59,990 nt of DNA from an uncultured Phycicoccus sp. (GTDB taxonomy: Bacteria; Actinomycetota; Actinomycetes; Actinomycetales; Dermatophilaceae): contig NZ_CANLZR010000006.1 of assembly GCF_947495705.1 (NCBI RefSeq), positions 151,664 to 211,653 on the forward strand, given 5' to 3'. Both the position numbers and the translations under genes were made by a program. Position 1 is the stretch's first letter. Each line of letters begins with the position of its first letter. Positions 1 through 59,990 of this stretch are shown here, one piece after another. The notes under the pieces were generated by a model. The model was not told the DNA's origin, made no database searches, and was given only the letters and a program-made list of their open reading frames with translations.

Positions 1-1938
1 CGGGACGGTGACGAGGGCTCGCCAGCGCTCCGGCCCGTGCGGCAGGGGGCCGAGCGTGGAGGCCGACGCGGGCAGCTCGAGCTCGGTGAGGGCCGAGCCG
101 ACGGCGGCGCGCGAGCCGGTGAGCGCGGCGAGGCGGGCGGTGGGCGGGAGCGCCAGCTCGCGCCGCTCGTCGAGCTCTCGGTCGGCGAACCAGACCGGGT
201 CCCAGCGCACGAGCGCCTCGACCGCGGGGACCGAGACATGGGTGGGCGCCCCGGCCAGGACCACCCGGCCACCGGCGGAGGCGGGCCGGACGAGAGCGGC
301 GGCGGCGCACCAGCGGCGCAGCGCCTCCTCGCCGGCGTCGAGGGTCGGCCGGTCGAGGAGGGCCCAGGCGTCCAGGAGCAGCGCGGCGGCGTAGCCCTCG
401 GGGGCGACCGGCTCGGCGCCGGGCGTGGCCACCACGAGCCGCGGACCGGGCCCGACCTCGTCGAGCACGGTCCCCGCGCCGGACCGCTCGACGGGGACGC
501 CCGGGAAGGCGCGGCCCAGCTCTTCGGCGGTGCGCCGGGCCCCGACGACGGAGGACCGCAGCCGGGAGCCGGAGCACGCGGGGCACGAGAACCGCGTCTC
601 GACCCGGCCGCACCACCGGCAGGCGGGCGGGCCCTGGGGACCCGGCAGCCCGAGCGGACCCGAGCACTCCCGGCACCGGGCCGGCCGCCGGCAGTCCTGG
701 CACGTCAGGGAGGGCAGGTACCCCCGCCGCGGGACCTGGACGAGCACCGGCCCGCTCGCCAGCGCCTCCTTCGCGGCGCGCCAGGCCACGGACGGCAGGT
801 GGGCGGCGGCGACCGCGGGGTCGCGTTCGAGGTCGCTGCCCTCGCCCGCGACGTGCACCGCCGGGACGGCGGCGCGCACGACCGCGCGCGGCGCGTCGAG
901 GGCCTTGAGCACGTCGCGCGCCACGAGGTCGGCGACGGCGGCGGAGCGGGTGAGCCCGGCGGCGAGCACGGCCGCCCCTTCACGGTGCGCCCGCGCGAGG
1001 AGGACCTCCCGGACGTGCGGGTACGGCGCCCGCGGCTCGTCGAGGAGGTCGTCGCCGTCGTCCCACCACACCACCAGCCCGAGGTCCCGGACCGGCGCGA
1101 AGGCCGCCGCGCGGGTGCCGACGACGACGGGGGTGTGGCCGCGTCGGGCCTTGAGGAACGCCGTGTACCGCGCCTGGGGGCCCTGGTCGGCCGTCAGACG
1201 GGTGTGTCGCCCGGCGCCGAGCGCCGCGACGAGGGCTGCCTCGACCCGGACCACGTCGCGGTGGTCGGGGACGACGACGACGGCTCCGCGCCCGGCCTCG
1301 ACGGCGACCCGCACGGCCCCGGCGAGGAGTGCGGGCCAGGCCGCGGTCGGGTCGGCCGCGGGCAGCGCCAGGACCGACGCGGCGGGCGCCCCGCCCTCGC
1401 GCAGGTGGGTGAGGAACGCCGGGCCGGCGACGTACGGGGCCCAGGCCCGGGGCTCGTGCGGCGGCAGGGCCGGGTGCTCGGGCGGGTCGGTGGGGAGCGC
1501 CTGTTCGGCGCGCGCGTGCCGGGGTGGCACGGCCAGGCGCAGCACGTCGCCGAGGGTCCCCGCATAGCGGTCGGCCACGGCCCGCGCGGCGTCGAGGACC
1601 GCCGGGGTGAGGACGGCCTCGGGCGAGACGAGCCGCCGCAGCGCCGACAGCCGCCCGACGTGCTCGGCCGCGTCGCGACGCTCGAGCACCCAGCCGTCGA
1701 GGTCCTGACCGGCGAAGCGCACCTTGACCCGGGTGCCCGGCTCGGCCCCGTCGGCCATCGACTCGGGGACGGCGTACTCGAAGGGACGGTCGAGGTGGGC
1801 GAGCCCGGTGTCGACCTGGACCAGCGCGACCGGGCGGTCGTCGGTGACGGGGTCGGCGCCCGCCAGCCGGCGCGGGCGGGCCGGCCGCGCCCCCGCGAGG
1901 AGGGCCAGCTGCTCGCCCTCGTCGCTCGTCGCCGTCAC
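1..1938 (-). CDS. priA: Primosomal protein N' (PriA-like), C-terminus cut by window edge
   Basis: PriA restarts collapsed replication forks by recognising forked DNA and loading the primosome. The reading frame is open from GTG at 1938 to the window edge (646 codons); by comparison with the family only a few dozen C-terminal residues are missing. The N-terminus resembles the 3'-DNA-end-binding domain. Four Cys pairs that bind two zincs are intact: C413/C416, C422/C425, C440/C443 and C452/C455. The helicase motifs are gone: the Walker A position reads LALPAADPTAAW (about residue 190) and the Walker B/DEAH position reads WWDDGDD (from residue 291). Loss of helicase motifs is known for actinobacterial PriA, so this is probably a DNA-binding scaffold and not a helicase. 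It follows metK with a 70-base gap. The start is the best GTG before the conserved N-terminus. Confidence 0.9.
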   Translation of the reverse strand, partial: MTATSDEGEQLALLAGARPARPRRLAGADPVTDDRPVALVQVDTGLAHLDRPFEYAVPESMADGAEPGTRVKVRFAGQDLDGWVLERRDAAEHVGRLSALRRLVSPEAVLTPAVLDAARAVADRYAGTLGDVLRLAVPPRHARAEQALPTDPPEHPALPPHEPRAWAPYVAGPAFLTHLREGGAPAASVLALPAADPTAAWPALLAGAVRVAVEAGRGAVVVVPDHRDVVRVEAALVAALGAGRHTRLTADQGPQARYTAFLKARRGHTPVVVGTRAAAFAPVRDLGLVVWWDDGDDLLDEPRAPYPHVREVLLARAHREGAAVLAAGLTRSAAVADLVARDVLKALDAPRAVVRAAVPAVHVAGEGSDLERDPAVAAAHLPSVAWRAAKEALASGPVLVQVPRRGYLPSLTCQDCRRPARCRECSGPLGLPGPQGPPACRWCGRVETRFSCPACSGSRLRSSVVGARRTAEELGRAFPGVPVERSGAGTVLDEVGPGPRLVVATPGAEPVAPEGYAAALLLDAWALLDRPTLDAGEEALRRWCAAAALVRPASAGGRVVLAGAPTHVSVPAVEALVRWDPVWFADRELDERRELALPPTARLAALTGSRAAVGSALTELELPASASTLGPLPHGPERWRALVTVP

Positions 1939-2008
1939 GTTCCCGAACCTAGCGGAGCCCGCCGACCCCCGACGGGGCGGCGGGCTCCACCTGTGGATGA
2001 CGCAGCGG

Positions 2009-3229
<1,221 letters not shown>

Positions 3230-3290
3230 GCGGCTTCTCCTTCGTGTGGGGGGTGGCGACCACCGGCTGGGGGCGGCGGGCACCCGGCCC

Positions 3291-3296
3291 AATCTA
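3291..3296 (-). promoter_or_regulatory. Putative -10 element of metK promoter
   Basis: On the minus strand the hexamer TAGATT fits the TANNNT pattern and would start transcription near 3284, giving metK a leader of about 55 bases. No convincing -35 box is seen, which is common in actinobacteria. A SAM-responsive riboswitch was looked for in this short leader and not recognised. Confidence 0.4.
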
Positions 3297-3351
3297 CCTG
3301 TCGGCGGGCGCGCCGCCCGGCGAGTCCGACCTCCGGGCTTCATCTGGAATC

Positions 3352-4851
3352 ATGGGGGTCGTGTCTGACGGGACCAACGGTGTGACAACGACGCTCGGCT
3401 CCGGGTCGAGCGCGCCCGAGAGCCCGGTCGACGAGGCGCTCACCCTGCTGACCCGCGCCCAGACGCTCGCCGACCAGCTGCGCGAGGAGGCCGGGCGCGA
3501 GCTGACCGACGCGCGCGCCGAGTCGGCCCGGCTCCGGGCCGAGGCCGCGGCCGCGGCGCACGAGCTCGCCGAGCTGACCACCCGGGTCGAGGAGGGCCGC
3601 GCCGAGGCCGAGCGCAGCCTGCAAGAGACCCGGTCCGAGGTCGAGATCATGCTCGCCGACGCCGCCGACCAGGCCTCGCTGCTGCGGGCCCGCGCGACCA
3701 AGGCCAGCGACGAGGCCATCTCGATCGCCGAGGAGCAGGCCGCCGCGCTCGTCGCCGACGCGCAGGACCGTGCGACCGCGCTGCTCGACCGGGCGCGGAC
3801 CGAGCACGAGACGACGATGGCCCGGCTGGCCGAGGAGGAGCGGGCCCACCAGGAGCGGTGGGAGGCCGAGCATGCGGCGCACGCCGCCGAGCTCGCGAGC
3901 CTGCGCGAGTCCACCGGGTCCGAGCTCGCCGCGCTGCGCCGGGAGACCGACGAGTACGCGGCCCGGCACCGCGGTGCCGCCGAGGCCGAGGCGCTCGCCC
4001 GGCTCGAGGACGTGGCGACCCGTGAGGAGCAGTCCCGCGCGGACGTCGACCGGCTCGTCGAGGATGCCCGGGCGATGGCGGCCCGGCTGGTCGGCGACGC
4101 GGAGGCCGAGGCCCGCGACACGATCGACACCGCCGAGAAGCACCTCGCCTGGGCGCAGGGCACGGTGCGCGAGATCCTCGACCGGGCCGAGGCCGAGCGC
4201 GAACACCGGGCTCGCACCCACCACCAGGAGCTCACCGCCCGCACCCGCACCCACCGGCAGCGGGTGCAGACCATCCTCGGGAGTGCCACGGCGAAGTCGC
4301 GCGACCGTCTCGCCGAGGCCGAGTCGGAGTCCCGGCGGATGCGCGAGCTCGCCGAGTCCGTCCTCGCCGAGGCCCGGGCCGACGCCGAGCGCACCCGTGA
4401 CGCCGCCGCGAAGGAAGCCGCGCGACTCGTCGAGGAGGCCCGCCGCCGCGAGGTCGAGGCCAACGCCCGGGCCGACCGCCGGCTCAGCGAGGCCGAGGAC
4501 GGCGCCCGGCTCGTCCGCCAGGCGGCCGCCGAGGACGTCGAGCGCATGCACCGCGAGGCCCACGAGTACCACCGTGCCGCCCGGGCCGAGATCGTCACGG
4601 CCTCCGAGCAGGCCCGGCAGCGGGCGGACGGCGTCCGGGCCGAGGCGCACGCCGCCGTCGAGCGCGCGCGCGCCGAGGTGCATACACTCGCAGCGCGCCG
4701 TGATGCCATCAACGCTCAGCTCGGGCGGCTGTCCGGGGTCATCGAGGCCCTGGCCGTCCACGACGGGTCCGCGGGCCCGGCACACGCCGACAGCGACGCC
4801 GCCGCCGTCGACCAGACCCACATCTCCACCTCAGATCCACAGGAGTCCTGA
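3352..4851 (+). CDS. Long coiled-coil protein, partner of the DivIVA-like protein
   Basis: The predicted protein (499 residues) is almost entirely heptad-like, rich in Ala, Glu and Arg, with no membrane segment or signal peptide; it should be a cytoplasmic rod. A short Ser/Gly-rich N-terminus is followed by coiled coil from about residue 25 to 470. Near the C-terminus the segment LAARRDAINAQLGRL resembles TARRDSITAQLSNV in the next gene, so the two look related or co-assembling. It lacks the FxxRGYDPxxVD motif of DivIVA. Function is not known; a cytoskeletal or polar-growth role like Scy/FilP in Streptomyces is inference. The stop overlaps the next start (TGATG), implying translational coupling. 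The start is uncertain: ATG 3352, GTG 3361 and GTG 3382 are all possible and none has a strong Shine-Dalgarno. Confidence 0.8.
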   Translation: MGVVSDGTNGVTTTLGSGSSAPESPVDEALTLLTRAQTLADQLREEAGRELTDARAESARLRAEAAAAAHELAELTTRVEEGRAEAERSLQETRSEVEIMLADAADQASLLRARATKASDEAISIAEEQAAALVADAQDRATALLDRARTEHETTMARLAEEERAHQERWEAEHAAHAAELASLRESTGSELAALRRETDEYAARHRGAAEAEALARLEDVATREEQSRADVDRLVEDARAMAARLVGDAEAEARDTIDTAEKHLAWAQGTVREILDRAEAEREHRARTHHQELTARTRTHRQRVQTILGSATAKSRDRLAEAESESRRMRELAESVLAEARADAERTRDAAAKEAARLVEEARRREVEANARADRRLSEAEDGARLVRQAAAEDVERMHREAHEYHRAARAEIVTASEQARQRADGVRAEAHAAVERARAEVHTLAARRDAINAQLGRLSGVIEALAVHDGSAGPAHADSDAAAVDQTHISTSDPQES

Positions 4852-6101
4852 TGAACCAGCCGGAGTTCCCGACCGTCTTCCGTGGCTACGACCCCGTGCA
4901 GGTCGACGCCCACGTCGCGGCGCTGCACCAGGCCGTCGAGTCGGCCCGCCGGGAGGCGGAGGCCGCGCGGCAGGAGGCGGCCGAGAACTCGGTCCAGCTG
5001 ACGAAGGCGCGCCAGGACCGGGAGTCCGCGAGCGAGGAGCTCGAGTCGCACCGCGCGAAGGTGGCCGAGCTCGAGGAGCAGTCCCGGCAGGTCTCCAACC
5101 CGACCTTCGCCGACCTCGGCGACCGGATCGGCCGGATGCTCGGGCTCGCCGACGAGGAGGCCGGGTCGATCCGCGACGCCGCCACCGCGCAGGCCGACGA
5201 GGTCCGCCGGGCCGCCACCGACGAGAGCCAGCTCGTCCGCGCGGAGGCCGACCGGTACGCCGAGGAGGTGCGCAACCGCGCCGACACCGACGCCGCCGAG
5301 ATCCTCTCGCGCGCCAAGGCGCAGGCCGACTCGATCGTCGACGACGCCGCGCGGGAGGCCGCCGCCCGCCATGAGGAGGCCGAGGCGTACTACGAGAAGC
5401 AGCGGGCCACCGCTGCCGCGCAGGCCGCCGACTTCGAGCGGACGCTCGGCGAGCGGCGCGAGCGGTCCGCGGCGGAGTTCAACGAGCAGATGGCCACCCA
5501 GGACGACGCGCTGCGCGCCATCCAGGAGCGCGCGGACCTGCTGGCCCGCGAGGCCGACGAGGACCACACCGCCAAGCTCGCCGAGTCGAACCGGATCCTG
5601 GAGTCGGCCCGCGCCGAGGCCGCCGAGATCGTCCGGGTGTCCAAGGAGCAGGCCGAGCGGGTGCGCCGTGACTCCGAGCGCGAGCTGGCCGCCGCGACGG
5701 CCCGCCGCGACAGCATCACCGCGCAGCTGTCCAACGTGCGCAACATGCTCGCGACCCTCGGTGGCCCGGCTGCGGCCGAGGCGATCGTCGCGAGCACCGA
5801 GGCGCCGCCGGCCGAGGACGCCGCGGCGGGTCAGGAGCCCGAGGAGCCGGTCACCGACGACGCCGCCACCGACGAGACGGTCACCGACGAGACGGTCTCG
5901 GACGAGGCCGCCACCGACGGTGAGCCGGCCGACGAGGAGGCCCCCACGGACGGGTCGACCGAGGAGACGGTCGTCGAGGTTTCCGACGAAGAGGCCGACG
6001 AAGAGGTCGAGCCCGAGGACGCGGTCGGCGCGGACGCGGCGGACCAGGGCCACGCCGAGGGCGGGAAGCAGAAGAAGAAGCGCGCGGCCGCGCACCGCTG
6101 A
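4851..6101 (+). CDS. DivIVA-domain coiled-coil protein
   Basis: The 416-residue protein starts with a DivIVA-type N-terminal motif, FRGYDPVQVDAHVAAL (residues about 10-25), which in this family binds curved or polar membrane and seeds polymers. Coiled coil follows to about residue 310, ending in TARRDSITAQLSNV. The last 100 residues are a very acidic, low-complexity tail rich in Asp, Glu, Thr and Ala, closing with a basic KQKKKRAAAHR. An AGGAG box at 4841-4845, inside the end of the preceding gene, sets the start. DivIVA proteins organise polar growth and septum placement; that this one does so is inference. It is probably not the main DivIVA, which in actinobacteria usually lies near ftsZ. 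Its 3' end faces coaBC. Confidence 0.85.
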   Translation: MNQPEFPTVFRGYDPVQVDAHVAALHQAVESARREAEAARQEAAENSVQLTKARQDRESASEELESHRAKVAELEEQSRQVSNPTFADLGDRIGRMLGLADEEAGSIRDAATAQADEVRRAATDESQLVRAEADRYAEEVRNRADTDAAEILSRAKAQADSIVDDAAREAAARHEEAEAYYEKQRATAAAQAADFERTLGERRERSAAEFNEQMATQDDALRAIQERADLLAREADEDHTAKLAESNRILESARAEAAEIVRVSKEQAERVRRDSERELAAATARRDSITAQLSNVRNMLATLGGPAAAEAIVASTEAPPAEDAAAGQEPEEPVTDDAATDETVTDETVSDEAATDGEPADEEAPTDGSTEETVVEVSDEEADEEVEPEDAVGADAADQGHAEGGKQKKKRAAAHR

Positions 6102-6108
6102 CCCGGGA

Positions 6109-6134
6109 CCGGCGGCGGCTCACGCGGCCGCCGG
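6109..6134. terminator. Hairpin between convergent genes
   Basis: A perfect 8-base stem, CCGGCGGC with GCCGCCGG, encloses a 10-base loop in the 48-base gap between the convergent DivIVA-like and coaBC genes. There is no T-run on either side, so it is a possible bidirectional terminator of the U-less kind seen in high-GC genomes. Confidence 0.5.
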
Positions 6135-6149
6135 GCGCTCCGGCCGGCC

Positions 6150-7454
6150 TCAGAGCAGGTCGGAGACGACGTCCCACACGGCGCCGGCGACCGTGGTCTT
6201 GGTCGCCGGGCCGACGTCGAGGACCTGCTCGCTCCCCCGGCGCAGGACGTGAACGGTGTTCTCGTCCTTGCCGAACGTCACGCCCGCGCCCACCTCGTTG
6301 ACGACGAGGACGTCGCAGCCCTTGCGCGCGAGCTTGGCGCGGCCGTGCTCGAGCACCGACCCGGTGCCGTCGCCGGTCTCGGCGGCGAAGCCGACGAGCA
6401 CCGGGGCCGAGGCACCGCCGCGCTCGGCGACGAGCCCGGCGAGGATGTCGGGGTTGCGCACGAGGGCGACCGTGGGCGCCGAGTCGTCGGCCGCACCGTC
6501 GGCATCGGGGCCGTGGGTCTTCTTGATCTTGTGGGCCGCCACCTGCGCCGGGCGGAAGTCGGCCACCGCGGCGGCCATGACGACGACGTCAGCGGAGGCG
6601 GCCGCCTCACGGACCGCGGCCTGCATCTCGAGCGCCGTCTCGACGTGGACGGCCGTGGCTCCCGGCGGCACCGGCAGCCCGGACGTCGTGACGAGCGTGA
6701 CGTCGGCGCCCCGCTGCACGGCGACGGCCGCGAGGGCGTAGCCCTGCTTGCCGGAGGACCGGTTGCCGAGGTACCGCACCGGGTCGAGGGGCTCCCGGGT
6801 CCCGCCGGCGGAGACGACCACCCGCCGCCCCTCCAGATCTCCCCGACTTTTCAGGCTGGCGTCCGCCGACACGCCGCCGGCGGCCCCGCTCGCGCGGGCC
6901 CCAGCATGAGAAGTGGGGGACGCGCCGGGGTGGGAGAGCTCGCGCTGGCAGATCGCGAAGAGGTCCTCGGGCTCCGGCAGCCGGCCCGGGCCGGAGTCCT
7001 GCCCGGTGAGCCGCCCGGACGCCGGCGGCACGACGTGCACGCCGCGCTCGGAGAGCGTCGCGACGTTGGCCTGCGTGGCCGGGTGCTCCCACATCTCGGT
7101 GTGCATCGCCGGGGCCATGACCACGGGGCAGCGGGCCGTGAGCAGGACGTTGGTGAGGAGGTCGTCGGCCTGCCCGGTGGCCGCGCGCGCGAGCAGGTCG
7201 GCGGTGGCCGGGGCGACGACGACGAGGTCGGCCTCCTGGCCGATCCGGACGTGCGGGACCTCGGTGATGTCGGACCACACGTCGGTGTGCACCGGCTTGC
7301 CCGACAGCGCCGACCAGGTGGCCTCGCCCACGAAGTGCAGGGCGGAGGCGGTCGGCACGACCGTGACGTCGTGGCCGGCCTCGGACAGGAGACGCAGCAG
7401 GCTGCACGCCTTGTACGCCGCGATGCCCCCGGCGACCCCGAGGACGACCTTCAC
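6150..7454 (-). CDS. coaBC: Bifunctional phosphopantothenoylcysteine decarboxylase/synthase
   Basis: CoaBC joins cysteine to 4'-phosphopantothenate (CoaB, CTP-dependent) and decarboxylates the product (CoaC, FMN-dependent) in coenzyme A synthesis. In the 434-residue protein the CoaC half (about 1-175) shows GGIAAYK, VAPATADLLARAATG and MAPAMHTEMW; the CoaB half (about 210-434) shows SAGGTREPLDPVRYLG, NRSSGKQGYA and KIKK. The segment matching E. coli CoaC Cys158 reads GQDSGPGRLPEP without Cys, which I recall also for mycobacterial enzymes. The linker, residues about 179-205, is encoded by a palindromic DNA element (6841-6919) and is longer than in M. tuberculosis as I recall it. The gene follows rpoZ after 5 bases, the usual mihF-gmk-rpoZ-coaBC order. 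Confidence 0.96.
   Translation of the reverse strand: MKVVLGVAGGIAAYKACSLLRLLSEAGHDVTVVPTASALHFVGEATWSALSGKPVHTDVWSDITEVPHVRIGQEADLVVVAPATADLLARAATGQADDLLTNVLLTARCPVVMAPAMHTEMWEHPATQANVATLSERGVHVVPPASGRLTGQDSGPGRLPEPEDLFAICQRELSHPGASPTSHAGARASGAAGGVSADASLKSRGDLEGRRVVVSAGGTREPLDPVRYLGNRSSGKQGYALAAVAVQRGADVTLVTTSGLPVPPGATAVHVETALEMQAAVREAAASADVVVMAAAVADFRPAQVAAHKIKKTHGPDADGAADDSAPTVALVRNPDILAGLVAERGGASAPVLVGFAAETGDGTGSVLEHGRAKLARKGCDVLVVNEVGAGVTFGKDENTVHVLRRGSEQVLDVGPATKTTVAGAVWDVVSDLL
6841..6919. repeat. Palindromic element inserted in frame in coaBC
   Basis: Two 19-base arms, CCCCGACTTTTCAGGCTGG at 6841-6859 and its partner at 6901-6919 (reverse complement CCCCCACTTCTCATGCTGG), match at 16 of 19 positions. 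The 41 bases between them hold a smaller perfect palindrome (GCCGCCGGCGGC). The A/T-containing arms differ in composition from the surrounding coding DNA. The element encodes roughly residues 179-205, exactly the linker between the two CoaBC enzymes, and keeps the frame open. It looks like a REP or miniature palindromic element; no second copy was recognised in this window. Confidence 0.6.
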
Positions 7455-7459
7455 GCCGG

Positions 7460-7747
7460 TCAGCCCTCGGCGGGCTGCTCGCCGCCCTCGGGGGTGGGCT
7501 CGGAGGTCAGCAGACCCTCGTTGATCTCACGGAGGGAGATCGACAGCGGCTTCTCGTGCACCTCGGAGTCGACGAGCGGGCCGACGTACTCGAGCAGGCC
7601 CTCCTGGAGCTGGGCGTAGTACGCGTTGATCTGGCGGGCCCGCTTGGCCGAGTACAGGACGAGCGCGTACTTGGAGTCGGCTCGCTCGAGGAGCTCGTCG
7701 ATCGGCGGGTTGGTGATGCCGATGGGGTTCGCGATGGTTCCAGACAC
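7460..7747 (-). CDS. rpoZ: RNA polymerase omega subunit
   Basis: Omega helps fold and assemble the beta' subunit of RNA polymerase. The 95-residue protein has the family signature near the N-terminus, [18 protein letters not shown], followed by KRARQIN, and a variable acidic C-terminal tail. GTG at 7747 is used because the protein then begins [10 protein letters not shown], as in other actinobacteria. It follows gmk after 3 bases and precedes coaBC by 5 bases, so the genes are almost certainly co-transcribed. Confidence 0.95.
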
Positions 7748-7750
7748 GCG

Positions 7751-8332
7751 TCAGTCTCGATTCGTCGTGGGGACGGGGGTTCCCATCCATGATACGAGTT
7801 CCTCGGCCGCCCGCCGAACGTCGTCGTTGACGACGGTCACGTCGAACTCGGCGGCGGCCGCCAGCTCGACCCTGGCGGTGGCGAGCCGGGCGGCCCGTTC
7901 CTCCTCGTCCTCGGTGCCGCGGCCGACGAGCCGGCGGACCAGCTCGTCCCAGCTGGGAGGCGCGAGGAAGACGAAGAAGGCCTCGGGCATGGTCTCGCGG
8001 ACCTGCCGCGCGCCCTGGAGGTCGATCTCGAGGAGCGCCGGCCGGCCGGAGGCGAGGACCTCCTCGACCGGACGGCGTGGCGTGCCGTACTTGGCCCGGC
8101 CGTGGACGACGGCCCACTCGAGGAGGTCGCCGTTGCGCGCCATCTCCTCGAACCGCTCCTCGGAGACGAAGTGGTAGTGGACGCCGTCGACCTCGCCCGG
8201 GCGGGGGCGGCGGGTCGTCGCGGACACCGACAGCCACACCTCGGGGTGGTGCTCGCGCACGTACGCCGCAAGGGTCCCCTTGCCGACCGCTGTCGGCCCG
8301 GCGAGGACGGTGAGGCGGGCGGGGGTCGTCAC
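7751..8332 (-). CDS. gmk: Guanylate kinase
   Basis: Gmk phosphorylates GMP to GDP with ATP. The 193-residue protein carries the P-loop GPTAVGKG (residues 12-19; many relatives have GPSGVGKG), the GMP-binding segment [21 protein letters not shown], and the [12 protein letters not shown] segment of the nucleotide-binding core. Length is normal. Its GTG start overlaps the stop of mihF by 4 bases (GTGA), which indicates translational coupling. It sits in the conserved mihF-gmk-rpoZ-coaBC operon. Confidence 0.96.
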
Positions 8333-8646
8333 TGCCGCCCGAAGCGGTCGAGGAGGGCCGTCACCTGGTTCTGGCCGAGGCCGCGGAGGCGCCGGCTCTC
8401 GGAGATGCCGATCTCCTCCATGATCTGGCGGGCGCGGACCCGGCCGACACCCGGCATCGACTCGAGCAGGGCGGAGACCCGCATCTTGCCGATGACGTCG
8501 TTGGTCCGCCCCTCGGCGATCACGTGCTCCAAGGAGGCGTTCGAGTGCTTGAGCCGGTGCTTGACCTCGGCTCGCTCGCGTCGGGACGCGGCGGCCTTCT
8601 GGAGGGCGGCGCTGCGCTGTTCCTGGGTGAGCGGGGGAAGTGCCAC
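8329..8646 (-). CDS. mihF: Integration host factor, actinobacterial type (MihF)
   Basis: MihF/sIHF is a small nucleoid-associated protein special to actinobacteria and unrelated to E. coli IHF. It bends DNA and, in mycobacteria, is essential. The 105-residue protein has a basic N-terminal helix ([14 protein letters not shown]) and a helix-two-turn-helix/H2TH region with [16 protein letters not shown], followed by [11 protein letters not shown]. The GTG start at 8646 gives the usual [11 protein letters not shown]-terminus. It is the first gene of its operon, with a promoter in the 97-base gap after pyrF. Confidence 0.93.
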
Positions 8647-8706
8647 GGAATGATCCTTGCTGTCACTGCAGACGCTGGCTGCTCAACGCCCGGCGGTACG
8701 GTCGCG

Positions 8707-8712
8707 ACTCTA
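8707..8712 (-). promoter_or_regulatory. Putative -10 element of mihF operon
   Basis: TAGAGT on the minus strand fits a sigma-A -10 hexamer and would start transcription near 8700, about 54 bases before mihF. It lies in the 97-base gap separating the pyr operon from mihF-gmk-rpoZ-coaBC. No clear -35 box. Confidence 0.4.
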
Positions 8713-8743
8713 ACCGACGGGCCTGCGACCTGCGAGATCCGGT

Positions 8744-9604
8744 CTATCGCCGGCTCGCCGCGTTCGCGAGGTCGTCCGCGGCCCGCCGAGCCTCCGCGCG
8801 CAGCGCCGCCACCCCCGGCCCGGCACCGAGCACCGCCCGGGAGGAGTTGCCGAGGACCTGGGGCATGGCGTCGCCGAAGGTCCGCCGCAGCCCGTCCGGC
8901 GTCCCGCCCTGGGCGCCGAGCCCGGGCGCGAGGATCGGCGCGGCCGAGCCGGCGAGGTCGAGCCCGAGGTCGGCGACGGCCGAGCCCACGGTGGCCCCGA
9001 CGACGAGGCCCACGCTGCCGAGCGCGCCCCGGGCCCGCGCCGCCGCGTTGTCGGCGCCCGCACCGTCGACGATCGACGCGGCCACCGTGGCGTCGTCCCG
9101 GACCGCGTGCTGGACCGAGGCGCCCTCGGGGTTCGAGGTGAGCGTGAGCACGAAGACGCCGCGGCCGGTGGCGGCGGCGAGGTCGAGCGCCGGGCGCAGC
9201 GACTCGTACCCGAGGTACGGGCTCACGGTCACGGCGTCGGCCCGCACGGGCGAGTCGTCCGAGAGGTACGCCTGCGCGTAGCCGGCCATCGTCGTGCCGA
9301 TGTCGCCGCGCTTGGCGTCGAGCAGGCTCAGTGTGCCCGCCTCGCGCAGCCCCTCGAGCGTGCGCTCGAGGACGGCGACGCCGCGGGAGCCGAACCGCTC
9401 GAAGAACGCCGACTGCGGCTTGACGCACGCGACGGTGCCCCCGAACGCCTCGACGCACGTCAGGGCGAACCGCTCGAGGCCGTCGACGGAGTCGGGCAGG
9501 CCCCAGGCGTCGAGCAGCGCCGCGTGCGGGTCGATCCCCGGGCAGAAGGGGCCGTGGGCGTCCATCGCGGCGCGCAGACGCTCACCGAAGGGCGTGCGGG
9601 TCAT
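8744..9604 (-). CDS. pyrF: Orotidine 5'-phosphate decarboxylase, type 2
   Basis: PyrF decarboxylates OMP to UMP, the last step of de novo pyrimidine synthesis. The 286-residue protein is the longer actinobacterial/type 2 form. The catalytic Lys lies in LLDAKRGDIGTT (K98), and other signatures are CPGIDPH near the N-terminus and ILAPGLGAQGG near the phosphate site. Its ATG overlaps the stop of pyrD by 4 bases. It is the last gene of the pyr operon. The C-terminus is Ala/Arg-rich and ordinary. Confidence 0.96.
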   Translation of the reverse strand: MTRTPFGERLRAAMDAHGPFCPGIDPHAALLDAWGLPDSVDGLERFALTCVEAFGGTVACVKPQSAFFERFGSRGVAVLERTLEGLREAGTLSLLDAKRGDIGTTMAGYAQAYLSDDSPVRADAVTVSPYLGYESLRPALDLAAATGRGVFVLTLTSNPEGASVQHAVRDDATVAASIVDGAGADNAAARARGALGSVGLVVGATVGSAVADLGLDLAGSAAPILAPGLGAQGGTPDGLRRTFGDAMPQVLGNSSRAVLGAGPGVAALRAEARRAADDLANAASRR

Positions 9605-10560
9605 GGGCGGACCATCCTCTCGTGGGCGATGCCGACGACGTCGGCGAAGCGGTCGAAGCCGTGCCGTCGCACCTCGGCCTCGAGCTCGGTGAGCACGCGG
9701 CGCGGCGCGGACGGGTCGTTGAACGTGGCGGTGCCGACCTGGACGGCCGCCGCGCCGGCCGCGACGAGCTCCAGGGCGTCGGTTCCGGTGCGCACTCCCC
9801 CGACCCCGATGACCGGCGCCGTGGGCAGGCGACCCCCGCGCATCGCCGCGGTCACCTGCCAGATCGCCCGCACCGCCACCGGCCGCACCGCCGGCCCGGA
9901 GAGGCCGCCGGTGACGCCGGCCAGCTGCGGGCGCAGGAGGTCGGTGTCGATGACGATGCCGAGCAGCGTGTTGATCATCGTCAGGCCGTCCGCCCCGGCA
10001 CCCAGCGCCGCCGCGGCGATCGCGACGATGTCGGTGACGTCGGGGGTCAGCTTGGCGAACACCGGGACCCCCTCGGGGACCCGGTCGCGGACGATCCGCA
10101 CGACCCGCTCCGAGGACTCCGGGTCACAGGCGAACACGAGCCCGCGGTTGGCGACGTTGGGGCACGAGATGTTCGCCTCGACCCCGACGACGCAGTCCCA
10201 CGCCGGGCCGGCGACGAGGCGGTCCACGACCTCACCGAACTCCTCGGCCGTGTTGCCCGCCACGGACACGAGCACCCGGGCCCCGTGGTCGGCGAGCCAC
10301 ACCAGGTCCTGGGTGCAGAACGCGTCGATGCCCGGGCCCTGGAGCCCGATGGAGTTGAGCATCCCGGACGGCGTCTCGGCCATCCGCGGCGTCGGCCGCC
10401 CGGACCGGGGGTCGCGCATCACGGTCTTGGTCACGAAGGCACCGAGCTCGGCCACCGGGAAGAACCGCTGCAGCTCCTTGCCGTTGGCGGCGCAGCCCGA
10501 CGCGGTCAGCACCGGGTTCGGCAGCCGCATCCCGGCGAGCGTCGTGCTCATGTCCACCAT
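9601..10560 (-). CDS. pyrD: Dihydroorotate dehydrogenase, class 1B catalytic subunit
   Basis: PyrD oxidises dihydroorotate to orotate. The 319-residue protein lacks the N-terminal membrane helix of quinone-linked class 2 enzymes and has the class 1 catalytic Cys in NISCPN (C133). Together with the adjacent pyrK this marks class 1B, an NAD-linked heterotetramer in the cytosol. This differs from M. tuberculosis, which uses class 2 PyrD. FMN-binding segments include GVGGVRTGTDALE and VQVGTATF. ATG 10560 overlaps the pyrK stop (TGATG); a second ATG three codons later is possible. Confidence 0.94.
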   Translation of the reverse strand: MVDMSTTLAGMRLPNPVLTASGCAANGKELQRFFPVAELGAFVTKTVMRDPRSGRPTPRMAETPSGMLNSIGLQGPGIDAFCTQDLVWLADHGARVLVSVAGNTAEEFGEVVDRLVAGPAWDCVVGVEANISCPNVANRGLVFACDPESSERVVRIVRDRVPEGVPVFAKLTPDVTDIVAIAAAALGAGADGLTMINTLLGIVIDTDLLRPQLAGVTGGLSGPAVRPVAVRAIWQVTAAMRGGRLPTAPVIGVGGVRTGTDALELVAAGAAAVQVGTATFNDPSAPRRVLTELEAEVRRHGFDRFADVVGIAHERMVRP

Positions 10561-11431
10561 CAGTGGCCCCCCGCCCGCGGCGCCCCGACCGCGTCCTCGG
10601 GCACCCGGGTGACGCCGCCGGAGATCGCGTCCCAGCGGACCCGGTCACCGCGGAACACCGGGCCCTCGACACACGAGCGGACCATCCGGGTGGCGCCGTC
10701 GGAGCCGGTGACCGGCATGACGCAGGTCATGCAGACCCCGATGCCGCAGGCCATCGACTCCTCGACGGCGACCTGCGCGACGGCCCCGTGCCGCCCCGCC
10801 ACCTCGGTGACCGACCGGAGCATCGCCATCGGCCCGCACGCGTAGACGACCGCGGCCTCGGTGCGGTCGACGACCTCGCCGAGCACGTCGGAGACCCAGC
10901 CCCGGCGCCCGGCCGACCCGTCGTCGGTCGTCACGTGCACCGCGTCCGCGCTGCGCCGGGCCTCGACCACCCCGAAGAGGCGGTCCTCGGAGGCCGCGCC
11001 GAGCACCATCTCGACGTGGCAGCCCCGTTCCCGCAGTGACTCCGCGAGCCAGAACAGCGGTGCCGACCCGTAGCCGCCTCCGACGAGGACGCACGCCACC
11101 GGCTCGGCCGGCAGCGGGAACGGCCGCCCCAGCGGGCCGACGACGTCGACGGGGTCGTGCGGCCGCAGCGCGGCGAGCCACCGGGTGCCCGGGCCGTGCG
11201 CGGCGACGACGATGTCGACGGTGCCCCCGTAGGTGCCGGACGGCTTGACCTTGTGGATCGAGAAGCACCGGCGCAGGAGGGTGGCCGAGGTGGGCCCGCC
11301 CACCGCCAGCGCCACGAACTGCCCGGGGTCCGCGAGCTCCGCGACCCCCGGCGCGACGAGCGTCAGGTGGTGGTAGGCCCCGACCCGCCGGTTCGCGATG
11401 AGCTCGCCGGCGACCTGGACGACGCCTGTGC

Positions 11432-11435
<4 letters not shown>
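10560..11435 (-). CDS. pyrK: Dihydroorotate dehydrogenase electron-transfer subunit
   Basis: PyrK carries FAD and a 2Fe-2S cluster and passes electrons from PyrD to NAD. The 291-residue protein shows an FAD-binding RRCFSIHK region, an NAD-binding [10 protein letters not shown] region, and cluster ligands C230, C235, C238 and C255 in the ferredoxin-like C-terminus. The stretch YACGPMAML is typical of the family. The GTG start at 11435 overlaps the carB stop by 4 bases. Its position between carB and pyrD makes the pair a coupled class 1B enzyme. Confidence 0.94.
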
Positions 11436-14743
<3,308 letters not shown>

Positions 14744-14750
14744 CAGTTCA

Positions 14751-14796
14751 CCCCACGAAGTTCTGCGCTCGTGCCTCGCTCCGATACTTCGCGGGG
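14751..14796. repeat. Inverted repeat in the carA-carB spacer
   Basis: Arms CCCCACGAAGT (14751-14761) and ACTTCGCGGGG (14786-14796) pair at 10 of 11 positions around a 24-base loop. An overlapping perfect palindrome, CGGGGACCCCG (14792-14802), and a further ACTTC/GAAGT pair (14786-14790 with 14813-14817) offer alternative folds. This is the only sizeable spacer inside the otherwise overlapping pyr operon. It may be a REP-type element, an mRNA-processing site or an attenuating structure; the sequence alone does not decide. Confidence 0.5.
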
Positions 14797-14816
14797 ACCC
14801 CGAATACCGGTTGAAG

Positions 14817-15956
14817 TCACTTCTTTGCTCCTTGCATGAGATCGGTGAAGCGGTCGAACAGGTAGGCGGCGTCGTGCGGGCCGGCCGCGGCCTCCGGGTG
14901 GTACTGGACCGAGAAGGCGACGAGCCGCTCGCCGTCGCGCACCTCCAGGCCCTCGACGACGTCGTCGTTGAGGCAGACGTGGCTGACCGAGACGATGCCG
15001 AACTCGGTCTCGGTCGCCCGGTCGAGCGGCGCGTCGACGGCGAAGCCGTGGTTGTGGGCGGTGACCTCGACCTTGCCGGTCGTGCGGTCCATGACCGGCT
15101 GGTTGATGCCGCGGTGCCCGTACTTCAGCTTGTAGGTGCCGAACCCCAGCGCCCGGCCGAGGATCTGGTTGCCGAAGCAGATGCCGAAGTACGGGGTCCC
15201 GTCGCGCAGCACGCCGCGGAGCAGCTCGGCCTGGGCCTCGGCTGTCGCCGGGTCGCCCGGGCCGTTGCTGAGGAACACCCCGTCCGGCGCGAGCGCCCGG
15301 ACGTCCTCGACGGTCGCCGTGGCCGGGAGCACGTGCACCTCGATGCCGCGCTCGGCCATCATCCGCGGCGTCATCGCCTTGATGCCGAGGTCGACGGCGG
15401 CGACGGTGAAGCGCCGCTCCCCCACCGCCGGGACGACGTACGCCTCGGTGGTCGCGACCTCGGCGGCCAGGGACGAGCCGGCCATCTCGGGGGCTGCCGC
15501 GACCTCGGCGAGCAGCTCGGCGGGCGGCCGGGAAGCCGCGTCCCCCGAGAAGATGCCGACTCGCATCGCCCCGCGCTCGCGCAGGTGCCGGGTGATGGCC
15601 CGGGTGTCGACGTCGCAGAGGCCGACGACGCCCTGGGCGTCGAGCTCGTCCTCGAGCGAGCGCCGGGAGCGCCAGTTCGACGGCCGCAGCGCGGGGTCGC
15701 GCACGACGTAGCCGGCGACCCAGATCCGGCCCGACTCGTCGTCCTCGTCGTTCCACCCGGTGTTGCCGACGTGCGGGGCCGTCATGACGACGACCTGGCG
15801 GTGGTAGCTGGGGTCGGTGAGGGTCTCCTGGTAGCCGGTCATGCCGGTGGAGAAGACGGCCTCGCCGACGGTCGTGCCACGGTGGCCGTAGGCGCGGCCG
15901 GGGAAGGTCCGGCCGTCCTCGAGGACCAGGACGGCGGGCTCGCGGTGGGTCAGCAT
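14817..15956 (-). CDS. carA: Carbamoyl-phosphate synthase small subunit (glutamine amidotransferase)
   Basis: CarA hydrolyses glutamine and channels ammonia to CarB. The 379-residue protein has an N-terminal CPSase domain ([29 protein letters not shown]) and a class I amidotransferase domain with the nucleophile in GICFGNQ and the His/Glu pair in [10 protein letters not shown] longer upstream reading exists, but the ATG at 15956 gives the usual N-terminus and overlaps the end of pyrC by 7 bases, typical of this operon. It is followed by a structured 73-base spacer before carB. Confidence 0.97.
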
Positions 15957-17253
15957 GCTGCGGGCTCTCCTTCGCGCGCGGTGACGGTGCCGCGCAGGAT
16001 GGTGGCGTGGACGGCTCCGGTGAGGGTCCGCCCGTGCCACGGGGTGTTACGGGACAGGGACTGCGAGGCGGCGCGGTCGACGGTGACCGTGGCAGCGGGG
16101 TCGACGAGGACGAGGTTGGCGGGCTCCCCCGGCGCGAGCGGCCGGCCGTGGCCGGCCAGCCCGGCGATGCGGGCCGGGTTGACCGACATGACCCGGGCCA
16201 GGTCGGCCAGCCCCATCGAGCCGGTCGTGACGAGCAGGTCGTGGACCACCCCGAACGCGGTCTCGAGCCCGAGCATCCCGAATGCCGCGTCGACGAAGGC
16301 GTGCTCCTTGTCGTGCCGGGCGTGCGGGGCGTGGTCGGTGGCGACGGCGTCGATCGTGCCGTCGAGCAGCCCCGCCCGCAGCGCCTCCTGGTCGGCGGTG
16401 GGGCGCAGCGGCGGGTTGACCTTGAACACGGGGTCGTAGCCGGCGAGCAGGTCGGTGCCCAGCGCCAGGTGGTGCGGGGTGACCTCGGCGGTCATGGCGA
16501 TGCCGCGGGCCTTCGCCCAGCGCACGACGTCCAGGCCCTCCGCGGTGCTCACGTGCGCGACGTGGACCCGGCTGCGGGTGTGCTCGGCGAGCATCGCGTC
16601 GCGGGCGATGATGCTCGCCTCGGCCACCGGGGGCCAGCCGGGCAGGCCGAGCCGCCCGGACAGCTCGCCCTCGTGGCAGCAGGCCTGCGCCCCGGCGAGC
16701 GCGGGGTCCTGGCTGTGCTGCGAGACGACACCGCCGAAGGCCCGGACGTACTCCAGGGCCCGGCGCATGACGCGGCCGTCGGCCACGCAGTGCCCGTCGT
16801 CGCTGAAGACCCCGACCCGGGCGCGGGAGCGGTGCATGAGGCCGAGCTCGGCCAGCTCGACGCCCTCGAGGCCCTTCGTGACCGCGCCCACCGGGACGAC
16901 GTCGACGAGCCCGGCCGCGCGACCGAGGTCGAGGATGCGCTCGGCTGCCTCGGCGGTGTCGGTGACCGGGGAGGTGTTGGCCATCGCGAGGACCGCGGTG
17001 AACCCGCCCGCCGCGGCGGCGCGCGAGCCGGAGGCGATCGTCTCGGCGTCCTCACGGCCCGGTTCGCGCAGGTGGGTGTGCAGGTCGACGAACCCGGGGA
17101 GGGCGGTCAGCCCGTCGCCGTCGAGCCGGTCGAGGCCGCTGACGTCCTCGACCCGGCCGACCTCGGCGACGAGCCCGTCGCGCACGGCGAGGTCACCGCG
17201 CTGCTCGGCCCCGTCGGGGCCGAGGTAGGTGACGCCGGTGATCAGCAGGTCGC

Positions 17254-17257
<4 letters not shown>
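15950..17257 (-). CDS. pyrC: Dihydroorotase
   Basis: PyrC closes N-carbamoyl aspartate to dihydroorotate. The 435-residue length and motifs mark the type I, amidohydrolase-superfamily form: metal-binding [10 protein letters not shown] near residue 60, the QHSQD and HVAHVS segments with further metal ligands, and the catalytic Asp in VATDHAPH. The ATG at 17257 overlaps the stop of pyrB by 4 bases. An open frame runs upstream through pyrB in another phase, but the protein-like sequence starts here ([12 protein letters not shown]). Confidence 0.96.
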
Positions 17258-18862
<1,605 letters not shown>

Positions 18863-18948
18863 GTCGTTAAAGGATGTCTGGCGGGCGCCACTGTAGTTGG
18901 TCCGGAGCGCCTCGGGCGACACCGTCCACGGCGCCGGTCCGTGTCGGC

Positions 18949-19329
18949 TCAGCCGGCGGTGGCGCCCGCGGGCCGGAAGCCGGAGCAGAGGATCCGCAGG
19001 AACCCGATGTGGTCGCCGTCGGCGCGGTAGTACGCCTGCTGCTCGGCGGCGTAGGCACCGTCGGGCGTCCGCAGGGCGAGCCGGTAGGAGACCCGCTGGG
19101 TGTCCTCGACGGGCGCTCCGGCGGTGACGTCGACGAGGGCGGTGATCTCGTCGGCATCCCCGAACCAGCAGCCGAACAGGACCTCGACGAGGTCGTCGGG
19201 GCCGGTGCCCTCCCAGGCGCGTCCGGGGGTCAGGCCCCGGAAGTCGACGTCCGGGGTGACGAGGCGGTGCACTGCGTCGGCGTCCTTCGCGGCGACCGCC
19301 CGGGCGAACCGCGGTCCGAGGGTGCTCAT
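18949..19329 (-). CDS. SnoaL/NTF2-like small protein
   Basis: The 126-residue protein has the alpha+beta cone pattern of the SnoaL/NTF2-like group: an N-terminal helix FARAVAAKDADAVHRL, then VTPDVDFRGLTP, and long strands such as VSYRLALRTPDG and EQQAYYRADGDHIGFLRIL. Members include polyketide cyclases, isomerases and many uncharacterised proteins, so no reaction can be assigned. ATG 19329 gives a usual domain start; the frame extends upstream without protein-like sequence. It is divergent from the 19486 gene across an A/T-richer region with palindromes, and 119 bases upstream of pyrR in the same direction. Confidence 0.75.
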   Translation of the reverse strand: MSTLGPRFARAVAAKDADAVHRLVTPDVDFRGLTPGRAWEGTGPDDLVEVLFGCWFGDADEITALVDVTAGAPVEDTQRVSYRLALRTPDGAYAAEQQAYYRADGDHIGFLRILCSGFRPAGATAG

Positions 19330-19409
19330 GGCAGCAGTTGAGCATGCCGCCGGAGCGCACGCCAGCCATGGGACTGCGGTGGTGCCCGGCGGGGCGGTCC
19401 GCCCCGTGA

Positions 19410-19439
19410 GACGCATAATGCGTCAGCATGTATGACATA
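19410..19439. promoter_or_regulatory. Two adjacent palindromes in a divergent promoter region
   Basis: GACGCATAATGCGTC (19410-19424) is a perfect palindrome with 7-base arms around a central A, and TATGACATA (19431-19439) is a perfect one with 4-base arms. They lie in an unusually A/T-rich patch between the SnoaL-like gene and the small gene at 19486, and CATAAT could serve as a -10. An operator for an unidentified regulator is the likely reading. Confidence 0.45.
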
Positions 19440-19485
19440 ACAAGATGTGATGGTCACGTTCCGGCTCGTCCCCGAGGAGGCTCCG

Positions 19486-19659
19486 ATGCCCGAGATCACC
19501 AGCGCACCCACGTCCGGGGCCACCTGCCCGGAGCAGCGGGCCGAGGCCGCATCCCCGCCGCTCTTCCCACCGCGGGACGCCGACGCGGCGGCGTACCGGC
19601 GCTGGCTCGCAGAGTCGCCGTGGCCCGAGGTCGTCTTCGCCTCGGCCGGCGCGCGCTGA
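19486..19659 (+). CDS. Small protein of unknown function
   Basis: This 57-residue product is not recognised. It starts PEITSAPTSG, has one Cys, and ends in a conserved-looking stretch AAYRRWLAESPWPEVVF that may form a short amphipathic helix. The start is chosen because GAGGAGG lies a few bases before ATG 19486; an earlier in-frame ATG at 19447 lacks such a site. No signal peptide or membrane segment. It is followed 80 bases later by the dodecin gene in the same direction. That it is a real gene rests on the Shine-Dalgarno and upstream palindromes only. Confidence 0.5.
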   Translation: MPEITSAPTSGATCPEQRAEAASPPLFPPRDADAAAYRRWLAESPWPEVVFASAGAR

Positions 19660-19739
19660 CCCCTGGCGCGACCGCCTCGGACCCGCGACGATCGGGGGGA
19701 CGGCCACCACCGGGGCGGCCGCCGACGAGAGGGGCCGCC

Positions 19740-19949
19740 ATGGCGCACACATACGGCATCAGCGAGGTCGTCGGGACGTCGACGACGTCCATCGACGACG
19801 CGATCACCTCGGCGGTCGCCCGCGCGAACACGACCGTGCGCGGGCTCGACTGGTTCGAGGTCACCGAGATCCGCGGCCATCTGGAGGACGGCGCGGTCGC
19901 GCACTACCAGGTGGGGCTCAAGCTCGGCTTCCGCCTCGAGGAGAGCTGA
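19740..19949 (+). CDS. Dodecin family flavin-binding protein
   Basis: Dodecins form hollow dodecamers that store or buffer flavins (FMN, riboflavin) and in some bacteria bind coenzyme A. The 69-residue protein matches the whole family length: strand YGISEVVGTST, one helix SIDDAITSAVARAN, then RGLDWFEVTEIRGHL with the flavin-stacking Trp (W38), and a final strand HYQVGLKLGFRLE. The ATG at 19740 is preceded by GAGAGGGG. It ends 14 bases before the convergent end of nusB. Confidence 0.93.
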   Translation: MAHTYGISEVVGTSTTSIDDAITSAVARANTTVRGLDWFEVTEIRGHLEDGAVAHYQVGLKLGFRLEES

Positions 19950-19963
19950 CCGGGGCCGGACGC

Positions 19964-20377
19964 TCAGGCGAGGGTGGGCTTGACCTCGACGAGGCGGGCG
20001 AGCAGGCCGTTGACGAAGCGCGGGCTGTCGTCGGTCGACAGCTCGGTCGCCAGGGCCACCCACTCGCTGATCGCCACCGGCTCGGGAACGTCCTGCGAGT
20101 GCAGGACCTCGTAGGCGCCGAGCCGGAGGATGGCACGGTCGACCGCGGGCATCCGCGGCAGCGACCAGCCCTGCGAGTACGTCGTGATGAGCTCGTCGAG
20201 CTGGTCCCGGTGGGTGGAGACGCCGGTCACCAGGTCGGCGGTGAACTCCGAGAGGGCGTGCTCGGTGACGGGCACCGCCAGCCGCTCGCGCAGGAGGTCC
20301 GCGGGGTCGATGCCCCGCTGCTCCGCCTCGAACAGCAGGTCGAGGGCGCGCTTACGGGCCTTGGTGCGGGCGGCCAC
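19964..20377 (-). CDS. nusB: Transcription antitermination factor NusB
   Basis: NusB with NusE (S10) binds boxA RNA and supports antitermination during rRNA transcription. The 137-residue all-helical protein shows the typical N-terminus TKARKRALDLLFEAEQR, the central LPRMPAVDRAILRLGAYEVL, and PEPVAISEWVALATELSTDDSPRFVNGLL split across the C-terminal half. It starts 3 bases after efp, the normal actinobacterial efp-nusB pairing, and should be co-transcribed with it. Confidence 0.96.
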   Translation of the reverse strand: MAARTKARKRALDLLFEAEQRGIDPADLLRERLAVPVTEHALSEFTADLVTGVSTHRDQLDELITTYSQGWSLPRMPAVDRAILRLGAYEVLHSQDVPEPVAISEWVALATELSTDDSPRFVNGLLARLVEVKPTLA

Positions 20378-20380
20378 GGG

Positions 20381-20941
20381 TCAGCTGATCCGGCCGAGGT
20401 AGGAGCCGTCGCGGGTGTCGACCTTGATCTTGGTCCCCTGCTCGAGGAAGAGCGGCACGGCGATCTCGGCGCCCGTCTCGAGGGTGGCCGGCTTCGTGCC
20501 GCCCGTGGAGCGGTCGCCCTGGAGGCCCGGCTCGGTGTAGGTGATCTCGAGGACGACGGAGGCGGGCAGCTCGATGTAGAGGACGGTGCCGTCGTGGCGG
20601 GCCACGATGGCCTCCTGGTTCTCGACCATGTACTTCGCGGCGTCGCCGACGACCTCGGGGCTCACCGGGAGCTGGTCGTAGGTGTCACCGTCCATGAAGA
20701 TGAAGTCGGTGCCGTCGTTGTACAGGTACTGCATGTTCCGCTTGTCGACGTTCGCGGTCTCGACCTTGACGCCGGCGTTGAAGGTCTTGTCGACGACCTT
20801 GCCCGACAGGACGTTCTTGAGCTTGGTGCGCACGAAGGCCGGGCCCTTGCCGGGCTTGACGTGCTGGAACTCCACGACGGACCACAGCTGGCCCTCGATG
20901 TTGAGGACGAGGCCGTTCTTCAGGTCGTTGGTCGATGCCAC
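20381..20941 (-). CDS. efp: Elongation factor P
   Basis: EF-P rescues ribosomes stalled on consecutive prolines. The 186-residue protein has the three-domain length and the end [11 protein letters not shown]. Its tip loop reads KPGKGPAF with K32 inside the palindromic PGKGP; this loop marks the actinobacterial subfamily in which the Lys is reported to work unmodified. No epmA/epmB, earP or ymfI-like modification gene lies nearby, which agrees. It has its own promoter after aroB and leads efp-nusB. Confidence 0.97.
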
Positions 20942-21000
20942 GGGCTGGTGTCTTTCTCGAGTCTGGGACGGGTCACGGCACCGGAGTGCGGGCGCGCGTC

Positions 21001-21036
21001 ACCCCTGCGAAGGGGTCGGGATCGCCGACCATGCTA
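21001..21036 (-). promoter_or_regulatory. Putative efp promoter with two leader hairpins
   Basis: TAGCAT (21036-21031 on the minus strand) fits a -10 element with a start near 21024, about 83 bases before efp. Just downstream are two perfect hairpins: GGTCGG/CCGACC (21014-21030, 5-base loop) and ACCCCT/AGGGGT (21001-21016, GCGA or TCGC loop), which share three bases and so cannot both fully form. They may be a leader regulator or the aroB terminator. Confidence 0.4.
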
Positions 21037-21093
21037 CCGCTCCCCCGCCGCTCGCCCGACCGCCCGCTCCTCCTGGCGATCTGCGGGGGTGGG

Positions 21094-22167
21094 TCAGGGC
21101 GAGATGGCGGCGTAGGCGTCGCGCAGCAGCGACTCGTCCGGGCCGACGAGGCGTACCGGGTGGGCCAGGCCGTCGAGGACGACGAACCGCATCGTGGCCC
21201 CACGCGACTTCTTGTCGCGGGCCATCGCGGTGAGCAGGTCCTCGAAGCGGCCGCCCACGTCGCGGGTCGGGAGCCCCACCGCCTCGAGCACCGCCCGGTG
21301 GCGGGCCAGGAGCGCGTCGTCGACGGTGCCGGTGCGGTGCCCGAGCTCGGCGGCGAACACCATCCCGATCGCGACGGCCTCGCCGTGCCGGCGCTCGTAG
21401 TGCTCGACCTGCTCGATGGCGTGCCCGAGGGTGTGGCCGTAGTTGAGGACCTCGCGCAGGAACGACTCGGTGAGGTCGGCGGCCACGATCTCGGCCTTGA
21501 CGCGCACCTTCCGCTCGACGAGCTCGGCCAGCACGTCGCCATCCCAGCGGGTCGCGGCGGAGGGGTCCGCCTCGATGAGCTCGAGGATCCGTGGGTCGGC
21601 GATGAAGCCGCCCTTGACGACCTCCGCGAGCCCGGCGACGAGGTCGGGCCGCGGCAGGGTGGCGAGGACGTCGAGGTCGCACACGACGCCGGCCGGGGTG
21701 TGGAAGGCGCCGACGAGGTTCTTGCCCTCGGCGGTGTTGATGCCGGTCTTGCCCCCGACCGCCGCGTCGACCATGGCGAGCAGGGTGGTCGGGACGTGGA
21801 CGACCGGGACACCACGCAGCCAGGTGGCCGCGACGAACCCCGCGAGGTCGGTGACGGTGCCGCCGCCGACCGAGACGACCGCGTCGGTGCGGGTGAACGC
21901 CCGCTGCCCGAGCACCGACCACAGACCGGCGGCCACCTCGGCCGTCTTCGCCCGCTCGTTGTCCGGGACGGCCTCGACGCGGACCGTGTACCCGGCGGCC
22001 GACAGCGCCCCGGCGACCGTGTCGGCGTAGGTCCGCAGCCCCTCGGGGCGCACGACGAGGACCTGCCGGACCCCGCCGGGCAGCTGCGCCGCGACCCGGT
22101 CGAGCACCCCCCGGCCGACGACGACGTCGTGGAGGTCGCCGACGGGGATGACGACGGGTTCGCTCAC
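21094..22167 (-). CDS. aroB: 3-dehydroquinate synthase
   Basis: AroB cyclises DAHP to 3-dehydroquinate, an NAD- and zinc-dependent step of the shikimate pathway. The 357-residue protein has the NAD-binding VSVGGGTVTDLAGFVAAT, the VPTTLLAMVDAAVGGKTGIN signature in two parts, and metal ligands in EVVKGGFI and NYGHTLGHAIE. GTG 22167 overlaps the aroK stop by 4 bases; the longer upstream frame lies on aroK and is not protein-like. It is the last gene of the alaS-to-aroB run. Confidence 0.96.
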   Translation of the reverse strand: MSEPVVIPVGDLHDVVVGRGVLDRVAAQLPGGVRQVLVVRPEGLRTYADTVAGALSAAGYTVRVEAVPDNERAKTAEVAAGLWSVLGQRAFTRTDAVVSVGGGTVTDLAGFVAATWLRGVPVVHVPTTLLAMVDAAVGGKTGINTAEGKNLVGAFHTPAGVVCDLDVLATLPRPDLVAGLAEVVKGGFIADPRILELIEADPSAATRWDGDVLAELVERKVRVKAEIVAADLTESFLREVLNYGHTLGHAIEQVEHYERRHGEAVAIGMVFAAELGHRTGTVDDALLARHRAVLEAVGLPTRDVGGRFEDLLTAMARDKKSRGATMRFVVLDGLAHPVRLVGPDESLLRDAYAAISP

Positions 22168-22670
22168 GTGCCCGCGCCGATCAGCGCGGCCACCTCGGCC
22201 GCCACGTCCTCGGCCGGCCGCCCGGCGGTGTCGACGACGTGCGTCGCGACGCGTTCGTAGACCGGGCGCCGCTCGCCCATGAGCCGGACCCAGGAGGCAC
22301 GCGGGTTGACCGCGAGCAGGGGGCGGCTGCGGTCGAAGCCCACCCGCTTGGACGCGTCGGCGATCCCGACGTCGAGGAAGACGACGGTGTGGCCCTCGAG
22401 CAGCGGCTCGGTGAGCGGGTCGACCGGCGCGCCACCGCCGAGGGCGACGACGCCGTCCTCCTCGGCAAGGGCCCGGGCCACCTCGGCCCGCTCCAGGTCG
22501 CGGAAGGTAGGCTCGCCGTCCTCGACGAAGATGTCGCTGACGCTGCGCCCCGACGCCGTCTCGATGGCGAGGTCGGTGTCGAGGAAGTCGACCCCGAGGA
22601 GTGCCGCGAGCGCCCGCCCGGTGGTGGTCTTGCCCGACCCCGGGGGGCCGACGAGGACGACGCGGGGCAT
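22164..22670 (-). CDS. aroK: Shikimate kinase
   Basis: AroK phosphorylates shikimate at the 3-hydroxyl with ATP. The 168-residue protein has the P-loop GPPGSGKT (residues 8-15), DFLDTDLAIE with the Mg/shikimate Asp, the FRDLE segment, GGGAP in the Walker B region, and DRSRPLLA for the lid. Its ATG overlaps the aroC stop (TGATG). A 35-codon upstream extension lies on aroC and is rejected because it is not family-like. Confidence 0.95.
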   Translation of the reverse strand: MPRVVLVGPPGSGKTTTGRALAALLGVDFLDTDLAIETASGRSVSDIFVEDGEPTFRDLERAEVARALAEEDGVVALGGGAPVDPLTEPLLEGHTVVFLDVGIADASKRVGFDRSRPLLAVNPRASWVRLMGERRPVYERVATHVVDTAGRPAEDVAAEVAALIGAGT

Positions 22671-23902
22671 CAGACGTCGTCCCACGTGCGCATCGCCGAC
22701 GGGATCGCGTCGAGGTAGCCCCGGTGGTTGCGGGCGGTCTCGGCGACCGAGTCGCCGCCGAACTTCTCGAGGCACGCCTCGGCCAGGACCAGGGCGACCA
22801 TCGCCTCGGCGATGACGCCCGCGGCGGGGACCGCGCAGACATCGGAGCGCTGGTGGATGGCCGTCGCCGCCTCGTCGGACGCGACGTCGACGGTGCGCAG
22901 CGAGCGCGGCACCGTGGAGATGGGCTTCATCGCCGCGCGCACCCGCAGGACACCGCCCACGGACATGCCGCCCTCGGTGCCTCCGGCCCGCCCGGTGGCG
23001 CGCCGGATGACCCCGTCGGCGTCGCGCTCCATCTCGTCGTGCGCCTGCGACCCGCGCCGCGCCGCCGTACGGAACCCGTCGCCGACCTCGACGCCCTTGA
23101 TGGCCTGGATGCCCATGAGCGCCGCCGCGAGGCGGGAGTCGAGCCGGCGGTCCCAGTGCACGTGCGACCCGAGCCCCGGCGGCACCCCGACGGCGACGAC
23201 CTCGACGACGCCACCGAGGGTGTCGCCGTCCTTGCGGGCCGCGTCGACCTCGGCGACCATCGCGGCCGAGCCGCCGGGGTGGAACGCGCGCACGGGGTCG
23301 GCATCGAGCGCGGCGACGTCGTCCGGCCCGGGCAGCGGCGCGTCGTCCGGGACTCCGGCCGCCCCGATGGCCACGGTGTGCGACACCAGCCGGATGCCGT
23401 ACGCCTGCTCGAGGAACCGGGCGGCCACGGCACCGAGGGCGACCCGGGCGGCGGTCTCACGCGCCGAGGCGCGCTCGAGCACCGGACGTGCGTCGTCGAA
23501 GCCGTACTTCTGCATGCCGACGAGGTCGGCGTGGCCGGGCCGCGGCCGGGTGAGGGGCCGGTTGCGGGCCACCTCCTTCTCGGCGTTGACGTCGTCGGAG
23601 GCCGCGTAGTCCGCCTCGCTCACCGGGTCGGGGCTCATGACGGTGCGCCACTTCGGCCACTCGGTGTTGCCGATCCGGATCGCGACCGGCGAGCCGAGGG
23701 TGCGCCCGAGCCGGACCCCGCCGAGGAACTCGACCTCGTCCTGCTCGAACTTCTGCCGGGCCCCGCGGCCGTAGCCGAGGCGGCGCCGGGCCAGGGCCCC
23801 GGCGAGGTCGGCGGTGGTCACCTCGACGCCTGCGGGCAGGCCGTCGACGGTCGCGACGAGGGCGGGGCCGTGCGACTCCCCCGCGGTCAGCCAACGCAGC
23901 AT
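22670..23902 (-). CDS. aroC: Chorismate synthase
   Basis: AroC converts EPSP to chorismate using reduced FMN. The 410-residue protein has all three family signatures: [18 protein letters not shown] at the N-terminus, GRASARET-type [18 protein letters not shown] in the middle, and [17 protein letters not shown] near the C-terminus; RPRPGHADL is also typical. ATG 23902 gives the standard [11 protein letters not shown] start. The prepilin peptidase gene lies 24 bases upstream. Confidence 0.97.
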
Positions 23903-23926
23903 GGGTCCGATCCTTCCACGCGTGTC

Positions 23927-24613
23927 TCAGCCACCGGTCAGCCAGGTCAGGATGCGGGACGTGCCGCCGATGGCCACCCAGGCGCCGAGGCACATGGCGG
24001 GGCCGTACGCGATGGAGGACTTCAGCCCGACCCGGCGCCCCGCGAGGAGCAGGATCGCCGTCAGCCCGCCGATGAGGAAGCCGGCCATGAGCCCGAGGAG
24101 GAGATGGGCGATCCCGAGCCATCCGAGGAGGGCTCCGAGGACCGGCGCAAGGCGGACGTCGCCACCGCCGACCCCGCCACCCGGGAGGAGGCCGAGGACG
24201 AGGTAGGTGCCGCCCATGACCGCGGCTCCGATGACGGCCGTGAGCCACCGGCCCTCCCCCGGGGTCGCGAGCGAGGCGATCCCGAGGAGGAGGACGAGAG
24301 CGGCGCCGGTGGGGACGACGAGCCCCACCGGGAGCCGGTGGACGTCGAGGTCGATCCACACGAGCCCGACGGTGAGCCAGGCGAACAGCAGGAAGGGCGG
24401 CAGGGAGGCCCACGCCCCGTGATCCCCCACGGAGACGACGGCGAGGGCGCTCAGCGCGCCGGTGGCCGGGCCGGTCCACCACGGGTGGCCGGGGGGTCGG
24501 TCGACCTCGTCCTCGTTGATGCGGTACCCCCCGGTGGCGAGCCGCAGGCCGGTGAGGTGCCCGACGACGCCCATGACCAGGGCAACCACGACGACGACCC
24601 ACCACGGCGTCAT
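23927..24613 (-). CDS. Prepilin peptidase, A24 family (catalytic domain only)
   Basis: A24 peptidases are membrane aspartyl proteases that trim type IV pilin-like proteins. The 228-residue protein has about six hydrophobic segments and the two expected Asp motifs: WIDLDVHRLP (D88) and GGGDVRLAP (D152). The N-terminal cytoplasmic N-methylase domain with its Cys pairs is missing, as in many actinobacterial forms, so it would cleave but not methylate. It lies between aroE and aroC, with its ATG overlapping the aroE stop by 4 bases. No pilin or secretion ATPase gene is in the window, so the substrate is unknown. Confidence 0.9.
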   Translation of the reverse strand: MTPWWVVVVVALVMGVVGHLTGLRLATGGYRINEDEVDRPPGHPWWTGPATGALSALAVVSVGDHGAWASLPPFLLFAWLTVGLVWIDLDVHRLPVGLVVPTGAALVLLLGIASLATPGEGRWLTAVIGAAVMGGTYLVLGLLPGGGVGGGDVRLAPVLGALLGWLGIAHLLLGLMAGFLIGGLTAILLLAGRRVGLKSSIAYGPAMCLGAWVAIGGTSRILTWLTGG

Positions 24614-25443
24614 GCGCCACCTCCGAGGGCGGCGAGGCCCGCCTCGCGCATGGCCTCGACCGGGGCGGGGCGGCCGGTGAAGAGCCGGAACTGCTCGGCC
24701 GCCTGGTGCACGAGCAGCTCCAGACCCGACACGACCGTCATGCCGGCGGCCGCGGCCGCCCGGGCGAGGGGGGTCGGCCATCCGGCGTACACGACGTCGA
24801 GGAGGACCCCCGCATGCGCGGCCGGCACGGTGGCCGCGACGTCGTCGCCGGCGGCCGGTGGGACGGTCGAGACGACGACGTCGTCGCGGGTCGTGACCCA
24901 CGGGTCGATCGCGGCGACGGAGCCGTTGCGCACGCCGACGCCGGCGTCGAGCGCCCAGGCGAGGAGGTCTGCGGCCTTGGCGGTGTCGCGCGCCCGGACG
25001 GTGAGCGTCGTGACGCCGAGCTCGGCGAGGGCGAGCACACAGGACCGCGCGGTCGCCCCGGCGCCGATGACCAGGGCTCGCTGCACCGGGCCGGACAGGT
25101 GCGGGCGCAGCGCCGCGACGGCGCCCGCGACATCGGTGTTCGTCGCGTCCCACCCACCGTCGTCGCGACGCACGAGGGTGTTCGCGGCGGCGGCCAGCCG
25201 CGCCACGTCCGAGGTGTCGGTCGCCAGCGCGAGGGCCGCCTCCTTGAGGGGCATCGTCAGGGACAGGCCCCGCCAGGTCTCGTCGAGGGCACCGACGAAC
25301 GCGGGCAGGTGGGCGACGCCGACCTCGTGCCGGTCGTACTCCCACCCCTGCAGCCCGAGCGCGGCGTACCCCGCCCGGTGCAGCGCCGGCGAGAGGGAGT
25401 GCTCCACCGGGGACCCGAGGACCGCGGCCCTCAGCACCGGCAC
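24610..25443 (-). CDS. aroE: Shikimate dehydrogenase
   Basis: AroE reduces 3-dehydroshikimate to shikimate with NADPH. The 277-residue protein shows the shikimate-binding GSPVEHSLSPALHR, the catalytic Lys in LTMPLKEAAL, ATNTDVAG with the catalytic Asp, the dinucleotide-binding GAGATARS and the closing GLELLVHQAAEQFRLFTG. GTG 25443 follows the mltG stop after 4 bases. It is grouped with aroC, aroK and aroB, although the prepilin peptidase gene is interposed. Confidence 0.95.
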   Translation of the reverse strand: MPVLRAAVLGSPVEHSLSPALHRAGYAALGLQGWEYDRHEVGVAHLPAFVGALDETWRGLSLTMPLKEAALALATDTSDVARLAAAANTLVRRDDGGWDATNTDVAGAVAALRPHLSGPVQRALVIGAGATARSCVLALAELGVTTLTVRARDTAKAADLLAWALDAGVGVRNGSVAAIDPWVTTRDDVVVSTVPPAAGDDVAATVPAAHAGVLLDVVYAGWPTPLARAAAAAGMTVVSGLELLVHQAAEQFRLFTGRPAPVEAMREAGLAALGGGA

Positions 25444-25447
25444 CAGG

Positions 25448-26626
25448 TCACCCGCTGCACTTCCCCTCGTTGTCCGAGCACCACTGCCGCAGCTTGGCCT
25501 CGTTGGCCTGCTGCTCCGCGTACGTCTCGGCGAAGAGGGTCTCTCCCGAGTCGAGGTTGACCGTCACGAAGAAGAACCACCCACCCGGCGTCGGGTCGGC
25601 CGCGGCGTCGATGGCCGCCTTGCCCGGGTTGCCGATCGGCCCGGGCGGCAGCCCCGGGGAGCCGTAGGTGTCGTACGGGTCGGACTTCGCGCTGTCGTAC
25701 TCGCTCTTGGTGAGGTTGCCGCGCTTCTGGAGGACGAAGTTGACCGTCGAGTCCATCTGGAGGAAGCCGGCGGTCGGGCCGTTCGGGTCGGCGAGACGGT
25801 TCTCGACCACCCGGGCCACCTTGCCCCGGTCCGCGTCGCCGCGGGCCTCGCCCTCGACGATCGAGGCGATGATGAGGGTGCGCTGCCAGTCCTTCTTCGG
25901 GACGTCGGCGGCCTCGAGGGTCTTGATGGTCAGGTCGATCATCGCGCTCAGCTGCTCGGTGGCCGACGTGTCCTCGGAGAACTCGTAGCTCGCCGGGAAC
26001 AGCCACCCCTCGAGGTTGCCCTCCGCCTGCGCCGGCAGCCCGAGGGCCTCGGTGTCCTTGGCGGCCTTCTCGTACTCCTCGACCGGCACCCCGGTGGCTT
26101 TCGAGAGGGCCGCGAACGTCTCGGAGGTCCACAGCCCCTCACGGACCGTGACGCGGTCGGTGACCCGGTTCGCCGGGTCGGTGAGCACCCCGAAGGCGTC
26201 CAGCCCGGTCATCCCCTTGAGGAGCACGTACGTGCCGGGCTGGATCTTCGCGGCCGTCTGCGGGTCAGCGGCCGCCGCCTCGAGGTAGGCGGTGCGGGTC
26301 TTCGTGACGCCGGCGTCGCGCAGCGTCGTCGCGATGTCCTCGCCGGTGTCGCCGGAGGACACGACGACCTCGACCTCGCCCTCGCCCGGGCCGGGGAAGT
26401 CGACGTCGGTCTCGGAGCCGCCGACGAGGCCTCCGATCATCGGGCCGAGGACGCTGACGGCGCCGTACGCGGCACCGCCGACGAGGACGACGGCGATGAG
26501 GACCGCCAGGAGGCCGCGACCGCGGGACCTGCGACGTCGGCGACGACCGTGGATGTCCCGACGGGAGCTCCCCGCGGGTCGCCGGCTGTCGTCACCGAAG
26601 ATCGTGTCGGTGAAGTCGTGGCTCAC
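25448..26626 (-). CDS. mltG: Endolytic peptidoglycan transglycosylase MltG
   Basis: MltG cuts nascent glycan strands at the membrane and is thought to end their elongation. The 392-residue protein has a basic cytoplasmic N-terminus ([11 protein letters not shown] at about 28-38), one membrane helix (about 39-65), a LysM-like segment (about 85-140) and the YceG/MltG catalytic domain. The catalytic Glu is E258 in ASIVEGEA, matching E. coli E218. Other signatures are [12 protein letters not shown] and SPYDTYG-like [23 protein letters not shown] 26626 overlaps the ruvX stop by 4 bases. Confidence 0.96.
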
Positions 26627-27156
26627 GTCCTCGTGCCCTTCGTCCGTGGCTTGCGCCGTCGTCCTCCGACCGGTTCTCCTGCCGGAGCCCCGGTCGCACG
26701 CTCGGTGTCGAGCGCCGACTGGAGGATCAGCACCGCCGCGGCCTGGTCGACCACGGAGCGCTGCCGCCGTCCGGCGACTCCGCTCGCCGTGAGCGCGCGG
26801 TGCGCGTCGACCGTCGTCAGGCGCTCGTCGACGAGGCGGACCGGGACGGGGGCGACACGCGCCGCCAGCACGCCAGCATACGTGCGGACGTTCGCGGCAG
26901 CGGGCCCTTCGACACCCGAGAGCGACCTGGGGAGCCCGACGACCACCCCGACCGCCGCGTGCTCGGCGACGAGCTGGGCGAGCCGCTCGAGGTCCTCGGC
27001 GCCCGGGTGTGGGTCCGCGCCGGCGGTCCGGGGGACCGTCTCCAGCGGAGTCGCGAGCAGCCCGTCGGGGTCGCTGCGGGCCACCCCGACGCGGACCGAG
27101 CCGACGTCGACGCCGATGCGGACGCCGCGCGCCGGGCGCTGCTCGCCGTCCGACAT
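26623..27156 (-). CDS. ruvX: RuvX/YqgF family, putative pre-16S rRNA nuclease
   Basis: YqgF proteins have an RNase H/RuvC-like fold. They are tied to 16S rRNA 5'-end processing in E. coli and to Holliday junction cleavage in mycobacteria. The 177-residue protein shows the first acidic motif [26 protein letters not shown], the second acidic site [17 protein letters not shown], and [13 protein letters not shown]. The C-terminus is a basic tail ([10 protein letters not shown]). Its ATG overlaps the alaS stop (TGATG). Confidence 0.94.
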
Positions 27157-29852
27157 CAGCCGGCGAGCTCCCCGACGCGCCACTCGACGGCCGAGAGCGC
27201 CTCCCCGACCTTGGCGGGGTCCTGGCCGCCGCCCTGCGCGATGTCGTCCTTGCCGCCCCCGCCGCCGCCGAGGGCGCCGGCCGCGACCCGGACCAGCTCG
27301 CCGGCGGTGATGCCGCGCCCGCGGGCCGCCTCGTTCGTCGCGACGACGACCACGGGCCGGCCCTTCGCGACCCCTGTGACGGCCACGACCGACGGGCGGT
27401 CGTTGCCGAGGCGGCCGCGCAGGTCCAGGACCATCGTGCGCACGTCGCCGGCGTCGGCCTCCCCCGCGTCGTGCGCGAGCAGGGTGACCCCGCCGACGTC
27501 GCGCGCGCGGTCGGTGAGCGACCCGGCCGCGGCCTGCAGCTGCTCGGTGCGCAGCCGCTCGAGGTCGCGCTCGGCCTCCTTGAGCCGGGTGAGCAGCCCG
27601 CCCACGCGCTCGGGCAGCTCCTCGGGGCGACCCTTCATCAGCTCGGTGAGCTGGCCGACGATGGCGCGCTCCCGGGCGAGGAACGAGAACGCGTCGTTGC
27701 CGACGAGCGCCTCGACCCGCCGGACCCCGGACCCGATGGAGGACTCCCCGAGCAGGGTGACGAGCCCGAGCTGGGTCGTGCGCTCGGCGTGCGTGCCTCC
27801 GCACAGCTCGCGGGCCCAGTCCCCGACGGAGACGACGCGCACGGCGTCGCCGTACTTCTCGCCGAAGAGCGCCATCGCACCCGCGTCGCGCGCCTGCTGC
27901 TGGGTCATGACCTCGGCGTTGACGGCGAGGTCGTCCAGGAGCAGCGCGTTGACCCGGGACTCGACGTCGCCGAGCACCGACGCCGGCAGCGCGGACGAGG
28001 CGTGGAAGTCGAACCGGAACCGGCCCGGGGAGTTCTCGGACCCGGCCTGGGTGGCGGTGTCGCCGAGGGCCTCCCGGATCGCCTTGTGCACCATGTGCGT
28101 CGCGGTGTGCGCCCGCGAGATGGACCGGCGGCGCTCGATGTCGACCTCCGCGTACGCCTGCTCGCCCGCCGCGACCTCACCGGTGACGACCGTCGCGCGG
28201 TGCACGATGAGACCCCGGATCGGCGACTGGACGTCCCGCACCTCCACGACCGCCCCGCTGCCGAGCCGCAGCAGGCCGCCGTCTGCGAGCTGGCCGCCGC
28301 CCTCGGCGTAGAACGGGGTGCGGTCGAGCACGAGCTCGACGTCGTCGCCCGCGGTCGCGGAGGTGACCGGCACGCCGTCGCGGAGCATCCCCGCGACCCG
28401 CGCCTCGGAGGTCACCTCGGAGTACCCGGTGAACTCGACCGGGGCGCCGACGCCGTCGGCCAGGGCCCGGTAGACGCTGGTGTCGCCGTGGGCCACCTTC
28501 TTGGACCGCGCGTCGTCCTTGGCCCGCTGGCGCTGCTCCTGCATGAGCCGGGTGAAGCCCTCACGGTCCACCTCGAGCCCCTGCTCCGACGCCATCTCGA
28601 GGGTGAGGTCGATGGGGAAGCCGTAGGTGTCGTGCAGCTGGAACGCCTGGTCCCCGGCGAGGACGGCCCCGCCGCGCTCCTTGGTGCGGGCGACGGCGGT
28701 GTCGAGGATCGTCGTGCCCGCCGTGAGGGTGCGGCGGAACGCCTCCTCCTCGGCGTAGGCGATCTGCGAGATGCGGTCCCAGTCGGTGCGCAGCTCGGGG
28801 TAGGACTGCTCCATCCGCTCGAGCGAGACCGGCAGCAGCTCCGGCAGGCAGGGGTCCTCGTAGCCGAGGAGCCGCATCGAGCGGATCGCGCGGCGCAGCA
28901 TCCGGCGCAGGACGTAGCCGCGGCCCTCGTTGCCCGGGGTGACGCCGTCGCCGATGAGCATGAGCGAGGACCGGACGTGGTCGGCGACGACCCGGAGCCG
29001 AACGTCGTCGGGGTGGGACTCGCTGACCATGTGCCCGGACTCGGCGCCGTAGCGCGTGCCGGACAGCTGGGCCGCCCGGTCGAGGACGGGGTACACCTCG
29101 TCGATCTCGTACAGGTTGTCGACCCCCTGGAGCAGCGTCGCCATCCGCTCCAGGCCCATCCCGGTGTCGATGTTCCGCTGGGGCAGCGGGCCGGCGACGT
29201 CGAAGTCGTCCTTGGCGCGGACGGCCGAGAGCTCCTCCTGCATGAACACGAGGTTCCAGAACTCGAGGAACCGGTCCTCGTCGACGGCCGGGCCGCCGTC
29301 GCGGCCGTACTCGGGGCCCCGGTCGAGGTAGATCTCGCTGCACGGCCCGCCGGGGCCGGGGACCCCCATGTGCCAGTAGTTGTCGAGCTTGCCGCGGCGG
29401 GTGATGCGCTCGGCCGGGATCCCGACCTGCTCGTGCCAGATGGCGAAGGCGTCGTCGTCGTCCTCGTAGACGGTGGGCCAGATGAGGTCGGGGTCGAGGC
29501 CGTAGCCGCCCTCGCCCTGGGGGGTCGTGACGAGCTCCCAGGCGAGGCGGATGGCGCCCTCCTTGAAGTAGTCCCCGAAGGAGAAGTTGCCGTTCATCTG
29601 GAAGAAGGTGCCGTGCCGCGAGGTTTTGCCGACCTCCTCGATGTCACCGGTGCGCACGCACTTCTGCACGCTCGTGGCGCGGTCCCACAGCGGGGTCTCC
29701 TGGCCGAGGAAGTACGGCTTGAACGGCACCATGCCGGCGTTGACGAACAGCAGGTTGGGGTCGTCGAGCAGCAGCGAGGCGCTCGGGACGATCGTGTGAC
29801 CGTTGCGGGAGAAGAAGTCGAGCCAGCGGCGCCGGATCTCAGCGGTTTCCAT
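27156..29852 (-). CDS. alaS: Alanyl-tRNA synthetase
   Basis: AlaRS charges tRNA-Ala and edits misacylated Ser/Gly. The 898-residue protein has the class II catalytic core ([24 protein letters not shown]), the editing domain with zinc ligands in [11 protein letters not shown] and CGGTHAERT, and the C-terminal oligomerisation region ending [15 protein letters not shown]. Length is normal. It starts the run alaS-ruvX-mltG-aroE-prepilin peptidase-aroC-aroK-aroB, joined by overlaps or short gaps. A promoter lies in the 102 bases upstream. Confidence 0.98.
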
Positions 29853-29896
29853 GTCGTGTCAGTCCTGTGGGGTGGGCCGGGCGCGGGCAGGCCGAC

Positions 29897-29902
29897 ATCG
29901 TA
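29897..29902 (-). promoter_or_regulatory. Putative -10 element of alaS
   Basis: TACGAT on the minus strand would start transcription near 29890, giving a leader of about 38 bases for alaS. No -35 at normal spacing and no T-box-like leader was seen in the short upstream region. Confidence 0.35.
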
Positions 29903-29954
29903 TGCCGGGGCCGCGTCCGAAGGTCGGGTGGGCGGAGGCGGGGGCGTCGAGCCC

Positions 29955-30329
29955 CTACCGAGCTCGCTCGTCGCCGCCCGGGCCACCACCGGCGGGGCCG
30001 GAGGGGTCCAGGAGCAGCGCGCGCGCCTCCTCGGGAGACAGCGACCGGCCCGGGTCGCCGTCGGTGAGGCTCACGGCCGGGCCGCGGTCGCGCTCGCCCC
30101 AGCCCGCGTCGACGTCGAGGTCGGGGACGACGGCACCCGCGGCATGGCGGGGCGCCCGGGTCGTGGCGTCGGTGCGCACCGCGACCTCCACCGCCTCCCG
30201 CAGGTCGGCCTCGCGCTCGCGCGCGGCCTCACGCACCGTCGTGACGAACCGCCGGGTGGCCGGCAGCCGCCAGAGGGCATAGCCGACGCCGACCGCGGCG
30301 GCGCCGAGCAGCAGCGTGCGCGCCCTCAT
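29955..30329 (-). CDS. Small membrane-anchored protein of unknown function
   Basis: The 124-residue product starts with a hydrophobic segment (LLLGAAAVGVGYALW, residues about 6-20) that could anchor it in the membrane. A charged helical stretch FVTTVREAAREREADLREAVE follows, then a Pro/Gly/Asp-rich tail. No catalytic motif is visible. Its ATG overlaps the stop of the DUF948 gene by 4 bases and alaS is downstream, so it belongs to the actinobacterial set of small envelope genes before alaS. A structural partner of the DUF948 protein is possible; this is inference. Confidence 0.75.
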   Translation of the reverse strand: MRARTLLLGAAAVGVGYALWRLPATRRFVTTVREAAREREADLREAVEVAVRTDATTRAPRHAAGAVVPDLDVDAGWGERDRGPAVSLTDGDPGRSLSPEEARALLLDPSGPAGGGPGGDERAR

Positions 30330-30691
30330 CGGGCCGCCTTGCGCAGGTTCGAGACCGCCACCCGCACGCCGTAGCTGTACGCGGCCACCTTGATGAGCGG
30401 GGAGCCCAGCGTGGCGGCGAACACCGAGGTGAGCGCAGAGGCGTTCGTCGTCATCGTCGACACGGAGCTGGTGATGGCGTCGACCCGGGTCAGCTGGTCG
30501 TTGGTGAGCCCGACGGTGTCGGTGAGGCTCTTGAGAGTGGGCTGCACGTTGTCGGTGGTCGTGCGCAGGCTCTCGCGGGTCTCGTCGAGGATCCGGCCGG
30601 CCTTGCCGACGAGGCCGGCGACGCGGACGACGAGGTAGGCGAACGCGACCGCGGCGACGAGCGCTGCGATCCCTCCGAGCGTGACGTCCAT
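30326..30691 (-). CDS. DUF948 family membrane protein
   Basis: The 121-residue protein has an N-terminal membrane helix (LGGIAALVAAVAFAYLVVRV, about 5-24), then a long helical region with repeated TTTDNVQPTLKSLTDTVGL-type heptads, and ends with VAAYSYGVRVAVSNLRKAAR. This matches DUF948, a family of general stress-like, coiled-coil membrane proteins commonly next to alaS in actinobacteria. Function is unproven. ATG 30691 is the natural start. Confidence 0.85.
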   Translation of the reverse strand: MDVTLGGIAALVAAVAFAYLVVRVAGLVGKAGRILDETRESLRTTTDNVQPTLKSLTDTVGLTNDQLTRVDAITSSVSTMTTNASALTSVFAATLGSPLIKVAAYSYGVRVAVSNLRKAAR

Positions 30692-30724
30692 ACCGCCGAC
30701 CCTATCGGGCGCTCCGGGCCGGAC

Positions 30725-31054
30725 TCAGCGGCGTCCCCGGCTCGACCCGCCCGCGCCGCCGAGCGAGATGAGCAGCCCGAGCATGAACCCGGCGTCGTAC
30801 CAGTTACCGGAGTTGCGGACCGCGTAGACGCTCACGGCGTCGGTGAACAGCGACACGATGAACGTCACCGGCACGATGACGCCGTGCCACAGGCCCAGCC
30901 AGAACCCGGGCGGGTCGGTGCCGGTGTCCAGCGCCGGGTTCGGGCCGGCCGCGCAGGCGCCGAGGACCAGGACCGTGCCGAGGGCGACGACGGCGAGGAG
31001 GGCAGCCCGCGGCCACGCACGGCGGGGGCTGTGGACGAGCGGGTCCGATGTCAT
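30725..31054 (-). CDS. Putative lipoprotein with two membrane segments
   Basis: The 109-residue product has a basic N-terminus, a hydrophobic segment (about 18-32) and a lipobox-like LGAC with C34, so it may be a lipoprotein. Two further hydrophobic stretches, FWLGLWHGVIVPVTFIVSLF (about 51-70) and the WYDAGFMLGLLISLGGA region (about 87-102), suggest an integral membrane protein instead. The FWxGLWHG and RNSGNWYDAGF motifs occur in uncharacterised bacterial membrane proteins. No function can be given. It precedes the DUF948 gene by 33 bases. Confidence 0.75.
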   Translation of the reverse strand: MTSDPLVHSPRRAWPRAALLAVVALGTVLVLGACAAGPNPALDTGTDPPGFWLGLWHGVIVPVTFIVSLFTDAVSVYAVRNSGNWYDAGFMLGLLISLGGAGGSSRGRR

Positions 31055-31158
31055 GCGACCACCTCCAGCCCCATCGTGGCACCGGGTCGGGCGGGCGTCA
31101 GCCCCCTGTTCCGCGGGTCACGCAGCGACCGGCAACGCCCCGACGGCCGGCGCCCCGG

Positions 31159-31472
31159 TCAGGCGTGCCGGACGCACCGGACGGCCCACGGCCGCGCCTC
31201 GAGCCGGCCGGGCGGGATCGCCTCGCCGCACACCTCGCACAGCCCGTACGTGCCCTCGGCGACCTTGGCCGGGCGGCCCGCACCTGGGCCAGGGTGTCGA
31301 GCAGCTGCTCCTGGACCGCGACCGCGGCGAGCCGGTCGACCGCCATCGACGTCCCCTCGCCGATGCGCTTCCCGAACGAGATGCTCCCCATCTCCTCGGG
31401 CGGGGTGGTCAGCGTGGCGAGCTCGCCGACCAGCCGGTCCTCCTGCTCGGCGAGCGTCGCGTCGATGTCCAT
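31159..31472 (-). pseudogene. DksA/TraR-like zinc-finger protein with a frameshift
   Basis: DksA/TraR relatives bind RNA polymerase or other partners through a coiled coil and a C-terminal zinc finger. The N-terminal part (ATG 31472) reads as a family coiled coil ending LLDTLAQVRAAR. The rest of the family sequence, AKVAEGTYGLCEVCGEAIPP followed by GRLEARPWAVRCVRHA and a stop at 31159, is present in a different phase. One missing base near 31268-31272 in a G/C run would join them into a 104-residue protein with finger ligands CxxC and CxxH. Without that base the frame runs on with Arg-rich nonsense to 31098. Either a true pseudogene or a base-call error. Confidence 0.8.
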
Positions 31473-31511
31473 CACCTCACCCTAGGCGTCGCGAGCCACC
31501 CGCGGGACGGG

Positions 31512-32930
31512 TCAGCGGCCGAGGCGCTCCCGGAGCCAGCGCCAGCGCTCCTGCAGCCGCGCCTCGAAGCCACGGTCGGTGGGGCGGTAGTAGTCGGTGC
31601 CGGCCGCGAGGTCGTCGGGCAGGTACTGCTGGGTGGCGACGCCGTCGGGCTCGTCGTGGGCGTAGACGTACGAGGGGGCCCGGCCCCGCCCCGCGGCCGC
31701 CGCCGACGCCTCGGCGATGCGGGCGGCACCCCCGTAGCCGCTCCCGCGCAGGTGCAGCGGCACGGGCCCGCCCTTGCCCGCCCGGACGTCGGCGATCGCC
31801 GCGTTGATGCCCGCGTAGGCGGCGTTGGACTTCGGGGCCAGCGCGTTGTGCACGACCGCCTGGGCGAGGATGATCCGCGCCTCGGGCATGCCGATCTGGG
31901 CGACGGCGTGCATCGCGGCGACCGCGGTCTGGAGCGCCGTGGGGTCGGCCATCCCCACGTCCTCGGAGGCGGCGATGACGATCCGCCGGGCGACGAACCG
32001 GGGGTCCTCCCCCGCCTCGAGCATCCGCGCCAGGTAGTGCAGGGCCGCGTCGACGTCCGAGCCGCGCATCGACTTGATGAGCGCCGACGCGACGTCGTAG
32101 TGCTGGTCGCCGGTGCGGTCGTAGCGGACCGCGGCGTGCGCCACCGCCTGCTCGGTGTGCGTCAGGGTGACCTCGAGGACCTCGGGCCGCTCGGCGCCGG
32201 GGGCCAGGGAGTCTTCGGCCACCCCGGCCGCGGCCTCGAGGAACGTCAGCGAGCGCCGGGCGTCGCCGCCGGCCAGCCGCACCAGGTGGTCGCGGGCGTC
32301 GTCCGCCAGCGCGTACGCACCGGCGAGCCCGCGCTCGTCGCCCACGGCCTGGCTCAGCACGTCGGCGACCTCGTCGTCGGTGAGCGGGACGAGGGTGACG
32401 AGCATCGAGCGGGACAGCAGGGGGGCGATGACCGAGAACGACGGGTTCTCGGTGGTCGCCGCGACGAGGACGACGAGCCGGTTCTCGACCCCGGGCAGCA
32501 GGGCGTCCTGCTGGGCCTTGGTGAACCGGTGGATCTCGTCGAGGAACAGCACGGTCTGACGGCCGTATAGGTCACGGGTGCGCGCCGCGCCGTCCATGAC
32601 GGTGCGCACGTCCTTGACCCCGGCGGTGACCGCGGACAGCTCGACGAACTCGCGGTCCGAGGCGGTGGCGACGAGGTGCGCCAGGGTGGTCTTGCCGGTG
32701 CCGGGCGGCCCCCACAGGATCGCCGACAGGGGGCCCGCCGCTCCCCCGCCGCCCTCGATGAGGCGGCGGAGCGGGCTGCCCGGGCGCAGGACGGCGCCCT
32801 GCCCGCGGACCTCGTCGAGCGAGCGCGGCCGCATCCGGACCGCGAGCGGCGCCATGGTCGCCGCGGGGCCGGCGTCACCGGCACGACCCTGCGCGGCGGC
32901 GCCGAAGAGGTCGGTCCCGTCCTGGCTCAC
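31512..32930 (-). CDS. rarA: Replication-associated recombination protein A (MgsA/RarA AAA ATPase)
   Basis: RarA is an AAA+ ATPase related to clamp loaders. It acts at stalled forks and DNA ends. The 472-residue protein has Walker [10 protein letters not shown], Walker [11 protein letters not shown], sensor [10 protein letters not shown], and the RarA C-terminal domain with [21 protein letters not shown] and [14 protein letters not shown]. The N-terminal [17 protein letters not shown] is typical. GTG 32930 is taken as the start, giving SQDGTDLFG. It is divergent from the MMPL gene across 197 bases containing palindromic operators. Confidence 0.97.
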
Positions 32931-32977
32931 CCCCGCAGGCTAACGACCACCGCCGACGCCCCCCACCGCGCCACGGA

Positions 32978-33059
32978 TTATCGGGTGACCCGAGAACGCC
33001 GCACCTCCCCCAGGAACCGTTCCCGGGTGACGTGCAGGTTTCCCGGGTCACCCGAGAAA
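32978..33059. promoter_or_regulatory. Operator cluster: two near-perfect palindromes and a half-site
   Basis: Site 1 (32978-32996) is TTATCGGGT-G-ACCCGAGAA, with 8 of 9 arm bases paired. Site 3 (33039-33059) extends the same core, TTTCCCGGGT-C-ACCCGAGAAA, with 10-base arms and one mismatch. Between them, TTCCCGGGTGAC (33020-33031) repeats the left half only. The shared pattern, about TTCTCGGGTNACCCGAGAA, is typical of a dimeric TetR- or MarR-type repressor site. The sites lie 70-150 bases before the MMPL start and 50-130 bases before rarA, and no regulator gene is adjacent. Confidence 0.75.
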
Positions 33060-33127
33060 GCGGCGGGGCGGGGCGCGGCCCGGGCTCCGCGGCGGACCGC
33101 CGTGGACCCCGTGGGATTCTGTGCCCC

Positions 33128-35332
33128 ATGACGAGGCGTGCGGGACACGGCAGGCCGGCGCTGGAGCGCTGGGGTCGGTTCGTCGCCGCGCACGCGCGCT
33201 CCGCCCTCGTCGGCTGGCTGCTCTTCGTCGTGGCGGGCCTCGGCGTCGCGCTCGGTGGCCTGGGCACCCAGAGTCTCTTCGACCGGATCGACACCGGCGA
33301 GATCGTCGTCGACGGTGAGAATCAGCAGGGCCGCGACGTCCTCGACGCCGCCGGAAGCAGCGGCTTCAGCACCCACACGCTGCTCGTCGAGGGGGTCGAC
33401 CTCACCGACGCGGAGGTCGCGCGGGCCGCTGCGACCGCGGTGCGTGACCTGCTCGCCGTCGACGGCGTGGAGTCGGCGGTCTCCCCGTTCGTGGTCCCGG
33501 GCGGCGCCACGACCCCGGAGGCCGGGACGCTCGTCCTCGACGGCGACCCAGAGGCCGGCGGCTTCGCCACCGTCGTCACCTTCGACCCCGGCGTCGACAG
33601 CGAGCAGGAGGACGCCGCCGCGGCCGAGGTCGACGAGGTCTTCGACCGCCTCGTCGAGGACACCGGCGCCTCGTCCTCGGAGCGGGGCGGGCTGCGCGAG
33701 CTCGTCGACCGGATCGTGCGCCAGGTCAAGGTCGACGGCCAGCGGGGTGAGGGCATCGCGCTGCCGGTGAGCTTCGCCGTCATGGTCGTCGTCTTCGGAG
33801 GCTTCCTCGCGGCCGGCTTCCCGGTCCTTGGGGCGGTCGCCTCCATCGCCGGCGCGCTGGCCTCGCTCCTCGGCTTCTCCTACCTCCTCGACCTCGACGC
33901 GTCGGCGGTCAACGTCGTCACCGTCCTGGCCCTCGGGCTGTGTATCGACTACGGGCTGCTCGTCGTCAGCCGCTTCCGCGAGGAGATGCGGGCCGCCCTC
34001 GCGGGACGCCCGGCCGCCGATGCCACCACCGCCGAGATCGTCGACGCCGCCGGCCGCACCCTCGACCGCGCCGGGAGGACCGTGGTCTTCTCGGCGGTGA
34101 CGGTCGCGATCTCCCTCGCGGGGCTGCTCTTCCTCGACATCGCCTTCATCCGGGCCGTGTCGCTCGCCGGGGTGTCCGTCGTCGTCGTGGCGCTCGCCGT
34201 GGCCCTGTCGCTGGTGCCGGCGCTGTGTGTCCTCGGGGCCCGGCGGCTGGTGCGCGGCAGCACCGAGGTCGGCGCCGACACGGGGGTCTTCTCGCGCCTG
34301 GCGGAGCGCGTCTACCGCGTCCCGTGGCTCGTCATCGGCGTCGTCTCCGGGCTGCTCGTCCTGCTCGCGGCACCGGTCGGCGGCATGCAGCTGACGGCGT
34401 CCGGCGCGGAGCTGCTGCCGAAGGGGACCCCGGAACGGACGTTCTTCGAGGAGCTCCGGGCCGGGTACCCGACGCTCGCCGGTGCCCAGGTCCTCGTCGT
34501 CGCGAAGGCCCCGGTGGCCGAGGTCCGGGAGTGGGCCGGGTCCGCGGCCGACCGGCCGGGGGTCACCGCGGTCGACCCGGTCGGCGAGCTCGAGGGCGGG
34601 GTCGTCACGGTGCCGTTCCAGACCGGGGACAGCGGCTCGGGCGCGGCCTCGCGGGCCCTGGTCGACTCCCTCCGCGCCGACCGGCCGCCCTTCGAGTCCT
34701 GGGTGGTCGGGCAGGCCTCCGGCATCCTGGACTTCCGGCAGGCGGTCGCCGACAGCGCCCCGATGGCCGTGGCCGCAGTCGTCCTCGCCACCCTCGTCCT
34801 GCTCTTCCTCATGACCGGGTCGGTCGTCGTCCCGGTCAAGGCCCTCGTCATGAACGTCCTCTCTCTGGGCGCGAGCCTCGGCCTCACCGTGTGGATCTTC
34901 CAGGAGGGCCACCTGGAGTCCCTGCTGCGCTTCACCTCGGCGGGCGGGGTCGAGAACACCGTCCCGGTCCTCGTCGTCGCGTTCGGGTTCGGGCTGTCGA
35001 TGGACTACGAGGTCTTCCTGCTGTCGCGGATCGTCGAGCTGCACGCGCAGGGCCGCAGCACCCGCGACGCGGTCGTGCTCGGGCTCCAGCGCTCGGGACG
35101 GATCATCACCTCGGCCGCCCTGCTCATGGTCATCGTCTTCTCGGGCTTCGCCGCCGGCGACCTCCTGATCATGAAGCAGGTGGGGGTCGCGCTCGTGCTC
35201 GCCATCGCGATCGACGCCACGCTCGTGCGGATGCTGCTCGTCCCCGCGACGATGGCCGTCCTCGGCCGTGCCAACTGGTGGGCGCCCGCGCCGCTGCGCC
35301 GCCTCCACGAGCGTTTCGGGATCACGGAGTGA
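33128..35332 (+). CDS. MMPL/RND family transporter
   Basis: MMPL proteins are proton-driven exporters of lipids, siderophores or drugs in the actinobacterial membrane. The 734-residue protein has the family layout: a first helix (about 28-48), an extracytoplasmic domain, five helices, a second soluble domain, and five more helices. The proton-relay motifs appear as GLCIDYGLLVVSRFREE and, in the second half, GFGLSMDYEVFLLSRIVE. It is shorter than mycobacterial lipid MmpLs and closer to the YdfJ-like group. A longer upstream reading exists, but ATG 33128 follows a possible -10 (GATTCT) at leaderless distance. Substrate unknown; the upstream operators suggest inducible expression. Confidence 0.93.
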   Translation: MTRRAGHGRPALERWGRFVAAHARSALVGWLLFVVAGLGVALGGLGTQSLFDRIDTGEIVVDGENQQGRDVLDAAGSSGFSTHTLLVEGVDLTDAEVARAAATAVRDLLAVDGVESAVSPFVVPGGATTPEAGTLVLDGDPEAGGFATVVTFDPGVDSEQEDAAAAEVDEVFDRLVEDTGASSSERGGLRELVDRIVRQVKVDGQRGEGIALPVSFAVMVVVFGGFLAAGFPVLGAVASIAGALASLLGFSYLLDLDASAVNVVTVLALGLCIDYGLLVVSRFREEMRAALAGRPAADATTAEIVDAAGRTLDRAGRTVVFSAVTVAISLAGLLFLDIAFIRAVSLAGVSVVVVALAVALSLVPALCVLGARRLVRGSTEVGADTGVFSRLAERVYRVPWLVIGVVSGLLVLLAAPVGGMQLTASGAELLPKGTPERTFFEELRAGYPTLAGAQVLVVAKAPVAEVREWAGSAADRPGVTAVDPVGELEGGVVTVPFQTGDSGSGAASRALVDSLRADRPPFESWVVGQASGILDFRQAVADSAPMAVAAVVLATLVLLFLMTGSVVVPVKALVMNVLSLGASLGLTVWIFQEGHLESLLRFTSAGGVENTVPVLVVAFGFGLSMDYEVFLLSRIVELHAQGRSTRDAVVLGLQRSGRIITSAALLMVIVFSGFAAGDLLIMKQVGVALVLAIAIDATLVRMLLVPATMAVLGRANWWAPAPLRRLHERFGITE

Positions 35333-36123
35333 GCACCGTCCGCCGCCTCGACTCCTACGAGGACCTCCTCGAGGCCTCCGGGCACCATCCGGTGGTCCTC
35401 CTCGACGTCGGGCGCGGACTGCCGCCCCCGGCCTGGGGCGCCGAGGGGTGCGGTGGGCGCGCCGTGGCGTTCGCCCGCCGCAGCGACCACGGGATCCTCG
35501 GTGCGTCGGTGCTCGGGGACGCCGCGGCGGTCGAGGCGCTCGTCGCCGACCCCCGGGTCCGCCACTGGTTCGACCGCGGAGCGTTCCGCCACCTCGGCCG
35601 TCCGCGCGGGGTCGACGACGTCGTCGAGCGGCACCTGCCCGTCGGGTCGGTGGGCGGCGACTGGGAGTGGATGTACACCCGTGCGGCGCCGCCCCGGGTC
35701 GCCGGCGAGGACCGGGTGACCCGGCTGGCGGCGTCGGCGCGCGACGAGCTCGTCGCCCTCCTCACGGCGGCGAGCCCCCGCACCCACGGGCAGCCGTTCG
35801 CCCGACCGGGACAGCGGTGGGTCGGGGTCCACGACGACACCGGACGGCTCGTCGCCTGCGGGGTGAGCGAGCCGTCGACCGCAGGCACCCCGACGCTCGC
35901 CGGGATCGCGGTCGTGCCCGGACTCCGGGGGCAGGGGCTGGGCGCGGCCGTCACCGCCGAGCTGACCCGGGACGCCGTGGCGCGTACGGGAGCCTGTGCG
36001 CTCGGGATGTTCTCCGACAACGACGGCGCTCGGCGGCTGTACCAACGCCTCGGGTTCACGACGGCGGTCGAGTGGCGCAGCCGGTGGCGCGAGGGCGCGC
36101 TGCCCTCGCTCACCTCGGGGTGA
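35329..36123 (+). CDS. GNAT family N-acetyltransferase
   Basis: The 264-residue protein ends with a GNAT fold: LAGIAVVPGLRGQGLGAAVTAEL carries the acetyl-CoA pyrophosphate-binding motif (V-PxLRGQGLG), followed by LGMFSDNDGARRLYQRLGF, the motif B signature. The N-terminal half (about 1-130) is a separate, less familiar region. Substrate cannot be told. GTG 35329 overlaps the MMPL stop by 4 bases, so the enzyme is translationally coupled to the transporter and may modify its substrate or confer resistance; that is inference. Confidence 0.88.
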   Translation: MSTVRRLDSYEDLLEASGHHPVVLLDVGRGLPPPAWGAEGCGGRAVAFARRSDHGILGASVLGDAAAVEALVADPRVRHWFDRGAFRHLGRPRGVDDVVERHLPVGSVGGDWEWMYTRAAPPRVAGEDRVTRLAASARDELVALLTAASPRTHGQPFARPGQRWVGVHDDTGRLVACGVSEPSTAGTPTLAGIAVVPGLRGQGLGAAVTAELTRDAVARTGACALGMFSDNDGARRLYQRLGFTTAVEWRSRWREGALPSLTSG

Positions 36124-36176
36124 GGCACGAGTCGCGCTTCCCCACGCCTGCCGGCTGCACATCGCCCGCGGCGTCC

Positions 36177-36182
36177 CTATGG
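36177..36182 (+). promoter_or_regulatory. Putative -10 element of the alpha/beta hydrolase gene
   Basis: TATGGT fits a -10 hexamer, with a start near 36189 and a clear GGAGGT Shine-Dalgarno at 36207-36212 before ATG 36218. No confident -35. Confidence 0.4.
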
Positions 36183-36217
36183 TGAGGAGGTCAAGCCCCC
36201 AACGACGGAGGTACGTC

Positions 36218-37042
36218 ATGGCAACCCTGAGCACCGGCCCGGTCGAGATCCACTACGAGGACCACGGCGGCTCCGGCCGGCCCGTCGTCCTCATCCACGG
36301 CTGGCCGCTCAGCGGCGCGTCGTGGCGCCACCAGGTCCCGGCGCTCACGGACGCCGGCTTCCGCGTCGTCACCTACGACCGCCGCGGGTTCGGGCAGTCC
36401 GCCAAGCCCGGCGAGTCCTCCTCCTACGACTACGACACCCTGACCGGCGACCTCGACGCCCTGATGCGCGAGCTCGACCTCACCGATGCCAGCCTCGTCG
36501 GGTTCTCGATGGGCGGTGGCGAGGTCGCCCGGTACATCCAGAACGTCGGTGAGGAGCGGCTCCACAGCGTCGTCTACGCCGCGGCCATCCCGCCGTGCCT
36601 GAAGAAGGACGACGCCCACCCCGACGGCGCCCTCGACGACGCGACGGTCGAGGGCATGCAGGCCCCTCTGGCACAGGACCCGGCCGGCTTCCTCGACGGG
36701 TTCCTCACGAACTTCTTCTCGGCCGACGGCGAGCTCAAGGTCACCGAGGAGGAGCGGCAGGAGGCCCTGACGCTGGCGCACCAGGCCGACAACCACGCTG
36801 CCGTGCAGTGCATCCGGTCGTGGGTCGAGGACTTCACCGCCGGGCTGCGCGCGACGAGCGTCCCGACGCTGGTCATCCACGGCGACTCCGACGCCATCGT
36901 CCCCCTCGAGGTGTCGGGTCAGCGCACCGCCGAGCAGGTCCCCGGGGCCGAGCTCCACGTCGTGGAGCAGGGTCCGCACGGGATCACGGTCTCGCACAAG
37001 GAGGAGTTCACCCGGGTCCTGCTCGACTTCCTGCGGCGCTGA
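36218..37042 (+). CDS. Alpha/beta hydrolase, non-heme haloperoxidase/esterase type
   Basis: The 274-residue protein has the complete alpha/beta hydrolase catalytic set: oxyanion segment LIHGWPLSGASW, nucleophile elbow GFSMGGGE, the acid in VIHGDSDAIVPLE, and the His in EQGPHGITVSH. The DRRGFGQSAKP stretch is typical of cofactor-free haloperoxidase/arylesterase relatives (RdmC/perhydrolase group), which act as esterases and can form peracids. The physiological substrate is unknown. Transcribed from its own promoter 94 bases after the GNAT gene, and ends 4 bases before the convergent secreted-protein gene. Confidence 0.92.
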   Translation: MATLSTGPVEIHYEDHGGSGRPVVLIHGWPLSGASWRHQVPALTDAGFRVVTYDRRGFGQSAKPGESSSYDYDTLTGDLDALMRELDLTDASLVGFSMGGGEVARYIQNVGEERLHSVVYAAAIPPCLKKDDAHPDGALDDATVEGMQAPLAQDPAGFLDGFLTNFFSADGELKVTEEERQEALTLAHQADNHAAVQCIRSWVEDFTAGLRATSVPTLVIHGDSDAIVPLEVSGQRTAEQVPGAELHVVEQGPHGITVSHKEEFTRVLLDFLRR

Positions 37043-37046
37043 CGCC

Positions 37047-37514
37047 TCAGCACTCCATCGCGCGGGCGGTCCCGTCCGTCACGAGGTCCTTGAAGTGGAC
37101 GACCCCGTCGCTCCCTCGCCAGGCGAACGTGGCCCGGACCCGAAGCCGGGTCTGCGGGAAGGCACAGGTGTTGCGGGTCTCGGTCTTCGCGACGTCGGAG
37201 TCAGCGTGCCACCCGTCGAAGTCGTCCTCCTGCAGGTACAGGGACCACTGCCCGCCGGACCAGGTCTGGAGCCTGACGTCGGTGACCTTGACGTCGAAGT
37301 CCCCTCCGGCCGCGGTGTCGCTGATGGACGCCTTGGCACCCATGCCGCCGCCGCCGGGTCCGTAGAAGAACATGACGCAGCGCTCGACGCCGTTGGCCAT
37401 CGTCGCGCAGCCGTTCTGGACCAGTGGTTCGGCGCTGGCGGCCGGGGCCATGACCACCGAGCCGGCGAGGGCGACGGCGGACGCGGCGACGGTGAGGGTG
37501 GAACGCAGGGTCAT
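37047..37514 (-). CDS. Secreted protein of unknown function
   Basis: The 155-residue product has a clear Sec signal peptide (MTLRSTLTVAASAVALAGS, cleavage likely after ASA at residue 28). The mature part, of about 127 residues, has four Cys (including CATMANGVERC and the last residue Cys) that could form two disulfides, and a beta-rich pattern such as FDVKVTDVRLQTW and LRVRATFAWRG. GAGGAG lies before ATG 37514. No family is recognised; it resembles other small actinobacterial exported proteins only in general features. Confidence 0.82.
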   Translation of the reverse strand: MTLRSTLTVAASAVALAGSVVMAPAASAEPLVQNGCATMANGVERCVMFFYGPGGGGMGAKASISDTAAGGDFDVKVTDVRLQTWSGGQWSLYLQEDDFDGWHADSDVAKTETRNTCAFPQTRLRVRATFAWRGSDGVVHFKDLVTDGTARAMEC

Positions 37515-37623
37515 CAGGGGGCTCCTCGGAGGATCGTCAGGCCTCGGGGCGGGATGCCCCGAGGTGACGACCAGCCTCGGTGCCGACGCTGCGACCCCGC
37601 TGCGATCCCGCTACGGCCGGCCC

Positions 37624-39444
37624 TCACGCGGGCAGCGCGCCGGACCCGGTCGCGGCGGCCGCCTCCGGCGCCGCGGGTCGGGAGTCGATGCCTGCCTCCT
37701 TGCGCTGCTCCGGCGTGATGGGCGCCGGGGCGTCGGTCAGGGGGTCGTAGCCGCCGCCGGACTTCGGGAAGGCGATGACGTCGCGGATGCTGTCGAAGCC
37801 GCCGAGGAGCATGACGATGCGGTCCCAGCCGAAGGCGATGCCACCGTGCGGCGGGGCGCCGAACTGGAAGGCGTCCAGGAGGAAGCCGAACTTCTCCTGC
37901 GCCTCCTCCGGCGACAGGCCCATGACCCGGAAGACCCGCTCCTGGACGTCGCGCCGGTGGATACGGATGGAGCCGCCGCCCAGCTCGTTGCCGTTGAGGA
38001 CCAGGTCGTAGGCGTACGCGAGCGCCGGCCCCGGGTCGGTGTCGAAGGTGTCCATGAACTCGGCCTTGGGCGAGGTGAAGGCATGGTGGACGGCCGTCCA
38101 CGCTCCCCCGCCGACCGCCACGTCACCCGCCGCGACGGCGTCGGACGTGGGCTCGAAGAGCGGGGCGTCCAGCACCCAGAGGAAGCGCCACGCGTCCTCT
38201 GCGATGAGCCCGCAACGCCGCCCGATCTCGAGGCGCGCGGCCCCGAGGAGCGCCCGCGACGACTTCGTGCCGCCTGCCGCGAAGAACACGCAGTCACCGG
38301 GCTGGGCGCCGACGTGGGCCGCCAGCCCCGCGGTCTCGGTCTCCGAGAGGTTCTTGGCGACCGGACCGCCGAGCGACCCGTCCTCCTGGACGAGGACGTA
38401 GGCCAGGCCCCGGGCGCCGCGCTGCTTGGCCCACTCCTGCCAGGCGTCGAGCTGCTTGCGCGGCTGGCTCGCGCCGCCGGGCATGACGACGGCACCGACG
38501 TACTCGGCCTGGAAGACGCGGAAGGAGGTGTCGGCGAAGAACTCGGTGCACTCGACGAGCTCCTGGCCGAAACGGAGGTCCGGCTTGTCGGACCCGAAGC
38601 GGCGCATCGCGTCGGCGTACGTCATCCGCTCGAAGGGGACGTCGAGGTCGACGCCGATGAGCTGCCAGATCTCCTTGACGACCGCTTCGCCGAGCTCGAG
38701 GACGTCGTCCTGCTCGACGAAGGACATCTCGATGTCGAGCTGGGTGAACTCGGGCTGCCGGTCGGCGCGGAAGTCCTCGTCGCGGTAGCAGCGGGCGATC
38801 TGGTAGTACCGCTCCATCCCCGAGACCATGAGCAGCTGCTTGAACAGCTGCGGGCTCTGCGGCAGGGCGTACCAGCTGCCGGGAGCCAGCCGGGCGGGCA
38901 CGAGGAAGTCGCGCGCGCCTTCGGGCGTGGACCGGGTGAGGGTCGGGGTCTCGATCTCGACGAAGTCCCGGGCGTCGAGCACGCGGCGGGCGGCGGCGTT
39001 GACCTTGCTCCGCAGCCGGAGGGCGTGCCCCGCCGAGCGGGTCCCGGGACGGCGCAGGTCCAGGTAGCGGTGCTTGAGGCGCGCCTCCTCGCCGACCGTG
39101 ACCCGCTCGTCCACCTGGAACGGCAGCGGTGCGCTCGCGTTGAGCACCTCGATCTGGGAGGCGACCACCTCGACCTCGCCGGTCGGCAGGTCGGGGTTGA
39201 CGTTGCGCTGCTCGCGTGCGGTCACCTCGCCGACGACCCGGACGACGTACTCGCTGCGCAGGTCGTGGGCCGCGCCGGTGAGCACCTCGTCCCGGGCCAC
39301 GACCTGGACGACGCCGCTGGCGTCCCGCAGGTCGACGAACGCCACCCCGCCGTGATCGCGCCGCTTCGCCACCCAACCGGTGAGGGTGACGGTCTGGCCG
39401 GTGTGGCCGGCACGCAGGGTGCCGGCCTCGTGGGTGCGGAGCAC
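37624..39444 (-). CDS. aspS: Aspartyl-tRNA synthetase
   Basis: AspRS charges tRNA-Asp (and, in bacteria lacking AsnRS, also tRNA-Asn). The 606-residue protein has the N-terminal OB-fold ([18 protein letters not shown]), class II motif 2 region ([19 protein letters not shown]), a bacterial GAD insertion domain, and motif 3 [19 protein letters not shown] 39444 is chosen over ATG 39471 because GAAGGA lies 8 bases before it and relatives begin [11 protein letters not shown]. Whether it is discriminating for Asp cannot be told. It is divergent from the 39632 gene. Confidence 0.96.
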
Positions 39445-39525
39445 GGTGAAGGTCCTTCGTCTCGACGACATGCGGTACGGGGTCCGGTGCGGGGACGGGT
39501 CCTGCCGGCCACCGGTCGGCGTCCC

Positions 39526-39531
39526 ATCCTA
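39526..39531 (-). promoter_or_regulatory. Putative -10 element of aspS
   Basis: TAGGAT on the minus strand would start transcription near 39519, about 75 bases before the aspS GTG. No T-box-like structure was recognised. Confidence 0.4.
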
Positions 39532-39618
39532 CGGACCGCTGCGGCGCCTCCGGCACCGAGTTTGTCCACGGCCGCGCCGAAACACCCGATAGGTCCAGCG
39601 CGGGAGGCTCCGGCGCCC

Positions 39619-39624
39619 TAGGCT
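39619..39624 (+). promoter_or_regulatory. Putative -10 element, leaderless transcript
   Basis: TAGGCT ends 7 bases before ATG 39632, so the transcript would begin at or next to the start codon. No Shine-Dalgarno is visible upstream of that ATG, in keeping with a leaderless mRNA, common in actinobacteria. Confidence 0.45.
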
Positions 39625-39631
39625 TCGCACC

Positions 39632-40567
39632 ATGTCGGCCAGCATGCCGCCGGTCCAGACGGACCTGGCGGAGGTCTTCCCAGACCTCATGACGATCCGG
39701 GCGCGTGCCCAGGGCGGCGACCTGCCCGGCGCCCTCGCGGAGGTGCGGGCCCGGGCCACCGGCCTCGCCGAGGACGCCATCACCGTCACCGAGCTCGTGG
39801 CCGAGTCCGAGGGCATCGACGACGATCTCGCCGCCCACCTCCGCGCCCACGCCGACGACCGCCTGGCACGCACCCTGGACGCGCATCGGACGATCCTCTC
39901 GGCCGGGAGCGCCGCCGACCCCGCCGCCTCCACCCGGGCGGACTCGGCCGCCGGCCTCGCCCGCGCCGAGCAGACCCTCATCCGGCTCTGCGCCGAGGAC
40001 CCCACCGACCGGTACGCGTGGTATCTCCGGCTCGTCACCGCCCGCGGTCTCGGCCTGGGCTGGAGCGAGTCACGACGCCGCTACCGCCGGCTGGCGGCCG
40101 TCGACCCGCACCACGCCCCCGCGCAGCGGCAGATCCTGCGCTCCCTGCAGCCCCGGTGGGGTGGGTCCTGGGAGGCCGCGTTCGGCTTCGCGCGCGAGGT
40201 GTCGGCCACCGCCGCGGAGGGGAGTGTCGAGGGGGCGCTCGTCGTCACCGCGCATCTCGACCGCTGGCTCGCCGAGGACGGCGGCGCGCAGAACGACTAC
40301 CTGGTCCAGCCGGGGGTTCTCGCCGAGCTCGAGGAGGCCTCGGACCGCCTCCTGGCGGTTCCGCCGCCCTCGACGTACGCGTGGGTGCAGCCGCACACCG
40401 AGATCGCCGTCCTCCTCGGGGTGGCGGGTCGCCGGGTCCGTGCCGGGCAGCACTTCTCGGCGCTCGGGCCGGCCCTGGCCGAGGGGCCGTGGGCCGCCGC
40501 GGCGCGCTACCAGGAGGACCTGCAGACCATGCGCTCCTCGGTGCTGGCGGAAGGCCGTCGCCGATGA
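39632..40567 (+). CDS. Helical, TPR-like protein of unknown function
   Basis: The 311-residue product is predicted largely helical. A central stretch (RYAWYLRLVTARGLGLGWSE, then RRRYRRLAAVDPHHAPAQR and LQPRWGGSWEAAFGFAREV) looks like tetratricopeptide-type or DUF4034-like helical repeats. No signal peptide, membrane segment or catalytic motif. Its stop overlaps the start of the inactive M16-like gene (ATGA), so the two are coupled and may act together; a scaffold role is inference. The start follows a -10 box at leaderless distance. Confidence 0.78.
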   Translation: MSASMPPVQTDLAEVFPDLMTIRARAQGGDLPGALAEVRARATGLAEDAITVTELVAESEGIDDDLAAHLRAHADDRLARTLDAHRTILSAGSAADPAASTRADSAAGLARAEQTLIRLCAEDPTDRYAWYLRLVTARGLGLGWSESRRRYRRLAAVDPHHAPAQRQILRSLQPRWGGSWEAAFGFAREVSATAAEGSVEGALVVTAHLDRWLAEDGGAQNDYLVQPGVLAELEEASDRLLAVPPPSTYAWVQPHTEIAVLLGVAGRRVRAGQHFSALGPALAEGPWAAAARYQEDLQTMRSSVLAEGRRR

Positions 40568-42087
40568 CGCTCACCCGGGTCGAGGTCGACGGCATCCCGG
40601 CGCTGTTCGCCGAGCGGACCGACGGCGTGTACAGCGGCGGGATCCTGTTCCGGGTGGGGTGGGCCGACGAGAACCTCGCCGTCCGGGGGCTCACCCATCT
40701 CGTGCAGCACCTCGTGCTGCACGACCTCGTCGGCGACGTCCACCGCCACTCCGAGGTCACGGCGACCTACACCCACGTGCACACCCGGGGCGGCTCGCCC
40801 GAGCAGGTCGCGCGGATGCTCAACGGCCTGTGCGAGGCCCTGCGCGACCCCCCGGTCGGGCGCCTCGAGGTCACGAAGGAGGCCCTGCGCGCCGAGGAGC
40901 GGGGACCCGACGGCGCAGGACGGGTCGCCGCTCTCCTGCGGTACGGCGCGCACGACCACGGGCTCGCGGCCTTCCCCGAGGTCGGCCTGCCCGAGATCGG
41001 ACCCGGGCTCGTCCAGGTCTGGGTCGGCGAGGCCTTCACCACCGGGAACGCGATGCTCTGGTTCACCGGGGACCGGATGCCCGAGAACCTCCAGCTCACC
41101 CTCCCGGAGGGCTCCCGCCAGCCCGTGCCCGCCGCGAGCAAGCCGCGGGCCAACACCCCGGCCTGGTCCGTGGTCGACGGCTCCGACCTCGTCCACGTCA
41201 CCGCCGTCGTCCCGCCCTCACCGGCGGCCGCCATCTTCGCCGACGTGCTGAACGGCGCCCTGCACCACGACCTGCGCGAGCGCGACGCCGTCTCGTACTC
41301 GGCGGGCGCCACGTACACGGTCCGGGACCCGGCCTCCGCGGTGATCGCCGTGACGGCCGACTGCCTGCCCGAGCAGCGGGGGGCCGTCATCGGTGGGGTC
41401 GTCGACACCCTGGCGCGGCTCCGCTGGGGTGCGGTGTCCGCCGACGAGCTCACCGAGATCACGAGCGCCGCCGCGACCGCCGTCGACGAGCAGTCCGAGG
41501 ACGTCGACACCATCGTCCCCCGGGCGGTCAGCTCGCTGCTCGGCCTCACCTTCCCCGAGCCGCACCGCCTGGCCGCCGAGTACCGGGCCGTGACGGCCGC
41601 CGATGTCCAGCGCGTGGCGGAGGCGTTCCACCGGAGCGCGATCGCCCAGGTGCCCGAGGTCGGGCTGGGCTGGGCCGGGTGGCACGCCGCGCACCTCGGG
41701 TCGGGCGAGGTCGTCGACGGTGTCGCGCTGACCGGCCGGGACGGGCACCACGAGCGCCTCGTCGTCGGCGACCGGGGGGTGAGCGTCACCACGGCGGACG
41801 CGGTGTCGACCGTGCTGTACGACGACGTCGCCGTTCTGGAGAGCTTCGCCGACGGCGGGCGCCACCTCGTCGGGACCGACGGCGTGCAGGTGCACCTCGA
41901 GCCGACGCTGTGGGAGGTCGACGACGCGGCTCTCGCCCGCGTGGACGGTGCGGTCGACCTCGCCCGGGTCGTGCGCCATCCCGCGCGGAACCCCGACGAC
42001 CTCCCGCTGCCCCCCGAGCCCGTCGACGAGGAGGACGGCGAGAGTGCCGGGTCGCGGTCTCGCTGGCGGCGGCTGACCGGCCGCTGA
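40564..42087 (+). CDS. M16 peptidase-like protein with inactive zinc motif
   Basis: M16 (insulinase/pitrilysin) peptidases use an HxxEH motif. This 507-residue protein keeps the fold signature at the right place, GGILFRVGWADENLAVRGLT followed by HLVQH, but the catalytic Glu is Gln (Q48, between H45 and H49). Other M16-like traits are TTGNAMLWFTGD in the first half and a second half with RERDAVSYSAGATY. Only one M16 pair is present, shorter than pitrilysin. The C-terminal 90 residues contain a separate beta-like region and an acidic, then basic tail. It is probably a non-peptidase structural or binding partner, as with the core proteins of mitochondrial complex III. Coupled to the preceding gene. 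Confidence 0.82.
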   Translation: MTLTRVEVDGIPALFAERTDGVYSGGILFRVGWADENLAVRGLTHLVQHLVLHDLVGDVHRHSEVTATYTHVHTRGGSPEQVARMLNGLCEALRDPPVGRLEVTKEALRAEERGPDGAGRVAALLRYGAHDHGLAAFPEVGLPEIGPGLVQVWVGEAFTTGNAMLWFTGDRMPENLQLTLPEGSRQPVPAASKPRANTPAWSVVDGSDLVHVTAVVPPSPAAAIFADVLNGALHHDLRERDAVSYSAGATYTVRDPASAVIAVTADCLPEQRGAVIGGVVDTLARLRWGAVSADELTEITSAAATAVDEQSEDVDTIVPRAVSSLLGLTFPEPHRLAAEYRAVTAADVQRVAEAFHRSAIAQVPEVGLGWAGWHAAHLGSGEVVDGVALTGRDGHHERLVVGDRGVSVTTADAVSTVLYDDVAVLESFADGGRHLVGTDGVQVHLEPTLWEVDDAALARVDGAVDLARVVRHPARNPDDLPLPPEPVDEEDGESAGSRSRWRRLTGR

Positions 42088-42106
42088 CCACCAGCGCCGA
42101 ATCCGG

Positions 42107-42829
42107 TCACGAACTGGCCGGGAGGATGCACAGCACGTTCCCCGACGGGTCGTGCAGGACCCGCCACGGCAGTGGACCCCAGCCGGGGTCGACCTCGACC
42201 CCGCCCAGCGCGACGGCCCGGGCGACGGCATCGTCGGCGTCCTCCCCCGGGTCGAGCCGGACATCGAGGTGGAGCCGGTTCTTCACCGCCGCCGCCGCCG
42301 GCCGCCGCTCGGGGCACAGCTCGAGGACCGGTCCGCGCCCGGAGGGATGCCGCAGCGCCGGGGTGAACCCGGAGTCGTCGTCGACCCAGCCCGTCACGGC
42401 TCGCCAGAAGCGCCGGTCCGCTGCCGGGTCCGCGCTCTCGAGCGGGAGCGCGGCGACGGGGCCGGTGCCCCGGTAGCTGTCCCGGTGCTCCATAACGCAG
42501 AACGGGTTGCCCTCGGGGTCCGCGAGCACCACCCACGGGACCTCGCCCTGCCCGATGTCGAGAGGCCGCGCGCCGAGGGCGAGGGCCTGCTCGACCACCT
42601 CGGCCTGGCGGTCACCGCCGGCCAGGTCCAGATGCAACCGGGGCTCGGGCAGCACGGGGTCCGCGACCCGCGGGAAGCACAGGTCCAGGACCGGGCCTCC
42701 CTCGACCGTCAGCCGGGCCTCGACGAGGTCCGGGGTGTCGGTGATGGCCGAGGCGCCGAGCAGCAGCGCCCAGAACCGACCGAGGCGCTCCGGGTCGGCG
42801 GCGTCGACGGCGATGTTCTCCAGGTACAC
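42107..42829 (-). CDS. Tandem VOC (glyoxalase-like) domain protein
   Basis: The 240-residue protein is two VOC domains in a row. The first (1-115) has VDAADPERLGRFWALLLG and WVVLADPEGNPFCV; the second (120-240) has LESADPAADRRFWRAVTGW and WRVLHDPSGNVLCI. Each ends with the DPxGNxxC strand of the glyoxalase_6-type family. Metal-ligand His/Glu are partly visible (LHLDLAG, LHLDVRLD). Such proteins may be dioxygenases, resistance proteins or ligand binders; none can be named. It runs opposite to its neighbours and ends 19 bases from the M16-like gene. Confidence 0.88.
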   Translation of the reverse strand: MYLENIAVDAADPERLGRFWALLLGASAITDTPDLVEARLTVEGGPVLDLCFPRVADPVLPEPRLHLDLAGGDRQAEVVEQALALGARPLDIGQGEVPWVVLADPEGNPFCVMEHRDSYRGTGPVAALPLESADPAADRRFWRAVTGWVDDDSGFTPALRHPSGRGPVLELCPERRPAAAAVKNRLHLDVRLDPGEDADDAVARAVALGGVEVDPGWGPLPWRVLHDPSGNVLCILPASS

Positions 42830-42947
42830 GGCACCGTCCTACCACCGAGCGGCCCACTCCGACACGCACCGAGCCGGGGCCGCAGGTCGCCGACACCGCC
42901 CCGGACGTGCGACGGTAGGAGGGACCGCGTCACCCCAGGAGGGCTCG

Positions 42948-44534
42948 TTGACCAGCATGTTCCCGCGGCGGACCGCCCTGCGCGGCGCTGCCGGTGCCGC
43001 CTTCGGGCTGGCAGCGGCGGGCGCCGTCGCCGGGTGCACCGAGGACGCGTCCGGGCCGGACCGCACCCGGGGTCCCGGGTCCACCGCGCCCCGGGCACCA
43101 GTCCGGCACGAGGTCGCGCTCTTCGACGATGGCCGAGTTGTCGCTCTCGACCCGGCCGCCGAGCCGTCGGTCGCGGCGAGCAGCGCGCTCCTCGCCCGCG
43201 CCACCGCGGTCGTCGTCAGCGGCGCTGCCGACGGTGACGTCCGGGCCGGTGCCGACACCGCCACCGCCCTCGGCCTTCCCCACCTCGTCGCCGGTCCCGG
43301 CCTGTCCGACGAGCTCGACCGCCTCGGGGTGCGCACCGTCGTCCGGGTCGCCGGCGCGACCGAGCCCGCCACGGACGGTGCGACCCCGAGCAGCACCTCG
43401 AGCCGCTCGGCGAGCCCGTCGCCGCTCCCGTCCGATTTCGGCGACCGTGAGGTCGTGGACGCCCCCCGGACCGGGGTGCCCGAGGTCGAGGGGCTGCCCG
43501 CCGACGGGCCCACGGGCGAGGTCCTGGCCCTGCTCGCCGACGACACCGACGTCCCGCCGGCGGTCGCGGCGCTGCTCACCCTGTGCGCGGCGCGCCGGCA
43601 CCGGATGGGCGGCGCGGACCCCCGCACCGACAGCACGGTCTGGAAGCCTCTGCGGGCCGCCCCCGACGCCCTCGTCGTCGGCATCGGCGGGCTCGGCGAC
43701 CACTTCGGCCAACGGGTGCGCACCGTGCGCCGGGCGCCGGAGGTCCCCGGCGGTGGGTACCTGCCTTTCCCGGCCCGCCGCATGGTGGCGCTCTACGGCC
43801 ACCCGCAGACCAAGGACCTCGGGATGCTCGGCGAGCAGGGGCGCGATGCCTCGGTGCGCCGCGCGCGTGCGTACGCGCAGGAGTACGAGCAGCTCACCGG
43901 GGACCCCGTCGTCCCGGCGTTCGAGCTCATCGCGACGGTGGCCGCCGCCTCGGCCGGCGCCGACGGGATGTACTCGAACCGGACCCCCCTGAACGTCCTG
44001 CGGCCCTGGGTGCAGACCGCGAAGAAGGCGGGGGTCTACGTGGTTCTCGACCTCCAACCGGGCCGCTCGGACTTCCTCGAGCAGGCGAAGGCCTACGAGT
44101 CGCTGCTCCGGGAGCCGCACGTCGGCCTGGCCCTGGACCCCGAGTGGCGGCTGGGGCCGGACGAGAAGCCGCTGCAGCGGATCGGCCACGTCGACGTCGA
44201 CGAGGTGAACCGGGTCGGGCGCTGGCTGGCCGGGCTCGTGCGGGAGCACGACCTGCCGCCGAAGGTGCTCACGCTGCACCAGTTCCGGACGTCGATGATC
44301 CGCGGCCGGGCGGACCTCGACACCGGACTCGACGAGGTGCAGTGGCTCGTGCACGCCGACGGCCAGGGCGGGCAGGGCGCGAAGCGCTCGACCTGGGACG
44401 CGCTGCGCCAGGACCTGCCCGAGGGGGTCTTCCTGGGCTGGAAGAACTTCGAGGACGAGGACCTGCCGATGCTCACCCCTGCCCAGACCGTGGCGCAGGT
44501 GAAGCCGACCCCCTTCTTCGTCAGCTACCAGTGA
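42948..44534 (+). CDS. Tat-type lipoprotein of unknown function
   Basis: The N-terminus combines a twin-arginine motif (FPRRTALRG) with a lipobox AVAGC (C30 counting from TTG), so the mature protein should be a lipoprotein outside the membrane. About 500 residues follow: first an alternating alpha/beta region (VVVSGAADGDVRAGADTATALG, then ELDRLGVRTVVRVAGATE) loosely like cell-wall-binding repeat 2, a Ser/Pro-rich linker, and then a TIM-barrel-like region with GVYVVLDLQPGRSDFL, GLALDPEWRLG and KVLTLHQFRTSM. No named enzyme is recognised. TTG 42948 sits 5 bases after AGGAGG; ATG 42957 is the alternative. Confidence 0.8.
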   Translation: MTSMFPRRTALRGAAGAAFGLAAAGAVAGCTEDASGPDRTRGPGSTAPRAPVRHEVALFDDGRVVALDPAAEPSVAASSALLARATAVVVSGAADGDVRAGADTATALGLPHLVAGPGLSDELDRLGVRTVVRVAGATEPATDGATPSSTSSRSASPSPLPSDFGDREVVDAPRTGVPEVEGLPADGPTGEVLALLADDTDVPPAVAALLTLCAARRHRMGGADPRTDSTVWKPLRAAPDALVVGIGGLGDHFGQRVRTVRRAPEVPGGGYLPFPARRMVALYGHPQTKDLGMLGEQGRDASVRRARAYAQEYEQLTGDPVVPAFELIATVAAASAGADGMYSNRTPLNVLRPWVQTAKKAGVYVVLDLQPGRSDFLEQAKAYESLLREPHVGLALDPEWRLGPDEKPLQRIGHVDVDEVNRVGRWLAGLVREHDLPPKVLTLHQFRTSMIRGRADLDTGLDEVQWLVHADGQGGQGAKRSTWDALRQDLPEGVFLGWKNFEDEDLPMLTPAQTVAQVKPTPFFVSYQ

Positions 44535-45045
44535 CGGCGGTGTCCGGCCCCGTGTAGAGCCACCGCCCGGCCCGCCGCTCGAACCGGCTCCGCTCGTGCA
44601 GCTCCCCCCGCTGGAGGGTGCGCCCCTCCCCCGCGACCCACGAGGCCCGGAACTCCACCACGCCCGTGCTGTCGTGCGGCCCGCCGTCGACGACGTCGAC
44701 GACCTCGAGCCGCACCCACCGGACCCAGGGCTCGGGCTCGACGCTCGGGGGTCGCGTGCGCGGATGCCAGGTGCGGTAGAGGTGCTCGCCGTCGGCGAGC
44801 GCGTAGGCGGTGTAGCGCGAGCGCATCAGCTCCTCGGCGGTCGCGGGGCGGCGCTCGCCCTCGATGACCGGCCCGCAGCACTCGCCGATGGCCGCGCCCG
44901 CCGTCGTGCCGCCGCACGGACACGGAGACCGGGGGTCCACCGCGTCCGCGGCGGCACCGGACGCCTTGAGCCAGGCGGCCGACCCCTTGGTCGTGCCGAA
45001 TATCTCGCCCACCGGGCCATCGTCCCACGTCCGCGTGATCGTCAC
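44521..45045 (-). CDS. YchJ/SEC-C motif family protein
   Basis: The protein (174 residues from GTG 45045) carries the zinc-binding SEC-C-like motif SPCPCGG (C42, C44) with ECCGP (C56, C57), followed by the YchJ/UPF0225 signature TAEELMRSRYTAYALAD and HLYRTWHPRTRP. It ends in VVEFRASWVAG and RFERRAGRWLYTGPD, also typical. The function of YchJ is not known. The start is uncertain: most relatives begin close to the CPCG motif, and GTG 44940 would fit that. Its end overlaps the convergent lipoprotein gene by 14 bases. Confidence 0.85.
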   Translation of the reverse strand: MTITRTWDDGPVGEIFGTTKGSAAWLKASGAAADAVDPRSPCPCGGTTAGAAIGECCGPVIEGERRPATAEELMRSRYTAYALADGEHLYRTWHPRTRPPSVEPEPWVRWVRLEVVDVVDGGPHDSTGVVEFRASWVAGEGRTLQRGELHERSRFERRAGRWLYTGPDTAVTGS

Positions 45046-45085
45046 GGGTCCCCGGTACCCACTCGGGGCGGGTCTCACACCTGGG

Positions 45086-45719
45086 TCAGCGCGGGCGTCG
45101 ACCGGGGCTGCGCTCCGGCCAGGGCGCGTCGACGGGCCGCAGCCCGGCCCACCCGCGGGCGCGCATGGTGTGCGCGGCGAGCACGGCGATGACGAGGGTG
45201 GGGCTGTGCAGCCGCCCGCCGAGCACGCCGTCGACGAGGTCGTCGAGTGGGACCCGTCGCTGCGGCATGCCCAGCTCCTCGCCCGACCGTTCGTGCCGCT
45301 CGGTTGCCGGGACCGGCGCGAGGTCGCGCGCCAGGTAGATGCGCAGGCCCTCGCTCGAGCCCCCGGGTGAGGACCAGTGGTCGACCAGCGTGGCCCACCG
45401 GCCGGCGGTGAGGTCCGCCTCCTCGTGCAGCTCGCGGGCCGCGGTGACCTCGGGCGCCTCGCCGTCGACGTCCAGCAGCCCGGCCGGGATCTCCCAGTCG
45501 AAGGCACCGACGGGATGCCGGTACTGCTGGATGACGACCGCGCGGTCGTCCGCGTCGAGTGCGAGGACCGCGACGGCGCCGGTGTGGTCGACGAAGTCCC
45601 GGGTCACGACCCCGGCGGCCCCGAGGTCGACCCGTTCGCTGCGCACGTCCCACACCCGCCCCCGGAAGGCCAGCGTGGAGTCCAGGACGGGGCGTCGCTC
45701 GAGCCGGTCGCGCAGCGGC

Positions 45720-45727
<8 letters not shown>
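45086..45727 (-). CDS. Nudix hydrolase, ADP-ribose pyrophosphatase type
   Basis: This 213-residue Nudix enzyme resembles actinobacterial ADP-ribose pyrophosphatases, including Rv1700, also next to pyrG. The N-terminal strand region [16 protein letters not shown] and [18 protein letters not shown] are typical. The Nudix box reads G(5)E(7)RELHEEA, so the Gly after the EE pair is Ala. The metal-binding Glu residues remain, so it should be active. GTG 45727 overlaps the pyrG stop by 8 bases. It likely hydrolyses ADP-ribose to AMP and ribose 5-phosphate. Confidence 0.92.
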
Positions 45728-47432
<1,705 letters not shown>

Positions 47433-47440
47433 GGGCTTCA

Positions 47441-47446
47441 ACGATA
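47441..47446 (-). promoter_or_regulatory. Putative -10 element of pyrG
   Basis: TATCGT on the minus strand would place the start near 47434, at the pyrG GTG, implying a leaderless mRNA. This matches a 76-base gap after the glycosyltransferase gene, while most upstream genes overlap. Confidence 0.45.
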
Positions 47447-47508
47447 CGTCATCGGGCGGACGACTCGTGCGGCGACGCACCGGGCGGGACCGGCGGGCTG
47501 GGCCGGGC

Positions 47509-48588
47509 TCAGTCCCGGGCCCCGACGAGGGCGTAGGCGGCCACGGCAGCCGCGAGCGCATCGGCGTCCGTCGGCAGCTCACCCGCCCGCTCGACCGCCT
47601 TGGAGCGCAGGTTGTCGCGGACTCCCCCGTGGCACACGACGTCTCGGATCGCCCGCGACAACGAGACGGCGTCGCCGCCGGGGACGAGCACCGCGGCGTC
47701 GCCGACGACGGCCGCCGTCCCCCCGACGTCGGTGGCGACGATGGCGGCGCCCGCGTGCAGCGCCTCCTGGAGGCCCACCGGCTGTCCCTCCCAGATCGCG
47801 CTCGAGATGACGACGTCGGCGGCGGCGAGCAGGTCCGGGATGTCCGCACGGCGGCCGAGGAGCCGCACCGGCAGGGCCTCGGTGTCGATCCGGTGCTGGA
47901 GGTGCTCCCGCATCGGGCCGTCCCCGGCGACCACGGTGACCAGGTCGAGGTCGACGAGGTCGCGGTGGGCGTCGAGGAGCAGGTCCAGCCCCTTCTGCGG
48001 CGCGAGCCGCGCCAGGACGACCCCGAGCGATGTCCGGGCGTCGAGCCCCAGCCCGGCGTGGACCGCGTACCGGTCGGCCGAGGGCAGCCGCCCCGGTGGT
48101 GCGGGCACGACGGCGGGTCCCGTGCGGCGCGCTCCGAGCCGGTCCATCCGGGTGACGAGGTCGGCGGACACCCCGAGGACGAGGTCGCTGCCGCGCGCCA
48201 CGACCCGCTCGAGGGCGGCGTACACCGACCCCGTGACGGCACCCGAGGGTGCGGCGTTGTGCAGCGTCGTGACCAGCGGCGTCCGGCTCCGCGTCGTCGC
48301 GAGCACCGCGATCCCCCCGGCGCGCAGCCCGTGCGCGTGGACGACGTCGGCGCCCCGGGTGAGGGCGGCGAGGTCGCGGACGGCCAGGGCGTCGCGCAGT
48401 GGATGGGGCCGGTCGCTGAGCTCGACGGGGACGACGGTCGCGTGCTCGTCGAGGTCGAAGGCCGCGGCGACGGCGGCCGGGCAGGCGACGAGCACGTGAT
48501 GGCCGGCGCCGGCGAGCAGCCCGGCGAGCCCTTGGACGTGCCTGCCGACACCGCCGGCGCTCGTCCCCAGGACCAACAGCACTCTCAC
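47509..48588 (-). CDS. Glycosyltransferase, GT4 family
   Basis: The 359-residue enzyme has two Rossmann domains of the GT-B fold. The N-terminal [15 protein letters not shown] matches the acceptor-side glycine loop; the C-terminal half has [16 protein letters not shown], then [10 protein letters not shown], and the sugar-nucleotide-binding [24 protein letters not shown] with the GT4 Glu pair spacing. It has no membrane segment and acts at the cytoplasmic face. Donor and acceptor are unknown. GTG 48588 overlaps the MurJ-like stop by 4 bases, tying it to the flippase-like and MraY-like genes. Confidence 0.92.
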
Positions 48589-50216
48589 GTCGCGTCTCCT
48601 CGCCGTCGTCGCGCCCGCCCCCGGTCGCGGATCTCGCCCATCATGGTCCGGTCACCGTAGAACACCGCGAGCGCTCCCGTGAGCAGTGCCGCTGCCCCGG
48701 CGGCGAGCCCGACGAGCACCGCCTCGAGCAGGCCGTCGTAGGTACGGCCCCTCGACACGACGTCGCCGACGGCCACCGCGAGGGCGAGCGCGACGACGAC
48801 GGCTCCGGTGGTACGCCCGATGCCCCGCGTGACCTCCGCTCCCCAGGCCCGGCGGACGAGCACGACGAGCGCGACCCCCGCCAGGGTCATCCCGACGCTC
48901 GAGGACACCCCGAGGGTGCGCAGCACGACGGCCGCCGACGCTCCCCCGCCGACGAGCACGAGCGGCGGGACGGCCGCGACGACCCATCCGAAGGCGGTCG
49001 CGACGGCCGCGTCCAGGGGGCGCCCCCGGACGTACAGCGCCCGCGTCAGCAGGGCGACGAGGCCGAAGCCGACGAGCCCGGGGGCGTAGGCCAGGAGCGC
49101 CCCCGGGAGCGCCGCGATGGCCTCCGGGCTCGCCCCCTCGGCGCCCCGGCGGGCGTCCAGGATCCCGAAGAACCCGCCGATGGCCGGGGCGGCGGCCATG
49201 AGCACCCCTGCGGCGATCCCGGTGAGGACGACGACGGCCCGCAGCGACCGGCCGAGGGTCGGCGCGACGTCGGCGCCCCCGGCGGCGCCGCGGGCGATGG
49301 CCGGGAAGGTGCTCTGCGCGATCGGGACGGCCAGCACCGCGTACGGCAGGACGTAGACCGCCTGGACGTAGACGTAGGTCGAGAAGACCCCGCCGTCGCT
49401 GGAGTGCTGCGCGAGCCAGGCCGTGACGAGCACGCTGCCCTGCTGGGCGACGAGCGCCAGCACCCCGGCACCGGCGAGCTGGCCGATCCGGCGACGGTCG
49501 TCCGGGTCGAGGCGGAAGGCGGGACGCCAGCGCCAGCCGGTGCGCAGCGCGGGGACGACGAGCGGGAGCGAGAGGACCACGACCCCGAGCGTGGTGCCCC
49601 AGCCCAGGACGGCGAGCGCCTCGTCCGAGACCCGCGACGGGGCCGTCTCGCCGTCGACGATCGAGCCGTACCAGAGGTAGCTCGTGAGGACGACCACCGA
49701 GGAGAGCAGCGGGGCGACGGCCGCGGTGAGGAACCGCCGATGCGCGTGGAGGAGCCCGGTGAGGACGATCCCCACCCCGTAGAGGGGCACCTGGACGGCG
49801 AAGATCCGCAGCAGGGTGCGGCCGACCTCGAGCGACTGCGGGTCGCGCTCGGCCACGAGCCAGCCGACGACCGGGCCGGCGACGAGCCACAACGCGACAC
49901 CGAGCGGGACGAGGACGGCGACGGTCCAGGTCAGCAGGACCGACGCGAGCCGGTCCGCCCGGTCCGGCTCCCCGGCGCCGAGGCGCTGGGCGATGAGCGG
50001 GACCGCGACCGCCGCGAGCGTCCCGCCGGCCGCGACCTCGAAGACGACGTTGGGAAGGGCGTTGACGGTCTGGTAGATGTTCCCGACGCCACCGGTGCGC
50101 ACCGCATCCGCGAACACGAAGATCCGCGCGACGCCGGCGGCCCGGGCCAGCAGGGTGATGAGCGCGATGAGCCCCGCCGCGCCGGCGATGCCCAGCGCGG
50201 CCCGTCGGCGCGTCAC
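48585..50216 (-). CDS. MurJ/MviN-like lipid-linked oligosaccharide flippase
   Basis: The 543-residue membrane protein has about fourteen hydrophobic segments and MOP-superfamily features: FVFADAVRTGGVGNIYQTVNALP and VVFEVAAGGTLAAVAVPLIAQ in the first two helices, LAQHSSDGGVFSTYVYVQAVY in the middle. MurJ flips lipid II. This copy lacks the large C-terminal pseudokinase of mycobacterial MviN and sits with an MraY-like and a GT4 gene, so it may flip another undecaprenyl-linked sugar. GTG 50216 overlaps the MraY-like stop by 4 bases. Whether it is the essential MurJ cannot be told from this window. Confidence 0.88.
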   Translation of the reverse strand: MTRRRAALGIAGAAGLIALITLLARAAGVARIFVFADAVRTGGVGNIYQTVNALPNVVFEVAAGGTLAAVAVPLIAQRLGAGEPDRADRLASVLLTWTVAVLVPLGVALWLVAGPVVGWLVAERDPQSLEVGRTLLRIFAVQVPLYGVGIVLTGLLHAHRRFLTAAVAPLLSSVVVLTSYLWYGSIVDGETAPSRVSDEALAVLGWGTTLGVVVLSLPLVVPALRTGWRWRPAFRLDPDDRRRIGQLAGAGVLALVAQQGSVLVTAWLAQHSSDGGVFSTYVYVQAVYVLPYAVLAVPIAQSTFPAIARGAAGGADVAPTLGRSLRAVVVLTGIAAGVLMAAAPAIGGFFGILDARRGAEGASPEAIAALPGALLAYAPGLVGFGLVALLTRALYVRGRPLDAAVATAFGWVVAAVPPLVLVGGGASAAVVLRTLGVSSSVGMTLAGVALVVLVRRAWGAEVTRGIGRTTGAVVVALALAVAVGDVVSRGRTYDGLLEAVLVGLAAGAAALLTGALAVFYGDRTMMGEIRDRGRARRRRGDAT

Positions 50217-51028
50217 CGCGGGCGTCCCCACGCGTCGATCTCGCGCAGGACCGGGGTGGACTCGATGACGGCGGTGAAGCTGACCTTCTCGGAGGCGAGG
50301 GTGAGCCCGGTGAGGACAGCCAGCGCTCCGAGCCGGCCCCACCGGCCCGACCGCTCGATCAGGGCGGTGCCGATGAGGGCCCCCGCGGCGTTGGCGCCGG
50401 TGTCGCCGAGCATCGCCCGGCCGGCGAGGTCCTCGGCGGCGACCCCGAGCGAGGCTCCCACGGCGGCGGCCGCGGCGGGACGGGCCCGGACCCCCGGCTC
50501 GCCGCGCGTGAGGAGCAGGGGAAGCGCGGCCAGGGCCGTCGCCTTGAGGGCTCGGCCCGGCCGCAGGTCGAGGAGGTTGGCCAGGTTGGCCGCGCCGGCG
50601 ACGACCGCGCCCCCGGCGAGGGTGTCGAGCACGGTCAGCTCCGGCCGGGCCCGGTCGGCGAGCGCGGCGACGACCAGCCCGGTGACACCGAGACCGACGA
50701 CCTTCACCGCGCCCGTCGTGACCTCGCCGCGCGCTGCAGCCCCCAGATGCCCGCGCAGGCCCTTGGACGACCCGTCCCCGGCGAGGTCGTCGAGCGCTCC
50801 GAACCCGCCCGACCCGAGGACGGCGACGACGCCCGGGATCCCGCCCGCGGCGGCTCCGAGGGCACCCCCGGCCACCCAGGAGGGGCCCTCGAGCAGCGTC
50901 ACGGGCGCCCCGGCGTGGTTCGTCCGTGTCCAGCGGGGGGACCGGACGCGGCCGACGAGCACGCGGTGCGCCACCGCAGAGCCGAGCGCGCCGACGACGC
51001 CGGCGGCCAGCACCCGCGCCGCGCTCAC
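50213..51028 (-). CDS. MraY/WecA-like phosphoglycosyltransferase
   Basis: This 271-residue membrane protein keeps the key motifs of polyprenyl-phosphate phosphosugar transferases. D80-D81 in FGALDDLAGD with SKGLRGH (about 88-94) match the DDxxK region, N148-N151-D154 in NLANLLDLRPG match the NxxNxxDG region, and D209 in MLGDTGANAAG matches the third Asp. N-terminal WTRTNHAGAPVTLLEGPS recalls the MraY donor site. It is shorter than MraY (about 360), lacking some helices. It should place a sugar phosphate on undecaprenyl phosphate; the sugar is unknown. GTG 51028 overlaps the steB stop by 4 bases. Confidence 0.85.
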   Translation of the reverse strand: MSAARVLAAGVVGALGSAVAHRVLVGRVRSPRWTRTNHAGAPVTLLEGPSWVAGGALGAAAGGIPGVVAVLGSGGFGALDDLAGDGSSKGLRGHLGAAARGEVTTGAVKVVGLGVTGLVVAALADRARPELTVLDTLAGGAVVAGAANLANLLDLRPGRALKATALAALPLLLTRGEPGVRARPAAAAAVGASLGVAAEDLAGRAMLGDTGANAAGALIGTALIERSGRWGRLGALAVLTGLTLASEKVSFTAVIESTPVLREIDAWGRPR

Positions 51029-51981
51029 GACCCCGGGACCGGGGCGTACGGGGCGTCGGCCCCCGGCGCGAGCCCGTAGTGGCCGGAGGAGCCGCCGTCC
51101 TGCTCCCGGAGCGCGAAGACGACGCTGGCGATGCCCACCGGACCCGCCGCGTCGTCGACGCTCGAGACGCTCGCGTCGGCACCGGCCTCCTCCCGCAGCG
51201 TCGCGAGGACCGACACGCCCTCGGTCTCGGTGTCGACGTCGGCGGCCAGGACCGCACCGCGCGACGGGGCGTTCAGGGCCATCGTGAGGTCCACCCACCG
51301 GCCGGCGGACTCGGCGTTGGCGGCCTCGTCACCGTCGGCGGTCACTCCCGCGACGACGACCACGAGCTCGGCCCGGGTGAAGTCGTCGGCGTCCAGGGAG
51401 ATCAGGCCCGCCTCCGCGAGCGTGTCGAGACCGGTGCGAGCGGTCGTGTCGTCCGGGCCGCTGTCACCGGCGGGCGCGGAGCGGGTGAGCAGGCTAGCCA
51501 GCAGGGCGTCGCGCGGAGTGAGGCCGGCCTCACCGGTGTCGGTGCCGGTCTGGGTGGCGACCTCGGTGACGGTGCGGTCCCGCGCGGCTGCGATGTCCTC
51601 GTCGGTGCTCACCCAGTCCGAGGTCACCGAGGTCGTCGACGCGACCCGGCCGTCTGCGGCTCCGATGGCCTCGACGACGGCCTCGCCGACGGCGGCGTCC
51701 GCACCGGGCAGGACGACGACCGCGACCGTGCGCCCCTCGAGCGCGCCCGCGAGGACCCGCGTCGAGACCGCGGCGAGATAGGAGTCCTGCCGCTCGATCT
51801 CGGCCCGGCTGAGCTCGAGGTCGGTGTTGAGCTGCGCCTTGTCGTCGCGGAGCCCGGAGATCTCGCTCTGCAGGGTCGAGCCGATCTCGTTCTGCAGCGG
51901 GCCGGCGCCGAGGACGATGCCGACGGCGAGCGCCAGGAAGATCGAGACGATCGAGACGATGTGGTAGCGGAAGTCGATCAC
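51025..51981 (-). CDS. steB: SteB/MctB family membrane protein
   Basis: The homologue in corynebacteria, SteB, forms a septal complex with SteA that restrains the RipA hydrolase; in M. tuberculosis Rv1698 (MctB) was linked to copper export and channel activity. The 318-residue protein starts IDFRYHIVSIVSIFLALAVG, one membrane helix, followed by a coiled coil (about 30-70) and an extracytoplasmic alpha/beta domain. GTG 51981 overlaps the steA stop by 4 bases; the longer upstream reading is rejected since it lies in the steA 3' end. The gene order recN-steA-steB is conserved. Confidence 0.9.
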   Translation of the reverse strand: MIDFRYHIVSIVSIFLALAVGIVLGAGPLQNEIGSTLQSEISGLRDDKAQLNTDLELSRAEIERQDSYLAAVSTRVLAGALEGRTVAVVVLPGADAAVGEAVVEAIGAADGRVASTTSVTSDWVSTDEDIAAARDRTVTEVATQTGTDTGEAGLTPRDALLASLLTRSAPAGDSGPDDTTARTGLDTLAEAGLISLDADDFTRAELVVVVAGVTADGDEAANAESAGRWVDLTMALNAPSRGAVLAADVDTETEGVSVLATLREEAGADASVSSVDDAAGPVGIASVVFALREQDGGSSGHYGLAPGADAPYAPVPGS

Positions 51982-53162
51982 GGGAACACTCCTCGGGCGA
52001 GGGCCCACAGGTCGTCGAGGCGGGCGGCGAAGATCTCGAGCATCGCCCGTCCTCCGTCGGTCGACCACAGCGCGGCCCCGAGGGCGAGGATGCCGACGAG
52101 GAGCATGAGGACGACGCTGAAGGACGAGATGCGGGTGCGGTAGAGGCGGCTCACGCCCTTGGCGTCGACGAGCTTGCCTCCGACGCGCAGGCGGGTGAGG
52201 AAGGTGCTGGCCATGCCGGAGCGGCCCTTGTCGAGGAACTCGACGAGCGTGACGTGGGTGCCGACGGCGACGATGAGGCTGGCGCCCTTGTCGTCGGCGA
52301 GGAGCATCGCGACGTCCTCGCTGGTGCCGGTGGCCGGGAACACGACGGGCTCCACGCCGAGGTCGCGGACGCGCTCGAGCCCGGGCGCCCGACCGTCCCG
52401 GTACGCGTGGACGACGATCTCGGCGCCGCTGCGCAGCGCCTTGTCGGACACCGAGTCCATGTCACCGACGATGAGGTCGGGGGTGTGCCGGGCGTCGATG
52501 AGCGCGTCGGCCCCGCCGTCGACGCCGATGAGGATCGGCTTGTACTCGCGGATGTAGGACCGGAGGATCTCCAGATCCTCCTTGTAGTGGTACCCACGGA
52601 CGACGATGAGGACGTGCCGGCCGTCGAGGTCGGTGGTGATGTCCGGGACCCCGACGCCGTCGAAGAGCAGCTCGCGCTCCTTGCGCAGGTAGTCCATCGT
52701 GTTCGCGGCGAACGCCTCGATCTCGGCGGACAGCCCGGCCCGGGCGATGGTCATCGCCTCCTGCACCGCCTCGGGCTCGAGCAGGGTGCCGTCACCGACC
52801 GGCTCGTCGCCGTGCAGGAGCCGCCCGTCGACGAGCCGCAGCGGCGCCCCCTCCTTGATGTGCATGACGTCCGGGCCGGCCCGGTCCAGGAGGGGCACTC
52901 CCGCGGAGACGATGATCTCGGGGCCGAGGTTGGGGTAGCGGCCCGAGATCGACGCGGCGGCGTTGACGACGGCCGCGGGGCGGCAGGCGACGAGGGCCTC
53001 GGCGCTGACCCGGTCGATGTCCTCGTGGTCGATGATGGCGATGTCGCCGGGCTTCAGGCGCTTGGTGAGGTTCTTCGTCCGTCGGTCGACCCGGGCAGGA
53101 CCCGACCCGTCGGAGGGGTCGCGGTCCCGGCGGGAGAGCAGGCGGATGGACATCTGCACCAT
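51978..53162 (-). CDS. steA: SteA family protein (thiamin pyrophosphokinase-like fold)
   Basis: SteA works with SteB in septal peptidoglycan splitting. The 394-residue protein has an N-terminal cytoplasmic region (KRLKPGDIAIIDHEDIDRVS), a thiamin-pyrophosphokinase-like catalytic core (GVDGGADALID, then DLIVGDMDSVSDKAL), and one C-terminal membrane helix (SFSVVLMLLVGILALGAALW, about 345-365). Corresponding proteins carry this split core without shown kinase activity. It starts 15 bases after recN. ATG 53162 is used; MSIRLL three codons later is also possible. Confidence 0.92.
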   Translation of the reverse strand: MVQMSIRLLSRRDRDPSDGSGPARVDRRTKNLTKRLKPGDIAIIDHEDIDRVSAEALVACRPAAVVNAAASISGRYPNLGPEIIVSAGVPLLDRAGPDVMHIKEGAPLRLVDGRLLHGDEPVGDGTLLEPEAVQEAMTIARAGLSAEIEAFAANTMDYLRKERELLFDGVGVPDITTDLDGRHVLIVVRGYHYKEDLEILRSYIREYKPILIGVDGGADALIDARHTPDLIVGDMDSVSDKALRSGAEIVVHAYRDGRAPGLERVRDLGVEPVVFPATGTSEDVAMLLADDKGASLIVAVGTHVTLVEFLDKGRSGMASTFLTRLRVGGKLVDAKGVSRLYRTRISSFSVVLMLLVGILALGAALWSTDGGRAMLEIFAARLDDLWALARGVFP

Positions 53163-53177
53163 CGTGCCACGTTCGGG

Positions 53178-54866
53178 TCAGTGGCCGGCACGCGCCAGCA
53201 GGTCGCGCGCGTGGTCGAGGGCGGCTGTGGTGCCGGAGCCGCCGAGCATCCGGGCGAGCTCGGCCACCCGGTGTTCTCCGTCGACCTCGTGGACCATGCT
53301 GCGGGTCACGTGCCCGTCGTCGGACTTCTCGACGACGAGATGCCGGTCGGCGTGGGCGGCCACCTGGGCCAGGTGGGTGACGACGACGACCTGGGCGTGC
53401 CGGGCCAGCGCGGCGAGCCGCGCCCCGACGTCGAGCGCCGCGCGGCCACCGACCCCCGCGTCGACCTCGTCGAAGACGAACGTCGGCACCGAGGCCGACT
53501 CCTGCGCGGTGGCGACCTCGATGGCGAGCATGACGCGCGAGAGCTCGCCCCCGGAGGCGGCCTTGGTGACCGACCGCGGGGCCGCCCCCGGGCCCGCGGC
53601 GAGCCGGATCTCGACGGTGTCCCGCCCGTCGGCACCGAACCGCCCGGCATCCTCGACGGCGACGGTGACGGTGGCGGACCCCATCGCGAGGTGGCCGAGC
53701 TCGTCGGTGATCCGGGCCCCGAGAGCATCGGCGGCGGCGCACCGGGCAGCTGTGAGCCGGGTGGCGGCGGCCTCACGGTCGGCGACGAGCGCGTCCAGGC
53801 GCGTGGCCAGCTCCTCGATCCGGTCCCCCGTGCCGTCGAGCGCGGCCACCCGGACGGCGGCGTCCGCACCCCAGGCGAGGACGTCGTCCACGGTCGGCCC
53901 GTAGAGCCGGGTGAGCTCGGTGAGGGCGGCGCGGCGCTGCTCGACCTGGTCGAGGCGCGCGGGGTCGACCTCGGCGCCGGCGAGGTAGGACCCGAGGTCG
54001 GCGGCGACGTCGGCGGCCAGGTAGCGCAGCTCGTCGACGCGGGTCCCGAGGGCGGCCAGGGCCGGGTCGCTGTGCGAGGCGAGGTCGATCCGGGAGGCCG
54101 CCGTGGCGAGGGCGTCGACGATCCCCTGCCCCGCCGCGGCGTCGTCGTCGGCGCCGCTGAGGATGTCGTGGGCCGCACCGGCCGCGGTGCGCAGCTCCTC
54201 GGCGTGGCCGAGTCGCTCGGACTCGGCCCGCAGCACGTCGTCCTCCCCCGGCTGCGGGTCGAGCGCCTCGATCCGCTCGAGGCCGACGCGCAGGGTCTCG
54301 GCCTCGCGGGCCCGCTCGGCCGCCGCCGCGCGCAGGGTCTCGAGCTCGGTCTCGGCCGCGCTCAGCTCGTCGTGGACCGCCCGGTACGCGGCGAGCGCGC
54401 CGGCGACGTCCGCCCCGGCGTAGGCGTCGAGCACCTCCCGGTGCTCGTCGGCCCGGCGGAGCCGCCACTGGTCGGCCTGCCCGTGGACGGCCACGAGATG
54501 CTCGGCCAGGTCGGCGAGCACCCCGACGGGGGCCGCGCGACCGCCGACGTGGGCCCGGGACCGGCCGTCGGCCTGAACGGTCCGCACGAGGACGAGCCCG
54601 TCCGACACGTCGGCCCCGGCCTCCTCGGCCCGCTGGAGGGCGGGGTGCCCGGCTGGCAGGTCGATGACACCCTCGACGACGGTGCGGCCGGTCCCGGCCC
54701 GGACGAGCCCGGAGTCGCCACGCCCCCCGAGGAGCAGTCCGAGGCCCGTCACGACCATCGTCTTGCCCGCGCCGGTCTCGCCGGAGAGCACGGTGAGGCC
54801 GGGGTGCAGCGGCAGGACCGCCTCGTCGATCACCCCCAGGTCCCTGATGCGGATCTCGTCGATCAC
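53178..54866 (-). CDS. recN: DNA repair protein RecN
   Basis: RecN is an SMC-like ATPase that gathers broken DNA ends. The 562-residue protein has Walker A GETGAGKT (residues 29-36), a central coiled coil (about 160-370), the ABC signature ASGGELSRVMLA and Walker B VPTFVFDEVDAGVGG, then the H-loop VVTHLAQVAAHAD. GTG 54866 overlaps the nadK stop by 4 bases; the longer upstream reading is over nadK. The tlyA-nadK-recN-steA-steB order is conserved in actinobacteria. Confidence 0.96.
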   Translation of the reverse strand: MIDEIRIRDLGVIDEAVLPLHPGLTVLSGETGAGKTMVVTGLGLLLGGRGDSGLVRAGTGRTVVEGVIDLPAGHPALQRAEEAGADVSDGLVLVRTVQADGRSRAHVGGRAAPVGVLADLAEHLVAVHGQADQWRLRRADEHREVLDAYAGADVAGALAAYRAVHDELSAAETELETLRAAAAERAREAETLRVGLERIEALDPQPGEDDVLRAESERLGHAEELRTAAGAAHDILSGADDDAAAGQGIVDALATAASRIDLASHSDPALAALGTRVDELRYLAADVAADLGSYLAGAEVDPARLDQVEQRRAALTELTRLYGPTVDDVLAWGADAAVRVAALDGTGDRIEELATRLDALVADREAAATRLTAARCAAADALGARITDELGHLAMGSATVTVAVEDAGRFGADGRDTVEIRLAAGPGAAPRSVTKAASGGELSRVMLAIEVATAQESASVPTFVFDEVDAGVGGRAALDVGARLAALARHAQVVVVTHLAQVAAHADRHLVVEKSDDGHVTRSMVHEVDGEHRVAELARMLGGSGTTAALDHARDLLARAGH

Positions 54867-55819
54867 CGCGCCGGGCCCTCCCCGCGGGCCGTGACCTGCT
54901 CGGCGGCGCGCTGGCGGCGGGCCGCACCACGCCACCCGTACACGGGCAGGTCGAACTTCTCGACGAGCCGGTCGGTGAAGACCGCGTGTGAGAGCCGGGC
55001 GAGCCGGACCGGCAGGTCCGAGCGCTCGACCTCGACCTGGGCTCCGGGCGGCAGCGACACGGCACGGCGGCCGTCGCACCACAGGACCGCGCCGGCGTCG
55101 GCGTCGGGGAGCAGCTGGACCGCGAGGTGCGAACGGGGCCCGACGACCACGGGCCGGGCGAACAGGGCGTGGGCGCTGATCGGGACGAGCAGCACCGCCT
55201 CGACGTCGGGCCACACGATCGGGCCGCCCGCGGAGAACGCGTAGGCGGTGGACCCGGTGGGGGTCGCCATGACGATGCCGTCGCACCCCCAGGTGGACAG
55301 CGGCCGCCCGTCGATCTCGACGGTGAGCTCGAGCATCCGCTCGCGCGAGGCCTTCTCGACGGTCACCTCGTTCAGGGCCCACGACGCGAACGGCTCGGAC
55401 CCGTTGACCCGGGCGCGCACCTCGAGGGTCATCCGCTCCTCGACGGTGTAGTCGCGGGCGCAGATGCGTTCGACGGTGGCGTCCAGGGCCTCGCGCTCGG
55501 CCTCCGCGAGGAAGCCGACGTGGCCGAGGTTGACGCCCAACAGGGGCGCCCCGGAGCCCCGCGAGATCTCGGCCCCGCGCAGGATCGTGCCGTCGCCGCC
55601 GAGGACGCAGACGAGCTCGACGTCGAGGTCGTGGCGGGTCTCGTCGACGGCCTCGACCCCCTCGACGGCGGCGAGCGGTGTGCCCTCGAGGTCGGCCGCG
55701 GGCGCGGACACCCCGATGCTGGACGCGAGGAGCCTCGTGGCGACGGCCGCCGCGAGCTCCTGGGCCTCGACGCGCGACGCGTGGGTCACGAGGAGGATCC
55801 GGCGCTCTGGCGTGGTCAT
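54863..55819 (-). CDS. nadK: NAD kinase
   Basis: NadK phosphorylates NAD to NADP. The 318-residue protein has the signature GGDGTIL (74-80), the NE/D motif SWALNEVTVEK, TPTGSTAYAFSAGGPIV, and ISAHALFARPVV. ATG 55819 overlaps the tlyA stop by 4 bases and gives TTPERRILLVTH; the 31-codon upstream extension lies on tlyA and is not protein-like. Family members in mycobacteria (PpnK) can use polyphosphate as well as ATP; whether this one does cannot be told. Confidence 0.95.
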   Translation of the reverse strand: MTTPERRILLVTHASRVEAQELAAAVATRLLASSIGVSAPAADLEGTPLAAVEGVEAVDETRHDLDVELVCVLGGDGTILRGAEISRGSGAPLLGVNLGHVGFLAEAEREALDATVERICARDYTVEERMTLEVRARVNGSEPFASWALNEVTVEKASRERMLELTVEIDGRPLSTWGCDGIVMATPTGSTAYAFSAGGPIVWPDVEAVLLVPISAHALFARPVVVGPRSHLAVQLLPDADAGAVLWCDGRRAVSLPPGAQVEVERSDLPVRLARLSHAVFTDRLVEKFDLPVYGWRGAARRQRAAEQVTARGEGPAR

Positions 55820-56631
55820 CGTCCTCCTCCGGTGCTGTCGTGGCTGACCGCTCGCACCGCGGCCCGGACCTCGTCCTCGGTCATTGTGTCGGACACCTCC
55901 GACCGGGCCCACAGGAGGTACTCGACGTTCCCCGTCGAGCCCGTCACGGGGCTCACCGCCAGCCCCCGCACATGGAGCCCCTCGGCCCGGAAGGCGGCGA
56001 CCACCCGGGTGAGCGCGTCGGCGCGCGCACGCTGGTCGGTGACGAGCCCGCCCCGGCCGAGCCGCTCGCGGCCGACCTCGAACTGGGGCTTGACGAGGGC
56101 GACGAGGTCGCCGTCGGGCCCGAGGAGGCCGGCGAGCTCACCGGCGACGAGCGTCAGGGAGATGAACGACAGGTCGGTGACGAGCAGGTCGAACGGCCCG
56201 CCGACGTCCTGCGGGGTGAGCCCCCGGACCGTGGTCCCCGGCAGGTCGAGCACCCGCGGGTCGGCGACGAGCTCGGCCGCCAGCTGGTCGCGTCCCACGT
56301 CGAGCGCGACGACGTGGCGGGCACCGGACTCCAGCAGGACCTGGGTGAAGCCGCCCGTGGACGCCCCGACGTCGATGCACCGCCGGCCGCGCGCCGACAG
56401 CCCGTCCGGGCCCCACGTGTCGAGCGCGGCCAGGAGCTTGACGGCCCCACGACCCACCCAGCGCGGGCCGGCGGCGGCGACGGTGAGCGGCGTCGCGTCG
56501 TCGACGGGCTGGGAGGGCTTGCGCGCCGCCACCTCCCCGATGCGGACGACCCCGTCGAGCACCAGGTCACGCGCCTCGCCCCGCGAGCGGGCGAGACCGC
56601 GCCGCACGAGCTCGGCGTCGAGACGGGCGAT
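55816..56631 (-). CDS. tlyA: 16S/23S rRNA 2'-O-methyltransferase TlyA, start codon unclear
   Basis: TlyA methylates ribose in 16S and 23S rRNA, and in mycobacteria its loss gives capreomycin resistance. The protein has an S4-like RNA-binding domain (ARLDAELVRRGLARSRGEA, about 2-20) and a Rossmann methyltransferase core: CIDVGASTGGFTQVLLESGA, then DLLVTDLSFISL, VKPQFEVGRE and GNVEYLLWAR. Length from 56631 would be 271, normal. But the codon there is ATC, and no ATG/GTG/TTG is in frame between it and the conserved start; the next GTG (56607) falls inside ELVRRG. Either a rare ATC start, a sequence error or use of a far-upstream codon. Adjacent to the small-gene stop with one base between. Confidence 0.9.
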   Translation of the reverse strand: MARLDAELVRRGLARSRGEARDLVLDGVVRIGEVAARKPSQPVDDATPLTVAAAGPRWVGRGAVKLLAALDTWGPDGLSARGRRCIDVGASTGGFTQVLLESGARHVVALDVGRDQLAAELVADPRVLDLPGTTVRGLTPQDVGGPFDLLVTDLSFISLTLVAGELAGLLGPDGDLVALVKPQFEVGRERLGRGGLVTDQRARADALTRVVAAFRAEGLHVRGLAVSPVTGSTGNVEYLLWARSEVSDTMTEDEVRAAVRAVSHDSTGGGR

Positions 56632-56632
56632 G

Positions 56633-56821
56633 TCAGCCGCCGAGGTCGCCGAGCCGCGAGCGCAAGGTGCGCTGGACGTGCTCGCCCGCCTCGAGCTGCT
56701 GGTCCAGGTCGTCGTCCGGCACCGCGGCGAGGTCGCGGAGGGCGGCGTCGACGACGAGGTCGCCGGTCTCGGGCGGGGGCCCGCCGTCCGGGACGTCGTC
56801 GTCGTGGGGGGTCGCACTCAC
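56633..56821 (-). CDS. Small conserved acidic protein upstream of tlyA
   Basis: The 62-residue product (SATPHDDDVPDGG then ETGDLVVDAALRDLAAV, DQQLEAGEHVQRTLRSRLGDL) is acidic with a short amphipathic helix at the C-terminus. It corresponds in place and size to Rv1693 between the HAD phosphatase and tlyA in M. tuberculosis. The repeated helical pattern suggests a small partner protein; function unknown. GTG 56821 overlaps the preceding stop by 4 bases. Confidence 0.75.
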   Translation of the reverse strand: MSATPHDDDVPDGGPPPETGDLVVDAALRDLAAVPDDDLDQQLEAGEHVQRTLRSRLGDLGG

Positions 56822-57798
56822 GTGCCGGACCCCCCGGTGGCCGACGTCGAGGACTGCGCCGACGCGGACTGGGCCGGCGGAGCCGACGGTGCCGCGGACG
56901 TCGGAGCCGACGTCGTGGCGGGCGCCGACGTCTTCGCGGCCGCCTTCTTGGCGCTGGACTTCGTGGCGGTCTTCTTCGCGGGCGTCGAGGTCTTCGCCGC
57001 GGACGTCTTCGCCGGCGACGCCTTCGCGGGCGCCGATGTCTTCGCGGCCGCCTTCTTGGCGCTGGACGTCGTGGCGGTCTTCTTCGCGGGCGTCGACGTC
57101 TTCGCCGTGGACTTCTTCGCCGTGGACTTCTTCGCCGTGGACTTCTTCGCGGGCGCCGACTTCTTCGCCGTGGACTTCTTCGCGGGCGCCGACGACTTCG
57201 CCGTCGACTTCTTCGCCGTGGACTTATTCGCGGGCGCCGACTTCTTCGCCGTCGACTTCTTCGCGGGCGCCGACTTCTTCGCCGTCGACGTCTTGGCGGC
57301 CGACGTCTTCGCCGTCTTCTTCGCCGTCTTCTTCGCTGTCTTCTTCGCCGTCTTCTTCGCGGGGGTGGACGCAGCTGTCGCCGTCGTCGCGGGGGCCGCG
57401 GTCGTCGCCGGCGCCGTGGTGGCTGCCCTCTTCGCCGGAACCGTGGCCAGGCCGGCCCGCGCGCCCACGGCTCGGGCGAGGTCGTCGACCTGCGCGGCCA
57501 GGGCGGCCACGGTGGCGCCGAGCGCCTGCACGTCGGTGACCATCCGTGCGGTGTCCATCCGGCCCACCGCGGTGTCGACCTCCTTCTGGACGAGGGAGAC
57601 CAGCTGGTCGCGGTTGTGCTCGGCCGCCTTCAGGAGGTCGTCGGCGAGGCGGGCGGCCTGCCGGGCCATCTTCTTCGGTGACGCGTCGCTGCCGGCGATG
57701 GCGACGATCTCCTGAGCCGCCTCGACAGCGCGGGCACGGGTGACCTCCCCGAGCCCAACAGCGAGCTCGGCATAGGCGCGGATGGTGCGCTTGACCAT
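56818..57798 (-). CDS. Histone H1-like Lys/Ala-rich protein with phasin-like N-terminus
   Basis: The 326-residue protein has two parts. Residues 1-118 are helical (MVKRTIRAYAELAVGLGEV; RQAARLADDLLKAAEHNRDQ; VTDVQALGATVAALAAQVDD) and resemble phasin-like/PHA-regulator helices. From about 125 to 295 it is a tandem low-complexity tail of KKTAKK-, KKSTAKK- and APAKKS-type repeats with high positive charge, like histone H1 or the tails of mycobacterial HupB; the last 30 residues are Ser/Ala/Pro-rich without charge. It may coat DNA or granules. Start ATG 57798 is 45 bases after the HAD gene. A function beyond basic DNA/RNA binding is not shown. Confidence 0.82.
   Translation of the reverse strand: MVKRTIRAYAELAVGLGEVTRARAVEAAQEIVAIAGSDASPKKMARQAARLADDLLKAAEHNRDQLVSLVQKEVDTAVGRMDTARMVTDVQALGATVAALAAQVDDLARAVGARAGLATVPAKRAATTAPATTAAPATTATAASTPAKKTAKKTAKKTAKKTAKTSAAKTSTAKKSAPAKKSTAKKSAPANKSTAKKSTAKSSAPAKKSTAKKSAPAKKSTAKKSTAKKSTAKTSTPAKKTATTSSAKKAAAKTSAPAKASPAKTSAAKTSTPAKKTATKSSAKKAAAKTSAPATTSAPTSAAPSAPPAQSASAQSSTSATGGSGT
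57101..57358. repeat. Tandem codon repeats in the Lys-rich tail
   Basis: Short units such as GCCGTGGACTTCTTC recur several times and GCCGTCTTCTTC recurs four times in a row at 57311-57358 (third copy with one T change). They encode Lys-Lys-Ser/Thr-Ala repeats on the minus strand. Such runs are prone to length change, so tail length may differ between strains. Confidence 0.8.
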
Positions 57799-57843
57799 GC
57801 GGTCCTCCTCGGAAGGGCGGCTGGTGCCGCGGGGCGACCCAGG

Positions 57844-58773
57844 CTACTCGCCGGACAACCCCGAGAGCAGGCTGTACGCCTCGACGAGCCGCGAGTCCTC
57901 GTCGGGAGGTGCGTCCCGGGCCCGTTCGACGGCCGTGCCGAGGGCCGTGAGCGAGGGCTCCCCGGCGTCCGGGTCGCGATGGAGCCAGCGCAGGTCGGGC
58001 GCGATGAAGGTGGGGCGCTGCTCGGTCGGCGCACCGACCGCTGCCTCGAGGTCGTCGACGCCGGTGAGGACGAGAAGGGAGTCCATTCCCGCCCGGCGGG
58101 CACCCTCGATGTCGGTGTCGAGACGGTCCCCCACCGCCAGGACCCGGCTCACGTCGAGGTCGAGACGAGCCGCGGCCAGCAGATACAGCGGCGGGTGCGG
58201 CTTCCCCGCGACGACGGCCGGGTCGTGCCCGACGGCCCGAGCCACGGCCGCGACGAGGGACCCGTTGCCGGGCGCCACACCCCGGTCCGTCGGCAGCGTG
58301 GCGTCGGTGTTCGTCGCGACCCACCGCGCGCCGGCCTCGACGGCGTAGGCGGCTTCCGCGAGGTCGGCCGCGGAGACGGCGGGGCCGTACCCCTGCACGA
58401 CCGCGGCCGGCACTGCTCGCTCTGCCGCGCCGTCCGCCCGCACCGGGACGAACCCGGCGGCCTCCAGCGCCACCGCGACGCCGGCACCACCCACCGCGAG
58501 GACCTCCGCTCCGGGTGCCACCTCGTCGGTGAGGAGCCACGCCGCGGCGTCACTGCTCGTCACCACCTGCTCCGCCGTGCACGTCACGCCGAGGGCGCCG
58601 AGGTGCGCAGCCACCTCGGCCGGCGTGCGGGAGGCGTTGTTCGTCGCGTACACGACGGGGATCGAGAGCGCGTCGAGCGCCTCCACGGCGTGCCGCACCG
58701 CGCTGGGACCGCGGTAGACGACCCCGTCGAGGTCGCAGACGACGGCCTCGTACCGCTCCGCCAGCGAGGTCAC
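57844..58773 (-). CDS. HAD-IIA family phosphatase
   Basis: The 309-residue protein has HAD motif I CDLDGVVYRG (D14, D16), motif II TNNASRTP, Lys motif GKPHPPLYLLA and motif IV GDRLDTDIEGARRAGM. The cap between motifs II and III marks subclass IIA (NagD/AraL/Rv1692 type). Rv1692 is a glycerol-3-phosphate phosphatase; its neighbour genes are the same, so a similar role in lipid glycerophosphate recycling is possible. Its ATG overlaps the TPR-gene stop by 4 bases. Confidence 0.92.
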   Translation of the reverse strand: MTSLAERYEAVVCDLDGVVYRGPSAVRHAVEALDALSIPVVYATNNASRTPAEVAAHLGALGVTCTAEQVVTSSDAAAWLLTDEVAPGAEVLAVGGAGVAVALEAAGFVPVRADGAAERAVPAAVVQGYGPAVSAADLAEAAYAVEAGARWVATNTDATLPTDRGVAPGNGSLVAAVARAVGHDPAVVAGKPHPPLYLLAAARLDLDVSRVLAVGDRLDTDIEGARRAGMDSLLVLTGVDDLEAAVGAPTEQRPTFIAPDLRWLHRDPDAGEPSLTALGTAVERARDAPPDEDSRLVEAYSLLSGLSGE

Positions 58774-59768
58774 GCCGCCGGGCCGTCCCCGTCGGCGCTG
58801 CCGGAGCGCTCGGCGGCGGGCTCATCGCCCGTTCCCGCAGGGTCCTCGCCGTCCCCGAGGTCGGTGAGCTCGACGCCGTCGAGCTCGTCGAGCCGTTCCA
58901 CCGCGTCCGTCTCGTACTCGAGGTCCCCCTCGACCGCACGCTGGAACCACTCGCGCGCCTCGCCGGGCCGCCCGAGCGCCATGAGCACGTCGGCGTAGGC
59001 GTACTGGAGCCGGTGGACCCCGGCCTTCGGACCGCGCTTGAGCGCCGGAAGCTGCAGCGCCAGGAGCGCGGCGTCGAGCTGGCCGAGGTCGCGGCGCACC
59101 CCCGACACGACGATGGCGAGCTCGATCCGCTCCGCCTCGGTCAGGTCGCGCGCCTCCGGGCTGGCCGCCAGCTCGAGGGCGCGGGTGTGCCGGCCCAGGC
59201 CTCGCTCGCAGTCGACCATGAGCGGCAGGAGGTGCGAGGAGCCGCTGAGCCGCCGCACCGTGCGGAACTCGGTGAGGGCGCGCGCGAAGTCACCGGTCCG
59301 GTAGGCCACCATGCCCAGCGCCTCGCGCGCGGCGGGCACGCGCCCCGCGCGCCGCACCGCGGTCTCGGCGTGGGCCAGCGCGGCGTCCACCTCGTCGGCC
59401 TCGAGGAAGACGGCCACCATGACGAGGTGCTTGGCCACCCCGTCGGCGTTCTCCTTCGACAGGGTCCTCAGCTGCTGGTGGACCGAGCGGTCGAGCTCCT
59501 TGCCGGTGACCTCGTCCGGGATGCGCGGCTCGGGCAGGCGAGGGCCACGCGGAGCGAGGCGGCTGCCGCCACGCTGACCGTCGTCACGTCCGTCGTCGGC
59601 CGCCGGCCGGGCGCCCCGGTCCGGCCCGCCGGAGCGGCTGCGGCCGTCACGGCCCGCCGGGCGGCCGCGACCACCAGCGTTGCCGGCCCGGCCCCCCGGG
59701 GGTCCGCCGCGTCGCGCACCGCCGCCGGCTCCGTCGGCCCCGCGGGGCCGGTTCTGGTGTTCGCTCAC
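58770..59768 (-). CDS. TPR-repeat protein, Rv1691-like
   Basis: The 332-residue protein begins with a long Gly/Arg/Asp-rich disordered region (about 1-85), then about six helical TPR-like repeats, for example ALAHAETAVRRAGRVPAAREAL and FARALTEFRTVRRLSGS, and MALGRPGEAREWFQRAVEGD. The end is an acidic Asp/Glu/Gly-rich tail. It corresponds to Rv1691 at the head of the same cluster. TPRs bind partner proteins; the partner is unknown. GTG 59768 is preceded by GAGAGGA. It heads the operon that runs through to the glycosyltransferase. Confidence 0.88.
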   Translation of the reverse strand: MSEHQNRPRGADGAGGGARRGGPPGGRAGNAGGRGRPAGRDGRSRSGGPDRGARPAADDGRDDGQRGGSRLAPRGPRLPEPRIPDEVTGKELDRSVHQQLRTLSKENADGVAKHLVMVAVFLEADEVDAALAHAETAVRRAGRVPAAREALGMVAYRTGDFARALTEFRTVRRLSGSSHLLPLMVDCERGLGRHTRALELAASPEARDLTEAERIELAIVVSGVRRDLGQLDAALLALQLPALKRGPKAGVHRLQYAYADVLMALGRPGEAREWFQRAVEGDLEYETDAVERLDELDGVELTDLGDGEDPAGTGDEPAAERSGSADGDGPAA

Positions 59769-59807
59769 CGTGCGTCCTCTCGTTCTCGTCGCCGTCGGCG
59801 CCGGCCA

Positions 59808-59813
59808 AGTCTA
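59808..59813 (-). promoter_or_regulatory. Putative -10 element of the TPR-to-glycosyltransferase operon
   Basis: TAGACT on the minus strand would start transcription near 59801, about 33 bases before the TPR gene. It lies in the 150-base gap after the rRNA terminator, the only clear promoter for the twelve genes that follow. Confidence 0.45.
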
Positions 59814-59918
59814 CGGACCGGGCCGAGCCGGCCCGCGAGGGTCGGCCGGGCAGCCCGGCCTTATGCGCCGTGGGGGTTCCCGGGCAGTATTGACGGGCGT
59901 TCATCGGCGAATACATGA

Positions 59919-59950
59919 GAAAGGGCCCGTCGCGAACGACGGGCCCTTTC
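59919..59950 (-). terminator. rRNA operon terminator
   Basis: A perfect 14-base stem, GAAAGGGCCCGTCG with CGACGGGCCCTTTC, closes a 4-base loop, 10 bases after the 5S rRNA end. On the minus strand the stem ends in CCCTTTC followed by T-poor sequence (TCATGTATTC). It is a strong intrinsic terminator for the rRNA operon read from beyond the window. Confidence 0.9.
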
Positions 59951-59960
59951 TTGAAAGTAT

Positions 59961-59990
59961 GTCCGGCTGCGTCCTACTCTCCCACACCGT
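59961..59990 (-). rRNA. 5S ribosomal RNA, 3' end only
   Basis: On the minus strand the last 30 bases read GTGTGGGAGAGTAGGACGC then AGCCGGAC, the conserved 3' end of actinobacterial 5S rRNA (helix V and the base of helix I). The 5' part and the rest of the rRNA operon lie beyond the window. The terminator follows at 59919-59950. Confidence 0.93.

Follow-up and report, generated by a model that had tools for sequence, protein, structure and literature searches.

To our knowledge, interspersed palindromes are best described outside the bacterial group to which the genome studied here belongs. Among the described systems, REPs measure 20-40 bp, carry an unpaired GTAG or CGTC tag and are often arranged as dimers; they occur in tens to hundreds of copies in the gaps between convergent or tandem ORFs and often lie less than 20 bp from a 3' end (PMC3733652). 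The GTAG super-family of REPs is found with RAYT and the CGTC families have no dedicated transposase; tag-less REP-like repeats in M. tuberculosis are mentioned in the same source, from which the word 'actinobacteri' is absent (PMC3733652). RPEs are about 150 bp long, with 44 integrations in genes of R. conorii (PMC10969869), and MITEs, ERIC and SPRITE are non-coding inverted repeats that are intergenic and sometimes intragenic (PMC10969869, PMC2759123). The DNA uptake sequences (DUS) of Neisseriaceae are 10-12-mers present in thousands of copies, and their dialects have a conserved core, species variants that are uniform within each genome and inverted pairs behind genes (PMC3630211). Finally, the matS sites of MatP are tens of short sites on one part of the chromosome, the Ter macrodomain (PMC3330122).

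The element described here lies in a window of 59,990 nucleotides (the whole stretch of DNA that was analyzed) and is a 77-bp palindrome with CCC...GGG ends, at 6842..6918 with no strand assigned, placed in frame in the linker of coaBC. It resembles REPs in being a dispersed palindrome found mostly behind genes and, like the CGTC families, in that no dedicated transposase was found for it in a search for Y1_Tnp, but it is a single 77-bp dyad with paired ends CCC(G/C)AC. A RAYT-linked REP of the GTAG kind was rejected, as PF01797 was not found in 12 genomes of the genus and the unit is 77-78 bp long with paired ends. Like RPEs, the element places palindromic units in frame within protein genes; however, it is 77-78 bp long and mostly intergenic, with three full coding copies among 85, and is set apart from RPEs by length, habitat and host group. 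Membership of the RPEs is therefore not supported, and the kinship with them and the spread mainly through coding genes that a sequence-only reading had proposed are not upheld. In common with MITEs, ERIC and SPRITE, the element is an inverted repeat that is intergenic and sometimes intragenic, but it has no target duplication, no parent IS was seen in the draft genome, and only a short loop lies between its arms; a MITE of a DDE transposon with target duplication was rejected (0 of 78 copies). A shared core with species-specific variants and inverted pairs behind genes recall DUS, although the source genome has at least 31 paired places and one isolated perfect arm. A DNA uptake sequence was rejected on this count, since 59 arms, all but one of them paired, stand against hundreds to thousands of single copies. 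The confinement of the places to one part of a chromosome (G009) is shared with matS, but matS measures 13 bp against 77 bp, and the likeness comes from one genome tested, in which the occupied half is tied to no landmark. The best explanation is that the element works like a REP or MITE, as a palindrome that would be spread or maintained in trans by a protein that we infer.

The palindrome within coaBC

The host gene, coaBC, occupies 6150..7454 on the minus strand, with a GTG start and 434 aa (TIGR00521, 361.7 bits). The palindrome claimed by the sequence-only reading is present as stated, with 19-base arms that match at 16 of 19 positions: the left arm (6841-6859) is CCCCGACTTTTCAGGCTGG and the right arm (6901-6919, minus strand) is CCCCCACTTCTCATGCTGG. 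The terminal motif and species code occupy 6842..6857 on the plus strand in the left arm (CCCGACTTTTCAGGCT; C6:158505-158520) and 6903..6918 on the minus strand in the right arm (CCCCACTTCTCATGCT; C6:158566-158581), each with 0 mismatches to the arm pattern of the source genome. An inner CCGC box, recognized from the sequence and from arm profiles, lies at 6863..6866 (plus strand) in the left arm, where it is common to the seven groups compared, and at 6894..6897 (minus strand) in the right arm. With up to 3 mismatches, the arm pattern occurs at two places in the 60-kb window, both of which are the arms of this element; shuffled controls gave a mean of 0.05, and none of 100 shuffles reached 2. 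The element was also the sole match in the window with E < 0.1 to model R2 (6840-6920; 60.2 bits and E 1.2e-11 on the plus strand, 49.0 bits on the minus strand). The minus-strand RNA of the element folds at -52 kcal/mol (z -2.84, with 3 of 200 shuffles as good), and four other genomic copies folded alongside it gave z from -8.5 to -11.2. Rfam 15 families at gathering score had no matches in the window or in 13 loci.

On the protein, the element falls after the flavoprotein domain (residues 1-166) and before the DFP domain (207-403), and the reading frame stays open through it. The linker comprises 35 codons in the source genome (G000) and in Phycicoccus sonneratiae MQZ13P-5 (G005), and 10-23 codons in the ten genomes of the genus that lack the element. 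An alignment of CoaBC from relatives thus showed that the linker is not common to all, the element being absent from all but one of the 11 other genomes, and the proposed in-frame position in the linker was borne out. The earlier figure of about 26 residues is the coding length of the element itself. The net gain in linker length amounts to 12-25 codons against the ten genomes without the element and comes close to that figure, at 25, against the shortest linkers. In P. sonneratiae the element is likewise in frame and starts and ends at the same codon positions; the arm codes of the two copies differ, being of the TTCATGC type in G000 and of the GTGGGG type in G005. The mycobacterial CoaBC structure 6tgv aligns as two blocks that leave no space for a linker of this kind. 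On the best explanation, the hypervariable linker that joins the two enzyme domains tolerates the coaBC copy. A second in-frame copy occurs in P. sonneratiae in a variable linker of a DUF3516 DEAD-box helicase, and was not seen in the five other species of an alignment for which the search motif missed 6 of 12 species. As a separate observation, the gene adjoining coaBC (4851-6101, plus strand) has a long acidic tail of repeated DETVTDE-like units (5800-6101 of the window).

A family of dyads with species-specific arms

The source genome is a 3.54-Mb draft and is grouped, by its kinship label, with a genus set of 12 genomes (G000-G011), probably Phycicoccus, in a family that we take to be Intrasporangiaceae. 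BLAST with 96 window bases as query returned many dispersed copies in this genome (E down to 3.5e-16), and model R1 gave at least 62 strand matches at E <= 0.1, corresponding to at least 31 places; searched for across the genome, the arms are thus not unique. Allowing up to 1 mismatch, the genome contains 59 arms, all but one inside these places. R1 was built from 25 of the 31 copies, and A1 likewise uses 25 of 31, leaving out L027, C1:484076, C1:486206, C3:32406, C7:102071 and C2:369769 of G000; the opposite-strand duplicates L012, L020 and L025 were dropped. Copy numbers are lower bounds, the candidates scored per genome being 150 for R1, 58 for R2 and 150 for the G009 map. At the same E value, R1 strand matches numbered at least 43 in G005, 37 in G003 and 25 in G009, at least 4 each in G004 and G010, and at least 2 each in G001, G002, G006 and G011, with none in G007 and G008 among the matches listed. 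The place inspected in G010 (L130) lacks CCC/GGG ends and is not an element. The anatomy seen in G000 recurs in G003, G004, G005, G009 and G011, and also in G076 and G103 of other genera. The element kind belongs to the genus of the source genome, with relatives in some other genera of the family.

Of the 85 copies delimited in six species, 79 are 77-78 bp long; the other six measure 68 bp (two copies), 85 bp (two copies, boundary miscalls), 76 bp and 79 bp (one copy each). A2 holds 53 of the 80 copies in the range of 76-79 bp. In a scan of 58 genomes, G000 was the only one to match a stricter pattern that included its own code. The outer pattern CCCGACTT N42-72 AAGTCGGG matched 10 of the 34 family genomes within 396 genomes of the order; 6 matches in the other 362 were not palindromic by eye, and a reversed control matched in 12 of the 396. 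R2 at E <= 1e-4 matched in at least 9 of 79 family genomes, although its matches in G026 and G109 look false, with ends missing. L139, in G026, is another, tandem-like repeat with CGACGCGCC and AAAAGTG blocks and not the 77-bp element, and L138, in G109 of another genus of the family, is a nearly perfect 66-bp palindrome without CCCGACTT ends.

Arm profiles, with both arms stacked, were compared among seven groups (G000, G005 type A, G005 type B, G003, G009, G076 and G103). The arm consists, in order, of a terminal CCCGAC(T/C), the first one or two bases of which are loose in four of the seven groups, a group-specific code, a variable stretch, CCGC at about position 22-26, and variable bases. 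The code is strongly conserved within each group, being TTCATGC in G000, TGTGGGG in G005 type A and TTGCGAG in G005 type B, G003 and G009, and, in the other genera, CGTCTGT in G076 and CGTACCC in G103. The corresponding code is TTTCATGC in G000, TTGTGGGG in G005 and G011 and, on the basis of two weak copies, TCTGCTCC in G004. In 53 copies drawn from six species, 81.9% of cells were paired in the dyad, against 35-42% when slid, and the covariation score was 0.286 against 0.129 when shuffled. Within G000, neither measure exceeded its shuffled control (77.4% paired vs 78.4%; covariation 0.097 vs 0.100). The arms follow the species code, with no copy-by-copy compensation within G000. Reading of each arm as duplex DNA would give such a result, and so would the decay of copies made from a perfect master.

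When elements were masked, 8 copy pairs with matching flanks were found among 31 copies in G000 and 23 in G005, against about 0.5 shared sites for random placement of 31 + 23 copies in about 1,400 convergent or tandem gaps (a scaled estimate). The arm code differs between the two species at all of these sites, the G005 copy being of type A in 7 and of type B in 1. That 8 sites are common to both argues for old, fixed sites over free movement. Type B sites are common to G003, G009 and G005, so that there are seemingly two sets of sites; near C2:378076, G005 has a type B copy where nine other species show no visible element. At C2:369769 an element is present in G000 and none in G001, G005, G006, G007, G009 and G011, and G002 has its own hairpin there, ending in AAGTCGGG. 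In the same gap, L268-L270 (G010, G002 and G003) contain unrelated-looking inverted repeats of similar length. A tree of about 2.7 kb, from which the placement of the partly misaligned G010 was left out, puts G000 outside the group of G005, G011, G002, G003 and G009, with G011 as the sister of G005 (support 90). Because G000 lies outside this group and G011 is without a coaBC copy, the coaBC copies go back either to one old insertion with several losses and later recoding, or to the same nucleotide having been entered twice with different codes.

Copies within G000 have a mean pairwise identity of 0.77, the best pair reaching 0.90. Close pairs within one region had identities of 0.99 (G009, 701 kb), 0.90 (G005, C17) and 0.88 (G000, C3). 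On C1 of G009, local clusters occur with a spacing of about 100-620 bp (for example 54452-55030, 505283-505556 and 701204-701597), and these local clusters suggest local duplication.

Proposed mobility and protein binding, and chromosome position

We read the coaBC element as belonging to a non-autonomous, REP/MITE-like family of interspersed palindromes, which a putative arm-reading protein would move or copy (probability about 0.6). A trans-acting protein, which could be a transposase or another nuclease, would recognize 15 bp at the outer end of each arm and copy or move the unit without target duplication. New copies would take the place of older ones at a given site, or enter it again, which would give each species its own code, and in coaBC the unit would lengthen the interdomain linker with the frame open and be tolerated. 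Mobility is favored by the many copies of near-fixed length, by the species-specific code and the uneven conservation of the arm (motif, free spacer and CCGC box), by the site C2:369769, which is occupied in G000 and empty in six species, by the local clusters in G009 and close pairs in one region, and by the preference for the stop side together with rare in-frame coding copies in variable linkers. Set against it are the few recent identical copies in G000 and three negative results. Y1_Tnp (PF01797), the only transposase family searched, was found in none of the 12 genus genomes, with the control positive in 5 of 14 named genomes; target duplication, sought as abutting repeats of at least 3 bp, was seen in 0 of 78 copies, with 0.6 expected by shuffling; and plasmids searched with one copy (L094) and phages with one copy (L016) gave no match.

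The distribution along the chromosome bears on two further readings. In G009, a single contig of 4.08 Mb, at least 42 places fall into 29 clusters, all on 53% of the chromosome, leaving an empty arc of 1.91 Mb (47%) for which the chance bound is 6e-7 if the clusters are independent; the distribution was tested in this one genome, and the map rests on 150 scored of 16,299 candidates. The coaBC gene of G009 is at 2.98 Mb, inside the empty arc. GC skew in 20 samples of 12 kb was noisy, and the strand bias of the genes points to a switch at about 1.1 Mb. It is conceivable, though we regard it as doubtful, that the family is a co-evolving address system, in which a protein would read the outer 15 bp of the 77-bp dyads and, its specificity having been recoded within the genus, the dispersed sites including that in coaBC would have followed at the same positions, either for copying the element or for organizing the chromosome.

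Alternatively, a chromosomal protein could bind the dyads as fixed sites, with each arm a half-site, in the manner of MatP and matS; the code would then have followed a change in the protein's specificity, and the coaBC copy would be a site in a permissive linker. The arc empty of the at least 42 places, the arms nearly always paired at a fixed distance, and the 8 sites common to G000 and G005 with different codes agree with this. So does the lack of arm covariation in G000 beyond column composition, as for duplex half-sites, although a perfect master whose copies decay would leave the same picture. We nevertheless consider fixed binding sites unlikely, since 7 bases in two arms at at least 7 sites would need concerted change, sites are gained or lost between species, and G007 and G008 of the same genus have no R1 match among the matches listed; moreover, the G009 distribution comes from 150 scored candidates of 16,299, and coaBC itself falls within the empty arc.

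Setting behind genes

The preference for the stop side, cited above for a mobile palindrome, could also be explained at the level of RNA. By a homemade ORF caller with at least one start misplaced, the 85 copies were assigned to 36 convergent, 36 tandem and 6 divergent gaps and 7 CDS, whereas the other gaps of at least 20 bp in the same loci (n=115) comprised 18 convergent, 67 tandem and 30 divergent. Three of the 7 'CDS' copies are full in-frame coding copies (coaBC in G000, coaBC and the DUF3516 helicase in G005); as for the other four, one is truly in a divergent gap and three overlap only the 3' end of a called ORF. In G000, G005, G003 and G009, the distance to a stop codon is 30 bp or less for 55 of the 70 copies found in convergent or tandem gaps, and tandem-gap copies are nearer the stop than the start in 29 of 34 (p 4e-5). 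Such positions, the share of convergent gaps and the strong folds are consistent with hairpins behind stops that would end transcription or protect mRNA 3' ends and be kept by selection, the coaBC copy being misplaced. Yet an intrinsic terminator was rejected, as none of 156 flanks contained TTTT (mean T 1.24 of 12 vs 1.55 background), and no terminator-like site was found in a 2.2-kb stretch holding two copies. A hairpin would also have no need of a species-wide code, the base pairs in G000 are not kept by compensation, and REPs take the same position without being classical terminators (PMC3733652). We therefore consider selected RNA hairpins quite improbable. The weakest reading, that of an ordinary coding sequence of a variable linker with chance self-complementarity, would fit the range of 10 to 35 codons in the linkers of the genus but is scarcely credible, being refuted by the many similar BLAST copies and the at least 31 places in G000, the 0.05 arm matches expected in the window, and the same position and frame in G005.

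One further place in G000 (C7 5785-7158; L299 2286-3660) has a single perfect arm with a CCGC box and, 1.36 kb on, a weak inverted arm with 2 mismatches, which is within the chance level of that search. A methyltransferase-like ORF (2602-3495), set between two genes on the minus strand, lies between the arms, where no transposase was recognized by eye, and L299 is perhaps an element split by an inserted gene. In the search for a parent IS with the same ends, this perfect arm was the one arm (up to 1 mismatch) outside the at least 31 places in the draft genome.

In summary, our literature search for palindromic repeats of Phycicoccus or Intrasporangiaceae found no description, although other papers may exist. 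In coaBC, one copy of the palindrome makes a central metabolic enzyme longer and leaves its frame intact. If the dyads do form an address system, the sites would mark about half of the chromosome in one species (G009). The family offers natural pairs, in which the same gene site carries one of two arm codes or no element. Two questions can be tested on these pairs: what mobilizes or maintains palindromes in genomes where RAYT was not found, and how the members of a dispersed sequence family come to change their code together.
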